In this document: piece after piece, positions 1-47,231 of the stretch
Layout of the letters: the number at the start of each line of letters is the position of its first letter
Numbering within the stretch: position 1 is the stretch's first letter
Virus record (IMG/VR): IMGVR_UViG_3300044695_003623
Location: 1-47,231 of that record
Length of the DNA: 47,231 nucleotides
Strand: one strand, 5' to 3'
Origin: a virus
Program-made: the position numbers and the translations under genes
The notes under the pieces: generated by a model
The model's input: the letters and a program-made list of their open reading frames with translations, nothing else
Told to the model about the DNA's origin: nothing
Database searches by the model: none

Positions 1-175
1 ACTCGTTGTTGTCGTGGACGCTGCCGCCGACTGCTTCAAGCCGGTCGCCAAGGTGGACGACAATCTGGGGCTTCCATTCCTCGATGCGTGCCAGCAGCCA
101 TTCGATGTGGCGTTTGGGTGTGAATGGTGCGTGTTCGCAGCCGTAGGCCAAGACGCGGACGGTCGTAGCAGCCAT
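1..175 (-). CDS. Calcineurin-like phosphoesterase, N-terminal fragment (cut by window edge)
   Basis: The frame opens with ATG at 175, after an AAAGG ribosome site, and runs off the left edge; 58 residues are visible. The fragment reads as a short beta strand, a helix (HIEWLLARIEEW) and then VVHLGDRLEA. This resembles the strand-helix-strand-GD entry of calcineurin-like phosphoesterases, where the GD aspartate binds a metal. The usual D-x-H metal motif is not evident near the start, which has GCEHAPF instead, so the family call is tentative. It lies 21 bp downstream of the large terminase in the same direction and is probably the next gene of the late operon. Confidence 0.5.
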   Translation of the reverse strand, partial: MAATTVRVLAYGCEHAPFTPKRHIEWLLARIEEWKPQIVVHLGDRLEAVGGSVHDNNE

Positions 176-196
176 GCACAAACCTTTCAGGTGGTC

Positions 197-1975
197 CTAA
201 CGCCAAGTCGAGTATGGGTTGACAGGCTCTTTGATCCCCAGCATCTTGCGGGTTTGCCGGTCCATGAACTCGCGTTGCTTCTTGGCTTCACGGTCAAGTG
301 CCCGTTCGCGGGCCTTGGTGGTTTCTGGGCGAAGGGCTGACTTGAAACTCTCTACCAGCATCGCCAGTGCGTCAATCTTGCCGTCTTCACGCAAGCAGCC
401 TTTGTCGCGCGTGATGTTGGCTATCTGGTGTTGCAGTTCGTTCTTGAGTTCAATGTCGTCGTCCTGCCCGACAATCTTGGCCCGCAGGCAGCAAGGGTCC
501 ATGACAAGCCGGTGCGGGGTCATCACTGCGTCAAGTACGTCGATAATGCGATGCTCTTTGCGCACCGTGTTGTGGACGCCTTCAATCTTGCAGGACCAGC
601 CATCGGGGAATGACGCATCGCCAGTGGCAACAACGTGCCGCGAAATCATCTTCGCCATGTTCTGGCGGAAGATGCCCGCCGTGTCCATGTTGGTTTCGAT
701 GAAAACGGTTCGTACACGATACTGTTTGAGCAGCAGCACGATGTTCTCGCACGATGCCTCGTCAAACCCGCCTGGCAAGCCTTCCACGCGGTAGACGTAG
801 ATGAACCCGCCCACGTCTGCGCCGATAGCCACGCCCATCTTGTCCTTACCGATACCCGAAGGGTCGATAGATGCGTGGACGCGGGTAGGCGACACCGCCT
901 TTTCGTCGATAAAGGCCGGGCGGTAGAGTTGTTCTTGCCCCACGCCGATGGTGCTGATGTTGCTGGCCGTACTGCCGTTGTGGTTGCTGATGCCGTAGGT
1001 GACGCTGGCAGGCAACTTGGCTGGCGGCGGTGACAACTCCATCACAATCAGGTCAGACAACTTGAGCGGGTAGCCAAGTTTGTCGAGCAGGTACACCACG
1101 CATTGCTGTTCGCGGTAGAACTCATGCTTGCCCTTGGCGCGGCGTTCGAGGAACTCTTTGCCGGTAGTCGGGAATCGCAGCGGGGCGAGTGATTCGCCGG
1201 GTTTGATGCCGTGGGCCTGCGCGTAGGCAGCAATGCTAGGGTCCATGTAGAACGGTTCTGGCTCGCCATCACGCGGCAGGGCGAGGGGGTAACTGCGAAC
1301 CGCAAAGCCCTCTTTCTTGAGCTTGGAGGCAATCGAATCTTCGTGCTTGGGCGTTTGGCAGAAGACGATTTCGTTGGGGTCAACCGGGTTGTACTCGCCC
1401 ATGTCGGCGTTGGTGTAGATGATGTTGGTGAACTCATCCATCTGGCGGTGCAGGCGTTCGCGACCGTCAGGCGTGAGGGCGTTCTCTTTGGTTTCAATGT
1501 CATCGCCAATGACGGTGTTGGCACGTCCACCTTCAAGTGCTGACTGAATCGAACCCACGCTCACGCTGGGCTGCTTGCCAAACGCCTTGCCACGCACATT
1601 GAAGGCCGTGCGGTTGTCCAGGTCCTTCTTTTCGGGCGCAAGGTCACGCATGAACGTGAGGTTGAGGCCCTGACGCACGAAGCGCAAGAGTTTGTTTACT
1701 TCACGGTCGTTCTTGCTGCTGATGAGGATTTCACGGTTCACATCACGCCGCAAGCGGTAGAGGCACAGGGGGCCAGTGACCAGCGTGGTCTTGCCAATCT
1801 GCCGGAAGCCCATCACCATGCGGCGGCTTGGGCCACACACACCAAAGCGAAACATCATCCGCTCGTACTCGGTCAGGGCGTTGGGCGGCAAACGCATCTC
1901 GGCCCACACGCAATCGAGGAAATAGTCTGCGTCAAAGTGCAGACGTTCAAAGTCCCAAGGGGTGTTGATGCGCAT
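197..1975 (-). CDS. terL: Terminase large subunit (T7 gp19-like DNA packaging ATPase/nuclease)
   Basis: The 592-residue protein matches the usual size of T7-like large terminases. A Walker A-like GFRQIGKTT is at residues 56-64 and a Walker B-like VIGDDIE near 155. The C-terminal half has the acidic residues of an RNase H-fold nuclease: the D of HASIDPSGIGKDK, the E of VFIETNMD, and the D of KIDALAM. It translocates DNA into the prohead and cuts it. It follows the small-terminase gene by 12 bp, the same order as T7 genes 18 and 19. Long open frames on the opposite strand are codon-bias shadows. Confidence 0.93.
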   Translation of the reverse strand: MRINTPWDFERLHFDADYFLDCVWAEMRLPPNALTEYERMMFRFGVCGPSRRMVMGFRQIGKTTLVTGPLCLYRLRRDVNREILISSKNDREVNKLLRFVRQGLNLTFMRDLAPEKKDLDNRTAFNVRGKAFGKQPSVSVGSIQSALEGGRANTVIGDDIETKENALTPDGRERLHRQMDEFTNIIYTNADMGEYNPVDPNEIVFCQTPKHEDSIASKLKKEGFAVRSYPLALPRDGEPEPFYMDPSIAAYAQAHGIKPGESLAPLRFPTTGKEFLERRAKGKHEFYREQQCVVYLLDKLGYPLKLSDLIVMELSPPPAKLPASVTYGISNHNGSTASNISTIGVGQEQLYRPAFIDEKAVSPTRVHASIDPSGIGKDKMGVAIGADVGGFIYVYRVEGLPGGFDEASCENIVLLLKQYRVRTVFIETNMDTAGIFRQNMAKMISRHVVATGDASFPDGWSCKIEGVHNTVRKEHRIIDVLDAVMTPHRLVMDPCCLRAKIVGQDDDIELKNELQHQIANITRDKGCLREDGKIDALAMLVESFKSALRPETTKARERALDREAKKQREFMDRQTRKMLGIKEPVNPYSTWR

Positions 1976-1987
1976 GATGTGTGGCGG

Positions 1988-2353
1988 TTATTCTGCGTTG
2001 CGAGTGTCTTGCTGCAAGTCAGCAATCTCGGCGTCGTCAGGGCTTTTGATGTTGAACTGTGGTGCAGGCTCAGCCAGTCGCCGCTGGGTGGATTGCTCCA
2101 TGAGCCGCTGGCGGAAGTTGGCGGTGAGTACCGGGTCTTCCAGCACGCCGCCCAACTTGTCGTTGAGTTTCATCGCGGCTTCAAAGTCTTTGGCACTCGG
2201 CTGCACGCGCAAGATGCCGCCTTGACCATCGGGCATGTCGCGGCCATTCTTCAAGACGTTGCACATCGACTTGACCAGTAGTTTGGTGAAGCCGTTGGGG
2301 GTGATTGCGCGCTTGGCTTTCTTGGGTGTGCCTTCTTGGTTGGTGTTGGTCAT
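1988..2353 (-). CDS. terS: Probable terminase small subunit (T7 gp18-like)
   Basis: The 121-residue protein is placed directly before the large terminase, as in T7-like phages. The sequence is polar, with a basic N-terminus, a predicted helical middle (DFEAAMKLNDKLGGVL) and a C-terminal tail. The call rests mainly on position and size; no unique motif is visible. I chose the ATG at 2353 because it lies just after the upstream TAA (2356-2358). An in-frame GTG at 2362 would overlap the upstream gene. Confidence 0.65.
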   Translation of the reverse strand: MTNTNQEGTPKKAKRAITPNGFTKLLVKSMCNVLKNGRDMPDGQGGILRVQPSAKDFEAAMKLNDKLGGVLEDPVLTANFRQRLMEQSTQRRLAEPAPQFNIKSPDDAEIADLQQDTRNAE

Positions 2354-2355
2354 GT

Positions 2356-5300
2356 TTACCACGCTGGGTCATCTTCGTCAGGCAGGTCTTTTGTCAGCGT
2401 TCGCAGGCCATCGCGGATGTAGAAGACGTTGGGTGCGAGCCGTAGCCATGCGTTGGCGTCGTACTTAGTGAACGCATCATCGTCGAGCGTTGCCGCTTGA
2501 ATAGGCTCCCTTCCAGCAACGATTGCGGTGTTGATAAGATCAAAGGTCGGGTTTCCTAGCAATGCGTTCTCGATGCCTGGCCCTTGACCAAGTTGGGATA
2601 CTCGGCCCTTGGCGAAAATGGGTTTAGACTCGAATGTTTGCAGGGATGTATCAATCAAGAACGGCAAGATGGTGCTGTAACTGGCACGTCCAAACGCCTG
2701 CGTTGCGACGTTGCTCATCGTGAGCCGTTCATCGCGGTACGCCTGCGGGTCGTCTTGCGATAGGCTGTTGATGTACTCACGCGCGGCGTATGCAAGCCCA
2801 GCCGAGAATGAGCCAGCCATCACAAGGCCAGTCATGCCCATGCGAGCGTCTTTGATATCTTGTGCGCCGCGAAGCAGCCTGTCTTGCGAGGCAATCATGT
2901 AGGCGCGAAGTTGAATAACAATCTTGCCCTGCTCGCTGGTCATCCACAAGTCCATCTGGCCTGCGGACGGTTGCAAGACGAGTTCGCCAGCCTTCTTGGA
3001 AAGCAGGTCGTTGAAGCGGCGAGCGTCTGCGACAAAGCCAGCATCCCACGATTCAAAGTTGAATCCGGTGATGACGCTGCCAAGTGGTCCGCTCTCGGTG
3101 GTGCGGTGCTTGGCAATCTGCCCAGCGATTCGATCCCACTGCTTGCGGGTCAGGCCGAACGAGCGAAGGCGGGTGTCACTGATGCCTTTGTCTACGGCGT
3201 CGCTGAATGTCTGCGAGAGCGTGAGGGTGAGGTACTTACGGCCACCTTCTTCAACAAGTTTCTGGCCGCTCCACTTGTACACGCCACGCTGCAAGTTGGA
3301 GAAGTTGCGGCTAATGTCTTTCACAACCCCGGATTCAGCACTGTCTTCGAGGACGCGACCAGCGGCAAAGTCCATTGCGATGCCAAGTCGGTCAATCTCG
3401 CCGATAATCTTGTCGCTCAGTGTGCCGCCCTTGGCCGCAGAGAACCACCCGTTCCACGTCTTTTCAAGTGCGCGACCACCAATTTTGAGCGATGCACGGA
3501 ATCCCACCTGTGCCATTGCTGCCAGCGGTTCGGCAGCGTTGTTGATAGCCGATGCTGGTGATGCCAAGAGCCGCGCGAAGTTGGCCGCTCGCACAATGCT
3601 GCCAAGGTCTTTGACCGTGGTTTCTTCGCTCACTGGTGCTTCGAGGACCGTGCGAATCAGGTGGTCCAGCCGCTTGACGTTGTTGCGCTCGCGGCGAATC
3701 TGAAAGCGGAATCGGTCGAGATTCGTGGCGTTTGCGTAGCGTTCAAACTCGTCAACTTGGCGATTGGCTTCTGCCAGCAAGTCTTGCGCACTGGCTAGGC
3801 GTGGGTCGCCAAGTGATTCAATGACAGCCGCCATCGACGAATGGCCCATCGACTTGCGCGTGTAGGTACGGGCCAGCACGTCGATCTGGCGTTCAAAGAA
3901 GTCGGTCATCTTCCACGATGAACCGTCTTTGAGCGTTGCAGTCTGGGTCATATCAAAAGGCAGAGCGTTGCGCAGGCGAGAGAATTTGGCGGCGTCGGTG
4001 TCGCCCTTCATCGACTCAAAGATGTCACCAATGCGGTCGGCGTCCGCTTGGCTCAGTGTGCCAAACGCGCTTTGATAGCGGCGAACGAACTCATCTACTA
4101 ACTCGGTCGTGCTTTGGGCAACCGTACCAAGGGCAGACACCTTGACGCGGCGACCAGCGTTCTGTGCCCATGCCGTGGCATATGCACGCAACTGGTTATC
4201 GTTGGGCACGGTCGAGCCGTTCTTGGCCGCAAGTTTCTGGTAGCCACTGCGAAGCGAATCCATCGCCATCTCGATAAGACCCTGCTCGTCGGCCACGTAA
4301 GCCTTGTCGATTTTCTGGCGAATGGCCGCGTGAGGCACATACGTGGGGTCAAGCGGTACACGCTCCGCACCCTTGACGCCGTGGCGAAGCATCGTGTCTA
4401 GCCCATCCTGTGCCAGTTTGCGGTACGCATCCACGGCGGGGGCAATGTCGGGCGTGATGGGGCGAAGTCCCTCGGCGGCATCGGTGATGGCCGTCTTGAT
4501 CTGCGCGGGCGTCAGGTTGGGGTTGGCCTTGCGGACGTTCTCGATTGTCTGGTCAAGCACCTTCTGGAATGGCACGAAGCGGCTGGTGAAGGCTCGCTGC
4601 GTCCACTGCATGGCCGAGTTGAGTACGTCGCTGCCGTCAGTCTTGCGCAGGATGTCACGGTCAAGCCGGTTGGCAACCGCTCGCAGGAACGGAAGCGCAG
4701 ACCGCGAGGCTCGGTAGAGTGAGCCAAAGCGGAATCCCATGAAGCCCACGCTGGCCTTGGCGTCGGTCACATCAGAGAAGTCGGCGTCAAGATACGTCTT
4801 TGCCGGACGGGGACGCGGGAAGGGGCTTGCGGGGCCGCTGGGTGGCACAGGAGAGCCGGGAACGCCAGCACCCGCATTACCAGAGGGTGGAACTGGAGAG
4901 CCAGCAGAGCCGCCCACAGTGCCCGTGCCGGGGTTGCCAGCGGGAGGAACGGGGGAACCTGCGGATGCGCCGGTAACGCCGGGGCCAGTTGAAGGTCCGG
5001 GCGAATCAGGCGGGGGTGGTGCTACAAAGTCGTCGCCCATATCCGCCACTTCGCCAGTCAGCAAGCGAGGTGAACTTCCATCGTCAAGTTGCGCCGGATC
5101 GGGCAGCCAAGTGCCCTCTGTTTCTACGAAGATGGTGTCATACAGGCGGCGTGAGCGAGGAGTGCGCGAGGGTGGAAGCGACTTGTTGCTGCCAGGCGGC
5201 AATCCACCCGCCGACTCCACCGCATCCGCCAGTAGCCGCTGGTCAACATCCTTGGCGTAGTTGTTGGTGTCACGCACCAGCCGCTCGTCTAGCGTGCCGG

Positions 5301-6093
5301 GCGTGGCGATTGCACCCAGCAACCCACCAAAGCCTGCGGCAAGAATGGCCTGCATACCCGCTGTCTCAGCGTCTTCGTCGGCAAGTAGCGTTTGGCCTGC
5401 GAAGGTGCCGGTGCCCGCGCCGATTGCACCACCCAACGCACGCGAAGCCCGCGTTGCACCAGAAACCTGCAAGCCAAAGATGCTTGCAAAGTTGCTCAGG
5501 GTGTTGCTGCCAACATCGCCCGCGTCAAAGTTTGGGTTGATTTGGGCGCGCAGTGCTTCGCCTGGAATCTGCACGCCAGCTTCGATAAGGCCAAGTCGTC
5601 CAGCCTGAAGTAACTTGCCCACCTTGGTTGCGTTGCCCGCCTGCGCAAGTCCACCGCTCCCGAACGTGGCGACCAGCGTAAACGGGTCAAGAATCTGTGC
5701 CGCCGCGTAGACGCCGCCGCCCATGATGCCACCGCTGGCAACCGTTCGGCGGTTCTGCGTGACTTCAAACAACTCGCGGCGAATGTTCTGGGCGTCAATG
5801 TCGCTGCGAGCGTCGGCGAAGTATTCAACGAGGTCAGGGTCAATGTCAGACGTAAGTTGTTTGAGCTTGGCAGGCGTGAGGCGATACGACGGGTCAAATT
5901 CACGCGACGAAGCATTGCCAACGTAGCCACCGATGCTGCCCGTGATGGTGTCCGCAAATGCCGCTCCGTACAACTCGGCCAGTGACGGGCGACCGGGTGA
6001 TGCCGCACCAAACTCAAACGCAGGCTGCTCGTTGCGTGGCGGCTGCTCACGGTCAAGTACGCCCGTGGGCAGTGGGATAGTGGCTTGGCTCAT
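2356..6093 (-). CDS. Internal virion protein D-like (T7 gp16 analogue), 1245 aa
   Basis: A very large protein in the last position before the terminases, where T7 encodes gp16, the ejected inner-core protein that helps DNA cross the cell envelope. No lysozyme/transglycosylase motif is visible at the N-terminus, unlike T7 gp16. Residues about 355-430 form a low-complexity linker of Pro/Gly/Ser repeats (SPVPP repeated three times). Short Ala/Gly-rich hydrophobic segments occur near residues 120-250, and long helical regions fill the C-terminal half. Assignment is by synteny and size. Confidence 0.7.
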   Translation of the reverse strand: MSQATIPLPTGVLDREQPPRNEQPAFEFGAASPGRPSLAELYGAAFADTITGSIGGYVGNASSREFDPSYRLTPAKLKQLTSDIDPDLVEYFADARSDIDAQNIRRELFEVTQNRRTVASGGIMGGGVYAAAQILDPFTLVATFGSGGLAQAGNATKVGKLLQAGRLGLIEAGVQIPGEALRAQINPNFDAGDVGSNTLSNFASIFGLQVSGATRASRALGGAIGAGTGTFAGQTLLADEDAETAGMQAILAAGFGGLLGAIATPGTLDERLVRDTNNYAKDVDQRLLADAVESAGGLPPGSNKSLPPSRTPRSRRLYDTIFVETEGTWLPDPAQLDDGSSPRLLTGEVADMGDDFVAPPPPDSPGPSTGPGVTGASAGSPVPPAGNPGTGTVGGSAGSPVPPSGNAGAGVPGSPVPPSGPASPFPRPRPAKTYLDADFSDVTDAKASVGFMGFRFGSLYRASRSALPFLRAVANRLDRDILRKTDGSDVLNSAMQWTQRAFTSRFVPFQKVLDQTIENVRKANPNLTPAQIKTAITDAAEGLRPITPDIAPAVDAYRKLAQDGLDTMLRHGVKGAERVPLDPTYVPHAAIRQKIDKAYVADEQGLIEMAMDSLRSGYQKLAAKNGSTVPNDNQLRAYATAWAQNAGRRVKVSALGTVAQSTTELVDEFVRRYQSAFGTLSQADADRIGDIFESMKGDTDAAKFSRLRNALPFDMTQTATLKDGSSWKMTDFFERQIDVLARTYTRKSMGHSSMAAVIESLGDPRLASAQDLLAEANRQVDEFERYANATNLDRFRFQIRRERNNVKRLDHLIRTVLEAPVSEETTVKDLGSIVRAANFARLLASPASAINNAAEPLAAMAQVGFRASLKIGGRALEKTWNGWFSAAKGGTLSDKIIGEIDRLGIAMDFAAGRVLEDSAESGVVKDISRNFSNLQRGVYKWSGQKLVEEGGRKYLTLTLSQTFSDAVDKGISDTRLRSFGLTRKQWDRIAGQIAKHRTTESGPLGSVITGFNFESWDAGFVADARRFNDLLSKKAGELVLQPSAGQMDLWMTSEQGKIVIQLRAYMIASQDRLLRGAQDIKDARMGMTGLVMAGSFSAGLAYAAREYINSLSQDDPQAYRDERLTMSNVATQAFGRASYSTILPFLIDTSLQTFESKPIFAKGRVSQLGQGPGIENALLGNPTFDLINTAIVAGREPIQAATLDDDAFTKYDANAWLRLAPNVFYIRDGLRTLTKDLPDEDDPAW

Positions 6094-6105
6094 TGCGTGT
6101 GTTAC

Positions 6106-8367
6106 TCAATCCTGAGGAAACGGGGCGTAAATGTCAGAAGACTTGACGCCTCTGGCTGTATTTTCTTGCCGCATCTGCTGTTCTGCAATCACCTTTTGTT
6201 GTGCAATCGCGTCGTTCACACCCTTGCGATTGGCAAACCACGTATACACGTCGTTGATTGCAAACGTGTCGGTGCTGTCAGCGAAGACGGGAATCATGTT
6301 GCCAGCAAAGCGAAGCTGCACGGTGTTGGAGTTTGGATCAATCACCGGCACAAACTGGTCAATGGAGATTTCCTCGCCAAGAAACGACGGCTTAGCCTGC
6401 TTGATAGCGGGGAAGATTTTGACGCGCAGATACTCGCCAAGGGCTTCGGGAAACTCTTTGTCGTTGGCGGCGGGCGCATACGTCTTTGCGTATGGCACGG
6501 TGTAGCCATTGACCTTGCCAGCAACTTCATCAAACTCGTTGATTGCCCGCTGTGTGGCTGTGGTTGCGTCGATGCCACGCATGGAATACATGCTTGCGCG
6601 GCGAGAAATCCACGTCGCCATTTCAAGTTTGTTGGGGGTTTGGATTTTCTTTACATGTGAGTCAGTCAACTTGTTGATTGCCATTTCGGTTGAACGACGA
6701 AGTTCGAGATTGCTGCTTTCGTACCTAGCAACGTCGCGTGCTGCGGTTTCAATCGTCATGCCTGGCAACTTCATCGCCTCGTCAACACCAGCAAAGTACG
6801 CATTCTGCGATTCTGTCAACGCCACTTCGCGGTACGCTGGACTCATCGCGCGGTACTTCACCATCATGTCTTCAAGCAGCGGGTTCACTTGCAAGTCACC
6901 GCCCTTGGCAACGGCGTCTGACGCAACCTGATACACCTGCTCTGCCTGCTGCTTCACATTGTCAGGGACGTAACGCACGCTGGCGGCAAGCGAGTATTGT
7001 TTGCGATAGATGTCTGATTGTGTCAGACCACTAGCCTTTGCCGTAGTCTCCACCATCGCAAGTGCGGACGGCATGACTTCTTGAATGCGTTGCTCTCGCG
7101 TGACCGTGATGGTTGATTCGGGGGAGCCATCGAAGTTTGGCACGCGAATCTCGGCGTCGCCAAGGGCAAACCCGCCGCCAGAAATGACGGCGTTGAGAGA
7201 TTCGTCGTTTATGGCTGCTCGTTGGTTGTCAACGAATGACTGAATGAGTTGCTTTTCAGACTCTTTGGCCTGTCGTTCTTCTGCACGCGAAAGCGTGTTG
7301 TTGAGTTCGGCTGCTTCCCTGTCATCAAAGCCGCCAGCACGAAACACTGAGTTGAACTGCGAACGAAGGGTGTAGAGGCTTGTGTTCTTTGGGTCAATGT
7401 CGGCACTGACAATCGCTAGCCGAAGGTCAGATGCGTTCTGGCTCTGCTGTGCCGACCGCAACTTGATAGCGTTGGCCTCGGCGTTGTTGGTAAGTGTTTG
7501 CAGGGCAGTGGTGTATCGCTCGTTACCAGTAAGTCCGCTGGCGTCGATGAACGATTTGAGCTTGGCCGTGTCGCCTGTGGATGCAATCAGTTGCAACGCA
7601 GGCAGGGTCGTTGTGGCAATGACTTCATCATCGGTGGCGAAGATTGCACTGTCACGCATGACGTTCTGCACGTCGGCAAACTCGCTGGGCGTCTTGGCTT
7701 GTGCCATGACAGCGGCGGCGGATTGGAGTTCAGCGGCTTCACCATCGCGCAAGGTGTTGTCACGCTTGCCGTTGATGAGTTGTAGTACGCGCGTGGCATA
7801 CTCGGCCTTGTCGTCTTCGAGTTCGCTTGCGTCGGCAGACGAGAAGATGGACGCGGCCACGTCACGGGCGTAAACCAATCGCTCGTCAAATGAACCATTG
7901 AGAACTTGCGTGGCCTCGGCATCGCCGCTGTCAAGCCGCTCGGTCAGGCGAAGCAGCTCGACGTTACCAAGATTGGTTGCCAAAGACTTCTTGGCAACCC
8001 GCTCACGGGCAACAAACCGTTCATACTGGGCATCGGCGGCTTGGTCTGCCTGCTTGCCATCGCGACGGTCCTGCTCGGCCTTACGCATCGCCAGCGTTTG
8101 CACGTCTTGGGCACGCTGAGCAACTTCAAATTCCAACTGCGATTCGTACTGGGCACGCCGCGCCGCAATCTGTCCGGCATCTTGCACCACGTTAGCCGCA
8201 CCACCCGCGATTGCCATGAGTTGTGCAATGCCGTCTGCCGTGTTGTTGGATGGGCCTTCCACTGCCAGCGACAACCCATCTAGTCCTTGCGTGATGCCGC
8301 TTGGGGTTGGGCTTTGGCCGCTTGAACTGCGGAAGCGAGCGTCAGGCAGAGTCGAAAAGCTACTCAT
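6106..8367 (-). CDS. Internal virion protein C-like (T7 gp15 analogue), 753 aa
   Basis: A mostly helical protein rich in Ala, Asp, Glu and Gln (for example the 130-residue helical stretch beginning AARRAQYESQLEFEVAQRAQ). The size matches T7 gp15 (about 750 residues). It sits between the gp14-like and gp16-like genes with short gaps. In T7 this protein is part of the ejected core and tube. No catalytic motif is seen. The assignment is by gene order, length and composition. Confidence 0.7.
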   Translation of the reverse strand: MSSFSTLPDARFRSSSGQSPTPSGITQGLDGLSLAVEGPSNNTADGIAQLMAIAGGAANVVQDAGQIAARRAQYESQLEFEVAQRAQDVQTLAMRKAEQDRRDGKQADQAADAQYERFVARERVAKKSLATNLGNVELLRLTERLDSGDAEATQVLNGSFDERLVYARDVAASIFSSADASELEDDKAEYATRVLQLINGKRDNTLRDGEAAELQSAAAVMAQAKTPSEFADVQNVMRDSAIFATDDEVIATTTLPALQLIASTGDTAKLKSFIDASGLTGNERYTTALQTLTNNAEANAIKLRSAQQSQNASDLRLAIVSADIDPKNTSLYTLRSQFNSVFRAGGFDDREAAELNNTLSRAEERQAKESEKQLIQSFVDNQRAAINDESLNAVISGGGFALGDAEIRVPNFDGSPESTITVTREQRIQEVMPSALAMVETTAKASGLTQSDIYRKQYSLAASVRYVPDNVKQQAEQVYQVASDAVAKGGDLQVNPLLEDMMVKYRAMSPAYREVALTESQNAYFAGVDEAMKLPGMTIETAARDVARYESSNLELRRSTEMAINKLTDSHVKKIQTPNKLEMATWISRRASMYSMRGIDATTATQRAINEFDEVAGKVNGYTVPYAKTYAPAANDKEFPEALGEYLRVKIFPAIKQAKPSFLGEEISIDQFVPVIDPNSNTVQLRFAGNMIPVFADSTDTFAINDVYTWFANRKGVNDAIAQQKVIAEQQMRQENTARGVKSSDIYAPFPQD

Positions 8368-8379
8368 GTGGGTTGTGCC

Positions 8380-8985
8380 TTAGTAATACTGACCGAGGGG
8401 TTCGCCGCCCATGCCGGTGGTGATAGGCGGAAGTGCCTGCTGCTGTGCATCACGCAAGATGCCTGCGGTGCGGTCGGCTGTTGCCTGTGCGTTGTTGAAC
8501 GCATCAAGCCCGCCGCCAAGGGCCATGCCAGCCTGCCCGCCACTGATAGCACCTTGCACCACCGAGAGAATGCCATTGACCGAGCGGCTACGAAGGTCAG
8601 CCAGTGCCGCGCGGTACGATGCTTCCAATTCCTGCTGGCGGTTGCCTGCGTTGGTCCTGCGAGTCTGGTTGTCGATAGCCTCGCTGGTGATCTGTGCGTT
8701 GAGAATGTCGGTGATGCTGCCACCCGTGAAGCCTCGTTCACCTGCTGACGCACGAATGCTGCCACGCACCAACACGCCACGCTGCACGGCGGCAAGGCGT
8801 TCAATCTGGTAAGCATCTTCGCTGTTCTGGCGACTGCGGCCCGCGCTGGCACGCAGACGACGGGCTTGGCCGGTCAGTGCCCGGTTGGTGCTGATTGCAC
8901 TGATGCCGCTAAGCACACCGCCGATGCCTGCGCCTGCCACGCCCAACTGAAAGGCGTTGCTGTCAAAGAATGAACCTTGACTCAC
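8380..8985 (-). CDS. Internal virion protein B-like (T7 gp14 analogue), 201 aa
   Basis: The N-terminus is Gly/Ala-rich and hydrophobic (FQLGVAGAGIGGVLSGISAI, residues 12-31), then long charged helices follow, and a second Gly/Ala patch is at about 145-165. This hydrophobic-plus-coil layout and length are typical of T7 gp14, which inserts in the outer membrane during ejection. The start overlaps the end of the upstream tail-tube gene by four bases (ATGA), indicating translational coupling. Confidence 0.7.
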   Translation of the reverse strand: MSQGSFFDSNAFQLGVAGAGIGGVLSGISAISTNRALTGQARRLRASAGRSRQNSEDAYQIERLAAVQRGVLVRGSIRASAGERGFTGGSITDILNAQITSEAIDNQTRRTNAGNRQQELEASYRAALADLRSRSVNGILSVVQGAISGGQAGMALGGGLDAFNNAQATADRTAGILRDAQQQALPPITTGMGGEPLGQYY

Positions 8986-11927
8986 TGGCGACTCCCTTCA
9001 TGCTGGCTTGCGGCCCGGCTGATGAACTCAATGGCTTGCAACGTCACGGGGTAGTGGCTCCCGCTGCTGATGTAGATAGTGCTGCTGCCGGGCAATCCCA
9101 CAGGACTCACTCGCCACGTTGCTTCGCCAGCCAGAAAGCCGTTTGTTGGGCTAAACGCCTGAATCACCGAGTCGTTAGCCCGCACCATTTCAACCTGCAT
9201 ATCGCCGCTGCGCCGCACACGCATACGCATGGCAGTGATAATCGGGCGTGCGGGCAGACTCGATACGCCGTTGTCGTATCGAATGAACTGCTCAGAGAGT
9301 TGCAGCACCCAGTTGTATGGACGGCCAAGGGTTGCCGTGCCCGCATAGTTGCCAGCAACACGGGCTGACGTGCCGCTGGGACGAACCAAATCACGCAAGA
9401 CGCCATCGGGGGTGATGACTTTTGTAAGAGTGCTGTCAGTAAACGGAATCGTGTAGTTGGTGTTGGTGCCGTCAAACGTGCCCGTCAGCGTCGTGCGGCG
9501 GTCAAGGCGCAAGGGCAATGGCGTTGTTGCCAAAGCAGATGCTTGCACCACAGCATCGGGCTGGATGCGAAGAGACTCAAAGACATACTCGCCGCTGCTG
9601 GAAGTGATGTTCTGGTTGACATCGCGGGTAACACGCTCGCACAACAGAATCACCTCGTTGCGCAGGTTGACCATATCGACGATGCGCACGCCCGTGTCAA
9701 GTTGGTAGATGCTCCACGCCCGCATGAGTTCGCGGCTGCCAGAGAAGTACGTGCGTAGCACATAGAACAGGCTGCTGTTGCGTGGCAGGATGCCCAGCCA
9801 GCCTTCACCTGGCAAACTCACCATGCGGTCTGAGAACGCCTCAACCAGATTGGGCACATGGTCAGCCACGTTATCGCCGATGCTGGCGGCACTCGCTTCG
9901 TCGTAGGCGTATCGCCACACCGATGCAGTCTGCCGCACTCCACCCGTTACGCCGCTCAAAGGATTGCCCATCATGTAGGCGAATGGTCCAGCCAGCACCG
10001 GCTGGTGAGGCAATGACGGGAAGACGGGGCCAAGGTTGACCGTGGCCTGCGTGGGCGTGAAGGCGTTGCCGCCAATCTCAAAGACTTGTTCAGGCTGGGT
10101 CAACACCAGCACCTTATCGCGATACGCAAGCATGGCGTAGGGCGTGGGAGCCTGCGAAGCCGCCAGCGTCAGCGTGATGCGGTCATCGTCAGCAACCACA
10201 CCTTCTTTAGTCAGGTAAAAATTGTACAAGTCGCCTGCTTTGGTCCAGCAGACGTTTGACCCCATCGCAAGGCCCAGCCGGTTCTTGAACACGGTCAATG
10301 CCGTGACCTTCTGGCCCGTCTTGAATGGCTCAGGAATGTCGTTTGTTTCTTCGTCCCCATCCTCGCGGGCGTTCCACGTAATCGCCTCTACGGTGAACGT
10401 AGCGGGCGTGGTGCCATCGCCGGTGTAGCCCGTGCGAACCATGCGGTGGGGCATAGAAGTCGAGTCAGGCCGGTAGCGCGGCTGGTCAGGTGCGTACACC
10501 TTGGTCCAGCGGTCAGCAATCGCCACGCGAACGCCGCCAGTGCCAAGCATGCCGCCAGTGCCTGCCGTGATAGTGTGTTCGAGGGCCGTCTTGCTGAAAG
10601 GCCGGTCGTCCACGGTCAAGTCGCCGCTGCTTGTGCCGCCGATGGGGGTCTGCGGCGCGTAGATAGTCGCGTCGTTGCCCTTCCACGGGCCAGTAATCAG
10701 GAACGCGCCGTTGCCGTTGAGACTTGGCACCCACGCCACCAGCACATCGTCGCCACCAAGGGCGCGAAACTCTTGTTGCAGGCGGTCGGCAATATCGGTC
10801 ATGTCGTTGATGCGGGCAGCGGCAATGTCGCCCGCAATGTCAACTGACAATTCATACTCGCGGCCTACGCCATCTATGGCAATATCTGCCGTTGCGTTGA
10901 CCATCGCCACGCTCTGGCCCACGGCGTAAGCAGGCGAGCCGCCAGCGGCCAATGCCCGCACCACGATGGTGTCGTTGAGGGCACCAATCTTGTTTCTGAT
11001 GTACGTCACCCATCCGCTGGTAGAACCAGACGGGTAGGTGTTGCCCGTACCCGCCGTGATGCGCACCATGTCGTTGGTTTCAAAGGTAACGCCAGCAAAG
11101 CCGCCAACCTTGGTCAGTTCCCACTCGCCACTACCAATGTTCGTCGCCGTAACACCCGTCAATGCCAAGTTGAGGCGACGAAAGCCAATGCGAAGCGTAC
11201 TGGGTGAGTTTGACGCATCATCCCAGTCGCCGCGCAATTTGCCCCAGTCGGTGTACGGCCAGATGCGGGCAGAGAATGTGGCAAAGGTGCGACCATCTGC
11301 GCCGGGCGTGTACTGGTAGTAGCCTGCGGCCAAGTCAACGCCGTCAGCACGCGCCCGGTGGTAGGTGTTGACTGCGGGAGTTTGCGCAACCATCGTGTCG
11401 GCATCATCCCACGTTGCCGTCAGGGTGTACGTGGGGCTTGCCAGCATCGCAACCGCTTTGTTCGTGCTGTAGACGAATGTGGTGTCGCCCTCAGTCTTGA
11501 GTTGCAGATTCGTGGGCGATGTGGCGGTGTTGAGGTAGGTTTGTGATGCACCCGCATATGTGACGGTGGCTTCAAGAAACGAACCATTGCTGAGCCGTTC
11601 AAAGACGCGCAGCCGCATGTTGGCACCAACAAGCCCGCGAACCACAATGTACTGCTCGCGGTCGTCACGGTCGATGGTGTGGGTTTGGTACGAACCTGCT
11701 GCGGTCATGCTCGAAAGCGTGCTTGTACCGACAACCGCCCGCCACTGTGTACCCGCACGCTTGCTTGCACCGTCGAATGGGTGAAAGTCGGTGTTGATGC
11801 CGTCAGTAAGCTGGTTGCCAAATCGCGACATGCTGGGCTGCTGGCTGATGCCACCAGACAGAACGCCGCTGATAAGCGGAACTTCCTGCTCCCGAAAGCG
11901 AGCGAGGTCGCGTGCGGCACGACTCAT
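8982..11927 (-). CDS. Tail tubular protein B-like (T7 gp12 analogue), 981 aa
   Basis: A large beta-rich protein. It has the opening typical of gp12-like nozzle proteins (LISGVLSGGISQQPSMSRFGNQLTDGINTDFHPFDGASKRAG, residues 17-57, shown here only to mark the region) and the internal motif FKNRLGLAMGSNVCWTKAGD, in which the family reads structure positions around the portal tail. It forms the tip of the short tail. It lies between a gp11-like gene and a gp14-like gene, exactly as in T7. Longer than T7 gp12, suggesting added surface domains. Confidence 0.88.
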   Translation of the reverse strand: MSRAARDLARFREQEVPLISGVLSGGISQQPSMSRFGNQLTDGINTDFHPFDGASKRAGTQWRAVVGTSTLSSMTAAGSYQTHTIDRDDREQYIVVRGLVGANMRLRVFERLSNGSFLEATVTYAGASQTYLNTATSPTNLQLKTEGDTTFVYSTNKAVAMLASPTYTLTATWDDADTMVAQTPAVNTYHRARADGVDLAAGYYQYTPGADGRTFATFSARIWPYTDWGKLRGDWDDASNSPSTLRIGFRRLNLALTGVTATNIGSGEWELTKVGGFAGVTFETNDMVRITAGTGNTYPSGSTSGWVTYIRNKIGALNDTIVVRALAAGGSPAYAVGQSVAMVNATADIAIDGVGREYELSVDIAGDIAAARINDMTDIADRLQQEFRALGGDDVLVAWVPSLNGNGAFLITGPWKGNDATIYAPQTPIGGTSSGDLTVDDRPFSKTALEHTITAGTGGMLGTGGVRVAIADRWTKVYAPDQPRYRPDSTSMPHRMVRTGYTGDGTTPATFTVEAITWNAREDGDEETNDIPEPFKTGQKVTALTVFKNRLGLAMGSNVCWTKAGDLYNFYLTKEGVVADDDRITLTLAASQAPTPYAMLAYRDKVLVLTQPEQVFEIGGNAFTPTQATVNLGPVFPSLPHQPVLAGPFAYMMGNPLSGVTGGVRQTASVWRYAYDEASAASIGDNVADHVPNLVEAFSDRMVSLPGEGWLGILPRNSSLFYVLRTYFSGSRELMRAWSIYQLDTGVRIVDMVNLRNEVILLCERVTRDVNQNITSSSGEYVFESLRIQPDAVVQASALATTPLPLRLDRRTTLTGTFDGTNTNYTIPFTDSTLTKVITPDGVLRDLVRPSGTSARVAGNYAGTATLGRPYNWVLQLSEQFIRYDNGVSSLPARPIITAMRMRVRRSGDMQVEMVRANDSVIQAFSPTNGFLAGEATWRVSPVGLPGSSTIYISSGSHYPVTLQAIEFISRAASQHEGSRQ

Positions 11928-11939
11928 GGTTGTCCTTTG

Positions 11940-12560
11940 TTATTGCTGCTGACCGCGTGATGCGGGTTGGGGCGAAACGTAACTGCGGCCTTGCGTCTGG
12001 TTCATTGCTGGACCAACGGGTGCAATGTTTGCGTTGCCGCGAGCCTCTGCCAGCGTGATGCCGCGTGCGTCAATCAGTTCTGGCATCTTGCTCTGCTGGA
12101 AGTATTCAAGGGCGCGGGAAAGCACCATCACCTGTTCCGGGCCGTTGAGCGATTCAAACGCCTTGTCGGTGTACACATCAAGAAAGTAATCGCCTGCGGC
12201 CCATTGGTCGGTGCCGCCGTCGATGTTCCACACGTTGGCGTTGCTGGTGACAGGCTGCAACGTGATGCGAGCGTTCTCAAGGTTGACTTTGCCAACCACT
12301 TTGACGGCGTGCTGACCGACTTGAATCGGGCCAGGGCTGGCAAGCGTGAACTTCTTGTTGACCGACAAGCACGACGGCAAGCCTTCCAAGCACAAGTCCT
12401 TGGTTGCGCGGTCAATGGCTTCTTCGGCATCGGCCTCGTCGCCGCGCAGGTACGTCTTGGTGGGCCATGTGCCAGTAGACGCAACTGCCGCCACGCGCTG
12501 AATGTTGCTTCTCTGCAAGACTTGGTTGATGCCTTGCAGCATGGTGTAGTTGCTGGGCAT
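11940..12560 (-). CDS. gp11-like tail tubular protein A homologue, second copy
   Basis: 206 residues. The N-terminal part (MLQGINQVLQRSNIQRV and AEEAIDRATKDLCLEGLPSC) resembles the gp11 pattern in which a helix of A...ID.A...Q precedes a beta core. The C-terminal part (NGPEQVMVLSRALEYFQQ) resembles the helix found near the end of gp11 proteins. The gene directly upstream of gp12 is normally gp11. A better gp11 match lies at 13478-14077, so this may be a diverged duplicate or another tail adaptor. Confidence 0.55.
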   Translation of the reverse strand: MPSNYTMLQGINQVLQRSNIQRVAAVASTGTWPTKTYLRGDEADAEEAIDRATKDLCLEGLPSCLSVNKKFTLASPGPIQVGQHAVKVVGKVNLENARITLQPVTSNANVWNIDGGTDQWAAGDYFLDVYTDKAFESLNGPEQVMVLSRALEYFQQSKMPELIDARGITLAEARGNANIAPVGPAMNQTQGRSYVSPQPASRGQQQ

Positions 12561-12576
12561 GATTCGCCTTTCTTGC

Positions 12577-13032
12577 TTAGTAGTTGCTGACGGTGATTTG
12601 CAGGTTGGGCGTGATGCTGCTGCCAGTGGTTTGGCGGTAGACGATGGATGCCTGTTCGCCCGCTTCCAGCGTGATGCCGGGGTATTGCAAGCCGCCGTCG
12701 CACTTGAGAACCGCCACGCCGTAGTTGCTGGGGAAAATCTGCTTTGCCATCACTGCACCAAGCGTGGCAGGAGCCGAAATCTTGTTGACGGTAAACGCCG
12801 CCGATTCGGTGTTGCTGGTTGCCAGCGGGTTTGACGTGATGGCTGCCCCAGCCGTGCCGCCAGTTGATCGTGCAATCCACGCAGACGATTCGCTGGTGGT
12901 TGCCGCCGCTTGGGTGATTTCAACAACGCGAATCGTGCAGCGGTGCGAAGCGTTGGCTTTGATGACTGCAATCTGCGTGGTGGTTGCAGTGGCAACCGCC
13001 ACGTCGTCAATGACGTGTGAAAAGTCGTTCAT
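12577..13032 (-). CDS. Putative virion structural protein, 151 aa
   Basis: An Ala/Thr/Ser-rich beta-type protein with few charges, ending in LQITVSNY. The composition is like decoration or head-tail structural proteins and like its neighbours at 14088 and 16625. A good ribosome site (AGGAT, 7-8 bases upstream) precedes the ATG at 13032. No family recognised; structural role is inferred from position within the tail block. Confidence 0.6.
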   Translation of the reverse strand: MNDFSHVIDDVAVATATTTQIAVIKANASHRCTIRVVEITQAAATTSESSAWIARSTGGTAGAAITSNPLATSNTESAAFTVNKISAPATLGAVMAKQIFPSNYGVAVLKCDGGLQYPGITLEAGEQASIVYRQTTGSSITPNLQITVSNY

Positions 13033-13050
13033 GTCTTGTATCCTGAGTGG

Positions 13051-13458
13051 TTAGTCGAAATCGGTGGTTGGTGGGAATCGCGGGTCGTTGATAGGTGGAA
13101 CGCTGATGGTGCCGCCGCCAGATTGATTGCCGCCAACAGGTGGCATTACGCCGCCGCCTGCCCGTCGCCACGCTTGCCACACGTTGCGATAGGTGGGGAT
13201 GCGTGGCATACGAACGGGCGGCAATATCGCAGCGTTGCGGGTTGTTCGAAAAGGCGGATCAGGCTGTGGGTTGGGTTGAGGCGTCGGCGTTTCGTCATCG
13301 CCGGGCAATCCGCCGTTGCCGGGCGTAATCGTGCCACCGGGGTTGTTTTCCTGCCCACCAGTTGGCGGTGGGCCAGTGTCGTCAGGGCAGCATCCCCGCG
13401 TTACGCGCGCGCCGTCACCGGGCACATCGCGCTTGGCGATAGAGAAGTTGCAAGCCAT
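13051..13458 (-). CDS. Pro/Gly-rich protein of unknown function, 135 aa
   Basis: Starts MACNFSIAKRD after an AAGGA site and has a middle section dominated by Pro, Gly, Thr and Asn (about residues 28-80), with two adjacent cysteines (GCCPDD). The C-terminus is also Pro-rich. Likely disordered, perhaps a flexible linker or tail accessory. The ATG at 13458 is preferred over longer forms because it carries the ribosome site and clears the upstream gene. Confidence 0.55.
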   Translation of the reverse strand: MACNFSIAKRDVPGDGARVTRGCCPDDTGPPPTGGQENNPGGTITPGNGGLPGDDETPTPQPNPQPDPPFRTTRNAAILPPVRMPRIPTYRNVWQAWRRAGGGVMPPVGGNQSGGGTISVPPINDPRFPPTTDFD

Positions 13459-13477
13459 CGTGGTTTTTCCTTGCGGC

Positions 13478-14077
13478 TTATTCGGGCAGCACGTAGCCGC
13501 TTCCAATGGCAGCAATTCGCCCTGCGCTTTGCAGGCTTGTCATCTGCGGCTTAGCGATGGTGGCGTTGATGCACTTGGCCGTGCCCTTGCTTTCACGCAC
13601 GGCGTTTGCAACCATGCGCAAGCGATTGCCCCAGCGAGCAATGTTGCTGTTTATCATGCAGTAGGCTGCTTGGCACACCACGTACTCTTGCAGGTGGGGA
13701 GGCAGGCACTCGAAGGTGTAAAGGGGCTGGTAGCGAATCTGAATGGGCGCGGTGAACTGGTTGGTGTTGTTGTCGTGGTCGTACAACCCGCGACCGATGT
13801 AGGCGATGCGACGGTGAGCATCTTCGGCGAAGGGGACAGCGTGCAATGCGTCTGCGGGAAGCGTGATAGTGCCGTCTGCGGCTGGCTCAATAGTCACGTC
13901 GCGGAAGTCGCTGAATGCCCATGTGTAGCCAGTCTGGATGCTCTGGCTGGCTTCGTCGATGCAGCCTTGCGCAATGCCCGCTTTACTTGGGCCGACGCTG
14001 CCTTGGGGGTCAAGAGCGGCTGTAAATGAACCGTCCACCATCGTGAGGACGCGGCGCACGCCTTCGAGCATGTTCAT
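13478..14077 (-). CDS. Tail tubular protein A (T7 gp11-like), 199 aa
   Basis: This is the clearest gp11-type adaptor in the window. It has a helix ending QSIQTGYTWAFSDF, then a beta strand followed by DGTITLPADALHAV. An RGLYDHDNNTNQF segment is next, then LPPHLQEYVVCQAAY near the C-terminus. All are hallmark spacing elements of the gp11 family (vQ.GW.fN, I.LP.D.l, LYD, LP..l...i...A). It would form the ring between portal and gp12 nozzle. I chose ATG 14077; the longer open frame upstream overlaps the next gene. Confidence 0.75.
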   Translation of the reverse strand: MNMLEGVRRVLTMVDGSFTAALDPQGSVGPSKAGIAQGCIDEASQSIQTGYTWAFSDFRDVTIEPAADGTITLPADALHAVPFAEDAHRRIAYIGRGLYDHDNNTNQFTAPIQIRYQPLYTFECLPPHLQEYVVCQAAYCMINSNIARWGNRLRMVANAVRESKGTAKCINATIAKPQMTSLQSAGRIAAIGSGYVLPE

Positions 14078-14087
14078 GGGAAGTCCT

Positions 14088-14660
14088 TTAGACAGTCCAG
14101 CGGTAGCAGATGGCGATGCTAGTTGCGCTGCCGCCGCCAACAAACGGATCAACCACAATGTCGTTGTTGCCAATGTCGGGCAGGATGATCTGAGCGACAA
14201 GGTTGGCGACTGGGCTGTGAACCTGCACGTCAGGCGCGGTCAAAGCCGTACTCAGTTTGGCAAGCAGGCCGTTGGCATCAACCGTCCACACCATCGTGTC
14301 GGCGATGAACTCGCCAGTCTGGAAGGTCCTTGTGGTGCCGCTCACAACGTCGTTGATGGTCTTGGTGCCGCCTGTAACAACGACTTGCCCAATCCGGTCA
14401 AGATACCGCACGCTCGATTTGTGTGCCTTGGGCGCAAGGTAGAGGCCAATGGTGCCAACGGCGTTGTCGGCGTTGGTGGCTGCCCACAGTTGCAGGCTGC
14501 GCCAGCGCGTGCCGCTGTCTTCACCACCGCCGTTACTGATGACGACGGGAGTTCCGCCAACAGCAGCAACGTTGCCAATCTGCCCATCGGCAAAGGTGGC
14601 AGCAGCGGGAAGGGTGAAACTGCCAAGACGGACCATGCCGCTGTTACGAAAGTCTGACAT
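14088..14660 (-). CDS. Putative virion structural protein, 190 aa
   Basis: A beta-rich Gly/Thr/Ala-rich protein (VSGTTRTFQTGEFIADTMVW) with features of small decoration or fibre-base proteins. It sits between the SGNH hydrolase and the gp11-like gene, all in one direction with gaps of 10-22 bp. No family recognised. Confidence 0.6.
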   Translation of the reverse strand: MSDFRNSGMVRLGSFTLPAAATFADGQIGNVAAVGGTPVVISNGGGEDSGTRWRSLQLWAATNADNAVGTIGLYLAPKAHKSSVRYLDRIGQVVVTGGTKTINDVVSGTTRTFQTGEFIADTMVWTVDANGLLAKLSTALTAPDVQVHSPVANLVAQIILPDIGNNDIVVDPFVGGGSATSIAICYRWTV

Positions 14661-14682
14661 TCAAATGCTCCAATGTTGTGTT

Positions 14683-15954
14683 TTACGACGATTGACGCAG
14701 GCGCAGTCGGTTGCGTCCGCGAACGCCGCCGCCGTGGGTGATTGGGCCATTGAGGATGAACCACGAAAGGTCGGCGTGGTTGTCGCGAAGGGTGGAGTTG
14801 GCCGTGGCGGGGTGGATGGTGTCAACCAGTTGGCTTGCAGACCACGCAGAATAGTTGCCGTAAATGTCGCGTTGCCAGCCACCAAAGTCCACGCATTCAA
14901 CATACGGGTCGGCAACCGCAACTGCAATCGTCTGGGCGCGAATTTCGGCCCAGAATGCAGCATCACCGTCGCTGATGGCGTCGTATTGCGTGAGCAGGCA
15001 GAAGTACGGGATTGCCACGCCAGCAGCAACGGCAGCCGCCTTGTAGCGAGCGATGATGGTTTTTAGGCGGTCGCCAAATCCAACCGTGGTCGTTTCGTTT
15101 GCGCCAAGCGGAACAAAGATGTAATTCCACTGAAAGGTTCTGAAATCTTCAATCAACGCTTCGTCGCTGTAGGCAGCGGTGTACGGCGTGCCATCGGACG
15201 AGATGGTTGCACCAGTCTCGTTCTGGTGGTGAACCGTGGACCAACTACCGTGGCCCTTCATGTGGCCCCAGAAGATGCCGCTTGTCTTATTTGTGCAACG
15301 GACGCCAAAACACGCGGGCTTGAAGACGCCGGTTTCGGTTTGGTCCCATGCGTTGATTCGACCAACCGCAACTGTCGCGCCGGTGCCACGGTTGAACACG
15401 GCAGAAGAAAACGAACGAATCGCTTTCGCCTGTTGCATGTTGATAAATATGCCGCCAAGCCCCACGTTTGACCTTGAAACGCCTTGGATGTTCCAAGCGG
15501 CAGACGAATTGGTGTAATACCCAGTCAGCGATGCGCTGGTTTCTGCAATCATCAAGACTTCCATGTTCTGACTTGCATCCCAGTCTGATTCGTTTGGACC
15601 AAGCGGGCGGGCCGTCATTTGTATCGGAGAGCCGAACACGCCAGTCGCATCGCCACTGCCTACGTTGGTGCTGGACAGGTTGAATTTGCTTGTGCCGTCA
15701 CCTGGATTCTCACCGGGCCTGACAGCAGCAATGCTTGCCATGCCAGCAAGCCCCGCCGTAATGGGCCATTCCGCGCCAACGCTGTTGATGAGGTTGGTTG
15801 TTCCACCACGACACGCGAGAGGGAATCGCGACACGTATGACAACGCCACGTTCCACCCTTGATTGATCTGAAAGATGGAGTTGCCAACAAACGTCGCATT
15901 GATGCGCCCGCTCTTGAGCCGCTTGAAGTGGCCTCGGTTTACGTGGGTTGCCAT
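14683..15954 (-). CDS. SGNH/GDSL-type hydrolase, probable tail-associated deacetylase
   Basis: 423 residues with the blocks of an SGNH hydrolase. Block I is VGNS at 23-26, with a Ser at 26 as likely nucleophile (GNS replaces GDS). A G-x-N block is in PLGANE, with Asn 286. The last block is DTIHP, with Asp 378 and His 381. Family members remove acetyl groups from surface polysaccharides. In a tail-gene cluster this suggests modification of host glycans during adsorption. About 230 residues of beta-type sequence lie between blocks I and III. Its ATG overlaps the TAA of the preceding gene. Confidence 0.7.
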   Translation of the reverse strand: MATHVNRGHFKRLKSGRINATFVGNSIFQINQGWNVALSYVSRFPLACRGGTTNLINSVGAEWPITAGLAGMASIAAVRPGENPGDGTSKFNLSSTNVGSGDATGVFGSPIQMTARPLGPNESDWDASQNMEVLMIAETSASLTGYYTNSSAAWNIQGVSRSNVGLGGIFINMQQAKAIRSFSSAVFNRGTGATVAVGRINAWDQTETGVFKPACFGVRCTNKTSGIFWGHMKGHGSWSTVHHQNETGATISSDGTPYTAAYSDEALIEDFRTFQWNYIFVPLGANETTTVGFGDRLKTIIARYKAAAVAAGVAIPYFCLLTQYDAISDGDAAFWAEIRAQTIAVAVADPYVECVDFGGWQRDIYGNYSAWSASQLVDTIHPATANSTLRDNHADLSWFILNGPITHGGGVRGRNRLRLRQSS

Positions 15955-16163
15955 TACTTGTGGTCCTCAACGCGCTCAACGCGGCGGTCTACAGCCTTGA
16001 TCTGTTCTTTGATTGCGGCAATGTCGGCTGTCACGCGAAATTGCATCGCGATAAGGCCGAGAATGCCGGATGTGATAAGAGTCGTGACAATGCCAAACAC
16101 CATCTTTTCGGTTGGCCCAAACGTCACGACCTGTTGCCCGTCAATGCCACGCTTGAGTGTCAT
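15954..16163 (-). CDS. Small membrane protein with coiled coil, inner-membrane spanin-like
   Basis: 69 residues: a short polar N-terminus, one membrane segment (MVFGIVTTLITSGILGLIAM, about 21-40), then a charged helix (IAAIKEQIKAVDRRVERVEDHK). The layout fits an i-spanin or a small holin-class protein. It follows a lipoprotein gene and a two-helix membrane protein in an ATGA-coupled trio, as expected for a lysis cassette. The lipoprotein is on the upstream side, the reverse of classic Rz/Rz1 order. Confidence 0.55.
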   Translation of the reverse strand: MTLKRGIDGQQVVTFGPTEKMVFGIVTTLITSGILGLIAMQFRVTADIAAIKEQIKAVDRRVERVEDHK

Positions 16164-16402
16164 GGTTTCACCGCCTCACTCAAAGCATCATCGAGCCACC
16201 GTGTTTCACGCAGGTACTGCTCTTTGGCTGCTTGCGAGAGATTGGCGTCGGCGTTCACGTAGGCGTCATGGCGTGCGCGGATGTTCTCAGTGGAAGGTTT
16301 GATGTTTGCTGCTGAAACCGAACCTGTCGCGCAACCACCAAGAGCGATACCACAGACGCACAGACTGACGGTGATGAGTTTTCGCATATTGCTGTTGTTC
16401 AC
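16160..16402 (-). CDS. Small lipoprotein, outer-membrane spanin-like
   Basis: 80 residues with a signal peptide and lipobox (ITVSLCVCGIALGGC, Cys at about 24), then a short polar helical region. An Rz1-like lipoprotein is expected in a Gram-negative lysis cassette. The annotated GTG start at 16402 overlaps the upstream stop (GTGA). An internal ATG at 16387 would give a shorter signal peptide and is possible. Role is inferred from context. Confidence 0.55.
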   Translation of the reverse strand: MNNSNMRKLITVSLCVCGIALGGCATGSVSAANIKPSTENIRARHDAYVNADANLSQAAKEQYLRETRWLDDALSEAVKP

Positions 16403-16614
16403 TTGCTACCTGCCTTCACTTGTTCACTGGTCACGTTGTTGTCACGGGCTGCGAATAGGCCGATCATGGCAAAGAAGCCAGCGGCCACGCCTTCCCACTG
16501 GGGGACGGTGAACGGGTCGCTGTCGTAGTGGGCGTGCAGGGCGTAAGCCACCGCACCAACAAACGCACAGACGCCTGCGGTCGATGTTTTCCAACTTCCT
16601 TTGGGCTTCAGCAT
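16399..16614 (-). CDS. Holin-like small membrane protein, 71 aa
   Basis: Two hydrophobic segments (AGVCAFVGAVAYALHA, about 13-28; and WEGVAAGFFAMIGLFAA, about 40-56) are separated by a short polar loop. The tail is charged. This is the layout of a class II holin. It is preceded by AAAGGA 4-9 bases before the ATG at 16614 and is coupled to the lipoprotein gene. The longer open frame upstream overlaps the adjacent structural gene and is not used. Confidence 0.6.
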   Translation of the reverse strand: MLKPKGSWKTSTAGVCAFVGAVAYALHAHYDSDPFTVPQWEGVAAGFFAMIGLFAARDNNVTSEQVKAGSK

Positions 16615-16624
16615 TCTGTTTCCT

Positions 16625-17260
16625 TTAGATTGCGGCGGCTTCGTACCAGTCAACATTGACGGCCATCTGCCAAGTGCCAGCAGCGTCCATTGCAACGGGG
16701 TTGCGGATTGCAAGCAGTTGGCCGGGTTGAAGAACAACCGGCGCACACTCGCCTGCGTGAAACTCGAATAGCGATTCGGCGTAGTTGCCAGCGGTGCCGA
16801 CATGCACAAGTGACATGGTGCGAATCGGGTCAGTCTCGTAGGTGATGCCAGTAACGGTCAAGCCTGCGGTTGCCGCAATGCGAATGTCACCACCATTTGC
16901 GATTAGACACTCAGACGTTGCAAGCGTCGTGTTCTTCTGCACGGGAACCAAGGCTGCACCACCAGACGTAGCAGCACCCGAACCACGAAACAACGCAAGC
17001 CGTCGTGATGCGGTAATTGGCGTTGTGTACGTCACAATCGTCGTGTACATGATGCGGATTCGCTCGATGTACGCGAGAACCGATGAGCCGGGGTCAAGCC
17101 GCATCGCAAACACGGTGGAGTTACCCGCAAGCGCAGCGGCCATTGTGCCGGTCACGCCGGTTGCGCAAAACGCAACGCCGCGCGGAATAAGCAACGTCCT
17201 AGCCGCGCCAGTCTCCACTTGAACTTGTGTCGAGCCTGCGCCGGTTTCGATTATTGCCAT
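16625..17260 (-). CDS. Putative virion structural protein, 211 aa
   Basis: An Ala/Thr-rich beta-type protein with few lysines (AGNYAESLFEFHAGECAPVVLQPG), similar in style to virion decoration and fibre proteins. It lies four bases from the next gene upstream in the late operon. No recognised domain. It could be a baseplate or head-fibre protein. Confidence 0.6.
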   Translation of the reverse strand: MAIIETGAGSTQVQVETGAARTLLIPRGVAFCATGVTGTMAAALAGNSTVFAMRLDPGSSVLAYIERIRIMYTTIVTYTTPITASRRLALFRGSGAATSGGAALVPVQKNTTLATSECLIANGGDIRIAATAGLTVTGITYETDPIRTMSLVHVGTAGNYAESLFEFHAGECAPVVLQPGQLLAIRNPVAMDAAGTWQMAVNVDWYEAAAI

Positions 17261-17263
17261 GTG

Positions 17264-17584
17264 TTACACCGAGAAAGAGAGGAATCGGAAGTTGCCCTTG
17301 ACGAAGGTTCGTGATGTCCAGTTGCACCTGATTTGCTGCGAGTTGACCTGCGACGAAGTGACGTTTATCGCGTCCATCTGTGCTTCGTCTGCAAGCGTGC
17401 CCTTGCCCGGATACGGACCATCGGCCTGCACGACAAGGTTGTGGTTGCGGGCGTTGAGCAGAAACGAACCACTACGCACTGGCCTTGTGCCAAGGTTGAC
17501 GGTGTGTATCAGTCGCGACGACCGCGTAGCAGCAAGCACCGCCGCTGAGATTGCGTTTGTGGTGGCAGTCGATAGTGATGACAT
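17264..17584 (-). CDS. Hypothetical structural-region protein, 106 aa
   Basis: Starts MSSLSTATTNAISAAVLAATRSSRL, then a basic, beta-prone body. Position among structural genes and a start that abuts the stop of the preceding gene support a real gene. No family recognised. Confidence 0.55.
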   Translation of the reverse strand: MSSLSTATTNAISAAVLAATRSSRLIHTVNLGTRPVRSGSFLLNARNHNLVVQADGPYPGKGTLADEAQMDAINVTSSQVNSQQIRCNWTSRTFVKGNFRFLSFSV

Positions 17585-17889
17585 TACATCCTCACTGGTA
17601 ACTTGGTCAGAGCGGCAAGTCCCACTTCGAGCGCGACCAGCAAGCCGCGCTCAAACGCCTTGTAGCTGGCCCTGCGACTCTTGATGGCGACGATTTCGGT
17701 TGCGAGCATCGCGCTTGCCCAGATGCTTCCAAGCATCTTCTTTCGCGTGCTTTCGTCTGATTCAAGGGGGACCGTTGCCAGTGCCCGCATAAGTTCGGCT
17801 GCGCGAGCGTTCGCATCGACTGCGGCAACGCCTACTTCCTCATGGAGTTTGGCGATGATGGATTCAAAGGCTTTGGAGAAGTCTGACAT
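17584..17889 (-). CDS. Hypothetical helical protein, 101 aa
   Basis: A mostly helical protein (FSKAFESIIAKLHEEVGVAAVDANARAAELMRALATV). The C-terminal part has a moderately hydrophobic helix (GLLVALEVGLAALTKL). A membrane-associated function is possible, but nothing specific is visible. The ATG at 17889 lies between the GC-rich hairpin at 17896-17923 and the gene. Confidence 0.5.
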   Translation of the reverse strand: MSDFSKAFESIIAKLHEEVGVAAVDANARAAELMRALATVPLESDESTRKKMLGSIWASAMLATEIVAIKSRRASYKAFERGLLVALEVGLAALTKLPVRM

Positions 17890-17895
17890 AAACCA

Positions 17896-17923
17896 CCCCG
17901 CCGCGATTTCTCGGCAGGCGGGG
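17896..17923 (-). terminator. GC-rich hairpin after the decoration-like gene
   Basis: Arms CCCCGCC and GGCGGGG (17896-17902 and 17917-17923) enclose a 14-base loop. The stem lies 13 bases past the stop of the 17937 gene and before the next start. On the minus strand only a short T-poor tail follows, so it may attenuate or protect mRNA rather than terminate strongly. Confidence 0.4.
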
Positions 17924-17936
17924 CAGGAAAGGGGGT

Positions 17937-18542
17937 TTAGTAATCAACGCCGTCAGACGTGTTCACTTCTGCGATGCTGAAGTAAACAGTGACCTTGCCA
18001 CTGACGGTCAGGCTGCTGTTGCTTGACACGCCTGAACCAATACCAAAGTTCAACACCAACACGGGTGCAGCGGACATGCCGTTGACCACAGTGAGAGCGT
18101 TGAACGCCGCCGCCGTAGCCGCGCCGGTCGTACTTGACGCCAGCGTTGCAACTGCCGTGGACGCGATGATGGTGGCTTCAGTGCTGCTCAGGGTGGCATC
18201 TGCCGTGGCCGCTGTACCCAGCGATACGACGATGCTGCTGTTGTTGTTGGTGATGCCAGCCGCCGCCGTCAATCCACCGGCAGCAATGCGCAAGCCGGCG
18301 TTGGCGACAACGAGGCTGCCGGTCACAAACGTCCACAGGTTGACGCTGCCGAAACCGGCAGTGGTCGCCTGCGTGATGGTGACGGGCACGTTGGTCAGGG
18401 TGATTTCAAGTTGCCGGTAGCCCGAGCGGGCACCGATTTCGGTCACGTCAATGCGGCCCGTAGCGGGCTGCGTGACGGTGCCAAACGATTGCGGACGCTG
18501 AGGGCCAGGCCGCATCGTGGTTTCTGTTGCTGAATAGGACAT
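17937..18542 (-). CDS. Putative head decoration/fibre protein, 201 aa
   Basis: Extremely rich in Ala, Thr, Ser, Val and Gly with almost no Lys (VVSLGTAATADATLSSTEAT), which is typical of beta-helical or Ig-like virion surface proteins. It follows the major capsid gene, a usual site for decoration proteins. The ATG at 18542 has GGAG five to eight bases upstream. An in-frame TTG at 18554 is a poorer start. A terminator lies immediately upstream, so read-through or another promoter must supply it. Confidence 0.65.
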   Translation of the reverse strand: MSYSATETTMRPGPQRPQSFGTVTQPATGRIDVTEIGARSGYRQLEITLTNVPVTITQATTAGFGSVNLWTFVTGSLVVANAGLRIAAGGLTAAAGITNNNSSIVVSLGTAATADATLSSTEATIIASTAVATLASSTTGAATAAAFNALTVVNGMSAAPVLVLNFGIGSGVSSNSSLTVSGKVTVYFSIAEVNTSDGVDY

Positions 18543-18551
18543 GGGGTACTC

Positions 18552-18585
18552 CAAAGAAAAGCCCGCCCCCAGCGAGAGGGCGGGC
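18552..18585 (-). terminator. Intrinsic terminator downstream of major capsid gene
   Basis: On the minus strand, GCCCGCCC and GGGCGGGC (18561-18568 with 18578-18585) form an eight-base-pair stem with a nine-base loop. TTTTCTTT follows. It lies 27 bases after the capsid stop codon. This is a standard factor-independent terminator and separates the capsid gene from the tail block. Confidence 0.85.
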
Positions 18586-18611
18586 GTTGTGTTGTGGTGA
18601 AAAGTCTGGGT

Positions 18612-19748
18612 TTAGAGGATGACTTCGACGGTGGCGACACACGCGGGGTTGACGGGCCAGATGGACGCATCCATGCTGCCCTGAACGCCCTGCATGAACT
18701 CTTCAACGTCGTCAATAACATCCCACTTCATGGGCCGGTGTTCCATGACCGCAACGGCGGGCGAATCGCTGCTGTTGGGGTTGGTGCCGACAATGAAGGC
18801 CACGGGTGTACCCGTGCTTGCAGCCGGTGCAAAGTTTGCACGAAGGACGCTGGGGATGCTGGGGAACAGAGCGTTGCCGCCGCTGGTCAAGTTGACGTTG
18901 GGAATCACGCCGTTGTCGCCCATGTAGTTTGCCATGTGCAGCAACTTGCCGACTTTCACGCCTGCAACACGCTCAAACTTATACTCGGTGGTCGAGTTGC
19001 CGAGCGAGCCGCGTGCGTAGTCGGTGCTAAACAGCGCGGCGTTGGTCGTGCTGCCCGAGCGAAGGGCGTTGTAGAAGTCCCAGTGCATGTGAACTTCGGC
19101 ACTCGCCAAGTTGATGCCCTTGAACTGAGCCTGACGCACAAGGCTTTCGAGGTCAGCTTGTGCGTTTGAGCAGCCGGTTGGCGACGGCGGATAGGCGTTA
19201 CGAACAGCCGTCAAAGCGTCAGTCGCGCCGGAGCCAGAACGGGTGACGACCGTGCCGCCTTGGTGGGCGATAAGGCTCACGCCGTCTTGGGTCAGGGTCA
19301 ACGAAGGCTGGCGAGCAAGCAGCGCGAGGGCGCACGCAATGCGGCGGTCCAAGACTTGATACATCTTGGTGGCTGCGTTCATGCGGTCTGCCGAAAGCCG
19401 CTGCAAGGCAACGGGTACGTTTTCCAGTTCCTTCTCGCTGTATCGCAGCACTTGCCGAACGTAGTGGTCGGTGCGCTGGAACAGCACGTTGCTGCGAGCA
19501 GTAATAGCCGACTGGCCCTTGCCCGAGAAGGGGCGAGCGGCACTGGCCGGTGTCATAATGCTGTTGAAGATGAACTGTGCGTTGCCGCCGTCAACGTGCG
19601 GGACGTACTGGACGCCCGGCATGGCTTGACCGTAAAAGGCAACTTCGGGCGTGATAGGGTCGCTGCCATTCATAAAGATGAACGGCAAGAGTTCCCGCGT
19701 GTCGGTCGTTTGTGCCTGACCGGGGAATTGAGATGCAAACTGACTCAT
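18612..19748 (-). CDS. Major capsid protein (T7 gp10-like)
   Basis: 378 residues. Size and position (after portal and scaffold) fit. The sequence opens MSQFASQFPG and carries a capsid-like series of helices and strands (FQRTDHYVRQVLRYSEKE; LASAEVHMHWDFYNALRSG; FMQGVQGSMDASIWPVNPACV). It should adopt the HK97 fold. GGAG is placed eight bases before the ATG. Strong terminators on both sides make it a separate transcription unit, consistent with very high expression. Confidence 0.85.
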   Translation of the reverse strand: MSQFASQFPGQAQTTDTRELLPFIFMNGSDPITPEVAFYGQAMPGVQYVPHVDGGNAQFIFNSIMTPASAARPFSGKGQSAITARSNVLFQRTDHYVRQVLRYSEKELENVPVALQRLSADRMNAATKMYQVLDRRIACALALLARQPSLTLTQDGVSLIAHQGGTVVTRSGSGATDALTAVRNAYPPSPTGCSNAQADLESLVRQAQFKGINLASAEVHMHWDFYNALRSGSTTNAALFSTDYARGSLGNSTTEYKFERVAGVKVGKLLHMANYMGDNGVIPNVNLTSGGNALFPSIPSVLRANFAPAASTGTPVAFIVGTNPNSSDSPAVAVMEHRPMKWDVIDDVEEFMQGVQGSMDASIWPVNPACVATVEVIL

Positions 19749-19786
19749 GGGGTGGTCTCCGCATGGTGCGCGAGACGAACCGGTTT

Positions 19787-19819
19787 TGGTATCCTTCGCG
19801 TCGCAGCCTGGTATCCCTT
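19787..19819 (-). promoter_or_regulatory. Direct repeats in the capsid leader, possible late promoter region
   Basis: TGGTATCCTT (19787-19796) and TGGTATCCCTT (19809-19819), written on the plus strand, repeat 22 bp apart, two helical turns. They lie in the 130-bp leader between a strong terminator and the capsid gene, where a new promoter is required. They could be sites for the phage RNA polymerase or a regulator; no consensus for this polymerase is known to me. Confidence 0.35.
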
Positions 19820-19860
19820 GCGGGGCAGGCAGCGGCGACAGGGCAGTACGTTCGTCGTGT

Positions 19861-19913
19861 GCTGGTGAACATCACCAGCTAAAAAAAACAACCGCCTTGA
19901 TTTCTCAAGGCGG
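19861..19913 (-). terminator. Strong intrinsic terminator upstream of the capsid gene
   Basis: On the minus strand CCGCCTTGA and TCAAGGCGG (19905-19913 with 19892-19900) form nine base pairs around GAAA, followed by TTG and a run of eight T (19881-19888). A second hairpin, GCTGGTGA/TCACCAGC (19861-19879), follows directly. The pair ends the portal-scaffold transcript just after the 19921 gene. Confidence 0.88.
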
Positions 19914-19920
19914 CTATTGG

Positions 19921-20274
19921 TCACTTGGTTGCTTTGACTGGCTTTTCAGTTGACTTGACAGGCTCTGTTTTCAATCGCTCAATTTCGGCTTGCAGGCTGG
20001 CGATGGTTGCTTGTGCCGCCTGATTAGAGTCCATCGCCTTGGGCACGGCCTCGTACTTGGCGACGACGAGGCGTGCGGCTTCGGTTTCTGTTGTTGCCTC
20101 ATCGCCGACACAAATCGGTTCTGCAATGATGTTGTATTGGCCGGGGTATCGACGGGCATACGCCAATGCGCGGTACATCTGCGGATCGTTGACGCTTTTG
20201 CGAGCAACGACCTGCACTGCAACCTCAATACCCAGTTCAACAAACCTGTCGTGGAGTGATGCGTCCATGTTCAT
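19921..20274 (-). CDS. Hypothetical protein between scaffold and capsid, 117 aa
   Basis: A small globular N-terminal region (LHDRFVELGIEVAVQVVARKSVN) and a C-terminal coiled coil with a Lys/Pro tail (ATIASLQAEIERLKTEPVKS). The start overlaps the scaffold stop (ATGA). It may be a scaffold accessory or head assembly factor; no family recognised. Confidence 0.6.
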   Translation of the reverse strand: MNMDASLHDRFVELGIEVAVQVVARKSVNDPQMYRALAYARRYPGQYNIIAEPICVGDEATTETEAARLVVAKYEAVPKAMDSNQAAQATIASLQAEIERLKTEPVKSTEKPVKATK

Positions 20275-21305
20275 TTACGGAATTTTCCTTGTGCGTTCAT
20301 CTTCATGGCCTCAAGAGCCTTGGGAATCTCATGCGCGGGCAGTGTTCGTTCCGCCATGCGACGGCGATACTCATTCACGGCTTGGTCGCTGTAGTCAGTC
20401 ACGCTGCTTGCGGCAGCATGTGGCGTTGCTGTAATCGAAGTGCCAACACCTTCGCGCCCCTTGGATTGGAGCAAGCCAGCCAGTTGACGGGCAGCGACAA
20501 CACGCACTTCCACGTCGTCTGATTCGATGCCAGGGGCAATCAACTTCTTCTCAGCGGCAGTCAGCCACGTATCAGCCTGCTTGAAAGCCTCTTTCATCTT
20601 CTCAACGCCGCCGAAGATGGGTGCCACCTTCTCGGTGTTCTCCATCTGACGTTGAACAGTCGCCGCTTGCTTGGCTGCTTGCTTTGATTGCACGTCCTTG
20701 GCGGCGTAGTCAGCGTGCAGGATGGTCGTGTCTTTGTCCCAGCCAAAGGCAGTCTTCGCACGTTCATACACAACTTCGGGCAGTGTGCCGTTTTTCTCGT
20801 AATGAGCGATGATGATGGCGGGATCAAGCCCTAGTTGCTTGAGGACGCCTTCTACCTTCTCGGCAGACAGGCGACCGGAGGCAAGTTTGTTCTTGTCGTC
20901 GTCTTTGATTTCTAAGACCGCTGGCGCAAGGGCGGCGGGGTCAGTTGCTGGTGGCGTTGCGACTGGCGGCGTGACTGGCGCGGGTGGCGTTGCTGCTTCC
21001 GGTGCCTTGCCCTTGCTGATTTTGTGTTGCAGGTTCCTATACAACAACTCGGCAGCCGCGTCAGTCCACCCGTCTACGTTGCCAACGTCAATGCTGGTGG
21101 CTTTAGACGCCTCGTAGATGCCTTTGTTGAGTTCGGCCCGCGATGGATACTTGTTGGCAAGCAGTGGCGCAGCGGGCTTTGTTTCACCGGCTGGTGAAAC
21201 TGGGGCGGGCGGTGAAACGGGAGGCGTCGTTGGGGGCGTCGTTGCCGCTGCCTGCGCAGGCGGCGTCGTTGCTGGCACTTCCAGCACTGGGTCAGTCTGA
21301 GACAT
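20271..21305 (-). CDS. Capsid assembly scaffolding protein (T7 gp9-like)
   Basis: 344 residues, acidic and low in aromatic residues. It has a long Pro/Ala/Thr-rich disordered N-terminus (about 1-50) and helical middle and C-terminal parts (residues about 190-300). These are the usual features of scaffolds. The order portal, scaffold, capsid supports the call. AAAGGA precedes the ATG. Confidence 0.75.
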   Translation of the reverse strand: MSQTDPVLEVPATTPPAQAAATTPPTTPPVSPPAPVSPAGETKPAAPLLANKYPSRAELNKGIYEASKATSIDVGNVDGWTDAAAELLYRNLQHKISKGKAPEAATPPAPVTPPVATPPATDPAALAPAVLEIKDDDKNKLASGRLSAEKVEGVLKQLGLDPAIIIAHYEKNGTLPEVVYERAKTAFGWDKDTTILHADYAAKDVQSKQAAKQAATVQRQMENTEKVAPIFGGVEKMKEAFKQADTWLTAAEKKLIAPGIESDDVEVRVVAARQLAGLLQSKGREGVGTSITATPHAAASSVTDYSDQAVNEYRRRMAERTLPAHEIPKALEAMKMNAQGKFRK

Positions 21306-21318
21306 GCAATCCTTTCAG

Positions 21319-22950
21319 TTATCGCGTCTGCTGGGTCAAAGCGGTTTCCAAGATGCCCCCAGCAGTCTGGGCACCGGCAGCGGCAAGTTGGTTGGCCGCT
21401 TCTTCCTGCACGCGGGCTTGTGCCGCACGCCGCGCGTTCTCTTCAATCTGCTGGGGCGTGTACACAATGTCAGGGTCAAGAGCCATGCTGTCGCGAATGT
21501 CGTCGATGACGGCGGCGCGGTTGAGTTCTGGCGGGAAGTTCTCACCCACCGGCAACTTGCTCACAATGTCAACAAACTGCGCGACGTTGACCGCACGCGA
21601 CTGCTTGGCAAGGGCGGCTGCACCCGTGAGAATCGCAACGCGGAACGCACTGCGGGCCTCAGTTGACATCTTCTCAATCAGGCCCATCTTCTCGGCAACC
21701 ATCTCAAAGCGTTCAACAAGGAACGTCTGCCAGCCTTCGCCCATTGCGGCGAGCATGGGGCCAAAGGCGGTTTCAGCCTTGCGGAGCGTCACGCGGGCCA
21801 CTTCGAGGGCGGTGGTGCGTTCGCTGTCACGGGCGGCGAGGTCGTTGAACTGGCTGCGAATCTTCTGCTCAAGGGCTTGTAGTGCCTTGAATGACACTTC
21901 AAAGCCTGCGACGTTGGCGGGGGCAAAGACGGCAGCGTTCTGCACCTGCCCGCCGCTTACGTCAAACTCGTTGGTGATGCCACGCGCGGGTGTTTGCTTG
22001 ACGCGCTCTGGGTCAATGTCGCTGTTGCGGTCGATGGCGAGCTTGGCTTCGCTGGCGATGGCCGCGTGGTCCATAAGCCGCGTCCAGAGTTCGTCGTAGG
22101 CCAGCAAGTCCTTGATGTTCACCATCACGCGCGAGATGCCGTAGTCTTCGCCGTTGATGAGGTTGTCGGCGTCAACGTGGTAGGCGCAGTGCTTTTGCTT
22201 CTCGGTGCTGATGATGGTGTCCCACACCTCAGACTCAACAACCCAGCATTGCAGCGACGGTTCCCACTTGGCGCGGGTGTACACATCGGCCATGCGCTCG
22301 TAGGCGTCAAGTTCCTTGACTTGTGCCATCTTTTCTGCGGGCAAATTGGCTTGTTCGGTTTTGCCAAGTTCCAGCACATCGTACTTTTCACGCACGATGA
22401 TTTGCAGAATGTCGGTGTAACTGTCGCGCTCGCACACCCAGTTGACGAACGCGAAATTGGTGGTGTTGCCTTCGCTGTCGATGCGCGCGCAGGCGTTGCC
22501 AACCACGGCGTAGTTGAGATAGTGCGTCAGTGCCTTGGTGCGGATGCTCTGGATGCGACGGTTGTTCTTGCGGGCGACGGGTCCGACGTTGATGAGCCGG
22601 TGGACTACATCGCGGCGTTGACGCAGGTAGTTCTCTACCGTCGTGAGTTGTCCGGCGTTCTGTGCCTGCTTCTTGGCGATGGGGAACAGTTCGTAGGCCG
22701 AGAAGGGAATCTGGGCGGGCATGGTCTGTGCCAGCACGCTTGCGGCCCAGGCGTTGACCAGTTCGGCACCAAGGTTCTGCCGTGAAGTGGGCACGTACTT
22801 GTCTTTGTCTTGGTGCTGTACCAAGTCTTCTTCGTTGCACAGATAGGGCAGCGTGAGCCGTGATGCCTCTACTGCCTCTGCAAACCGACGCGCACGGTTA
22901 GAGTGCAACCGCTCAAACTCTTGTTTGATGGTGCGGGCTTGGGTTGGCAT
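21319..22950 (-). CDS. Portal protein / head-tail connector (T7 gp8-like)
   Basis: 543 residues. The N-terminus is typical of T7-type portals (RRFAEAVEASRLTLPYLC, followed by LGAELVNAWAASVLAQTMPAQIPFS marking the conserved wing). A conserved segment near 370-400 (LEQKIRSQFNDLAARDSERTTALEV) and a Gln/Ala-rich C-terminus match the stem and crown. It forms the dodecameric gate through which DNA enters. Confidence 0.9.
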   Translation of the reverse strand: MPTQARTIKQEFERLHSNRARRFAEAVEASRLTLPYLCNEEDLVQHQDKDKYVPTSRQNLGAELVNAWAASVLAQTMPAQIPFSAYELFPIAKKQAQNAGQLTTVENYLRQRRDVVHRLINVGPVARKNNRRIQSIRTKALTHYLNYAVVGNACARIDSEGNTTNFAFVNWVCERDSYTDILQIIVREKYDVLELGKTEQANLPAEKMAQVKELDAYERMADVYTRAKWEPSLQCWVVESEVWDTIISTEKQKHCAYHVDADNLINGEDYGISRVMVNIKDLLAYDELWTRLMDHAAIASEAKLAIDRNSDIDPERVKQTPARGITNEFDVSGGQVQNAAVFAPANVAGFEVSFKALQALEQKIRSQFNDLAARDSERTTALEVARVTLRKAETAFGPMLAAMGEGWQTFLVERFEMVAEKMGLIEKMSTEARSAFRVAILTGAAALAKQSRAVNVAQFVDIVSKLPVGENFPPELNRAAVIDDIRDSMALDPDIVYTPQQIEENARRAAQARVQEEAANQLAAAGAQTAGGILETALTQQTR

Positions 22951-22962
22951 GGTGTAAGGCTC

Positions 22963-23178
22963 TTAGGTGGGGGCGGAAACGCGGGTGCCCACGTTGGTTT
23001 GGCTGCTAGTGCCGCCCGTATTGAGCGTGTTGAACAGGCTTTCGACGCCTTGTTGCTCGCGGGCAGCACGCATCGCGCGACGGCGGTTGGCGTAGGTCAC
23101 AGGGTCAAGGTCGGTTGGGTCGCGTTCGACCACTGCGGGCAGCGGGTCGGGCTGCTTCATGCCAAAGAATCCTGCCAT
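22963..23178 (-). CDS. Small head-associated protein, 71 aa
   Basis: Begins MAGFFGMKQPDPLP and continues with a basic helix (YANRRRAMRAAREQQG). T7-like phages often encode a small protein of this kind (MGG/MAGxF start, Pro-rich, Arg-rich) just before the portal. GGAG precedes the start by seven bases. Precise function not known. Confidence 0.6.
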   Translation of the reverse strand: MAGFFGMKQPDPLPAVVERDPTDLDPVTYANRRRAMRAAREQQGVESLFNTLNTGGTSSQTNVGTRVSAPT

Positions 23179-23180
23179 GA

Positions 23181-23408
23181 TTAGACTCCGGCGTGTTCAA
23201 TCACGCGGGCGATGCCTTCGAGTGCGCCGTACTTCTGGGCGTAGCCGACGCGGGCAGCCTCGTCATGCAGACTTGCGGGTGTGGGTGGGGTAACGACGTA
23301 CAACTTTGTGAGTTCGTCGCGAATAGCGTTGCGGTCGGCTTGGCTGGCGGTTTCAATCAACCGGCGAAGTGCTGGCAGCTTGGATTGTGATGCGTCGATT
23401 TTCGACAT
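23181..23408 (-). CDS. Hypothetical protein, 75 aa
   Basis: A short helical protein (KLPALRRLIETASQADRNAIRDELTKLYVV) that may oligomerise. The start at 23408 lies within the end of the preceding gene (56-bp overlap), so one of the two boundaries is uncertain. It precedes the small head protein by two bases. Confidence 0.5.
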   Translation of the reverse strand: MSKIDASQSKLPALRRLIETASQADRNAIRDELTKLYVVTPPTPASLHDEAARVGYAQKYGALEGIARVIEHAGV

Positions 23409-23787
23409 AGGTGAACCACTCAACAGGCTGCAATGCGGCCCAGCGAAAGAGTTGGCGGGGTGTTTGTACCCACCACGGCGGGCGGCGAATGCCACGCCGG
23501 TGCATAGCAAGGTGGGCAGAATGAACGCACGTCAGTCCGCGCACGTCTTGCGCGTCGATGGGGATGTGGGTACATGGGAAAGCCGCCCACACGACGGCGG
23601 TGCTAGCCTCTACCACGTCGCAGGCGAGCGTGATGATGCGTGGACCAACCATCGGCGGGCAGACTGTCAGGCAGTTGCCGTCGAGGTCAGCCACAACAAC
23701 ATGGGAGAATGTCGGTGAAACGAGCCTCGCGAGCAATCCTCGCAGTGTCAAGGCCCGGTCTGGAAGGCAAAAACCAAGACATAGCAT
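23353..23787 (-). CDS. Possible papain/NlpC-like peptidase of the podovirus virion block, 144 aa
   Basis: The protein has a strand pattern (FSHVVVADLDGNCLTVCPPM) followed by LTCVHSAHLAMHRRG and a C-terminal WWVQTPRQLFRW. Small cysteine-containing proteins with a C-V-x2-A-K/H-x-A-x-G helix and a WVLTPxQLYRxL end occur at this place in T7-like phages, and some resemble NlpC/P60 or transglutaminase-type enzymes. The catalytic assignment is weak. GGAG and AAAGGG precede the ATG. Confidence 0.45.
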   Translation of the reverse strand: MLCLGFCLPDRALTLRGLLARLVSPTFSHVVVADLDGNCLTVCPPMVGPRIITLACDVVEASTAVVWAAFPCTHIPIDAQDVRGLTCVHSAHLAMHRRGIRRPPWWVQTPRQLFRWAALQPVEWFTYVENRRITIQAASTSPVD

Positions 23788-23816
23788 CCCTTTACTCCGA
23801 CAATACTTATTGAACC

Positions 23817-23902
23817 TTCTGAATGTTCTGAAGTTTCAGAAAGCATTGAAAGTTCTGAAAGTATTGTTTCACGTGAAACATCTGTTGCGCTTCTGTTGCG
23901 CT
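23817..23902. repeat. Cluster of short repeats between RNA polymerase and head genes
   Basis: A locally AT-rich gap has three copies of TTCTGAA (23817, 23826, 23853), one of which forms an inverted repeat with TTCAGAA (23826-23841). A tandem 11-base repeat, TCTGTTGCGCT, is at 23881-23902. The parS palindrome lies between them. The arrangement resembles a multi-site regulatory or partition locus. Confidence 0.6.
23865..23880. promoter_or_regulatory. Perfect parS-like site (ParB binding site)
   Basis: TGTTTCACGTGAAACA is a perfect 16-bp palindrome and equals the consensus parS centromere site bound by chromosomal ParB proteins across bacteria. No parB or parA gene was seen in the window. The site is in a non-coding gap, 45 bp downstream of the RNA polymerase stop codon. 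Host ParB binding is therefore the simplest inference. Confidence 0.8.
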
Positions 23903-23924
23903 TTTGGTGCCATTCTGGTGCGCG

Positions 23925-26447
23925 TCACGAGAATGCGTAGGGGGCGGTCAGGGCTTCGTCGATATCCCACGTACCACGCGCTGGCATATCAGGTACGTCG
24001 TTGGTCACTTGCTTGCAAGCAGCGTGGAACATGCCCAGCGGGTCGGCTTTGTGAATCTCAACGAAGGTGCGGTTGGTGATGTGACTAGCTTCTTCGCTAT
24101 CGGCGGGCTGGTTGTTGAAGGCGTCGTGCTGACCTGCGTGTGACAACCCTGCGGCTTCGCACTCAATAGCGTTGAGCGAGAAGTGGGAAGCATCCAAGGG
24201 GTGGATGAACGACGGAACCGATGCGCTGGATTGCTTCTTGACGTTGGGAATGATGCTTTCTGGGTCGTCAATCAACGTGTCGCCCAGCACCGTGCGCACC
24301 GTCACCCGCGCCACGCTGTAGGGTTGCACCACCGGCCATCCAAGCCCGGTTTGGTAGATGAGGGGTTGCCCGGCTTCGGCCACCTTGCGGGCGCAGGTGC
24401 GAATGAAATCCATTGCGTCAACCGCTGCCTTGAATGTCTCGCCCATCGCCTGCGATGCGGCCTTGGCAACGTGCTGGCGGTACTTTTCGGCGATAGCTCG
24501 CGGGCAGCCAGCGTCGTTGACAAGCGAATCAAAGGCGTTGTTGATAGCCCCATACGGCGTGATGCCGTAGATGGGAAGCATGACCTGCGGCTTTGCCACC
24601 TTGCGGTTGATGTAGTGGGCGATTGTGGTGTGTCCCTGTGAGCGAAGAATCTCCACCATGCGCGCGCCGATTTCCTCGTACTGGTCCTGCGGCTTGTCGA
24701 TGCCAGCGGCAAGGTTGCTCTTTCGTGCTAGGAACGGGTCGCGCGTGACGGCGGCGAAGTGCTGCAAGCCGTTGAAAGTACCATCGCGGCTGACGGGGAT
24801 GAACCGCCCCACTGTGTTTGGCTCAACCAATCCCCAGCACGCGGCAAGAAACTGCCACGGCTTGTCTGCCTGTTGCCACCATTCATCGTCTAGGCCCAGC
24901 CTAGTTGCCCGCACAATGCTGGATGCGTTGTCTTTGACCCACTGCACACGGTCATCGAGCGACAACTTATCCTTGCCGAACATATTGGCGGCGTGAATGC
25001 ACAACCAACGATTGCCACTCTCAGTCACGGGCTTATCGCGGGCCATGAGCAGCAACGCGCGGATAGCGTCGTACTGGTAGTGCGAGAGAAACGGGCTGTG
25101 CGTGTAGTAGCGGCCTCGGAAGTCCTGGCCGTGCGGTTGGTAGAAGATTTGCCCATCGAGTTCTTCTGCCAAGTTGAGAGCGATTTCATGGCACTGCTGG
25201 CGACCGATGATTTCGTACATCTCGTCATACCAGCCAACTGCTTCACGCTTCCACGCCCGCGCAATCACTGGGTCAACGTCGGCAGCCGCTGGCCGCTGCG
25301 GACGCGGGACAGGGAACATCGGCGGCAACTTGCCAATGCGTGAACCTTCGCTCATGGCCTGCCGCTGCATGGCAACCAACTTTGTAAACACCTTCCACGG
25401 CTGGGCGTTGATGGCGTTGAGTGCCCGGTATTGCAGGGGCATCTTGGCATCAGCCAGATAACGGCGGTGAACCTGACGCACGCGAGTGACCAGCGAGATG
25501 CGATTGGTGATGTAGCCACCCCGCTGCTTGCCGTCTTCACTCCACGGCATGGGCGGCACCAGCATGGGGCGATGCACGGGGCGAAGATACTCGCGTCGAA
25601 GGTGCTGGGTCTGGACGAATGACGAAAGTTCGGGGCTGGCTCGCAGTCCTCTGGCAATGTGCCTGCCAATGGGCACGCGGCAGTGATGAAACGGCTTGTG
25701 CAACTTCTCGCCTTGGGCAGCAAAGACGATGTAGTTCATTGCCACCTTGACCAGCGGCGCACCCACGCACGCATACACCTTGGGTACAAGATGCTCGCGA
25801 AACTCGGCGTTGCCACGTCGCTTCCCCGCCTTCACCATGCGGTCTACGAAACGCACCTTGCTGGATGTGTAGAGCATTCGCAGTAGCACCAATTCGTCAT
25901 CGTCGGCGTAGCTGTAAGACTTGCCTGCGGCCTTGGCTTCTGATTGTTTGGCGGCGGCAATCACTCGCTCGGCTGCCAAGTCTGGGGCAAGGAATCGCTT
26001 GGTTGCTTCGGCGGCAACTGCCTTGCCAATCTCGATGCACACGCTGGTTTCGGGTACGCCACGCTGCGATGGGTCGTTGAGGCCGATGATGATGTGTTCG
26101 GCCCGTGCGGTGCGTTCAAGCATGACTCGCAGGGCAATCGCCGCACACGTTGACGACGGCACTTCTCGCAGGATGGGTGACGCAAGTTCGTGACCGGCGT
26201 AAGGCTCGCCATTGACAGCCATGCCGCACACCAGCGACACGCCAATCTGCATTTGCTCAAAAAGATACTGCATGAGGCCCACGTATGCTGGGCTTTCGCT
26301 GACCTGGCTGCGGTTGGCTGCACTCTCCACGCCTTGCCAGTATCGCACACGACCCTCATCACGGCTCTGGCGTTCCCAGACAAGTTGACGTTCGTAGTCG
26401 GTGCCCTGCAACAGTTCGCCCGCGTCCTGCGTTGGAACGTAAATCAT
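23925..26447 (-). CDS. Single-subunit DNA-directed RNA polymerase (T7-like)
   Basis: 840 residues, similar to T7 RNAP length. YQPHGQDFRGRYYTHSPF (436-453) corresponds to YVPHNMDWRGR in T7. Motif A is DGTFNGLQHFAAV (catalytic Asp 555). Motif B is RKVAKPQVMLPIYG (Arg 615, Lys 619, Tyr 627). Motif C is GQHDAFN (Asp 775), where T7 has HDSFG. All key catalytic residues are present. It would transcribe the late genes. Its ATG overlaps the stop of the small upstream gene. Confidence 0.95.
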   Translation of the reverse strand: MIYVPTQDAGELLQGTDYERQLVWERQSRDEGRVRYWQGVESAANRSQVSESPAYVGLMQYLFEQMQIGVSLVCGMAVNGEPYAGHELASPILREVPSSTCAAIALRVMLERTARAEHIIIGLNDPSQRGVPETSVCIEIGKAVAAEATKRFLAPDLAAERVIAAAKQSEAKAAGKSYSYADDDELVLLRMLYTSSKVRFVDRMVKAGKRRGNAEFREHLVPKVYACVGAPLVKVAMNYIVFAAQGEKLHKPFHHCRVPIGRHIARGLRASPELSSFVQTQHLRREYLRPVHRPMLVPPMPWSEDGKQRGGYITNRISLVTRVRQVHRRYLADAKMPLQYRALNAINAQPWKVFTKLVAMQRQAMSEGSRIGKLPPMFPVPRPQRPAAADVDPVIARAWKREAVGWYDEMYEIIGRQQCHEIALNLAEELDGQIFYQPHGQDFRGRYYTHSPFLSHYQYDAIRALLLMARDKPVTESGNRWLCIHAANMFGKDKLSLDDRVQWVKDNASSIVRATRLGLDDEWWQQADKPWQFLAACWGLVEPNTVGRFIPVSRDGTFNGLQHFAAVTRDPFLARKSNLAAGIDKPQDQYEEIGARMVEILRSQGHTTIAHYINRKVAKPQVMLPIYGITPYGAINNAFDSLVNDAGCPRAIAEKYRQHVAKAASQAMGETFKAAVDAMDFIRTCARKVAEAGQPLIYQTGLGWPVVQPYSVARVTVRTVLGDTLIDDPESIIPNVKKQSSASVPSFIHPLDASHFSLNAIECEAAGLSHAGQHDAFNNQPADSEEASHITNRTFVEIHKADPLGMFHAACKQVTNDVPDMPARGTWDIDEALTAPYAFS

Positions 26448-26605
26448 GGGTTTCCTTTCGCCGCGTCCACCGCGTCAAACAACTCTTTCTTGGCCGTGAT
26501 GATTTCGTGCATCATGCCCGTGCCTTGCGCGAAGCGTGCTTCGGCGTCGCGAAGGTGCAAGGCGGCGGCGATGATGCGTTGTGCTTGGTCGGTCGTGATG
26601 GTCAA
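26444..26605 (-). CDS. Small helical protein coupled to RNA polymerase, 53 aa
   Basis: Begins at a TTG at 26605 with AGGAG six bases upstream. The TTG shares bases with the stop of the beta-helix gene (TTGA). The reading frame ends in a TGA that overlaps the ATG of the polymerase. The product is a helix-rich peptide (AQRIIAAALHLRDAEARFAQ; MMHEIITAKKELFDAVDAA). Coupling at both ends argues for translation. Function unknown; a polymerase partner is only a guess. Confidence 0.65.
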   Translation of the reverse strand: MTITTDQAQRIIAAALHLRDAEARFAQGTGMMHEIITAKKELFDAVDAAKGNP

Positions 26606-28125
26606 CGCTTGCTCCTATCAATCACCCCGCTAGTCTCAAACTGCTCGCCCCACTCGCCTGACTTGCGGGAGAGAAGTGCGTCGATGATGGGCTGCCAATC
26701 TATGCCGCTGCTGGTGGTTTTCACGTCGTTGTTTTCTCGCGTCACTTCGCCGACTGGCACACGCAATCCTTGGTCGGTGCTGCTCATCCACGGGCGGGCC
26801 ACGCCGCGAACGATGTTGCCCGTGATTGCGGTCGGCTTGCCCAGCATGTACGAGAAGCCCCACTGTGCAGGCTCACCTTCGCGTGCGTCGGCTAGCAGGT
26901 TGTTGCTGACGGTGGCGGAAGTCCAGACTGTCTTCGATTCGTCGGTCGCGTTGTAGGCCATTGGGTGGCCGGTGCCAATGCCGGTGTTGAAGCCCCAGCA
27001 CACGTTTGATTGAATGGTGAAGTCGCCGCCGCGAGCCTGGATTGCTGCACTGCCGGGCAACCCCACCCAGTTGTTCACGACAATGCGGGTTGCGCCCGCC
27101 GTGTGAACAAGGTACATGCCGTGGCAGAATTGGTTGCGGCTGCCGTTGTTGTATAGCACATTGCTGTCGATGAGCGTCATCGTGTCGGCTGACGCGAAGA
27201 TGCCTTGGCTGTGGCTGACGGGGTGGCGTTGGTCGCGGATGATGTTGCGTCGGATGCGGATGGGGCCGGTTCGTTTGTCCATGCCCTGAATGCTCACGCC
27301 GATTGCGCCGCCTACGAGTTCGCAGTCTTCGATGAGAATGTTCTTGGCGTCGCCTTGGATGGCGACGATTGCACCGTGCCCATCGCCCACAAGTCGTAGC
27401 CCGCGCAATTCGACGTACTGCAAGCCTCCGACGATTCGGCACCCGGCTCCCACTGTTGCGGGCAGTCGAAGTGTTGGACGCTCGCCGTTGGGTCCGGGTA
27501 GACCACGGATGATGAGAGGTCGGCCAGGCTTGCCGCCGTAAGCCAAACCATCCATGCCGGGCCAGTTGATCGCCTCAATATAAGCGTCTGCACGCCAAGG
27601 AAGTGTAATGATTCCACCATCAAGAGATACCAGAACGGCGGCGGCGATGGTTGGAAACTCTGGCGTTCCCACGGTTCGCTCCACGCATCCGGCACACACG
27701 ACAGGCGTGAAGCCTCCGTTGGAACACGGCCCACCAGCAAGAACAGCCAACCAGTCTGTAAAGTCTCTGTCATCGGGGAAAACTCCGTCGCCGTTGAAGT
27801 CAATGGTGTCGCACGTCGGGCAATCGGCACCCGCGAGGACGTTCTGGAAGTCGGTCGTGTCTTGGTCTGACGGATAAACCCCGTCGTTGTTGAAGTCGAG
27901 GTCGGTGCATTGGGCGCGGGCAGGTGCGGCCATGAGTACCGCCGCACACGCGATGAGTGCGACAAGCAAGATTGCGACCGAGAGGTGTATGAAACTTTGA
28001 TTGGTTTTCTGTTGCAAGTGATTGATCCTTCGTTCAAGTCCAGCGATTTCGAGCCTCATCGCGCCTTTGTCTTCGGACACGTTGCGGGCGATGTCTCGCG
28101 GTGTTGCTTGTGGGGGGGTGGTCAT
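26602..28125 (-). CDS. Membrane-anchored dockerin-like/parallel beta-helix protein
   Basis: 507 residues. Residues 20-45 form a charged coiled-coil-like helix, and 48-66 a membrane segment ending in Ala-x-Ala. Two calcium-loop repeats of dockerin type follow (DLDFNNDGVYPSDQ and TIDFNGDGVFPDD, about 75-125). From about 150 to 470 repeating strand-turn units with N and G ladders (RRNIIRDQ, VVNNWVGL, NIVRGV) indicate a right-handed beta-helix of the pectate-lyase superfamily. Phage tail spikes use this fold, but the membrane anchor suggests a host-surface or secreted protein. The ATG at 28125 has a GGAAGGAAAGG site. Confidence 0.7.
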   Translation of the reverse strand: MTTPPQATPRDIARNVSEDKGAMRLEIAGLERRINHLQQKTNQSFIHLSVAILLVALIACAAVLMAAPARAQCTDLDFNNDGVYPSDQDTTDFQNVLAGADCPTCDTIDFNGDGVFPDDRDFTDWLAVLAGGPCSNGGFTPVVCAGCVERTVGTPEFPTIAAAVLVSLDGGIITLPWRADAYIEAINWPGMDGLAYGGKPGRPLIIRGLPGPNGERPTLRLPATVGAGCRIVGGLQYVELRGLRLVGDGHGAIVAIQGDAKNILIEDCELVGGAIGVSIQGMDKRTGPIRIRRNIIRDQRHPVSHSQGIFASADTMTLIDSNVLYNNGSRNQFCHGMYLVHTAGATRIVVNNWVGLPGSAAIQARGGDFTIQSNVCWGFNTGIGTGHPMAYNATDESKTVWTSATVSNNLLADAREGEPAQWGFSYMLGKPTAITGNIVRGVARPWMSSTDQGLRVPVGEVTRENNDVKTTSSGIDWQPIIDALLSRKSGEWGEQFETSGVIDRSKR

Positions 28126-28153
28126 GCCTTTCCTTCCTGCCGCGTGGGGCGGC

Positions 28154-28372
28154 TTAGTTACCGTGAATCTTGGCGAACACCGCATCCAGTCCCATCGCGC
28201 GGACCTGCGTGTTCGTCTGAAAGTTGTTGCGAATGCGGAACAACTGGAAGTGCCTGCGCCACCACGAATCTGTGGGCTGGGCGTGACTGGTAAGCCACGT
28301 CGATGGAAGCAGGCGGATTTCGATGTGACCTTGGCGGCGCGGGAAGTGCCAGCGGAGATGAAAGGCGATCAT
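28154..28372 (-). CDS. Hypothetical basic protein, 72 aa
   Basis: Trp/Arg/His-rich (HLRWHFPRRQGHIEIRLLP; DSWWRRHFQLFRIRNNF). The ATG at 28372 overlaps the upstream stop (ATGA), which fixes the frame. No family recognised; strongly basic character would suit nucleic-acid binding. Confidence 0.6.
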   Translation of the reverse strand: MIAFHLRWHFPRRQGHIEIRLLPSTWLTSHAQPTDSWWRRHFQLFRIRNNFQTNTQVRAMGLDAVFAKIHGN

Positions 28373-28860
28373 GTGGTTTCCTTCCCCTCGCGGGCGGCTT
28401 CGGCGGCGGTGATGACGTTGCGTAGACCTGCCTTGCAACGTGCCAACGCTTCGTCGGTGTCCATCGCGTTCTCGGTGTGGTCGAGCGCGTTGTCTGCGAC
28501 CTGCTTGCACTTCTCCACCGTCGCGTTCGCGGCGGCAAGTTGGGCACGCATCTCTGCAAACCTGTCGCTCGCAATCACACACGCTCGAACGCGGTCTGGT
28601 TCGCCTGCGATGGCGCAAAGAACGTCGCCGAAAGTGGCGGCTAGGTTGCCACGCACTTCGGAGCGTTCCCTCACTTCCGCAAGTTCCTCGCGGGCGGCGG
28701 CGAGGTCGCGGGTGAGTAGTGCGATCTGCACGTCGCGGTTGTCTGTGCAGTCGTCGATGATCTTGGCAATGGCGGCTGCCATGCCGGGCTTGCGAACCTC
28801 ATACTCGATGCACAGTGCAACAAGTTCATTGAGTCCGTGTTTGATTGGTTCGTCACTCAC
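28369..28860 (-). CDS. Hypothetical coiled-coil protein, 163 aa
   Basis: A mainly helical acidic protein with a coiled coil near 50-75 (LTRDLAAAREELAEVRERSE) and another near 105-135 (EMRAQLAAANATVEKCKQV). The GTG at 28860 shares bases with the stop of the tiny gene upstream and has GGGAG about ten bases before it. A longer form from TTG 28938 would have no good ribosome site and overlaps two genes. Confidence 0.6.
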   Translation of the reverse strand: MSDEPIKHGLNELVALCIEYEVRKPGMAAAIAKIIDDCTDNRDVQIALLTRDLAAAREELAEVRERSEVRGNLAATFGDVLCAIAGEPDRVRACVIASDRFAEMRAQLAAANATVEKCKQVADNALDHTENAMDTDEALARCKAGLRNVITAAEAAREGKETT

Positions 28861-28910
28861 TTCTTCTTCGCTCCCTTCGTGGGCTGGTGCTTCTTCGCTC
28901 GCTTGCTCAT
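28857..28910 (-). CDS. Tiny basic peptide, 17 aa
   Basis: MSKRAKKHQPTKGAKKK, with ten basic residues counting histidine. Its ATG overlaps the upstream TGA (ATGA), AAAGGA lies just before, and its stop overlaps the next GTG. Short Lys/Arg-rich peptides of this kind occur in many phages. Translation is supported by the junctions only; it could be a leader that couples two genes. Confidence 0.45.
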   Translation of the reverse strand: MSKRAKKHQPTKGAKKK

Positions 28911-29128
28911 GGGGTGTCCTTTCTGAATAGCCAATCAAACAGTCGCATCACCCAACACCTGCGCCGGAGTTCCCAAGTCTCCCGACAGATCGGGCACGGG
29001 AGAAACACGAAGTCGTTACCTTGCAGAATCGCCTTGCGTGAGTGGCACACGGCGCACGCTTGGTCGTGCGAAAACATGCCGGGCGCGATGTGTTCGATGT
29101 TGGGCTTGTGAACGGGCGGGTCGATCAT
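28907..29128 (-). CDS. Small zinc-ribbon-like protein, 73 aa
   Basis: Two Cys pairs (CAVC at about 25-28 and CPIC at about 45-48) with the 16-residue spacing of a treble-clef or zinc ribbon, with His residues nearby. A basic, Trp-rich tail follows. Overlaps its neighbours by four bases at both ends. Function unknown. Confidence 0.65.
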   Translation of the reverse strand: MIDPPVHKPNIEHIAPGMFSHDQACAVCHSRKAILQGNDFVFLPCPICRETWELRRRCWVMRLFDWLFRKDTP

Positions 29129-29481
29129 TGCTGCTTCCTCGCTTCCTCAATCTCCCCCTCGCTCACGCCGCACGCGCGGAGGGCGGCGAGGCAGATGGCG
29201 AGTTCCTTCGTCTTCTCGGTCGCGGTGAGAAAGCCGCTGATCGTCACCGTGTACGACTCGCCACCCTTGGCAATCTCGTAGTCGTTGAACTGGTCGGCGA
29301 CACGCATCGCGTCGGCAATGGACGTAGCGGGCATGAAACACTCACACCGATTGAGACCCGCGTCGTCGCCGTAGTACGCGGCATGGTTGCGGACGTAGAA
29401 GCCTTTGGGTACGGGGTCGATGGTGTCAATGACCTTCGCCCCCATCACCCTCACCGCCACCAACTCACTCAGCTTGCTCAC
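29125..29481 (-). CDS. Hypothetical protein, 118 aa
   Basis: Mixed alpha/beta sequence (VRNHAAYYGDDAGLNRCECFMPATS). GTG start at 29481 with GGAGG upstream. ATGA-type coupling to the zinc-ribbon gene. No known family recognised. Confidence 0.6.
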   Translation of the reverse strand: MSKLSELVAVRVMGAKVIDTIDPVPKGFYVRNHAAYYGDDAGLNRCECFMPATSIADAMRVADQFNDYEIAKGGESYTVTISGFLTATEKTKELAICLAALRACGVSEGEIEEARKQQ

Positions 29482-29731
29482 GGGAGCCTCCTTGCTTGTT
29501 CGCCGCGTCGGTTGGCTTCACTTCAATGCGAATGTCGTGGGTGTCCACGAACCACACGGCGGCGGCAAACGATGCCGCGAAACCGAATATGGCTACAAGT
29601 GCCCACATCGTCTTGCGAAAGTCGTGGTCGCTGTCTTGCTGCGGCGGCTCGTTTGGCGGCTCTCCGTTAGCGGCGATGTATCGAAGTCGCTTCATCGTCT
29701 CGTTCCACCATGCGTTACTTGGTCCGAACAT
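29465..29731 (-). CDS. Small single-pass membrane protein, 88 aa
   Basis: A basic, Pro-rich N-terminus (about 1-38), one membrane segment (MWALVAIFGFAASFAAAVWFV, about 42-62) and a polar C-terminus. AAGGAG precedes the ATG at 29731. It overlaps its neighbours slightly at each end. Possible role in host takeover or exclusion; nothing specific seen. Confidence 0.6.
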   Translation of the reverse strand: MFGPSNAWWNETMKRLRYIAANGEPPNEPPQQDSDHDFRKTMWALVAIFGFAASFAAAVWFVDTHDIRIEVKPTDAANKQGGSREQAE

Positions 29732-29975
29732 CCTGCTTCTCCTTGTTCCTTTCGAGCCACGCGCGGCCTGCGGGGGTGATGGTGAAACGAAGTGAGTTGT
29801 TCCACACTGGTTCAATCAGTTCCGCGAGATGCAATTCGTCGATGATCGCCTGCGCGTCGTCGTAGACCATGCCGTATTGACGCTGGATGTAACTGGTGCC
29901 GATTGGTTCCTCGCGGTCAAGCCAGAACGCGAGCGACCTGCCAGCCTTCACCGTCAACCTCACCTCGCCGCTCAT
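29715..29975 (-). CDS. Winged-helix protein resembling the FtsK gamma domain, 86 aa
   Basis: RSLAFWLDREEPIGTSYIQR followed by YGMVYDDAQAIIDELHLAELIE matches the winged-helix pattern (ls.S.LQR.F.igYnrA.rivD.LE..Gli) of FtsK gamma domains and related DNA-binding proteins. It is coupled to the nuclease gene upstream (ATGA). It could be a DNA-binding regulator; role otherwise unknown. Confidence 0.55.
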   Translation of the reverse strand: MSGEVRLTVKAGRSLAFWLDREEPIGTSYIQRQYGMVYDDAQAIIDELHLAELIEPVWNNSLRFTITPAGRAWLERNKEKQDVRTK

Positions 29976-30376
29976 GCTGCCTCCGTTGGCTTCAACTTCT
30001 TGCCGAGTTCGTTCGCACGCAGTAGCGTGTCCTGCATGTCGTGCTGGCGGTACACGATGACGCGCACGCCCATGTGTTGGTCCTCTGCCATCAACTTCCA
30101 TTGCTCGCGGCTACGGCGGAAGGCGACGATTGGCGTCTTCTTCCCGTCTGCGTCGTCGCGTGCCTGCTTCCAAGCCGCTTCGAGGTACGCGCTGCCGATG
30201 ATGGCCTGTTGTGAAAACTTCACTTCGAGGTGGACGTGTGGAAGTTGCTCACAGATAACGTCGGGCGAGTCGCCGCCGCCAGCGAATTGCTGCCCGCGCC
30301 GTGCCTCAAAGCCCATGTCGCGCAGGAAGTCGCGGAAGTCGCGCTCGCCGCGTTTGCCCTTTTCGCGTGAGTTCAT
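29972..30376 (-). CDS. PD-(D/E)XK nuclease, Holliday-junction-resolvase-like
   Basis: 134 residues. Opens EKGKRGERDFRDFLRDMGF, with the catalytic-helix Glu 11, then SPDVI (Asp 39) and LEVKFS (Glu 51, Lys 53). This is the E...D...ExK order of the PD-(D/E)XK fold seen in Hjc-like resolvases. Expected role is cleavage of branched DNA during recombination or packaging. It belongs to the early operon with ATGA junctions. Confidence 0.75.
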   Translation of the reverse strand: MNSREKGKRGERDFRDFLRDMGFEARRGQQFAGGGDSPDVICEQLPHVHLEVKFSQQAIIGSAYLEAAWKQARDDADGKKTPIVAFRRSREQWKLMAEDQHMGVRVIVYRQHDMQDTLLRANELGKKLKPTEAA

Positions 30377-30753
30377 GTCACCCCCGCGATGGTGATGCGG
30401 CGGTATGGAGAACGCCCAGCGGCAATCTCCGCTTCGACGTGCTTGTGGCTCTCACTGTTACCGACGCACCGCCAGATAGTGCCGTTGTCGTGCATGTAGT
30501 CCACGGCGATGACCGTTTGCGGTTGCCTCTCCTCCGCGACCTCCGCCCACTCGCCGCCTAGTCCGGTGATGACCGCCTTTGCAAACAGCGTGTAGACGCG
30601 GTGCCAATTCCCATCCAACCCATCGACCCACGAAAACGCTTCCACGTAGGTAGAAGCAACCGGGCGGTGCTTGGTGCCGCGAATCTGATGCAGCACGCCG
30701 TACTTGTTGACCGCCCACGTATCTTTACTCATCACCTCAACTCGCTTGCTCAT
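30373..30753 (-). CDS. Hypothetical protein, 126 aa
   Basis: Soluble alpha/beta sequence with several Trp and His (VNKYGVLHQIRGTKHRPVAS). The ATG at 30753 has GGAGG six bases upstream. It overlaps the stop of the basic protein upstream by 17 bp. No family recognised. Confidence 0.55.
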   Translation of the reverse strand: MSKRVEVMSKDTWAVNKYGVLHQIRGTKHRPVASTYVEAFSWVDGLDGNWHRVYTLFAKAVITGLGGEWAEVAEERQPQTVIAVDYMHDNGTIWRCVGNSESHKHVEAEIAAGRSPYRRITIAGVT

Positions 30754-30970
30754 GTGTGCCTCCGTGCTTGTGTGCTTGTGAATCCCACTCACGCCTCATC
30801 TGCCGGGCGTATGACTTCACGCCCTTCTTTGTGTCTCGCCAGTCCCGCCGTTGCTTTGGTGTCGGCCTCGCGCCGTGTGGGAACGGATACGGGTTGCCAC
30901 GCTGCTCCCGCGTCCGCTTCGCCCTCGACCTCGGCACGCCTGCGGGGGTGGCTCTCGTTGTTCGGGTCAT
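30737..30970 (-). CDS. Small strongly basic protein, 77 aa
   Basis: Arg/Lys/Thr-rich (MTRTTRATPAGVPRSRAKRT; KQRRDWRDTKKGVKSYARQM). Likely to bind nucleic acids or be disordered. GGAG lies eight bases before the ATG at 30970, which overlaps the stop of the HTH gene (ATGA). Confidence 0.55.
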   Translation of the reverse strand: MTRTTRATPAGVPRSRAKRTREQRGNPYPFPHGARPTPKQRRDWRDTKKGVKSYARQMRREWDSQAHKHGGTHEQAS

Positions 30971-31260
30971 GTGTTCTTCTCCATGTAGTAAACCGCGTGC
31001 TGCTTCTCGCCGTCGTTCTTGATTACGTGCCCGTCCTGCCGCAACTCGTAGATTCGCGCCGCCAGCCGCCAGCACTGGCACAACGCAACCGCGTCGATGG
31101 GCGTGAGTCGCCGCCCGCTTTGCAACGCAGCGAGGATGATGTCGTTTTGAGACTGGGGTTCCTTGCTCGTCGCCGTGCCGTTGTGCGGGGCAACCGTCAA
31201 TGATTCCTTGACAGTTGCCGCGAACAGCGGGCCGAGGTTGGGGGGTGGGGTGTGCTTCAC
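30967..31260 (-). CDS. Winged helix-turn-helix protein (HTH_39-like), 97 aa
   Basis: The C-terminal half reads SQNDIILAALQSGRRLTPID, then LCQCWRLAARIYELRQDGHVI, the typical pattern of a small phage HTH family (I...L..G..it...A....g..rLaaRI.eLr..Gh.I). The GTG start at 31260 has GGAGG upstream and overlaps the preceding stop (GTGA). Likely a phage DNA-binding regulator. Confidence 0.7.
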   Translation of the reverse strand: MKHTPPPNLGPLFAATVKESLTVAPHNGTATSKEPQSQNDIILAALQSGRRLTPIDAVALCQCWRLAARIYELRQDGHVIKNDGEKQHAVYYMEKNT

Positions 31261-31754
31261 GCTGCCTCCTTCGCCCAGTCGGGCCGGGGGTGGGTGGCGA
31301 TGCCGTGGGCGTCGCAGTAGTTCAACAACCGAATCGCAATCTGCTGGGCTGCCGCGTGGTGTTCGATGCGCTTTAGGCCAAACGAAACCATGTGGTGCGA
31401 AGTGTGACCAAACGGCTTGGTCGTCGCTGTCGCGTCGGCCACTTCGTTTAGTGACGGTTTGACGGGCCACACAATCGCCTTGTAAAGCATCCACTGAATC
31501 GCCGTCCGGTACGCTGATGCTGTGCCCTGCCTGCGGCAAGTGCGAACCCAAAGCGGGTCAACGCCAACCACTTCGCAAAACTGCACGGCCATGAGGTGCA
31601 TCGGGCTGTTCTGCAAGGCAAGCCGCTCAATCACGGCGCGGTAAGCAGCCGCGCTTGTGTCGGTCACTCGCTCGTACTGTTCTGGCGTGAGCGACTTGAG
31701 GCCAAGCCCCTTGATAATCGCGTCGCGTACAAAATGCTCTATCCGCTTGCTCAT
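31257..31754 (-). CDS. Protein with DnaA domain IV-like DNA-binding region, 165 aa
   Basis: The C-terminal part (WMLYKAIVWPVKPSLNEVAD followed by GHTSHHMVSFGLKRIEHHAA) resembles the helix-turn-helix signature of DnaA domain IV, in which HTTV is followed by a helix ending KIE. It could bind the phage origin. The N-terminus is unknown. It is coupled to the replication organiser (ATGA). The likeness is moderate. Confidence 0.45.
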   Translation of the reverse strand: MSKRIEHFVRDAIIKGLGLKSLTPEQYERVTDTSAAAYRAVIERLALQNSPMHLMAVQFCEVVGVDPLWVRTCRRQGTASAYRTAIQWMLYKAIVWPVKPSLNEVADATATTKPFGHTSHHMVSFGLKRIEHHAAAQQIAIRLLNYCDAHGIATHPRPDWAKEAA

Positions 31755-32587
31755 GCTGCACCTTCCATCTTGCTCAACTCGTTTTCGATCATCCTGCGGG
31801 CTGCCCCGCTCGCCGTTTCCAGCCTTGCCCGCAAACGCTGTTTCTCTGCCTCAGGATCGACGGGGGGCGCGGGGGCACTCTCATGCGGGCGCGGAGCCGT
31901 AACGGGCTTAGGCTGGGCGGGATTCGCCGCAATCTCGCGAAGTCTGTTCACGAGTGCGCCGGTTCCGCCTTTGTTGGTCGCAATCTTCGACGCCTCTGCC
32001 CGAACGGTCGAAGGCTGAATGGCGGTCTTCGCCAACTCGTCAAGGGTCTTCCCGACGATGCCTGCGTCCGTCAGTGCCTTCCTCAGCAGGGGATTCTCAA
32101 CAACAACAACAACACGGTCTTCGCTTTGTTGTTGTTGTTGGTCTTGTTTGTTTGTTTGTTTGTTTGTATCGGGTATGTCTCCCGCCATCTCCCGGCATCT
32201 CCCGGCATCTCCCGTTTTCTGTTCGGCAACTACCAACCATCCGCACCGGATAAGCCGCGCCCACGAGTCTTTCGTGAACGCGAGGTATTCGATTGCTTCC
32301 GGGCTGGTGCTGTCGTCGTGAAGCCCAAACCGATCCGCGTAACGCTCCGGCGTCCACGGCCCCTTGTCGTCTTCAAGCAGGCCACGCTCAGGGCAACGCG
32401 CGGCCAACTGCACGAGAACGCCGAACACGCCGATAGCGGCAGTGCCTTGCGTAGTGCGAGACAACTTGACGAACGCGGTCGAATCTTGGCGGCAAGGAAA
32501 CTGCACCCATTTAAGTGCGCCTTTGATCTTCCGAGAATCGTGATTCTCGAAAGTCTCGTGCCAGTCTTTGATCCGATACGTCGTCAT
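31751..32587 (-). CDS. Replisome organiser / helicase-loader-like protein with simple-sequence repeats
   Basis: 278 residues. The N-terminal winged-helix-like part (KWVQFPC, FGVLVQLAARCPERGLLED, then WARLIRCGWLVV) matches the layout of phage replisome organiser N-domains. The linker holds QTNKQ and Q5 tracts and a V5 run, encoded by TTTG, GTT/CAA and 10-base repeats at about 32099-32214. ATG 32587 follows AAGGAAG. The longer open frame upstream lies in non-coding repeats and is not used. Confidence 0.6.
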   Translation of the reverse strand: MTTYRIKDWHETFENHDSRKIKGALKWVQFPCRQDSTAFVKLSRTTQGTAAIGVFGVLVQLAARCPERGLLEDDKGPWTPERYADRFGLHDDSTSPEAIEYLAFTKDSWARLIRCGWLVVAEQKTGDAGRCREMAGDIPDTNKQTNKQDQQQQQSEDRVVVVVENPLLRKALTDAGIVGKTLDELAKTAIQPSTVRAEASKIATNKGGTGALVNRLREIAANPAQPKPVTAPRPHESAPAPPVDPEAEKQRLRARLETASGAARRMIENELSKMEGAA

Positions 32588-33073
32588 GCGTGTTCTTCCT
32601 TGAACCGTCAACCATCCAAATCCCCGCACTTCGCCGCTAGGCTGGTGGGGGTGAAACTTGTCCCGGCTGGCCTCGCCGCGACGTACCCTCCCACTTCTGC
32701 AATCCAACCCGCGCCGTTTCCGGCGTTGGTTGGGTGACGATGCCAGACGCGGCCTGTCGTCGCCCCTCCAGCCCAGTCCCATCCACAACAGCAAACCTCC
32801 GCCAGCGTTTTCACGCGGGCGGAATTTCCACGCCGGATCGCATCTCGCCAAAACCCTGCGTGCCGTGTCTGCAAACCACCAAACGCCCGTCTCCGAACGC
32901 TGGTGTGGTGACAGTCCCGTCCTCGCCGCACCAAGCCCGACCCGTCCAGACCTAACCGAAACCCGCCCCACGCTTCCTTACCCGCAAACCTCCCCGCGCC
33001 CGTTTCCGTTCGCGGGTGGTAGACCAGAGCATTCCGGCCCTGACCAATCCGTTCCAGACCCCAACCGCTACCT
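32588..33073 (-). repeat. 486-bp non-coding stretch of hairpins followed by GGTTTGC boxes
   Basis: No convincing gene, although stop codons are rare because of the base composition. On the minus strand at least four units show a GC hairpin followed by GGTTTGCNG or GGATTGCAG. The hairpins are at 32993-33016, 32877-32905, 32798-32823 and 32704-32729; the boxes are at 32981-32991, 32869-32877, 32789-32797 and 32697-32705. Two hairpins carry GAAA loops. The same units occur at 34.2-34.5 kb. Confidence 0.65.
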
Positions 33074-33499
33074 TCACGCCGCCGCTTGCTTCGCCGCATC
33101 CACGGCTGCCGCAAGCGGTCCTGCGATTTCTTCCAGTTCCGCGTACCGCTCGTGCGCACTTTCCAACTCACGCGCCGCCATCATCGCAAGCCGACGCCGC
33201 TTCTCCGCATCGCTCATCACAATCGCGGTGTGCGTGTACGAATTGCTCGTGCCACGGTCCTCCGTCAGCGATACAAACATGCGCCGGACCTTGCCTGTGT
33301 CGTCCTGATACTTCACGGTCGCAAGCACCATGCGGGCTTGGTGAAGGCGGTACTCGGTCGCGGCCTTCGTCTCGTCCCACTCAAACCGCGCGTGCAGTGC
33401 GGTGTTCGTGTCGCGGGCGAAGTCAACCACGATCTGCGGTGACAAGTTCCCGCCGTGCAATTCCGAAAGTGCTTGCAGTTCTTCCTTGACAGTCTTCAT
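33074..33499 (-). CDS. Conserved phage-type protein of unknown function, 141 aa
   Basis: Opens LQALSELHGGNLSPQIVVDF and LHARFEWDETKAATEYRL, a pattern I recognise from many phage proteins of unknown function, then a C-terminal coiled coil (KRRRLAMMAARELESAHERY). GGGAG is placed before the ATG at 33499, whose first base is the last base of the preceding stop. Probably a recombination or replication accessory given its neighbours. Confidence 0.7.
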   Translation of the reverse strand: MKTVKEELQALSELHGGNLSPQIVVDFARDTNTALHARFEWDETKAATEYRLHQARMVLATVKYQDDTGKVRRMFVSLTEDRGTSNSYTHTAIVMSDAEKRRRLAMMAARELESAHERYAELEEIAGPLAAAVDAAKQAAA

Positions 33500-34200
33500 C
33501 ACTTGGCTCCCTTATTGAGTGAACTCTCAACCGTTTCGATCTTCGCGGTGGTGTCGATCTCGAATTGGCCCCAGTCGCACCCGCACGAGTTGGGCGAGAA
33601 ACTGCGGCCTTCGTGGATGCCGATGAATGAGCCGACGCGGGCGAGTAGGTTCACAATGTCCGCCGTGCTGTACTTGTCCTGCGGGAAGCGGATGCGAACC
33701 TTGGCCTTCCAGCCTGTGTCGAATTGCGTGCGGACGCGAATGTCAACTACGCCCGTGTCGTTCCGCACAATGTCCTCGCGATTCTTCGGCCCGCCGTTCT
33801 TTGTGGGCGTGATGAACACGAGCGGCGCATCGTCGTCCTTGTCGAAACCGTCAGCACGCACGAGAAGCCCGCTGCTTTTCATGTCGGTCATTGCAAGGCC
33901 AGCGTCCTTCGCGGCCCGCACCATCGCGGCTTTGATCCCGCCAGCGTGGATGCCGTACTTTCCGTCGGCGGTGACTCGCATCGACTCCTCGAACAGCCGA
34001 TCAAAGTTCTTTGGCTCCTTCGCCGTGCGAGTCTTCTTTGCAGCCGAACCCATCGCGTGGTTCGCTCGCAACGTCTCGCGGGCTGTCTTGCCGAACTTGT
34101 TGACGACAAGTTGCGTCGTCCCGATGATCGGGATAGTGACGGTTGCCAGTCGTGGCGGGGTGATGATGATTTCTTGCTTTTCCATTGTCGCCGTAGCCAT
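33499..34200 (-). CDS. Conserved phage protein of unknown function, early recombination module, 233 aa
   Basis: Strand-rich opening (ATVTIPIIGTTQLVVNKF), a conserved middle (GIHAGGIKAAMVRAAKDAGLA) and C-terminal R-x-G-like features (NLLARVGSFIGIHEGRSFSPN). This pattern recurs in many uncultured-phage proteins and has an outline like ferredoxin-fold RAMP/Cas7 proteins, but I cannot confirm homology. AAAGGAG lies eight bases before ATG 34200. The gene is 60-fold rich in Lys compared with the structural proteins only in impression; no measurement was made. Confidence 0.6.
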   Translation of the reverse strand: MATATMEKQEIIITPPRLATVTIPIIGTTQLVVNKFGKTARETLRANHAMGSAAKKTRTAKEPKNFDRLFEESMRVTADGKYGIHAGGIKAAMVRAAKDAGLAMTDMKSSGLLVRADGFDKDDDAPLVFITPTKNGGPKNREDIVRNDTGVVDIRVRTQFDTGWKAKVRIRFPQDKYSTADIVNLLARVGSFIGIHEGRSFSPNSCGCDWGQFEIDTTAKIETVESSLNKGAK

Positions 34201-34543
34201 GAAACAAACTCCTTTCAAACCTTCCTTCTTTCAGGCGGGAACACCCCGCCTAACCGATGCTTAGCCCTGCGCTGCATTGCACATCTGCAAATCCACTTGC
34301 GAGCGTCTCCGCCCGCAGTGGAAGACCCTGCCTATCCCAACCGATGCTTTCCAATCCACAGCCTTCCGAACCGCACGCAATCTGCAAACCTTCCCGCTCA
34401 CGTTTCCGTGGGCGGTAGGTGGTGTTGGTCCGAACCGCACCGCTGCGCGCCTATCGTTTCCGCTGCGTACCCGCAAACCGCCCCGCCAGCCACCGCCGGC
34501 GGGACGAGAGCGAACGGGTGAGGGAAGGCCCGCCCGCTCGTTG
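34201..34543 (-). repeat. 343-bp non-coding stretch with four hairpin units, some GNRA-capped
   Basis: On the minus strand hairpins occur at 34482-34503, 34394-34415 (GAAA loop), 34293-34321 (GAGA loop) and 34234-34250. The first three are followed by GGTTTGCGGG, GGTTTGCAG and GGATTTGCAG. GTGCGGTTCGGA and GCATCGGTT each occur twice. The last hairpin sits just before the ribosome site of the 33499 gene. No gene is supported here. Confidence 0.65.
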
Positions 34544-34867
34544 TCAAACCCCGCTCGCATCCTGCGAAGTGCCGCATCCGTGCGGCGCGGGGGGTGTGTA
34601 GTTGAACATCTGCTTCATGCAGTCAACCAGAATCGCGTTCTTGCTGACCGCCTCAAATTGACAGTCGGGCACAACCCCACACTTCCGACGAAACACCACC
34701 TCGCCGCAAGCAGTAGTCACCGCTTCTTTCAATTCCGCGATGTGCTTGCCAGCGCACTCAATGCACATCCGCTCGTAAGCGGGATCGAAGCAAACCATGT
34801 CGTCCATGTACTTCGTCGCGTTGCATTCCGAGCATTGCCGGTAAGCGTCGGGCCAGTCTTTATACAT
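34544..34867 (-). CDS. Cys-rich zinc-finger-like protein, 107 aa
   Basis: CSECNATKYMDDMVCFDPAYERMCIEC (about residues 12-38) supplies four or more Cys in C-x2-C and C-x2-C spacing, a treble-clef or zinc ribbon. Further single Cys residues follow. GGAGG is placed six bases before the ATG at 34867. Function unknown. Confidence 0.65.
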   Translation of the reverse strand: MYKDWPDAYRQCSECNATKYMDDMVCFDPAYERMCIECAGKHIAELKEAVTTACGEVVFRRKCGVVPDCQFEAVSKNAILVDCMKQMFNYTPPAPHGCGTSQDASGV

Positions 34868-35183
34868 CTTGCACCTCCGCGACGTTGGGCGCGTCCTGCG
34901 TCACCATCCGCGTCCGCGCCGCAAGGTTGTCGGCGGCGGTTTGCTCGGCAACGCGGGCGGCTGCTTCGTTCGTCCGCATGATCGCGTCGTGAATCTCGCC
35001 GCCTTGCATCCCCGCTTCAACGAGGTCGGTGCGAACATCAAGCGACAGCCTGCCGATGTTGTGTTTTTCAACGATGCGGCTCGCGTCCAGCATGGCACGC
35101 TGGTAGCCAAGTGCAAAGACGCTGCGAACGATGCTGTAGTTTGAGTCGTCTGGTTGGTCGGGAGATAGTGGTTGGTCGTACAT
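34860..35183 (-). CDS. Hypothetical protein, 107 aa
   Basis: Helical and acidic (YSIVRSVFALGYQRAMLDAS; EAAARVAEQTAADNLAARTR). AAGGAG lies upstream of ATG 35183. It overlaps the Cys-rich gene by eight bases. No family recognised. Confidence 0.55.
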   Translation of the reverse strand: MYDQPLSPDQPDDSNYSIVRSVFALGYQRAMLDASRIVEKHNIGRLSLDVRTDLVEAGMQGGEIHDAIMRTNEAAARVAEQTAADNLAARTRMVTQDAPNVAEVQDV

Positions 35184-35192
35184 GGTGGCTCC

Positions 35193-35675
35193 TTAGAAGG
35201 GGATGTCGTTGGGGTCCATCTCGCGTTGGTTGTCCACTGGACGCGGGCGGGGTGCTTGCACACGAGTAGTTGCGGCTTGTCCTGGCATCTGCACGGGCTT
35301 CATCTCGAAGTTCTTGATGCGGTTCTGTTCGCCATACCCCTTGTCTTCCTCAACTTCCAACTCAAGAACAAGGTTGTGTCCGATGTAGTTGAGGGCGTTG
35401 AACTCGTCACGCTTGAACTGATCCGCCGCACCCAAAGCCGCAGCCAGTTTCTTGTAGAAGTACGCCATGCTCTTGGCAGTGAAATACTGGCTGATCTTGA
35501 ATGAACGCTCGTTTGTGTAGCATTCAAACACCACCTTCTGCATGGGTTCGCCCTTCTTGCTAAACAGCGGGCGGTTCTCTGTGTCGGTTTCGTCTACACG
35601 CGAGATGCTTGCGTCATACTTGCCAGCGGGGTAAACCTGAACAGCGTCCTTGTGACTAACTTTGAAATGGCTCAT
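35193..35675 (-). CDS. Single-stranded DNA-binding-like protein, 160 aa
   Basis: An OB-fold-compatible strand pattern (QKVVFECYTNERSFKISQYF; LVLELEVEEDKGYGEQNRIK), a Pro/Gln/Arg-rich linker and the acidic-hydrophobic C-terminal tip DPNDIPF that SSB proteins use to recruit partners. It is coupled to the Sak4-like ATPase (ATGA), as in many phage single-strand annealing modules. Confidence 0.75.
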   Translation of the reverse strand: MSHFKVSHKDAVQVYPAGKYDASISRVDETDTENRPLFSKKGEPMQKVVFECYTNERSFKISQYFTAKSMAYFYKKLAAALGAADQFKRDEFNALNYIGHNLVLELEVEEDKGYGEQNRIKNFEMKPVQMPGQAATTRVQAPRPRPVDNQREMDPNDIPF

Positions 35676-36553
35676 TGCTTTGCTCCTTCAACTTGTGACT
35701 TGAGATGCGCGATGCACTTGGCGATTGACGCGGCTGGCATCTCAGCCCACGTTTCGGCTTGGGCTTTTTCAAGCCACTTTTCTGTGGTTTCAGGTGGCGT
35801 GTTCAGCAACGCCGTGAGCCGAAGAATCTCGGCACACTGTTCAGGCGTTGCAAGTTGCTCGGCCACTGCGTCACGTTCCAGCACTTCTCGCCCGTAACGG
35901 CTTGCAACCTCGTCGTAGTTGAACGGGAACGTGTCGCCGTCAGTGAACGATGCCACCCGCGTCTTACGCACGATGCCCGTGCGTTCCTTGCCGCGTTTCT
36001 GGATGAGGAAAACCAAGTCGAACAGGTAGTCGAGTTTCTTGTACCCGTCGAAGGTCTGGTCGATGATCTTCATCTTGTCGTCATACACGGCCTTCGCGTG
36101 GCAGGTGATGATGACGTTCATATCAAGGCGAAGCAGCAAGCCAACCAGGTGCTTCATCTTCTTGTCAGCGATGCCGTAGTGCCGCCCAAACTCCTCGCCC
36201 GTTGCGTCCTTGTCCTTGCTGATACCCTTCAAGTACGCCGCCGACTTCGCCAGCAAGTCTGAGTAGACAACCGTGATGGGGTCAATGATGAGCGTGCGGT
36301 ACTTGTGCGTTTCCGAAAGCAGCGAAGTGACTTCCGCAATCATGTCGTCAAAGTCGCTGGTGGGGTAGTACGCGCCCCCCTTGTCGTTGATGAGCGAAAC
36401 GTACTGGTCGTTTTCCGCTCCGCGTTCGGTGTCGATGACGTAGGGGGCGGGGAACTGAATCGCCGCCGTTGTTTTGCCCACGCCAGCGGGACCGTAAAAC
36501 ATTGCCTTGAGCCGCTTCTCTGTCGTTGTTGGTGCCTTACCTCTGAGAGCCAT
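35672..36553 (-). CDS. AAA/RecA-like ATPase, Sak4-type recombinase
   Basis: 293 residues. Walker A is GPAGVGKT (21-28), followed by VIDTERGAEN, and Walker B YRTLIIDPITVVY near 85-97. The sensor strand NVIITCHAKAV is also present. This is the outline of phage Sak4/AAA_24 ATPases, which help SSB-dependent annealing or strand exchange. ATG 36553 has AAAGGAG upstream. Beyond residue 230 is a helical tail. Confidence 0.88.
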   Translation of the reverse strand: MALRGKAPTTTEKRLKAMFYGPAGVGKTTAAIQFPAPYVIDTERGAENDQYVSLINDKGGAYYPTSDFDDMIAEVTSLLSETHKYRTLIIDPITVVYSDLLAKSAAYLKGISKDKDATGEEFGRHYGIADKKMKHLVGLLLRLDMNVIITCHAKAVYDDKMKIIDQTFDGYKKLDYLFDLVFLIQKRGKERTGIVRKTRVASFTDGDTFPFNYDEVASRYGREVLERDAVAEQLATPEQCAEILRLTALLNTPPETTEKWLEKAQAETWAEMPAASIAKCIAHLKSQVEGAKQ

Positions 36554-36835
36554 GTGAACTCCTTTCAATTCCCGCCCGCGCCTTCGAGTTCGCGGGCAGG
36601 ACCATCGCGGCAACGCGCCGCTTCGAGCGAACAACCAACATCCACCGCTAAGCGGATGCGGTCGCGGCTTACCCGCTGCACGCCCGTCTGGTGGGCGAGA
36701 CACGCACAGAAACGCCTTCCGTGACGATGCAGAAGGTGGCGCGGGTAGTCAGCCTGATCGTGCCGCTTCGTTCCTGAGAAACCGCGCCTGCTGGGGCAGA
36801 CGCGGGGAGGGGGACCGGCGTTAGCCGGTGTGGTG
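36554..36835 (-). repeat. 282-bp non-coding gap with stacked hairpins
   Basis: After the stop of the 36836 gene, the minus strand shows ACCGGC/GCCGGT around TAAC (36814-36829). A 24-nt hairpin at 36782-36805 has the same geometry as the leaders at 41.6-44.6 kb: lower stem CCGCG/CGCGG, one T:G pair, CTG/CAG, six-base loop. CGCCC/GGGCG follows (36681-36697), then CCCGCG/CGCGGG (36575-36596), just before the ribosome site of the ATPase. No gene seen. Confidence 0.6.
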
Positions 36836-36985
36836 TCAGTTGCCCGTCGCGCGGGCTTCGTCGTTCGTCGCTTTCCACTCGGCGTAGGTCATCTCGTCGT
36901 CGTCGCTCGCGTCAACGCCCGCCTTCGCGTCGAGGTCGATCTGGTGCAAGCGGGCGAGTTCGTCGTCGGGGAGAAAGTCGGTCAT
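36836..36985 (-). CDS. Small acidic protein, 49 aa
   Basis: MTDFLPDDELARLHQIDLDA and a Glu/Asp-rich tail. No clear ribosome site before ATG 36985; a CTGGCGG/CCGCCAG hairpin lies directly upstream (36992-37015), so translation may depend on it. Small acidic proteins like this include DNA mimics, but that is speculation. Confidence 0.45.
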   Translation of the reverse strand: MTDFLPDDELARLHQIDLDAKAGVDASDDDEMTYAEWKATNDEARATGN

Positions 36986-37048
36986 AACGCACTGGCGGTT
37001 TGGTAAAGCCGCCAGCACGGGAGGAGAAGAGAGACAAGACGCCACTGC

Positions 37049-37537
37049 CTACGCGACGTGCTTCCAACTACGCCGCGTGAACGCTTTGTAAATAGCTTCG
37101 TACTGAACGCCAAACCTCACAGAAAACGCCTGCAATACCACTGGAAAACCGCACGAGTTGCGTATCTCCCTCACATGATCTTCTGTAAGTACAACATTGC
37201 CAAATCTTGTCTGGTTCGCCGGTCGCAGGACGCGGGCCGCGTGCCTGTTGTTTTCCAACACTGTGCAAACTTCCAAGTTGACTGCGCGGTTGTCATGTCG
37301 CACGCCGTTTGTGTGATTGACAACCATGTTCGACACGCCTCCAACAAAAGCGTTGGCCACCAGCCTGTGAACCAAACAAGACACGCCTTTCCGCATCACT
37401 GTGGTTGTGCGCATGTATCCGTCGCGGTCTCGCCGAGTTGGAATTGGCTGTTGCGTTCGTGCGCATCTAAGGCCACCGAGATTCGACACCTCGTACTTTT
37501 CGTTGCCCTCAACTGGCTTCCACACTTCCAAGTTCAT
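37049..37537 (-). CDS. HNH homing endonuclease (NUMOD4-HNH-HTH type)
   Basis: 162 residues. Opens with a NUMOD4-like WKPVEGNEKYEVSNLGGLR, then an HNH_3-type core (VHRLVANAF, VNHTNGVRHDNRAVNLEVCT, with the HNH histidines and asparagines), and ends in a DNA-binding helix-turn-helix (LTEDHVREIRNSCGF to YEAIYKAFTRRSWKHV). A freestanding mobile endonuclease. It lies 43 bp from the tRNA-like element. ATG 37537 is chosen because the preceding open frame runs through that element. Confidence 0.88.
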   Translation of the reverse strand: MNLEVWKPVEGNEKYEVSNLGGLRCARTQQPIPTRRDRDGYMRTTTVMRKGVSCLVHRLVANAFVGGVSNMVVNHTNGVRHDNRAVNLEVCTVLENNRHAARVLRPANQTRFGNVVLTEDHVREIRNSCGFPVVLQAFSVRFGVQYEAIYKAFTRRSWKHVA

Positions 37538-37580
37538 GGGAATGCTCCTAGTCAACCGACCCAAACAACCAACAAGGCAA

Positions 37581-37679
37581 TGACTCGGGCGGGAGTCGAA
37601 CCCGCTGTACCAACCTGCACGATCAACACGGGCTGGTCTGTTCGTGAGCGGCCTTACACCTACGCCGCATCTCCGAGTC
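37581..37679 (-). tRNA. tRNA-like element, 99 nt, atypical anticodon region
   Basis: GACTCGG (5') and CCGAGTC plus A (3') make a perfect seven-base-pair acceptor stem. GCGGG-TTCGACT-CCCGC is a perfect T arm. GCGGC/GCCGC around GTAGGTGTAAG can form a D-like arm. In place of a standard anticodon arm, an extended stem (ACCAGCC pairing with GGTTGGT) ends in a loop containing TTGATCG, which could show a GAT triplet. CCA is not encoded. Could be a degenerate or unusual tRNA, or a tRNA mimic. Confidence 0.5.
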
Positions 37680-37720
37680 GAAACCCCGCCGCGCCAACAA
37701 GGCGTGACGTGGTGCAAGGC

Positions 37721-38113
37721 TCAGTTCATGGCTTTTTGCACGCGCTTCCAGTAGGCTTCCGTCGCCTTCTTCTGCGGACCTTTCGGCCCGCCGTTCCATG
37801 CTCGTGCTACATGCTCGTCGTTCTTGCCGCGTGAGTAGTGGTCGCTGTAAGTGCGAAACATCGCCCGCGACTTGTCCGCGTCCTTGCGGTCGTCAAGCGT
37901 CCAGCGTTCTTCGCCCACGATGCGGTTGCAGTCCGCGACCATGATGGGGTGAATCTGCAAGATGCCGACCGCCTTGCCACCGTCGCCAACCGCTTCGGGG
38001 TTGCCTGACGATTCAACGTGTTCAATAGCGGGCAGCAAGCGGGCGTAGCGGTCGGCGGTGCCTGCACCGAGAGAGAGGAAGGCACACGCAATAAGGGCTA
38101 GGTTGCATTTCAT
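37721..38113 (-). CDS. Secreted lysozyme-like transglycosylase, 130 aa
   Basis: A signal peptide (CNLALIACAFLSLGAG) is followed by IEHVESSGNPEAVGDGGKAVGILQIHP, the catalytic-Glu and G-x-x-Q-I pattern of goose-type/SLT transglycosylases. A Trp-Asn-Gly-Gly segment is near the end. It would cut peptidoglycan. It is distant from the holin cassette and lies near the repressor, so it may be the endolysin or a superinfection-related enzyme. Its start is coupled to the preceding gene. Confidence 0.7.
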   Translation of the reverse strand: MKCNLALIACAFLSLGAGTADRYARLLPAIEHVESSGNPEAVGDGGKAVGILQIHPIMVADCNRIVGEERWTLDDRKDADKSRAMFRTYSDHYSRGKNDEHVARAWNGGPKGPQKKATEAYWKRVQKAMN

Positions 38114-38490
38114 TGCCCACCTGCTTTCGCGAGGGCGGAGGTGCGGTAGGTGGCGAGGAACTCGCTAAATGTGTTGGACCGATCCCAACCCATCGTCTTC
38201 AAGTGCGACAGAAAATCTCGCATGTGATTCCATACCGTGTCTTCGTTGTCTGCTTGCTCAGCCGCCGTCCAAGCAGCCCGCAGTTCCTCCGCCTTCGCGT
38301 AGGCGTGGAGGGAGGGGGCGGCGCAGATCATGCGAGAGTTTGCGTCAAGTCGCATCACTTCGGCGTCCGGCGTGTCTGCGTCAACAACAACACGATTGCC
38401 GTCTTTGTCCGTAAGCAAGCAGATGCAGCCTTGCTTGTCTGATGCAACCGCTTCGCCGCCAACTGGAAACCATTCGTCGATGTTCTTCAT
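38110..38490 (-). CDS. Hypothetical protein, 126 aa
   Basis: A small domain (CICLLTDKDGNRVVVDADTP) and helical C-terminus (DTVWNHMRDFLSHLKTMGWD). ATGA junctions on both sides fix its frame. No family recognised. Confidence 0.6.
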   Translation of the reverse strand: MKNIDEWFPVGGEAVASDKQGCICLLTDKDGNRVVVDADTPDAEVMRLDANSRMICAAPSLHAYAKAEELRAAWTAAEQADNEDTVWNHMRDFLSHLKTMGWDRSNTFSEFLATYRTSALAKAGGQ

Positions 38491-38798
38491 CGCTTTCCTC
38501 CACGCGACCGCCGCGAGACATTCGCAGCGTCACACAACTTCTCGATGTACTTCATCACGCTCGCCCGCGTGTAGGTGGCGCGGCGACCTGGCACGGGGAC
38601 GATGAAACCTTGGCGGGCAAGTCGGCTGCAATAAGCAGCGGGCCAGTTCGTTTGGTGACGTAGCAGCTCGCACACGTCAGCCGCGCTGAGTAGATGGAAT
38701 CCGGGTCCGCCGTCTGTCGTGACACGGGCGGCGGATGGAGACGCTTTCGCATCTATCCCGGTGAGTTGGTCTGGGGTTGGGAGAGTAGCCCGTGTCAC
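38487..38798 (-). CDS. HTH_17/excisionase-like DNA-binding protein, 103 aa
   Basis: The core LSAADVCELLRHQTNWPAAY and LARQGFIVPVPGRRATYTRA resembles MerR/excisionase-like winged helices. GTG start at 38798, directly beneath an AT-rich promoter-like sequence; the transcript may be leaderless. It is divergent from the repressor and would be the first early lytic gene, perhaps with Cro or Xis function. Confidence 0.6.
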   Translation of the reverse strand: MTRATLPTPDQLTGIDAKASPSAARVTTDGGPGFHLLSAADVCELLRHQTNWPAAYCSRLARQGFIVPVPGRRATYTRASVMKYIEKLCDAANVSRRSRGGKR

Positions 38799-38931
38799 GC
38801 CTATAAGTTATAACTAATGCGTCTAGAACGCAAGTGCATTGGCCTATAATTTTTCAAAAAGGTTCATAACCTCTTATTCTGTATGAACTTGCTTGCATAT
38901 GTGGAAAACTCATGTATGCTTGCAAGTGGAT
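38799..38931. promoter_or_regulatory. Divergent early control region with operator-like palindromes
   Basis: AT-rich gap between repressor and early gene. Palindromes: AGTTATAACT (38806-38815), TGCGT/ACGCA around CTAGA (38818-38832) and GTTCATA/TATGAAC with a 13-base spacer (38862-38888). TATAAT at 38845-38850 is a good -10 for the plus strand. Related GCTTGCATATG and ATGCTTGCAAG sequences flank the repressor start. These are likely operators of the repressor. Confidence 0.65.
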
Positions 38932-39630
38932 ATGCGTTGGCCCCTTGCTCTCACCAAAGCCCGTGAACTTCGCGGCCTAAGCCAAGCCGAAGCAGGTGTT
39001 GCTATGGGCATATCGCAGGTTGCTTATGGCAATCGCGAGCGCAGCGTCACAACCATAACAGAGGACTGGCTTGCCGAGTTTCTTGACAAAATCCGCATGG
39101 AACGTGCAGAGTTTGACAGCATCGCCAAGCGCATTCCAGTACAGTCGCTTGTCCCCTCAGAGGACATTCCGCTCTATTCCAACTTGGCAGCGGCGGGCCA
39201 GAGGGCGTTTGTACCCGAAGACGAAGGGGATGAATGGACGCAAACGATGGACAGGGGCGAAATATCAAAGCATCCCCGTGCGTTTGCAGTCAGGGTTGAG
39301 GGCGATTCGATGGAGCCGCGCGTGCTGCACGGCGATATTGTGGTTTGCGAGCCGGTCGATGATGAGTATGGGATTGGCTCACTGACGGACGGGCGCATGG
39401 TTGTGCTTTGGGGCGGCGTCAGTGAAGTGACGGACTACCAGCGCGACGGCGACCGCAAAGCCAAGCCCATGATTGTGCCTACTGGCGGGATGGTTGGACT
39501 CTGGGCCTGGACCGATGGCGGCGCGGAACTTCGCAAGGTCAACACGCGATACCAGCCCGTCAGCATCCCCGCGCAACACGATGGAACGCTCCGCGTGGCT
39601 GTCGTCGTAGAACTTCGCAGGCGAGTGTGA
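38932..39630 (+). CDS. LexA/CI-like repressor with S24 autopeptidase
   Basis: 232 residues. An XRE-type HTH (LTKARELRGLSQAEAGVAMG, about 7-26) is followed by a linker with an Ala-Gly site (NLAAAG, about 84-89). The S24 peptidase motif is VEGDSMEPRVLHGDIVVCE (Ser 126). A catalytic Lys is expected near RKV at 201-203. It should hold the prophage silent and self-cleave on SOS. ATG 38932 starts the HTH; upstream TTG or ATG starts add only a few residues. The only long plus-strand gene in the left 45 kb. Confidence 0.85.
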   Translation: MRWPLALTKARELRGLSQAEAGVAMGISQVAYGNRERSVTTITEDWLAEFLDKIRMERAEFDSIAKRIPVQSLVPSEDIPLYSNLAAAGQRAFVPEDEGDEWTQTMDRGEISKHPRAFAVRVEGDSMEPRVLHGDIVVCEPVDDEYGIGSLTDGRMVVLWGGVSEVTDYQRDGDRKAKPMIVPTGGMVGLWAWTDGGAELRKVNTRYQPVSIPAQHDGTLRVAVVVELRRRV

Positions 39631-39699
39631 CGCGGTGTGCGTGAAAGTGTGCGTTTTGTGGTTGCGCACCGTCACGTTGCGTTATGTCATGTGCCAATG

Positions 39700-39720
39700 A
39701 AAACGCGGCATGGCCGTTTT
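39700..39720. terminator. Bidirectional terminator-like hairpin after the repressor
   Basis: AAAACG and CGTTTT flank CGGCATGGC; the AT runs serve as tails in both directions. It lies between the repressor stop and the attP candidate. A second pairing (CGCGGCA with TGCCGCG, 39704-39731) overlaps it. Confidence 0.6.
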
Positions 39721-39746
39721 GACCTGCCGCGAGGGGTTTGATATGG

Positions 39747-39784
39747 CTTGGGAAGCTAGCGTTCTACCACTGAACTACGCCCGC
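39747..39784 (-). other. 5' half of a tRNA-Gly (CCC) gene: probable attP core
   Basis: Reading the minus strand from 39784, GCGGGCG, TA, GTTC-AGTGGTA-GAAC, G and CTAGC-TTCCCAA reproduce the acceptor 5' strand, D arm and anticodon loop of a bacterial tRNA-Gly(CCC). After the loop the match stops: only GC of the 3' anticodon strand is present and no T arm follows. Located just past the integrase operon. A tRNA half ending at the anticodon loop is typical of an integrase core site. Confidence 0.7.
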
Positions 39785-39805
39785 AAGTGCTTGAAAATGT
39801 GTGAC

Positions 39806-40264
39806 TTAGTGGTTAGCCTTTACTATCTTGTGTGCTTTCGGTGTGCGTTTTCCTTGGACAATGCGGTGAATGGTATGCCGAACGCTTGCGAGTCGCTCGT
39901 CTTGCCAGTCGGTAGCAAACAGGTCAAGGATGATTTGGGTCTCTTTGTTTCGTTGCTCGGCATCAGCCACTCTTTGCTGAGAGGTTTCATCCCACTTGCG
40001 GCAGGTAAACGAATCAATGTCGCCGCGCATGCCGAAATACGTGATGGCGGGGTGATGATGGCGGTCGCCCATTCCGTCTTTCTTGAAGTACTTGCGCTTT
40101 TCCGCATCGTAAAAGCAGTGTGTCAGGACTTTCTCAATGCGACTTTTTTCGATGTGAAAGGTGAAGATGTCTCGAACCGCCGTGTTGCGAACGGTCACCA
40201 CCTCGATTTCCATCATGGGTACCGCATCAAGAAACTGCCACGGTTGCTGTGTTGCTGTGGTCAT
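39806..40264 (-). CDS. Hypothetical protein next to the integrase, 152 aa
   Basis: Alpha/beta protein (MEIEVVTVRNTAVRDIFTF; HHHPAITYFGMRGDIDSFTC). It overlaps the integrase end by 38 bp, with AAAGGA before its ATG. Its position between integrase and attP suggests an accessory of the lysogeny region. No family recognised. Confidence 0.6.
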   Translation of the reverse strand: MTTATQQPWQFLDAVPMMEIEVVTVRNTAVRDIFTFHIEKSRIEKVLTHCFYDAEKRKYFKKDGMGDRHHHPAITYFGMRGDIDSFTCRKWDETSQQRVADAEQRNKETQIILDLFATDWQDERLASVRHTIHRIVQGKRTPKAHKIVKANH

Positions 40265-41339
40265 CTGTCCGTTCCTTTCTCGCCAGCGGCACCATCACCG
40301 CCTGCTCAATCCTACTCCCCCGCTCCCGCTGCCTGTAGTGCCGCATCGCGACCTCTACCGAGTGGCCCAACCACTCTGCAACGTCCTGAATCGGGTGTTG
40401 ATCCATCATGTCGTTCGCAAAGCTCGCCCGCAAGCTGTGTAGGGGCTTGCCGTAGTCCTCGACGCCGCTGCGCTCCACGACGCCGCGTGCGTCACGCTCA
40501 AAGTTGTTCGGGTTGACTCGCACCAGCAAACCCGTCCGCGAGGGTTGGTTAGCCAACACCTCGTACAGTTCGGGCTTGATTGGCACCACGCGGCGGTGCT
40601 TCTTGGTGCTGTCGCGAGTCGCCCCATCGTCTTCGCCGCCTTCTACGGTCATTCGGCGGGCTTGCAGGTCAATCTGCGACCAGTCCGCCCGCTCTATCTC
40701 GTTGCGCCGTAGCCCACCCAGCCGGGCAAGGTTGAAAACCAGCCGCCACGATTCGTTGGGGCACGCTTTCAACAGCAACGCCAGTTCGGACAGGGGCACG
40801 TAGCGAGAGAACGCCACGCCAACCCGGTGCTTCTGCCGCCCCTCCTTGGCAGCCCGTGACGCGAACGGGTTGGTGGTGGTAAGCCGGGCCTCTATCGCAA
40901 TCGCCCATATCCGGTGTGCGTCCCGCAGGTGGCGATTGATGCTGGACGATGAGTGTGCCACTCCGTCAGTCTTGCGGAGTGATTCGAGGTAGGCCACGAA
41001 CGAACGGGCGTCGGCGTCCGTCACTTCGTCCATCCGCTTGCCCGCGCCAAGGTGTGCGACCAGACGCGAGAACGTGAGTTCGTACAACTGGCGAGTCTCG
41101 CGCGTCAACTTCCCGCACATTGCGAAGAACCGATGCGACCAAGATTCGATGCTGTCAGGCTCAATGAGGGGCGTGGTGTCTAGCTCGCGTTGTATCTCCC
41201 CGCACCGCATCATCGCTTCCGCGCGGGAAACGTCGCCGATGTGCCGGTACATCTGCCGCACCGTTCCATCGGGCATGGGTTGCTTCCACGCGGCACGCCA
41301 GCCCTTTGCGCCGTTCTTGCGAGGGGTGACGATAATCAT
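40227..41339 (-). CDS. int: Tyrosine recombinase / phage integrase
   Basis: 370 residues. Core-binding domain at about 60-150 (with WSHRFFAMCGKLT). Catalytic residues: Arg 211 (GGLRRNEIERADW), Lys near 246-247, H-x-x-R at 301-304 (HSLRASF), His 326 (WLGHS) and the nucleophile Tyr 335 (AMRHYRQ). It would integrate the genome, probably at the tRNA-Gly site located downstream. Coupled to the XRE gene by ATGA. Confidence 0.93.
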   Translation of the reverse strand: MIIVTPRKNGAKGWRAAWKQPMPDGTVRQMYRHIGDVSRAEAMMRCGEIQRELDTTPLIEPDSIESWSHRFFAMCGKLTRETRQLYELTFSRLVAHLGAGKRMDEVTDADARSFVAYLESLRKTDGVAHSSSSINRHLRDAHRIWAIAIEARLTTTNPFASRAAKEGRQKHRVGVAFSRYVPLSELALLLKACPNESWRLVFNLARLGGLRRNEIERADWSQIDLQARRMTVEGGEDDGATRDSTKKHRRVVPIKPELYEVLANQPSRTGLLVRVNPNNFERDARGVVERSGVEDYGKPLHSLRASFANDMMDQHPIQDVAEWLGHSVEVAMRHYRQRERGSRIEQAVMVPLARKERTDDHSNTATVAVS

Positions 41340-41572
41340 GGTTGCCCATCCTCTTTGTCCGGCGCAATCTCGATGTGTTCGCCCGTCCCCGTCACGACTA
41401 CTACGGTTGCGCCGACCATATGCAGCAATCGCAGCGCAACCGCGAACGTGACGTTTACGCGCCCTTTTTCGATGCGCACCATGTTCGGGCCTCCGACTTC
41501 GCGCAGGCTCATGCCCGCCGATGCTCGCGCGTAGGCGATTGCGGGGCCGATGGGTAGTGTCCGATGTTCCAT
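41336..41572 (-). CDS. Small XRE-like HTH regulator, 78 aa
   Basis: IAYARASAGMSLREVGGPNM followed by VRIEKGRVNVTFAVALRLLH is an XRE-type HTH. AAAGGA precedes the ATG at 41572. It may control integrase expression or act as an excisionase. Its stop overlaps the integrase start. Confidence 0.7.
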   Translation of the reverse strand: MEHRTLPIGPAIAYARASAGMSLREVGGPNMVRIEKGRVNVTFAVALRLLHMVGATVVVVTGTGEHIEIAPDKEDGQP

Positions 41573-41591
41573 GTTGGTTCCTTTCAATCCC

Positions 41592-41614
41592 GCCCGCGCG
41601 GGTGAGCGACGGGC
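41592..41614 (-). repeat. Leader hairpin E6 (fixed-geometry family)
   Basis: Lower stem GCCCG/CGGGC, a single bulged T where other members have a C:C mismatch, upper stem CGC/GCG, six-base loop TCACCC. Preceded by ACCCACCCCTC and followed by GGGATTG and the ribosome site of the XRE gene. Confidence 0.65.
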
Positions 41615-41624
41615 GAGGGGTGGG

Positions 41625-41894
41625 TCACTCGCCGTATACCTTGTCGGCACGGTCAATAGCCTCCGACTTAGGCATGGGGCCAAAGTACGTTGCGTCCGAG
41701 TTGAAACGTGGGTATGAAACATGCTCAGGCCAAACCACGCGCCACCACATCCCGCCCAGCGTGTCCGCGCATGTGCAATCTTCCCCGCAGGTGCAGTTGT
41801 GTTCGACTACATCCGTCCAAGGCGTGTCTGTGCTGCCTTCGATTGCACTGATGAGGTCGCCCGTGCTGATCGCTACTGACTTGTGCTTAGCCAT
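41625..41894 (-). CDS. Hypothetical protein, 89 aa
   Basis: Contains a Cys-rich C-T-C-G-E-D-C-T-C-A patch (about 43-51) and a Trp/Pro region (MWWRVVWPEHVSYPRF). Possible metal binding. ATG 41894 follows GAAGGGAAG. No family recognised. Confidence 0.55.
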   Translation of the reverse strand: MAKHKSVAISTGDLISAIEGSTDTPWTDVVEHNCTCGEDCTCADTLGGMWWRVVWPEHVSYPRFNSDATYFGPMPKSEAIDRADKVYGE

Positions 41895-41911
41895 GTTCTT
41901 CCCTTCAAATT

Positions 41912-41966
41912 CCACCTGCAATCCGGTGGGCCGATCAATCCCGCCCAGCGTGGTTAGACGGTGGGC
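41912..41966 (-). repeat. Leader hairpins E5 (two stem-loops)
   Basis: First hairpin (41943-41966): GCCCA/TGGGC, C:C mismatch, CGT/ACG, loop CTAACC. Second hairpin (41912-41929): CCACC/GGTGG with loop GGATTGCA. The same second loop occurs in E4 on a different stem. Preceded by CACCCCTC. Confidence 0.7.
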
Positions 41967-41978
41967 GAGGGGTGGGTG

Positions 41979-42464
41979 TCAAGCAACTTGTGCCACGGCC
42001 TTTGGTTCGATGGTGACGAGAACGCCACCCTTGCGACGACGTACCTTGATTCGCTTCTCCGCAGCAGCTACCCGCCATTCATACGCCGTGTCTTTCTTTG
42101 CCGCCTTCTCCGCTTCGTCGCACGCATACCAAATGTCGTGCAGCAGCCAGTACCGATCATCGCTGCTCAACTTGGAAAGCAAATCGGGCAGGTTGCTATA
42201 GGTTCTGACGTGGTGCAGCACGGTCCCACCCCCGTGACGGCAGGCAATTTGCAACCGCCCGCTCTCATGCCGGTGCTTGACCAGTTGGAAGTGGTAGGAA
42301 TGCGAGTCGCACTTGTTGCGCCCGCAACGACCAGGTTCATCGTACAGAACCGTGTAGTCGTCGCCAAGTTTCGGCGGGTTGGGTTGGTAGGTGCTGAAAT
42401 GCACGCCGTCCCATGAATACGCATTGGGTGTACCGTTCACGCTGTTTCCGCCGCATCCGCACAT
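41979..42464 (-). CDS. Hypothetical Cys/His-rich protein, 161 aa
   Basis: Begins MCGCGGNSVNG and has CGRNKCDSHSYHF and ACRHGGG patches that could bind metal. The C-terminal end is basic (RRRKGGVLVTIEPK). AGGAG precedes ATG 42464. No family recognised. Confidence 0.55.
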   Translation of the reverse strand: MCGCGGNSVNGTPNAYSWDGVHFSTYQPNPPKLGDDYTVLYDEPGRCGRNKCDSHSYHFQLVKHRHESGRLQIACRHGGGTVLHHVRTYSNLPDLLSKLSSDDRYWLLHDIWYACDEAEKAAKKDTAYEWRVAAAEKRIKVRRRKGGVLVTIEPKAVAQVA

Positions 42465-42476
42465 AGCCAATCTCCT

Positions 42477-42541
42477 GTGTTTGCGCACACCCCTGCAATC
42501 CGGGGCCGATGAAACCCGCGCCGCACGGTCAAGCGGGGCGC
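42477..42541 (-). repeat. Leader hairpins E4 and GTGCGCAAACAC box
   Basis: First hairpin (42518-42541): GCGCC/GGCGC, C:C mismatch, CGC/GTG, loop TTGACC. Second hairpin (42490-42505): CCCC/GGGG with loop GGATTGCA. A GTGCGCAAACAC box (42477-42488) then leads into AGGAG. Confidence 0.7.
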
Positions 42542-42550
42542 GAGGGGTGG

Positions 42551-42787
42551 TTAGATAAGGGCGATGTTCACGAGGTTGGCACGGTAGAACCTGCCCACAA
42601 TCGACCATTCGTGGTCAATTTCCACGTCTGCGTCCTTGCTCCGCTTCACGATCTTCCGCACGGTGCCGGTCATGCCGTAGAGTTTGAATTGCTGCTGCAC
42701 ACCATCGACGTACACGGGGATGGTTCGGTCACCAATGTACTTGACGCGATCCCCAACCGAGAAGCCTGCGAACGTGGTAGTCTTCAC
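42551..42787 (-). CDS. Small SH3/KOW-like protein, 78 aa
   Basis: FSVGDRVKYIGDRTIPV and YGMTGTVRKIVKRSKDADV show the paired-strand, G-x-x-G-x-V pattern of small SH3/KOW-type barrels. ATG overlaps the upstream stop. Possibly RNA- or protein-binding. Confidence 0.6.
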   Translation of the reverse strand: MKTTTFAGFSVGDRVKYIGDRTIPVYVDGVQQQFKLYGMTGTVRKIVKRSKDADVEIDHEWSIVGRFYRANLVNIALI

Positions 42788-43230
42788 ATCCCACCCCCAT
42801 TCGTCGCGCGGGCGATGGCGGCGCGGGCTGCGGCTGCACGGTTGGCAAGCGTGTCGCGAGAGATGGGGTGATTCGGATCAACCGAAAGCCGCAAGTCGCG
42901 TTCAACGCCTTCTGCAATGGCAAGCAATGCCGCGTACAGGTCGGGCGCGGCTGCCCCCAGCTTCGCATTCGCTACGTTTTCTTCGTAGCTGCGGCCCACC
43001 CACCCGTCGAAGTTGGCAACTAGGTTGCCGTTCTGGTCATACACAAACGGCTTGCGGTGCGATGCCACGGGTTCGCTGTAATGCCACTGGCGAGGGGTGG
43101 GCATCTTCCGCAGGTCCGCGTTGATACGCGCCGCCGCGCGGTCGTGGTCTTCCATATCGTAACCGCCGGTGAACTCGTCAAATTGTTCGGGCTGTTCTTG
43201 GACGCGAGGGGTGCTATTGTCTGTACGCAT
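42784..43230 (-). CDS. Hypothetical protein, 148 aa
   Basis: Soluble, partly helical (LYAALLAIAEGVERDLRLSV; RAAAARAAIARATN). ACTGGAG lies before ATG 43230. A Trp-containing central part (FDGWVGRSYEENVANAK) may be the functional core. No family recognised. Confidence 0.55.
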   Translation of the reverse strand: MRTDNSTPRVQEQPEQFDEFTGGYDMEDHDRAAARINADLRKMPTPRQWHYSEPVASHRKPFVYDQNGNLVANFDGWVGRSYEENVANAKLGAAAPDLYAALLAIAEGVERDLRLSVDPNHPISRDTLANRAAAARAAIARATNGGGM

Positions 43231-43253
43231 TGCTGCAACTCCAGTGATGCCAC

Positions 43254-43338
43254 GCCCCCGGTGTTTGCGCACGCGGGGGCAACTTGTTTCCCCGCACAAC
43301 GCGAGGGCGAAAACAGGCCGGACCCGTTGGGGTGCGGC
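43254..43338 (-). repeat. Leader hairpins E3, box held in a GC hairpin
   Basis: First hairpin (43317-43338): GCCG/CGGC, C:C mismatch, ACC/GGT, loop CCAACG. The box GTGCGCAAACAC (43261-43272) sits in the loop of a seven-base-pair stem, GCCCCCG/CGGGGGC (43254-43280). Confidence 0.7.
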
Positions 43339-43347
43339 GTGTGGGTG

Positions 43348-43698
43348 TTACTTCTCCAGACCAGACAGCACGCGGAATCCGCGACGAAGCACGGTTGCCA
43401 TGCGATCGATGTACTCGGGTGCCTTGCGATATGAGAAACAGGTTTCTTCAATAACCAAATTGCGCCACATTTCCAGTTCGTGATTCGCGTGAGTCTCTGC
43501 CGCATAAGCCGGAATCGCGTACACCAACCCATGAACACAAAGCTGTTTGTTCTTGTCCAAGTACGTTGTAGTCCAATACACGTTCTTTGCGGTTTTCTTC
43601 ACGACAATGCCAAGTCCGCCGTCAAAATTGCCCCACCACCACTTACCGGAAAAAAGTTGAACCTTCAGCCCCCGGCACGTCTGCGAATGCGTTGTCAT
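43348..43698 (-). CDS. Hypothetical protein, 116 aa
   Basis: Aromatic-rich (QLFSGKWWWGNFDGGLGIVV; YWTTTYLDKNKQLCV). TGGAG lies eight to twelve bases before ATG 43698. Likely a small soluble early protein. No family recognised. Confidence 0.55.
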   Translation of the reverse strand: MTTHSQTCRGLKVQLFSGKWWWGNFDGGLGIVVKKTAKNVYWTTTYLDKNKQLCVHGLVYAIPAYAAETHANHELEMWRNLVIEETCFSYRKAPEYIDRMATVLRRGFRVLSGLEK

Positions 43699-43711
43699 CG
43701 TTCATTCTCCA

Positions 43712-43775
43712 GTGTTTGCGCACAAGCCAGGCACAACGCCCAGCGAAACCCGCGCAGACCCGTTGGGGTGTGCGC
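43712..43775 (-). repeat. Leader hairpins E2 and box
   Basis: First hairpin (43752-43775): GCGCA/TGCGC, C:C mismatch, ACC/GGT, loop CCAACG. A weaker second stem (GCTGGGC/GCCTGGC with two wobbles) follows. The box GTGCGCAAACAC is at 43712-43723, two bases from TGGAG. Confidence 0.7.
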
Positions 43776-43785
43776 GAGGGGTGGG

Positions 43786-44574
43786 TTAGAATGCAGTCTC
43801 GGACCACGCGCGGAACATGTGCTGCCACAGGTCAGACTGCCAAGCGTCCGTAGCTGGCACATCGTCAGCGTTGAAGCCCTTGGACTTCCACGCCGTGCGT
43901 ACTGCGTCGATGGTGTGGGTGCGCGATGCGTGTACGTACTTTGCGCTACCAAACACATCGCCCCAAGTGCTATCCGATTCGCTGGCGTGGTTGTAGCAAT
44001 CCGTCATACCGTCAAATGTCCCGTATTCGTGTTTGTCCAAAATTGCATTCACGCTGGCGGATGTGGGACCATCGACCCATGAAACGTCGATAGAGTTCCC
44101 ACCAGAAAACGACTTGTAGCGAATTGAAAACTTGGTTTTCGGGTACAGTCGTTTGAGTTCGCGCCGGATGTTCTCGGCAGCGATGCGACCCGGTGCCCAG
44201 TCTTTGCGAGCTTGCACGGTCAGCAAGTGCGGGTGAAGTGTGGGCAGTGCGCCGCGAATGTTGGCGTTCTCTGCCGCTTCCGCTTTCTTCTCGCGTTCTT
44301 TCTGGGCTTGTTTCTGCTCTGCATCGTGCAACATACGCACGACTTCATCATGTTCGGCCATGCCCGGCAGCACTTCCCAACGGTCAAACGGGCTTTCTCG
44401 CGTAATCAACCCATCATCCCACACCACATCCAGCACGATGGCGACAGCTTGCATTGTCGCGCCGATGGTGTATATGGGTCGATCTGGCTTACGTGCGTTG
44501 AAAACGACGCCAGTTCTGTAGTTTGCTGCATCGGACCAACGAACACGCATACCAACAATGTCGCGAAGTTCCAT
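43786..44574 (-). CDS. Early protein with LPD29-like domain, 262 aa
   Basis: The C-terminal half (IRRELKRLYPKTKFSIRYKS, GNSIDVSWVDGPTSASVNAI, GTFDGMTDCYN) resembles large polyvalent-protein-associated domain 29, common in phage and conjugative-element proteins. The N-terminal half has a charged coil (EQKQAQKEREKKAEAAENAN). AGGAG precedes ATG 44574. Such domains often occur in proteins deployed early against the host, but function is unproven. Confidence 0.6.
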   Translation of the reverse strand: MELRDIVGMRVRWSDAANYRTGVVFNARKPDRPIYTIGATMQAVAIVLDVVWDDGLITRESPFDRWEVLPGMAEHDEVVRMLHDAEQKQAQKEREKKAEAAENANIRGALPTLHPHLLTVQARKDWAPGRIAAENIRRELKRLYPKTKFSIRYKSFSGGNSIDVSWVDGPTSASVNAILDKHEYGTFDGMTDCYNHASESDSTWGDVFGSAKYVHASRTHTIDAVRTAWKSKGFNADDVPATDAWQSDLWQHMFRAWSETAF

Positions 44575-44586
44575 ACGTTTCTCCTA

Positions 44587-44646
44587 GTGTTTGCGCACAC
44601 CGCCCACATCGGGCGGAAACAGGCCCAGACCCGGTAGGGTGTGGGC
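44587..44646 (-). repeat. Leader hairpins E1 and box
   Basis: First hairpin (44623-44646): GCCCA/TGGGC, C:C mismatch, ACC/GGT, loop CTACCG. Second hairpin: CCGCCC/GGGCGG (44600-44616). Box GTGCGCAAACAC at 44587-44598, then TAGGAG. Confidence 0.7.
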
Positions 44647-44654
44647 GTGGTGGG

Positions 44655-44903
44655 TTAGGCAGTAACCAAGCTGCTGGCTGGTAGATTCTGCAGCATCAAA
44701 GCTTTGCATTCGTGTTCGTCGTCGCGTCCCAATGCCGCGATGATGTCGTGGTGCCATTCGGGTAGGCTAAAACCCGCGTGGTACGGGCTGCCGCGATGGT
44801 ACTTTGCTAGCCACGCTTTGCCTTGTTTGGTTTGCTTCCAGTCGGCAAATCGACAATCGGCGGATTGTTGCAAGAAAGCTGTGATACGGGTTTGCCATGC
44901 CAT
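44655..44903 (-). CDS. First early-operon protein, 82 aa
   Basis: Short Trp/His/Lys-containing protein (RFADWKQTKQGKAWLAKYHR). It is the first gene behind the strong promoter at 44963-44991, so probably the earliest product. AGGAG eight to twelve bases before ATG 44903. No family recognised; host-takeover function is only a guess. Confidence 0.6.
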   Translation of the reverse strand: MAWQTRITAFLQQSADCRFADWKQTKQGKAWLAKYHRGSPYHAGFSLPEWHHDIIAALGRDDEHECKALMLQNLPASSLVTA

Positions 44904-44921
44904 GATTCGATTCTCCTGCTC

Positions 44922-44953
44922 GTTTGCGCGAATCGCTTGCCGACGCTGGCAAG
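44922..44953 (-). promoter_or_regulatory. 5' leader of the early operon: hairpin plus GCGCAAAC box
   Basis: CTTGCC and GGCAAG (44936-44953) form a six-base-pair hairpin with a six-base loop within a few bases of the predicted transcription start. GCGCAAAC (44922-44929) follows, a relative of the box upstream of the next four leader sites, then AGGAG. Confidence 0.55.
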
Positions 44954-44962
44954 TGATATATC

Positions 44963-44991
44963 AGTATACACTACACATCGACCGCTGTCAA
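44963..44991 (-). promoter_or_regulatory. Strong sigma70-like promoter of the early operon
   Basis: Minus-strand TTGACA (44986-44991) and TATACT (44963-44968) are separated by exactly 17 bases. This is a near-consensus host promoter, with start expected near 44956. It drives the early genes leftward. Confidence 0.85.
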
Positions 44992-45662
44992 GTATGAAAG
45001 CAAAGAATCTGGCGTGCAACTTGCAGATTCCCCCCTTCGTGTGTGTTGATCCCCCTTGATTCCACAATTCCAGACGGTAGAATCAGTCTTTCGTTGTACG
45101 TGAGTACTTACAAACATCGCAGGTACTCCAGCATCACGACACATCCGCGCGCACACCATCGCGAGCAGCACACACTCACCAATTGCTACGCTCGCAACGT
45201 GTGTGCGCGGGTGCGCCGTGTGTGGGTGGGTGTGTGTGACGAAAAAAGCAGGGTGACGACGGACGCCCAGTAGGTCGGTGTGGTGGTGGGTAGGCTGCGG
45301 TGGTGACGTGGTGGGTAACGCGGTAGTGGGTCAAGTGATGCGAGTAGAGTGGGCAGTGGGTCGGCTATCTCACACGCGCGTGAGTCTCGCCCCCATCCCG
45401 TGCATCCAGGCGGTACACATGACCACGCGAGCAAGAATCCTGTGCATCCAGGCGGTGAAACGCACACCACAACGCACACCAAAGATGCAAATACCTGCAA
45501 TTGCGACACTTGCAACGGTTGCCGCTGGCTTCGTGAGCCAGATGCACACACGATGCACGCAGACGAGGGGGGCTAGGGGGGGATCGCGGGGGCGGCTGGT
45601 AGTCAGTTGACCCCCTCAACCGTCTGGAAAAAATATCGAGGGGGTTACACAAAGGAGTCCAC
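44992..45662. other. Long gene-free region: G-rich tracts, direct repeats and plus-gene leader
   Basis: No supported gene. Features on the plus strand: GT-rich stretches with repeated GTGGTGGGTA-like units (about 45275-45355); a 15-base direct repeat GTGCATCCAGGCGGT (45400-45414 and 45442-45456); long G runs of 6, 7 and 5 at 45567-45592 with quadruplex potential; and a stem ACCCCCTC/GAGGGGGT (45610-45617 with 45638-45645) before the 45663 gene. It could hold a replication origin. Confidence 0.5.
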
Positions 45663-45989
45663 ATGAGCGACGTGAACAACACAACGGATCAAACGACGGA
45701 CGACGGTGACACAATTGCTGACCACAGCGAGAGTCACTACTCAAAGGCAACGCATGACAACTTCGACTACATCGCAATCGTCAAACTTGGCGACCAATGG
45801 CATTCAGTGCTTACCAGCCTGCTGGTTGAACACGACGACGGCTTTGTTACGCTTGAGCCTCCGATTGTCGAGCATGAAAACTTCTGGCCTGGACTCGCAA
45901 TAGGAGGTCGCAGAGTGCCATGTCCTCGCGGCCTGAGCGTTCGCAAGGAATGTGTGCTTGCAGTCATCGACGCCCCGATGGGTAGCTAA
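45663..45989 (+). CDS. Hypothetical plus-strand protein, 108 aa
   Basis: Acidic N-terminus (MSDVNNTTDQTTDDGDTIAD) and an alpha/beta body (YIAIVKLGDQWHSVLTSLLV; LSVRKECVLAVIDA). AAAGGAG about eight bases before the ATG supports translation. With the repressor it is one of only two plus-strand genes. Ends overlap the stop of the converging 45986 gene. Confidence 0.65.
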   Translation: MSDVNNTTDQTTDDGDTIADHSESHYSKATHDNFDYIAIVKLGDQWHSVLTSLLVEHDDGFVTLEPPIVEHENFWPGLAIGGRRVPCPRGLSVRKECVLAVIDAPMGS

Positions 45990-46267
45990 TGCTTGTCCTT
46001 CACCTTCCAGTATTCCTTCGCCATGACTTCGAGCATGGGCAGGACGGTGTTGCGTGAGAGGTCGCCCATGAGGTCTTGTGCTATTGCACGTTCGTCTTTG
46101 AGCCTGCACACGACCACGCGGAAGACGTAGCCTTCGTTGGGCACGTAGCCCATGATGTGCAGCGCGAACCGCAAGCCGTCTTCGTGCTTGCTGTTGTGCT
46201 TGTTGTGGCAGGCGATGAGGGCGTTGCGGACGGCGTTGCGGACACGGTTGGGTATGTGGTGTTCCAT
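45986..46267 (-). CDS. Hypothetical protein, 93 aa
   Basis: Helical and strand parts (NRVRNAVRNALIACHNKHNS; YVFRVVVCRLKDERAIAQDL). Its ATG shares one base with the upstream TGA. It ends against the plus-strand gene. No family recognised. Confidence 0.6.
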   Translation of the reverse strand: MEHHIPNRVRNAVRNALIACHNKHNSKHEDGLRFALHIMGYVPNEGYVFRVVVCRLKDERAIAQDLMGDLSRNTVLPMLEVMAKEYWKVKDKH

Positions 46268-46365
46268 CAGTTCCCGCTGTAGAAAGGGTTGTCCGCAAGC
46301 AGGTCATCACAGTCAGGGGATACGAGGTCGTCAGGGAAGATGGGTTCGAGGGAAGGCCACGCCAT
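46267..46365 (-). CDS. Very small acidic protein, 32 aa
   Basis: MAWPSLEPIFPDDLVSPDCD and a short tail. GGGGG precedes ATG 46365, and its TGA overlaps the next ATG (TGATG). Translation is inferred from these junctions. Confidence 0.5.
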   Translation of the reverse strand: MAWPSLEPIFPDDLVSPDCDDLLADNPFYSGN

Positions 46366-46383
46366 ATGACCCCCTGTAAGTTG

Positions 46384-47157
46384 CTACGCCACCGCCTGAC
46401 CTCTTTCGCTGAGAGCCTTCTCAATCCGCTGCTTTGCAATCTCGCAGTACGCCGGATCAAGTTCAATGCCGATGAACTTGCGGCCAGTCTTCACGCAGGC
46501 AACGCCCGTGGTGCCGCTGCCCATGAAGGGGTCGAGAACGGTTGTCCCCATCACCGAGAGCATCGACTCCAGCACCGAGACGGGCTTCTCTGTTTGGTGG
46601 TTTCGATGTTTAGACGCAACCACGTTCTCACGAAAGACCCCCGGCGCAGACGGTTTGGAATAATCCCACCCGATCGGCCCATTAGTTCCCCAAACAAAGT
46701 ACTCGCTTTGGTGCGCGAAACGTCCGCTCATGGGGCGAACTGAGCCGCCCTTGTCCCACACGCCAACACCTCGCCACACAAAGCCTGCGGCCTGAATCAC
46801 ATTCGTGCAGTTTGGAAGTTGCCGCCAATCAGTAAACACAGCCGCATAAGCACCCGGATTGCAAATGGCCTTGCACCGCGTCATCCAAAGCGTTGACCAA
46901 AACGCCCAGCCCATTGAATCGCGTGAGTCGCCAATAACTTCCGGCAAGTCGCCAGCCGTCGTGCTGTTATACGATCCAAGGTACTTTGAAGCGGTTGAGT
47001 TTGCTCTGTCGCCGCGAAACTGCCCGCCAGATGAGTACGGGGGATCGGTCACAACAGCGTCAATGCTTCCCGCCGCCAGTTTGGGCAGGATTTCGAGGCA
47101 GTCGCCGCAGTAGAGCGTTACGTCGTCGGTTTGGAAGTAGGGGACAGGTAAACTCAT
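46384..47157 (-). CDS. DNA methyltransferase (beta-class N6-adenine or N4-cytosine type)
   Basis: 257 residues. The catalytic DPPY (38-41) comes before the SAM-binding FMGSGTTG (211-218), the order of beta-class enzymes such as those modifying GANTC-type sites. A conserved E-K-P segment (HQTEKPVSVLE) is near 188-198. No restriction enzyme is visible nearby, so it is probably a protective or regulatory solitary enzyme. It overlaps the end of the partial gene upstream (ATGA). Confidence 0.9.
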   Translation of the reverse strand: MSLPVPYFQTDDVTLYCGDCLEILPKLAAGSIDAVVTDPPYSSGGQFRGDRANSTASKYLGSYNSTTAGDLPEVIGDSRDSMGWAFWSTLWMTRCKAICNPGAYAAVFTDWRQLPNCTNVIQAAGFVWRGVGVWDKGGSVRPMSGRFAHQSEYFVWGTNGPIGWDYSKPSAPGVFRENVVASKHRNHQTEKPVSVLESMLSVMGTTVLDPFMGSGTTGVACVKTGRKFIGIELDPAYCEIAKQRIEKALSERGQAVA

Positions 47158-47231
47158 GTAGGCATCATCCTTATTTCCGCTGACCAGTTCTTGCCGTGAT
47201 TGCGTGACAGGCGTTCGTGCTTTGCCTCTGC
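47154..47231 (-). CDS. C-terminal fragment of a gene cut by the right window edge
   Basis: The frame is open from the edge to the TGA that overlaps the methyltransferase ATG. The 25 visible residues (HERLSRNHGKNWSAEIRMMP inside) are too few to name. The four-base overlap supports a real gene end. Confidence 0.55.
   Translation of the reverse strand, partial: AEAKHERLSRNHGKNWSAEIRMMPT

Follow-up and report, generated by a model that had tools for sequence, protein, structure and literature searches.

The intercistronic RNase III sites of phage T7 are duplexes of about 20 bp, or roughly two turns of the helix, that contain a larger internal loop in which cleavage occurs. In the gal operon, once RNase E has cut, a hairpin of 8 bp stops 3'-5' decay and sets polarity (PMC11925234), and the RNase E core, RN|WUU, is found at sites that are enriched around stop codons (PMC5222698). 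Other hairpins or repeats in phages include the put sites of HK022, which lie behind early promoters in two copies of about 70 nt with two hairpins each (PMC9378689), the T4-type gp43 RNA operators, with loops of UAAC in T4 and RB69, CAAC in SELEX and UAAA in RB49 (PMC3014915), and the SAS/ESAS repeats of cluster K mycobacteriophages, whose departures from one another generally do not support RNA pairing and for which the authors favoured a role as DNA-binding sites (PMC3203893).

Here we describe a hairpin element, HP1, in the genome of an uncultured phage (IMG/VR record IMGVR_UViG_3300044695_003623), analysed as one stretch of 47,231 nt that we refer to as the window and in which its copies are named W1-W6. 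Judged from sequence comparison, HP1 is a real structured RNA, because its sequence varies while stem, fixed mismatch and small loop persist, and it is a new RNA element of an already known general kind.

HP1 and its neighbours in the early operon

The six hairpins that a first-pass annotation had placed on the minus strand are present in the window sequence, with the arms, mismatches and loops that it described. In the order of transcription, these are W1 (44620..44649; CAC GCCCA C ACC CTACCG GGT C TGGGC CTG, tail TTTCC), W2 (43749..43778; CTC GCGCA C ACC CCAACG GGT C TGCGC GGG, tail TTTCG), W3 (43314..43341; CAC GCCG C ACC CCAACG GGT C CGGC CTG, tail TTTTC), W4 (42515..42544; CTC GCGCC C CGC TTGACC GTG C GGCGC GGG, tail TTTCA), W5 (41940..41969; CTC GCCCA C CGT CTAACC ACG C TGGGC GGG, tail ATTGA) and W6 (41589..41617; CTC GCCCG, a bulged U, CGC TCACCC GCG CGGGC GGG, tail ATTGA), all on the minus strand. 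The annotated lower stem of 4-5 bp and upper stem of 3 bp were correct in their pairs and mismatch but too short, as the stem extends three positions further outward and comprises 11 pairs around one internal mismatch (10 in W3). These outer three positions are CTC/GGG in four of the six copies and CAC/CTG in two, and are paired by RNAfold in several window junctions. The six-base loop stands as annotated, and in W1-W3 a fourth C-G pair can be added, leaving the tetraloops UACC, CAAC and CAAC, respectively. The motif GGGNTT, said to follow the hairpin, is found as GGG[T/A]TT in four of the six copies, but the other two have CTGTTT. Likewise, the box CACCCCTCGC, said to precede most hairpins, does so in four of six, at 43774..43783, where it lies between stop codon and HP1 and overlaps the outer 5' arm, and at 42540-42549, 41965-41974 and 41613-41622 (all minus strand); however, three of its seven exact copies in the window, all on the minus strand between 41.3 and 43.8 kb, are within coding sequence without HP1.

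The HP1 geometry occurs on the minus strand in all six gaps, compared to a mean of 0.22 and a maximum of 3 in 2000 dinucleotide shuffles of the same gaps, and a geometry scan of the window that included the tail yielded seven matches on the minus strand and none on the plus strand. When the window was searched with the covariance model R2, the six copies, which are training members of that model, scored 32.7-49.6 bits and the next match 17.6. No Rfam family reached its gathering threshold in the window, and a permissive search returned chance-like matches only.

HP1 is a junction element. At the head of the operon lies a putative early sigma-70 promoter (TTGACA-17-TATACT, 44963..44991, minus strand); there is no HP1 between it and the first gene of the window, and the first copy follows that gene. 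A second phage, G001, is organised in the same way, with HP1 at six early junctions in each genome and before the first gene in neither, and by eye we find a promoter-like block (GGTCGATG..GT....TATACTG.T.TATC), similar to the window promoter, before the first gene of G001. Only 4-9 nt separate the upstream stop codon from the stem in 11 of the 12 early junctions, and the distance from HP1 to the next start codon ranges from 13 to 96 nt. Measured from the first base of the upstream stop, the inner GC arm of the copies begins after 11-15 nt. The annotation of HP1 as a leader element is thus not upheld: it is anchored to the upstream stop and not to the downstream start, and is missing from the first leader. 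It is present in nearly every gap between the early genes, at junctions where these do not overlap, and is tied to no particular gene family, the proteins flanking it being mostly unrelated between the window phage and G001. A few relatives have a start codon almost immediately behind the 3' arm, and the copies L142/L143 lead straight into one (GGTTTCATG).

Behind HP1, many junctions carry a second hairpin, HP2, which is not uniform. On the minus strand of the window, sequence and fold give CCGCCC GATGT GGGCGG at 44600..44616 for W1 (weak alone, z -1.4), GCTGGGC GTTGT GCCTGGC at 43726..43744 for W2 (z -0.3) and CCCTCGC GTTGT GCGGGG at 43290..43307 for W3, whose stem recurs in the related locus L111 with the loop GCCGT. 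The HP2 of W4 (GCCCC GGATTGCA GGGGT, 42489..42506) and of W5 (CCACC GGATTGCA GGTGG, 41912..41929) have a common loop, shared in the form GGACTGCA by the related locus L197. A mini-hairpin proximal to the Shine-Dalgarno (SD) sequence, HP3 (GTG CGCAAA CAC), is found at 44587..44598, 43712-43723, 43261-43272 and 42477-42488, and as the variant TCG CGCAAA CGA before the first gene (44920-44931), all on the minus strand. In the window, the stability of HP2 and HP3 exceeds that of shuffled sequences weakly at best. By eye, the HP1 loop CAAC could form kissing loops with the GTTG of HP2 in W2 and W3, and the tail could pair with HP3 (GUUU/AAAC) in some junctions.

Covariation and related phages

Relatives were found via a pattern that fixes only the outer bases, and further copies via a covariance model. 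The inner pairs, which the patterns did not use, are fully paired in all five distinct matches from related phages, as opposed to 1 of 70 matches elsewhere. Matches to model R1 outside its training set are L111:8176 (42.6 bits), L111:7825 (37.9), L111:8629 (28.7) and one in L197 (37.2). Across these related phages the stem sequences differ and the pairing, mismatch and tail are kept. In the alignment of 12 copies, 97.7% of the pair positions are paired (vs 71.2% when shuffled), compensatory change on both sides is seen at 8 of the 11 pairs, and the covariation score is 0.652 vs 0.147 and is lost when the partner is slid; RNAalifold recovers the same structure unaided. Covariation in homologous phages, on which the RNA reading of the first-pass annotation had been made to depend, is therefore present, and that reading survives. 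The mismatch is C:C in 9 of the 12 copies of this alignment (A2), with U:U, C:A or a bulged U in the others, while the neighbouring pairs vary. Half of these 12 copies have CAAC, UAAC or UAAA as the loop core; other loops include UACC, CACC, UGAC and CCACA, and the copies L142/L143 have loops of the GNRA type.

The carriers of HP1, a group of temperate, T7-like phages, are uncultured, and a planctomycete host is a plausible candidate for them. DNA similarity to the early region was found for neither the window nor G001 in 50,697 phage records, and the RNA polymerase and terminase peptides had no matches in viral contigs. Among loci with a relative of LPD29 or with the HP3 string, none had a multi-copy box or HP3, and a search of 50 of them with R1 produced no score over 18.8 bits. 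A scan of host genomes with the HP1 pattern gave no sign of a host source, as the 22 stretches it returned are scattered, score 16-27 bits and are in no case fully paired inside. L116 and L117, close in the SLT gene, were rejected as HP1-carrying relatives; they are mosaics that share only some modules and have no HP1.

Candidate roles of HP1

We tentatively prefer to read HP1 as an intercistronic mRNA boundary, with an RNase cut near the tail and hairpins that protect the flanking messages, although we hold this at somewhat below even odds. A host endonuclease would cut the polycistronic early transcript in or near the U-rich tail, after which HP1 would shield the upstream message from decay at its 3' end, just past the stop codon, and the downstream hairpins would shield the following message at its 5' end, so that mRNA half-life and expression level would be set for each early gene individually. 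All 12 copies have the tail GWUU (G[U/A]UU), a conservation that is independent for the six window sites only, the tail having been included in the pattern or model used for the relatives. The RNase E core fits five of the six window tails. What counts against the boundary reading is W1, which fits only at U+2 and not the full RN|WUU, and that the WUU is predicted to be unpaired in only part of the junctions (unpaired probability 0.06-1.0 across all except the last). The at most weak excess stability of HP2 and HP3 in the window also speaks against it. In addition, blocking an exonuclease would by itself require no conservation of the C:C mismatch or of the loop, a hint that something reads the hairpin.

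Such a reader could be an RNA-binding regulator, of phage or host, that would coordinate all early cistrons by recognising the YYAAC-type loop together with the C:C mismatch. The constancy of the mismatch amid changing neighbour pairs, a loop core drawn in half of the copies from the same set as in the gp43 operator, and the indifference of HP1 to gene family all speak for this; but the loop is not uniform, and HP1 sits at the stop codon and not over the ribosome-binding site, so that we consider a regulator site rather unlikely and RNase processing is favoured over it. We give a similarly low chance to an undescribed class of stop-codon-anchored RNAs, with a pyrimidine mismatch and a YYAAC-type loop, whose dedicated reader would set early cistron expression post-transcriptionally and which would replace the T7 RNase III sites. 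A GC-rich hairpin directly past the stop codon and followed by 2-4 U also resembles a leaky attenuator or weak intrinsic terminator that would impose a step-down gradient on early expression, and terminators likewise show stem turnover with pairing kept. We find this doubtful, since U makes up only 2-5 of the 8 nt that follow the HP1 stem, compared to 7 of 8 in two stem-plus-T-run terminators of the window genome (about 19.9 and 18.57 kb), the fixed mismatch is not required by terminators, and the copies in L142/L143 run straight into the start codon; the terminator scan of the window does not report HP1. The put-like signal proposed in the first-pass annotation must also be set aside, as put lies behind early promoters, where HP1 is absent, and HP1 recurs at later junctions.

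With its start 4-9 nt past the stop, the HP1 stem lies at about the downstream edge that a ribosome has on termination, and HP1 could be a translational boundary that keeps ribosomes released upstream from scanning into the next leader or that couples termination to reinitiation. The few relatives with a 3' arm next to a start codon also speak for this. It seems improbable, though, given that the next early start is 13-96 nt away and mostly has its own SD, and that in the gaps the readthrough frame is as closed as the other two. The short, GC-rich and repeated intergenic character of HP1 would also suit a DNA-level feature, be it an operator dyad, a cruciform or a mobile palindrome of the REP or attC type, but we regard this as highly improbable. 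The arms differ among copies with pairing kept, also in the relatives, the geometry scan is one-sided, and reading HP1 as the mRNA strand yields 10 G·U and no A·C pairs, which shows selection in one strand and bears out the annotation of HP1 as an RNA and not a DNA operator. Stop-codon readthrough was itself rejected, with no frame difference in the gaps.

HP1 among known junction and hairpin elements

As a covariation-supported RNA element absent from Rfam and present at six early junctions in each of two phages, HP1 offers a compact, testable unit for the division of early polycistronic mRNA in phages outside the enterobacterial models. Its occurrence amid mostly unrelated flanking genes separates the function of the junction from that of the adjoining genes, and its covariance model can serve in searches for further phages of this kind.

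HP1 resembles the intercistronic RNase III sites of T7 in that it is an RNA structure at early-operon junctions, in a phage that has a T7-type RNA polymerase, and is more conserved in structure than in sequence; it differs in spanning about one helical turn (about 11 pairs and a 1x1 mismatch) and in its fixed distance past the stop. With the gal hairpin (PMC11925234) it shares a short GC stem in a polycistronic mRNA and a candidate downstream cut site, and would likewise set cistron-specific stability and polarity, but the former is a single host site inside galT, with no repeated family or conserved mismatch. The putRNA of HK022 (PMC9378689) comprises cis-acting hairpins with non-canonical pairs in early phage transcripts, as does HP1, yet the put copies are similar in sequence, whereas the arms of HP1 differ and the first leader is without it. 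The gp43 operator (PMC3014915), also an early phage mRNA hairpin, with a UAAC, CAAC or UAAA core that about half of the HP1 copies have, is a single autoregulatory site near one ribosome-binding site, in contrast to the multi-junction HP1 with its more variable loop and no such overlap. Finally, SAS/ESAS (PMC3203893) are, like HP1, repeated at many non-structural genes and are partly imperfect inverted repeats, but they are anchored to start codons, whereas in HP1 the anchor is the stop codon and the stem covaries.

The phage and its early operon

The window spans the 47,231 bases of an uncultured viral record and encodes an RNA polymerase and a terminase of the T7 type, together with a head-tail adaptor, a Sak4-like annealing protein and a tyrosine integrase; because of this combination the phage is probably a temperate relative of T7-like podoviruses, with a polymerase and terminase only ~24–31% identical to those of isolates. 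A putative sigma-70 promoter (TTGACA-17-TATACT, 44991–44963) heads the early operon, which reads leftward and is preceded by a long gap with simple-sequence, GT/CA-rich stretches (45000–46300). Sequence of comparably low complexity also lies ahead of the first early gene in G001, one of five related uncultured phage contigs (G001–G005), at ~9050–9800 of locus L111. Elsewhere (26602–28185, minus strand), a protein with two dockerin-repeat-like DFNNDG/DFNGDG repeats, for which no NCBIfam match was found, is reminiscent of planctomycete proteins.

Beside the integrase gene we observe, on the minus strand, the 5' part of a tRNA-like sequence (39746–39784; GCGGGCGTAGTTCAGTGGTAGAACGCTAGCTTCCCAAGC) with a Gly-type anticodon arm by eye, where ARAGORN found no complete tRNA and which is possibly the attP core. 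Abutting it, past AACCCCTCGC, is a hairpin resembling by eye those of the early operon (39705–39730; GCGGCA GGTC AAAAC GGCC A TGCCGC GTTTTC).

A stop-anchored hairpin family, HP1

Re-reading the sequence reproduced, in position and sequence, the six hairpins of the first-pass annotation in the early-operon gaps (minus strand; 41592, 41943, 42518, 43317, 43752 and 44623). These copies of HP1 extend outward by 2–3 further pairs (CTC/GGG or CAC/CTG) to ~11 pairs, interrupted by a single internal mismatch and capped by a 4–6 nt loop, a geometry that 2000 dinucleotide-preserving shuffles produced in a mean of 0.22 and at most three of the six gaps. Their earlier description as leader elements does not hold: in 11 of 12 early junctions the stem starts 4–9 nt past the upstream stop codon (40 nt in the exception), whereas 13–96 nt separate HP1 from the next start codon, and in both the window and G001 the promoter-proximal gene has no HP1 ahead of it while six junctions downstream have one. 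HP1 is therefore a stop-anchored junction element. The promoter block of G001 resembles that of the window by eye, and the proteins flanking HP1 in the two are largely unrelated, with weak or no matches except for the SLT protein, whose gene in the window has no HP1 ahead of it.

A DNA pattern with only the box and outer arm fixed (CACCCCTCGC, 18–21 free bases, GCGGGNTT) matched 13 stretches among 2.9 million viral contigs, several contigs carrying 2–3. These contigs, G001–G005, share HP1 with the window in different stems (GCCCA C TGC CTAAAC GCA C TGGGC; GCGCC C TCC CCACA GGA C GGCGC; GCCT C GCGTC CACC GACGC C AGGC), with terminases ~29% identical to the window's, where read, and SLT proteins ~40–70% identical. 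A covariance model built from nine copies recovered others outside its training set in the same phages (L111:8176, 42.6 bits; L111:7825, 37.9; L111:8629, 28.7), one outside the early region of G004/G005 (L142/L143, 29 bits), and a further copy, from the additional phage L197 (37.2 bits), whose mismatch is U:U rather than C:C; over 653 kb of other phage loci it scored at most 18.8 bits. All relatives are uncultured contigs, found with patterns or a model that included the tail that follows the stem (G[U/A]UU) and the outer pairs, in collections that may hide records very near the window. Because G002–G005 share many identical or near-identical copies, the independent lineages are few: the window, the G001 group and L197.

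Covariation and neighbouring hairpins

When 12 distinct HP1 copies are aligned without gaps, three of them N-padded at unknown positions to hold register, standard pairs fill 97.7% of the pair cells (71.2% when shuffled), 8 of 11 pairs show two-sided changes, and the covariation score of 0.652 (0.147 shuffled) was reached by none of 500 shuffles. Shifting the partner by 1–3 columns lowers pairing to 28–47%, and RNAalifold, unaided, returns the same fold. The inner pairs, free in the patterns, are fully paired in all five distinct related-phage matches versus 1 of 70 elsewhere, a check less exposed to selection bias; one of the five, L197, was model-picked. On the mRNA strand there are ten G·U and zero A·C pairs, which speaks for RNA rather than for a cruciform or dyad in the DNA.

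In many junctions a second hairpin follows the tail. Compared by hand, and as leads of lesser weight than the other results, its stem is almost wholly replaced in the corresponding G001, G003 and G005 junctions (AGTTGTCAAG/CTTGACAACT, ACTGGCCGG/CCGACCAGT, AACCTATAAG/CTTACAGGTT) with the five-base loop kept, and a GGAYTGCA loop recurs on differing stems beside window copies W4 and W5 and in L197. The whole downstream part of these three junctions is stabler than shuffles (z −5.3, −3.1 and −2.7); the second and third hairpins of the window are weaker (z 0.75 to −1.4).

Another intergenic hairpin set in the window (32700–33020 and 34380–34600, minus strand), several with GNRA-type loops and internal mismatches, is followed by GGTTTGC or GGATTGC, similar to the HP1 tail, many of them ~80–120 nt apart. 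Outside the early region, window 17890–17926 and L144 15502–15536 (both minus strand) place a stop codon, C-rich spacer, hairpin, GGTTT(T) and start codon within ~50–70 nt, and are possible diverged relatives of HP1. The CACCCCTCGC box as a whole is commoner than chance in the window; three exact copies lie in coding sequence without a hairpin (41319–41328, 43090–43099 and 43204–43213, minus strand), all reading ACC CCT CGC in frame (Thr-Pro-Arg), two just past a start codon. In L111 (4355–4387, minus), L113 (3883–3915, minus) and L114 (10331–10363, plus), a hairpin sits immediately between a stop and a start codon; in it the CCCCTCGC box is paired to its complement GCGAGGGG across CGAAAC.

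Candidate roles of HP1

The favoured, though tentative, reading is that HP1 is an intercistronic processing and protection site, which would cover the RNA structure, the stop anchor, the recurrence at non-overlapping early junctions and the G[U/A]UU tail. RNase E cleaves RN↓WUU in single-stranded RNA, at sites enriched around stop codons (PMC5222698), and in the gal operon exonucleases are blocked by a short hairpin lying 5' of an RNase E cleavage position (PMC11925234). A transcription attenuator is improbable; HP1 is a poor match to an intrinsic terminator, since its tail has 2–5 U of 8, versus 7 of 8 in the genome's own stem-plus-T-run terminators. That HP1 is a translational boundary is more doubtful still.

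Processing and protection alone do not account for the mismatch or the loop; both speak for a factor that reads HP1. A protein-binding site is the next most likely role, at a lower probability than processing and protection. Although the HP1 loop is too variable for the likeness to be more than a lead, its cores CAAC, UAAC and UAAA coincide with those given for the T4-type gp43 operator (PMC3014915).
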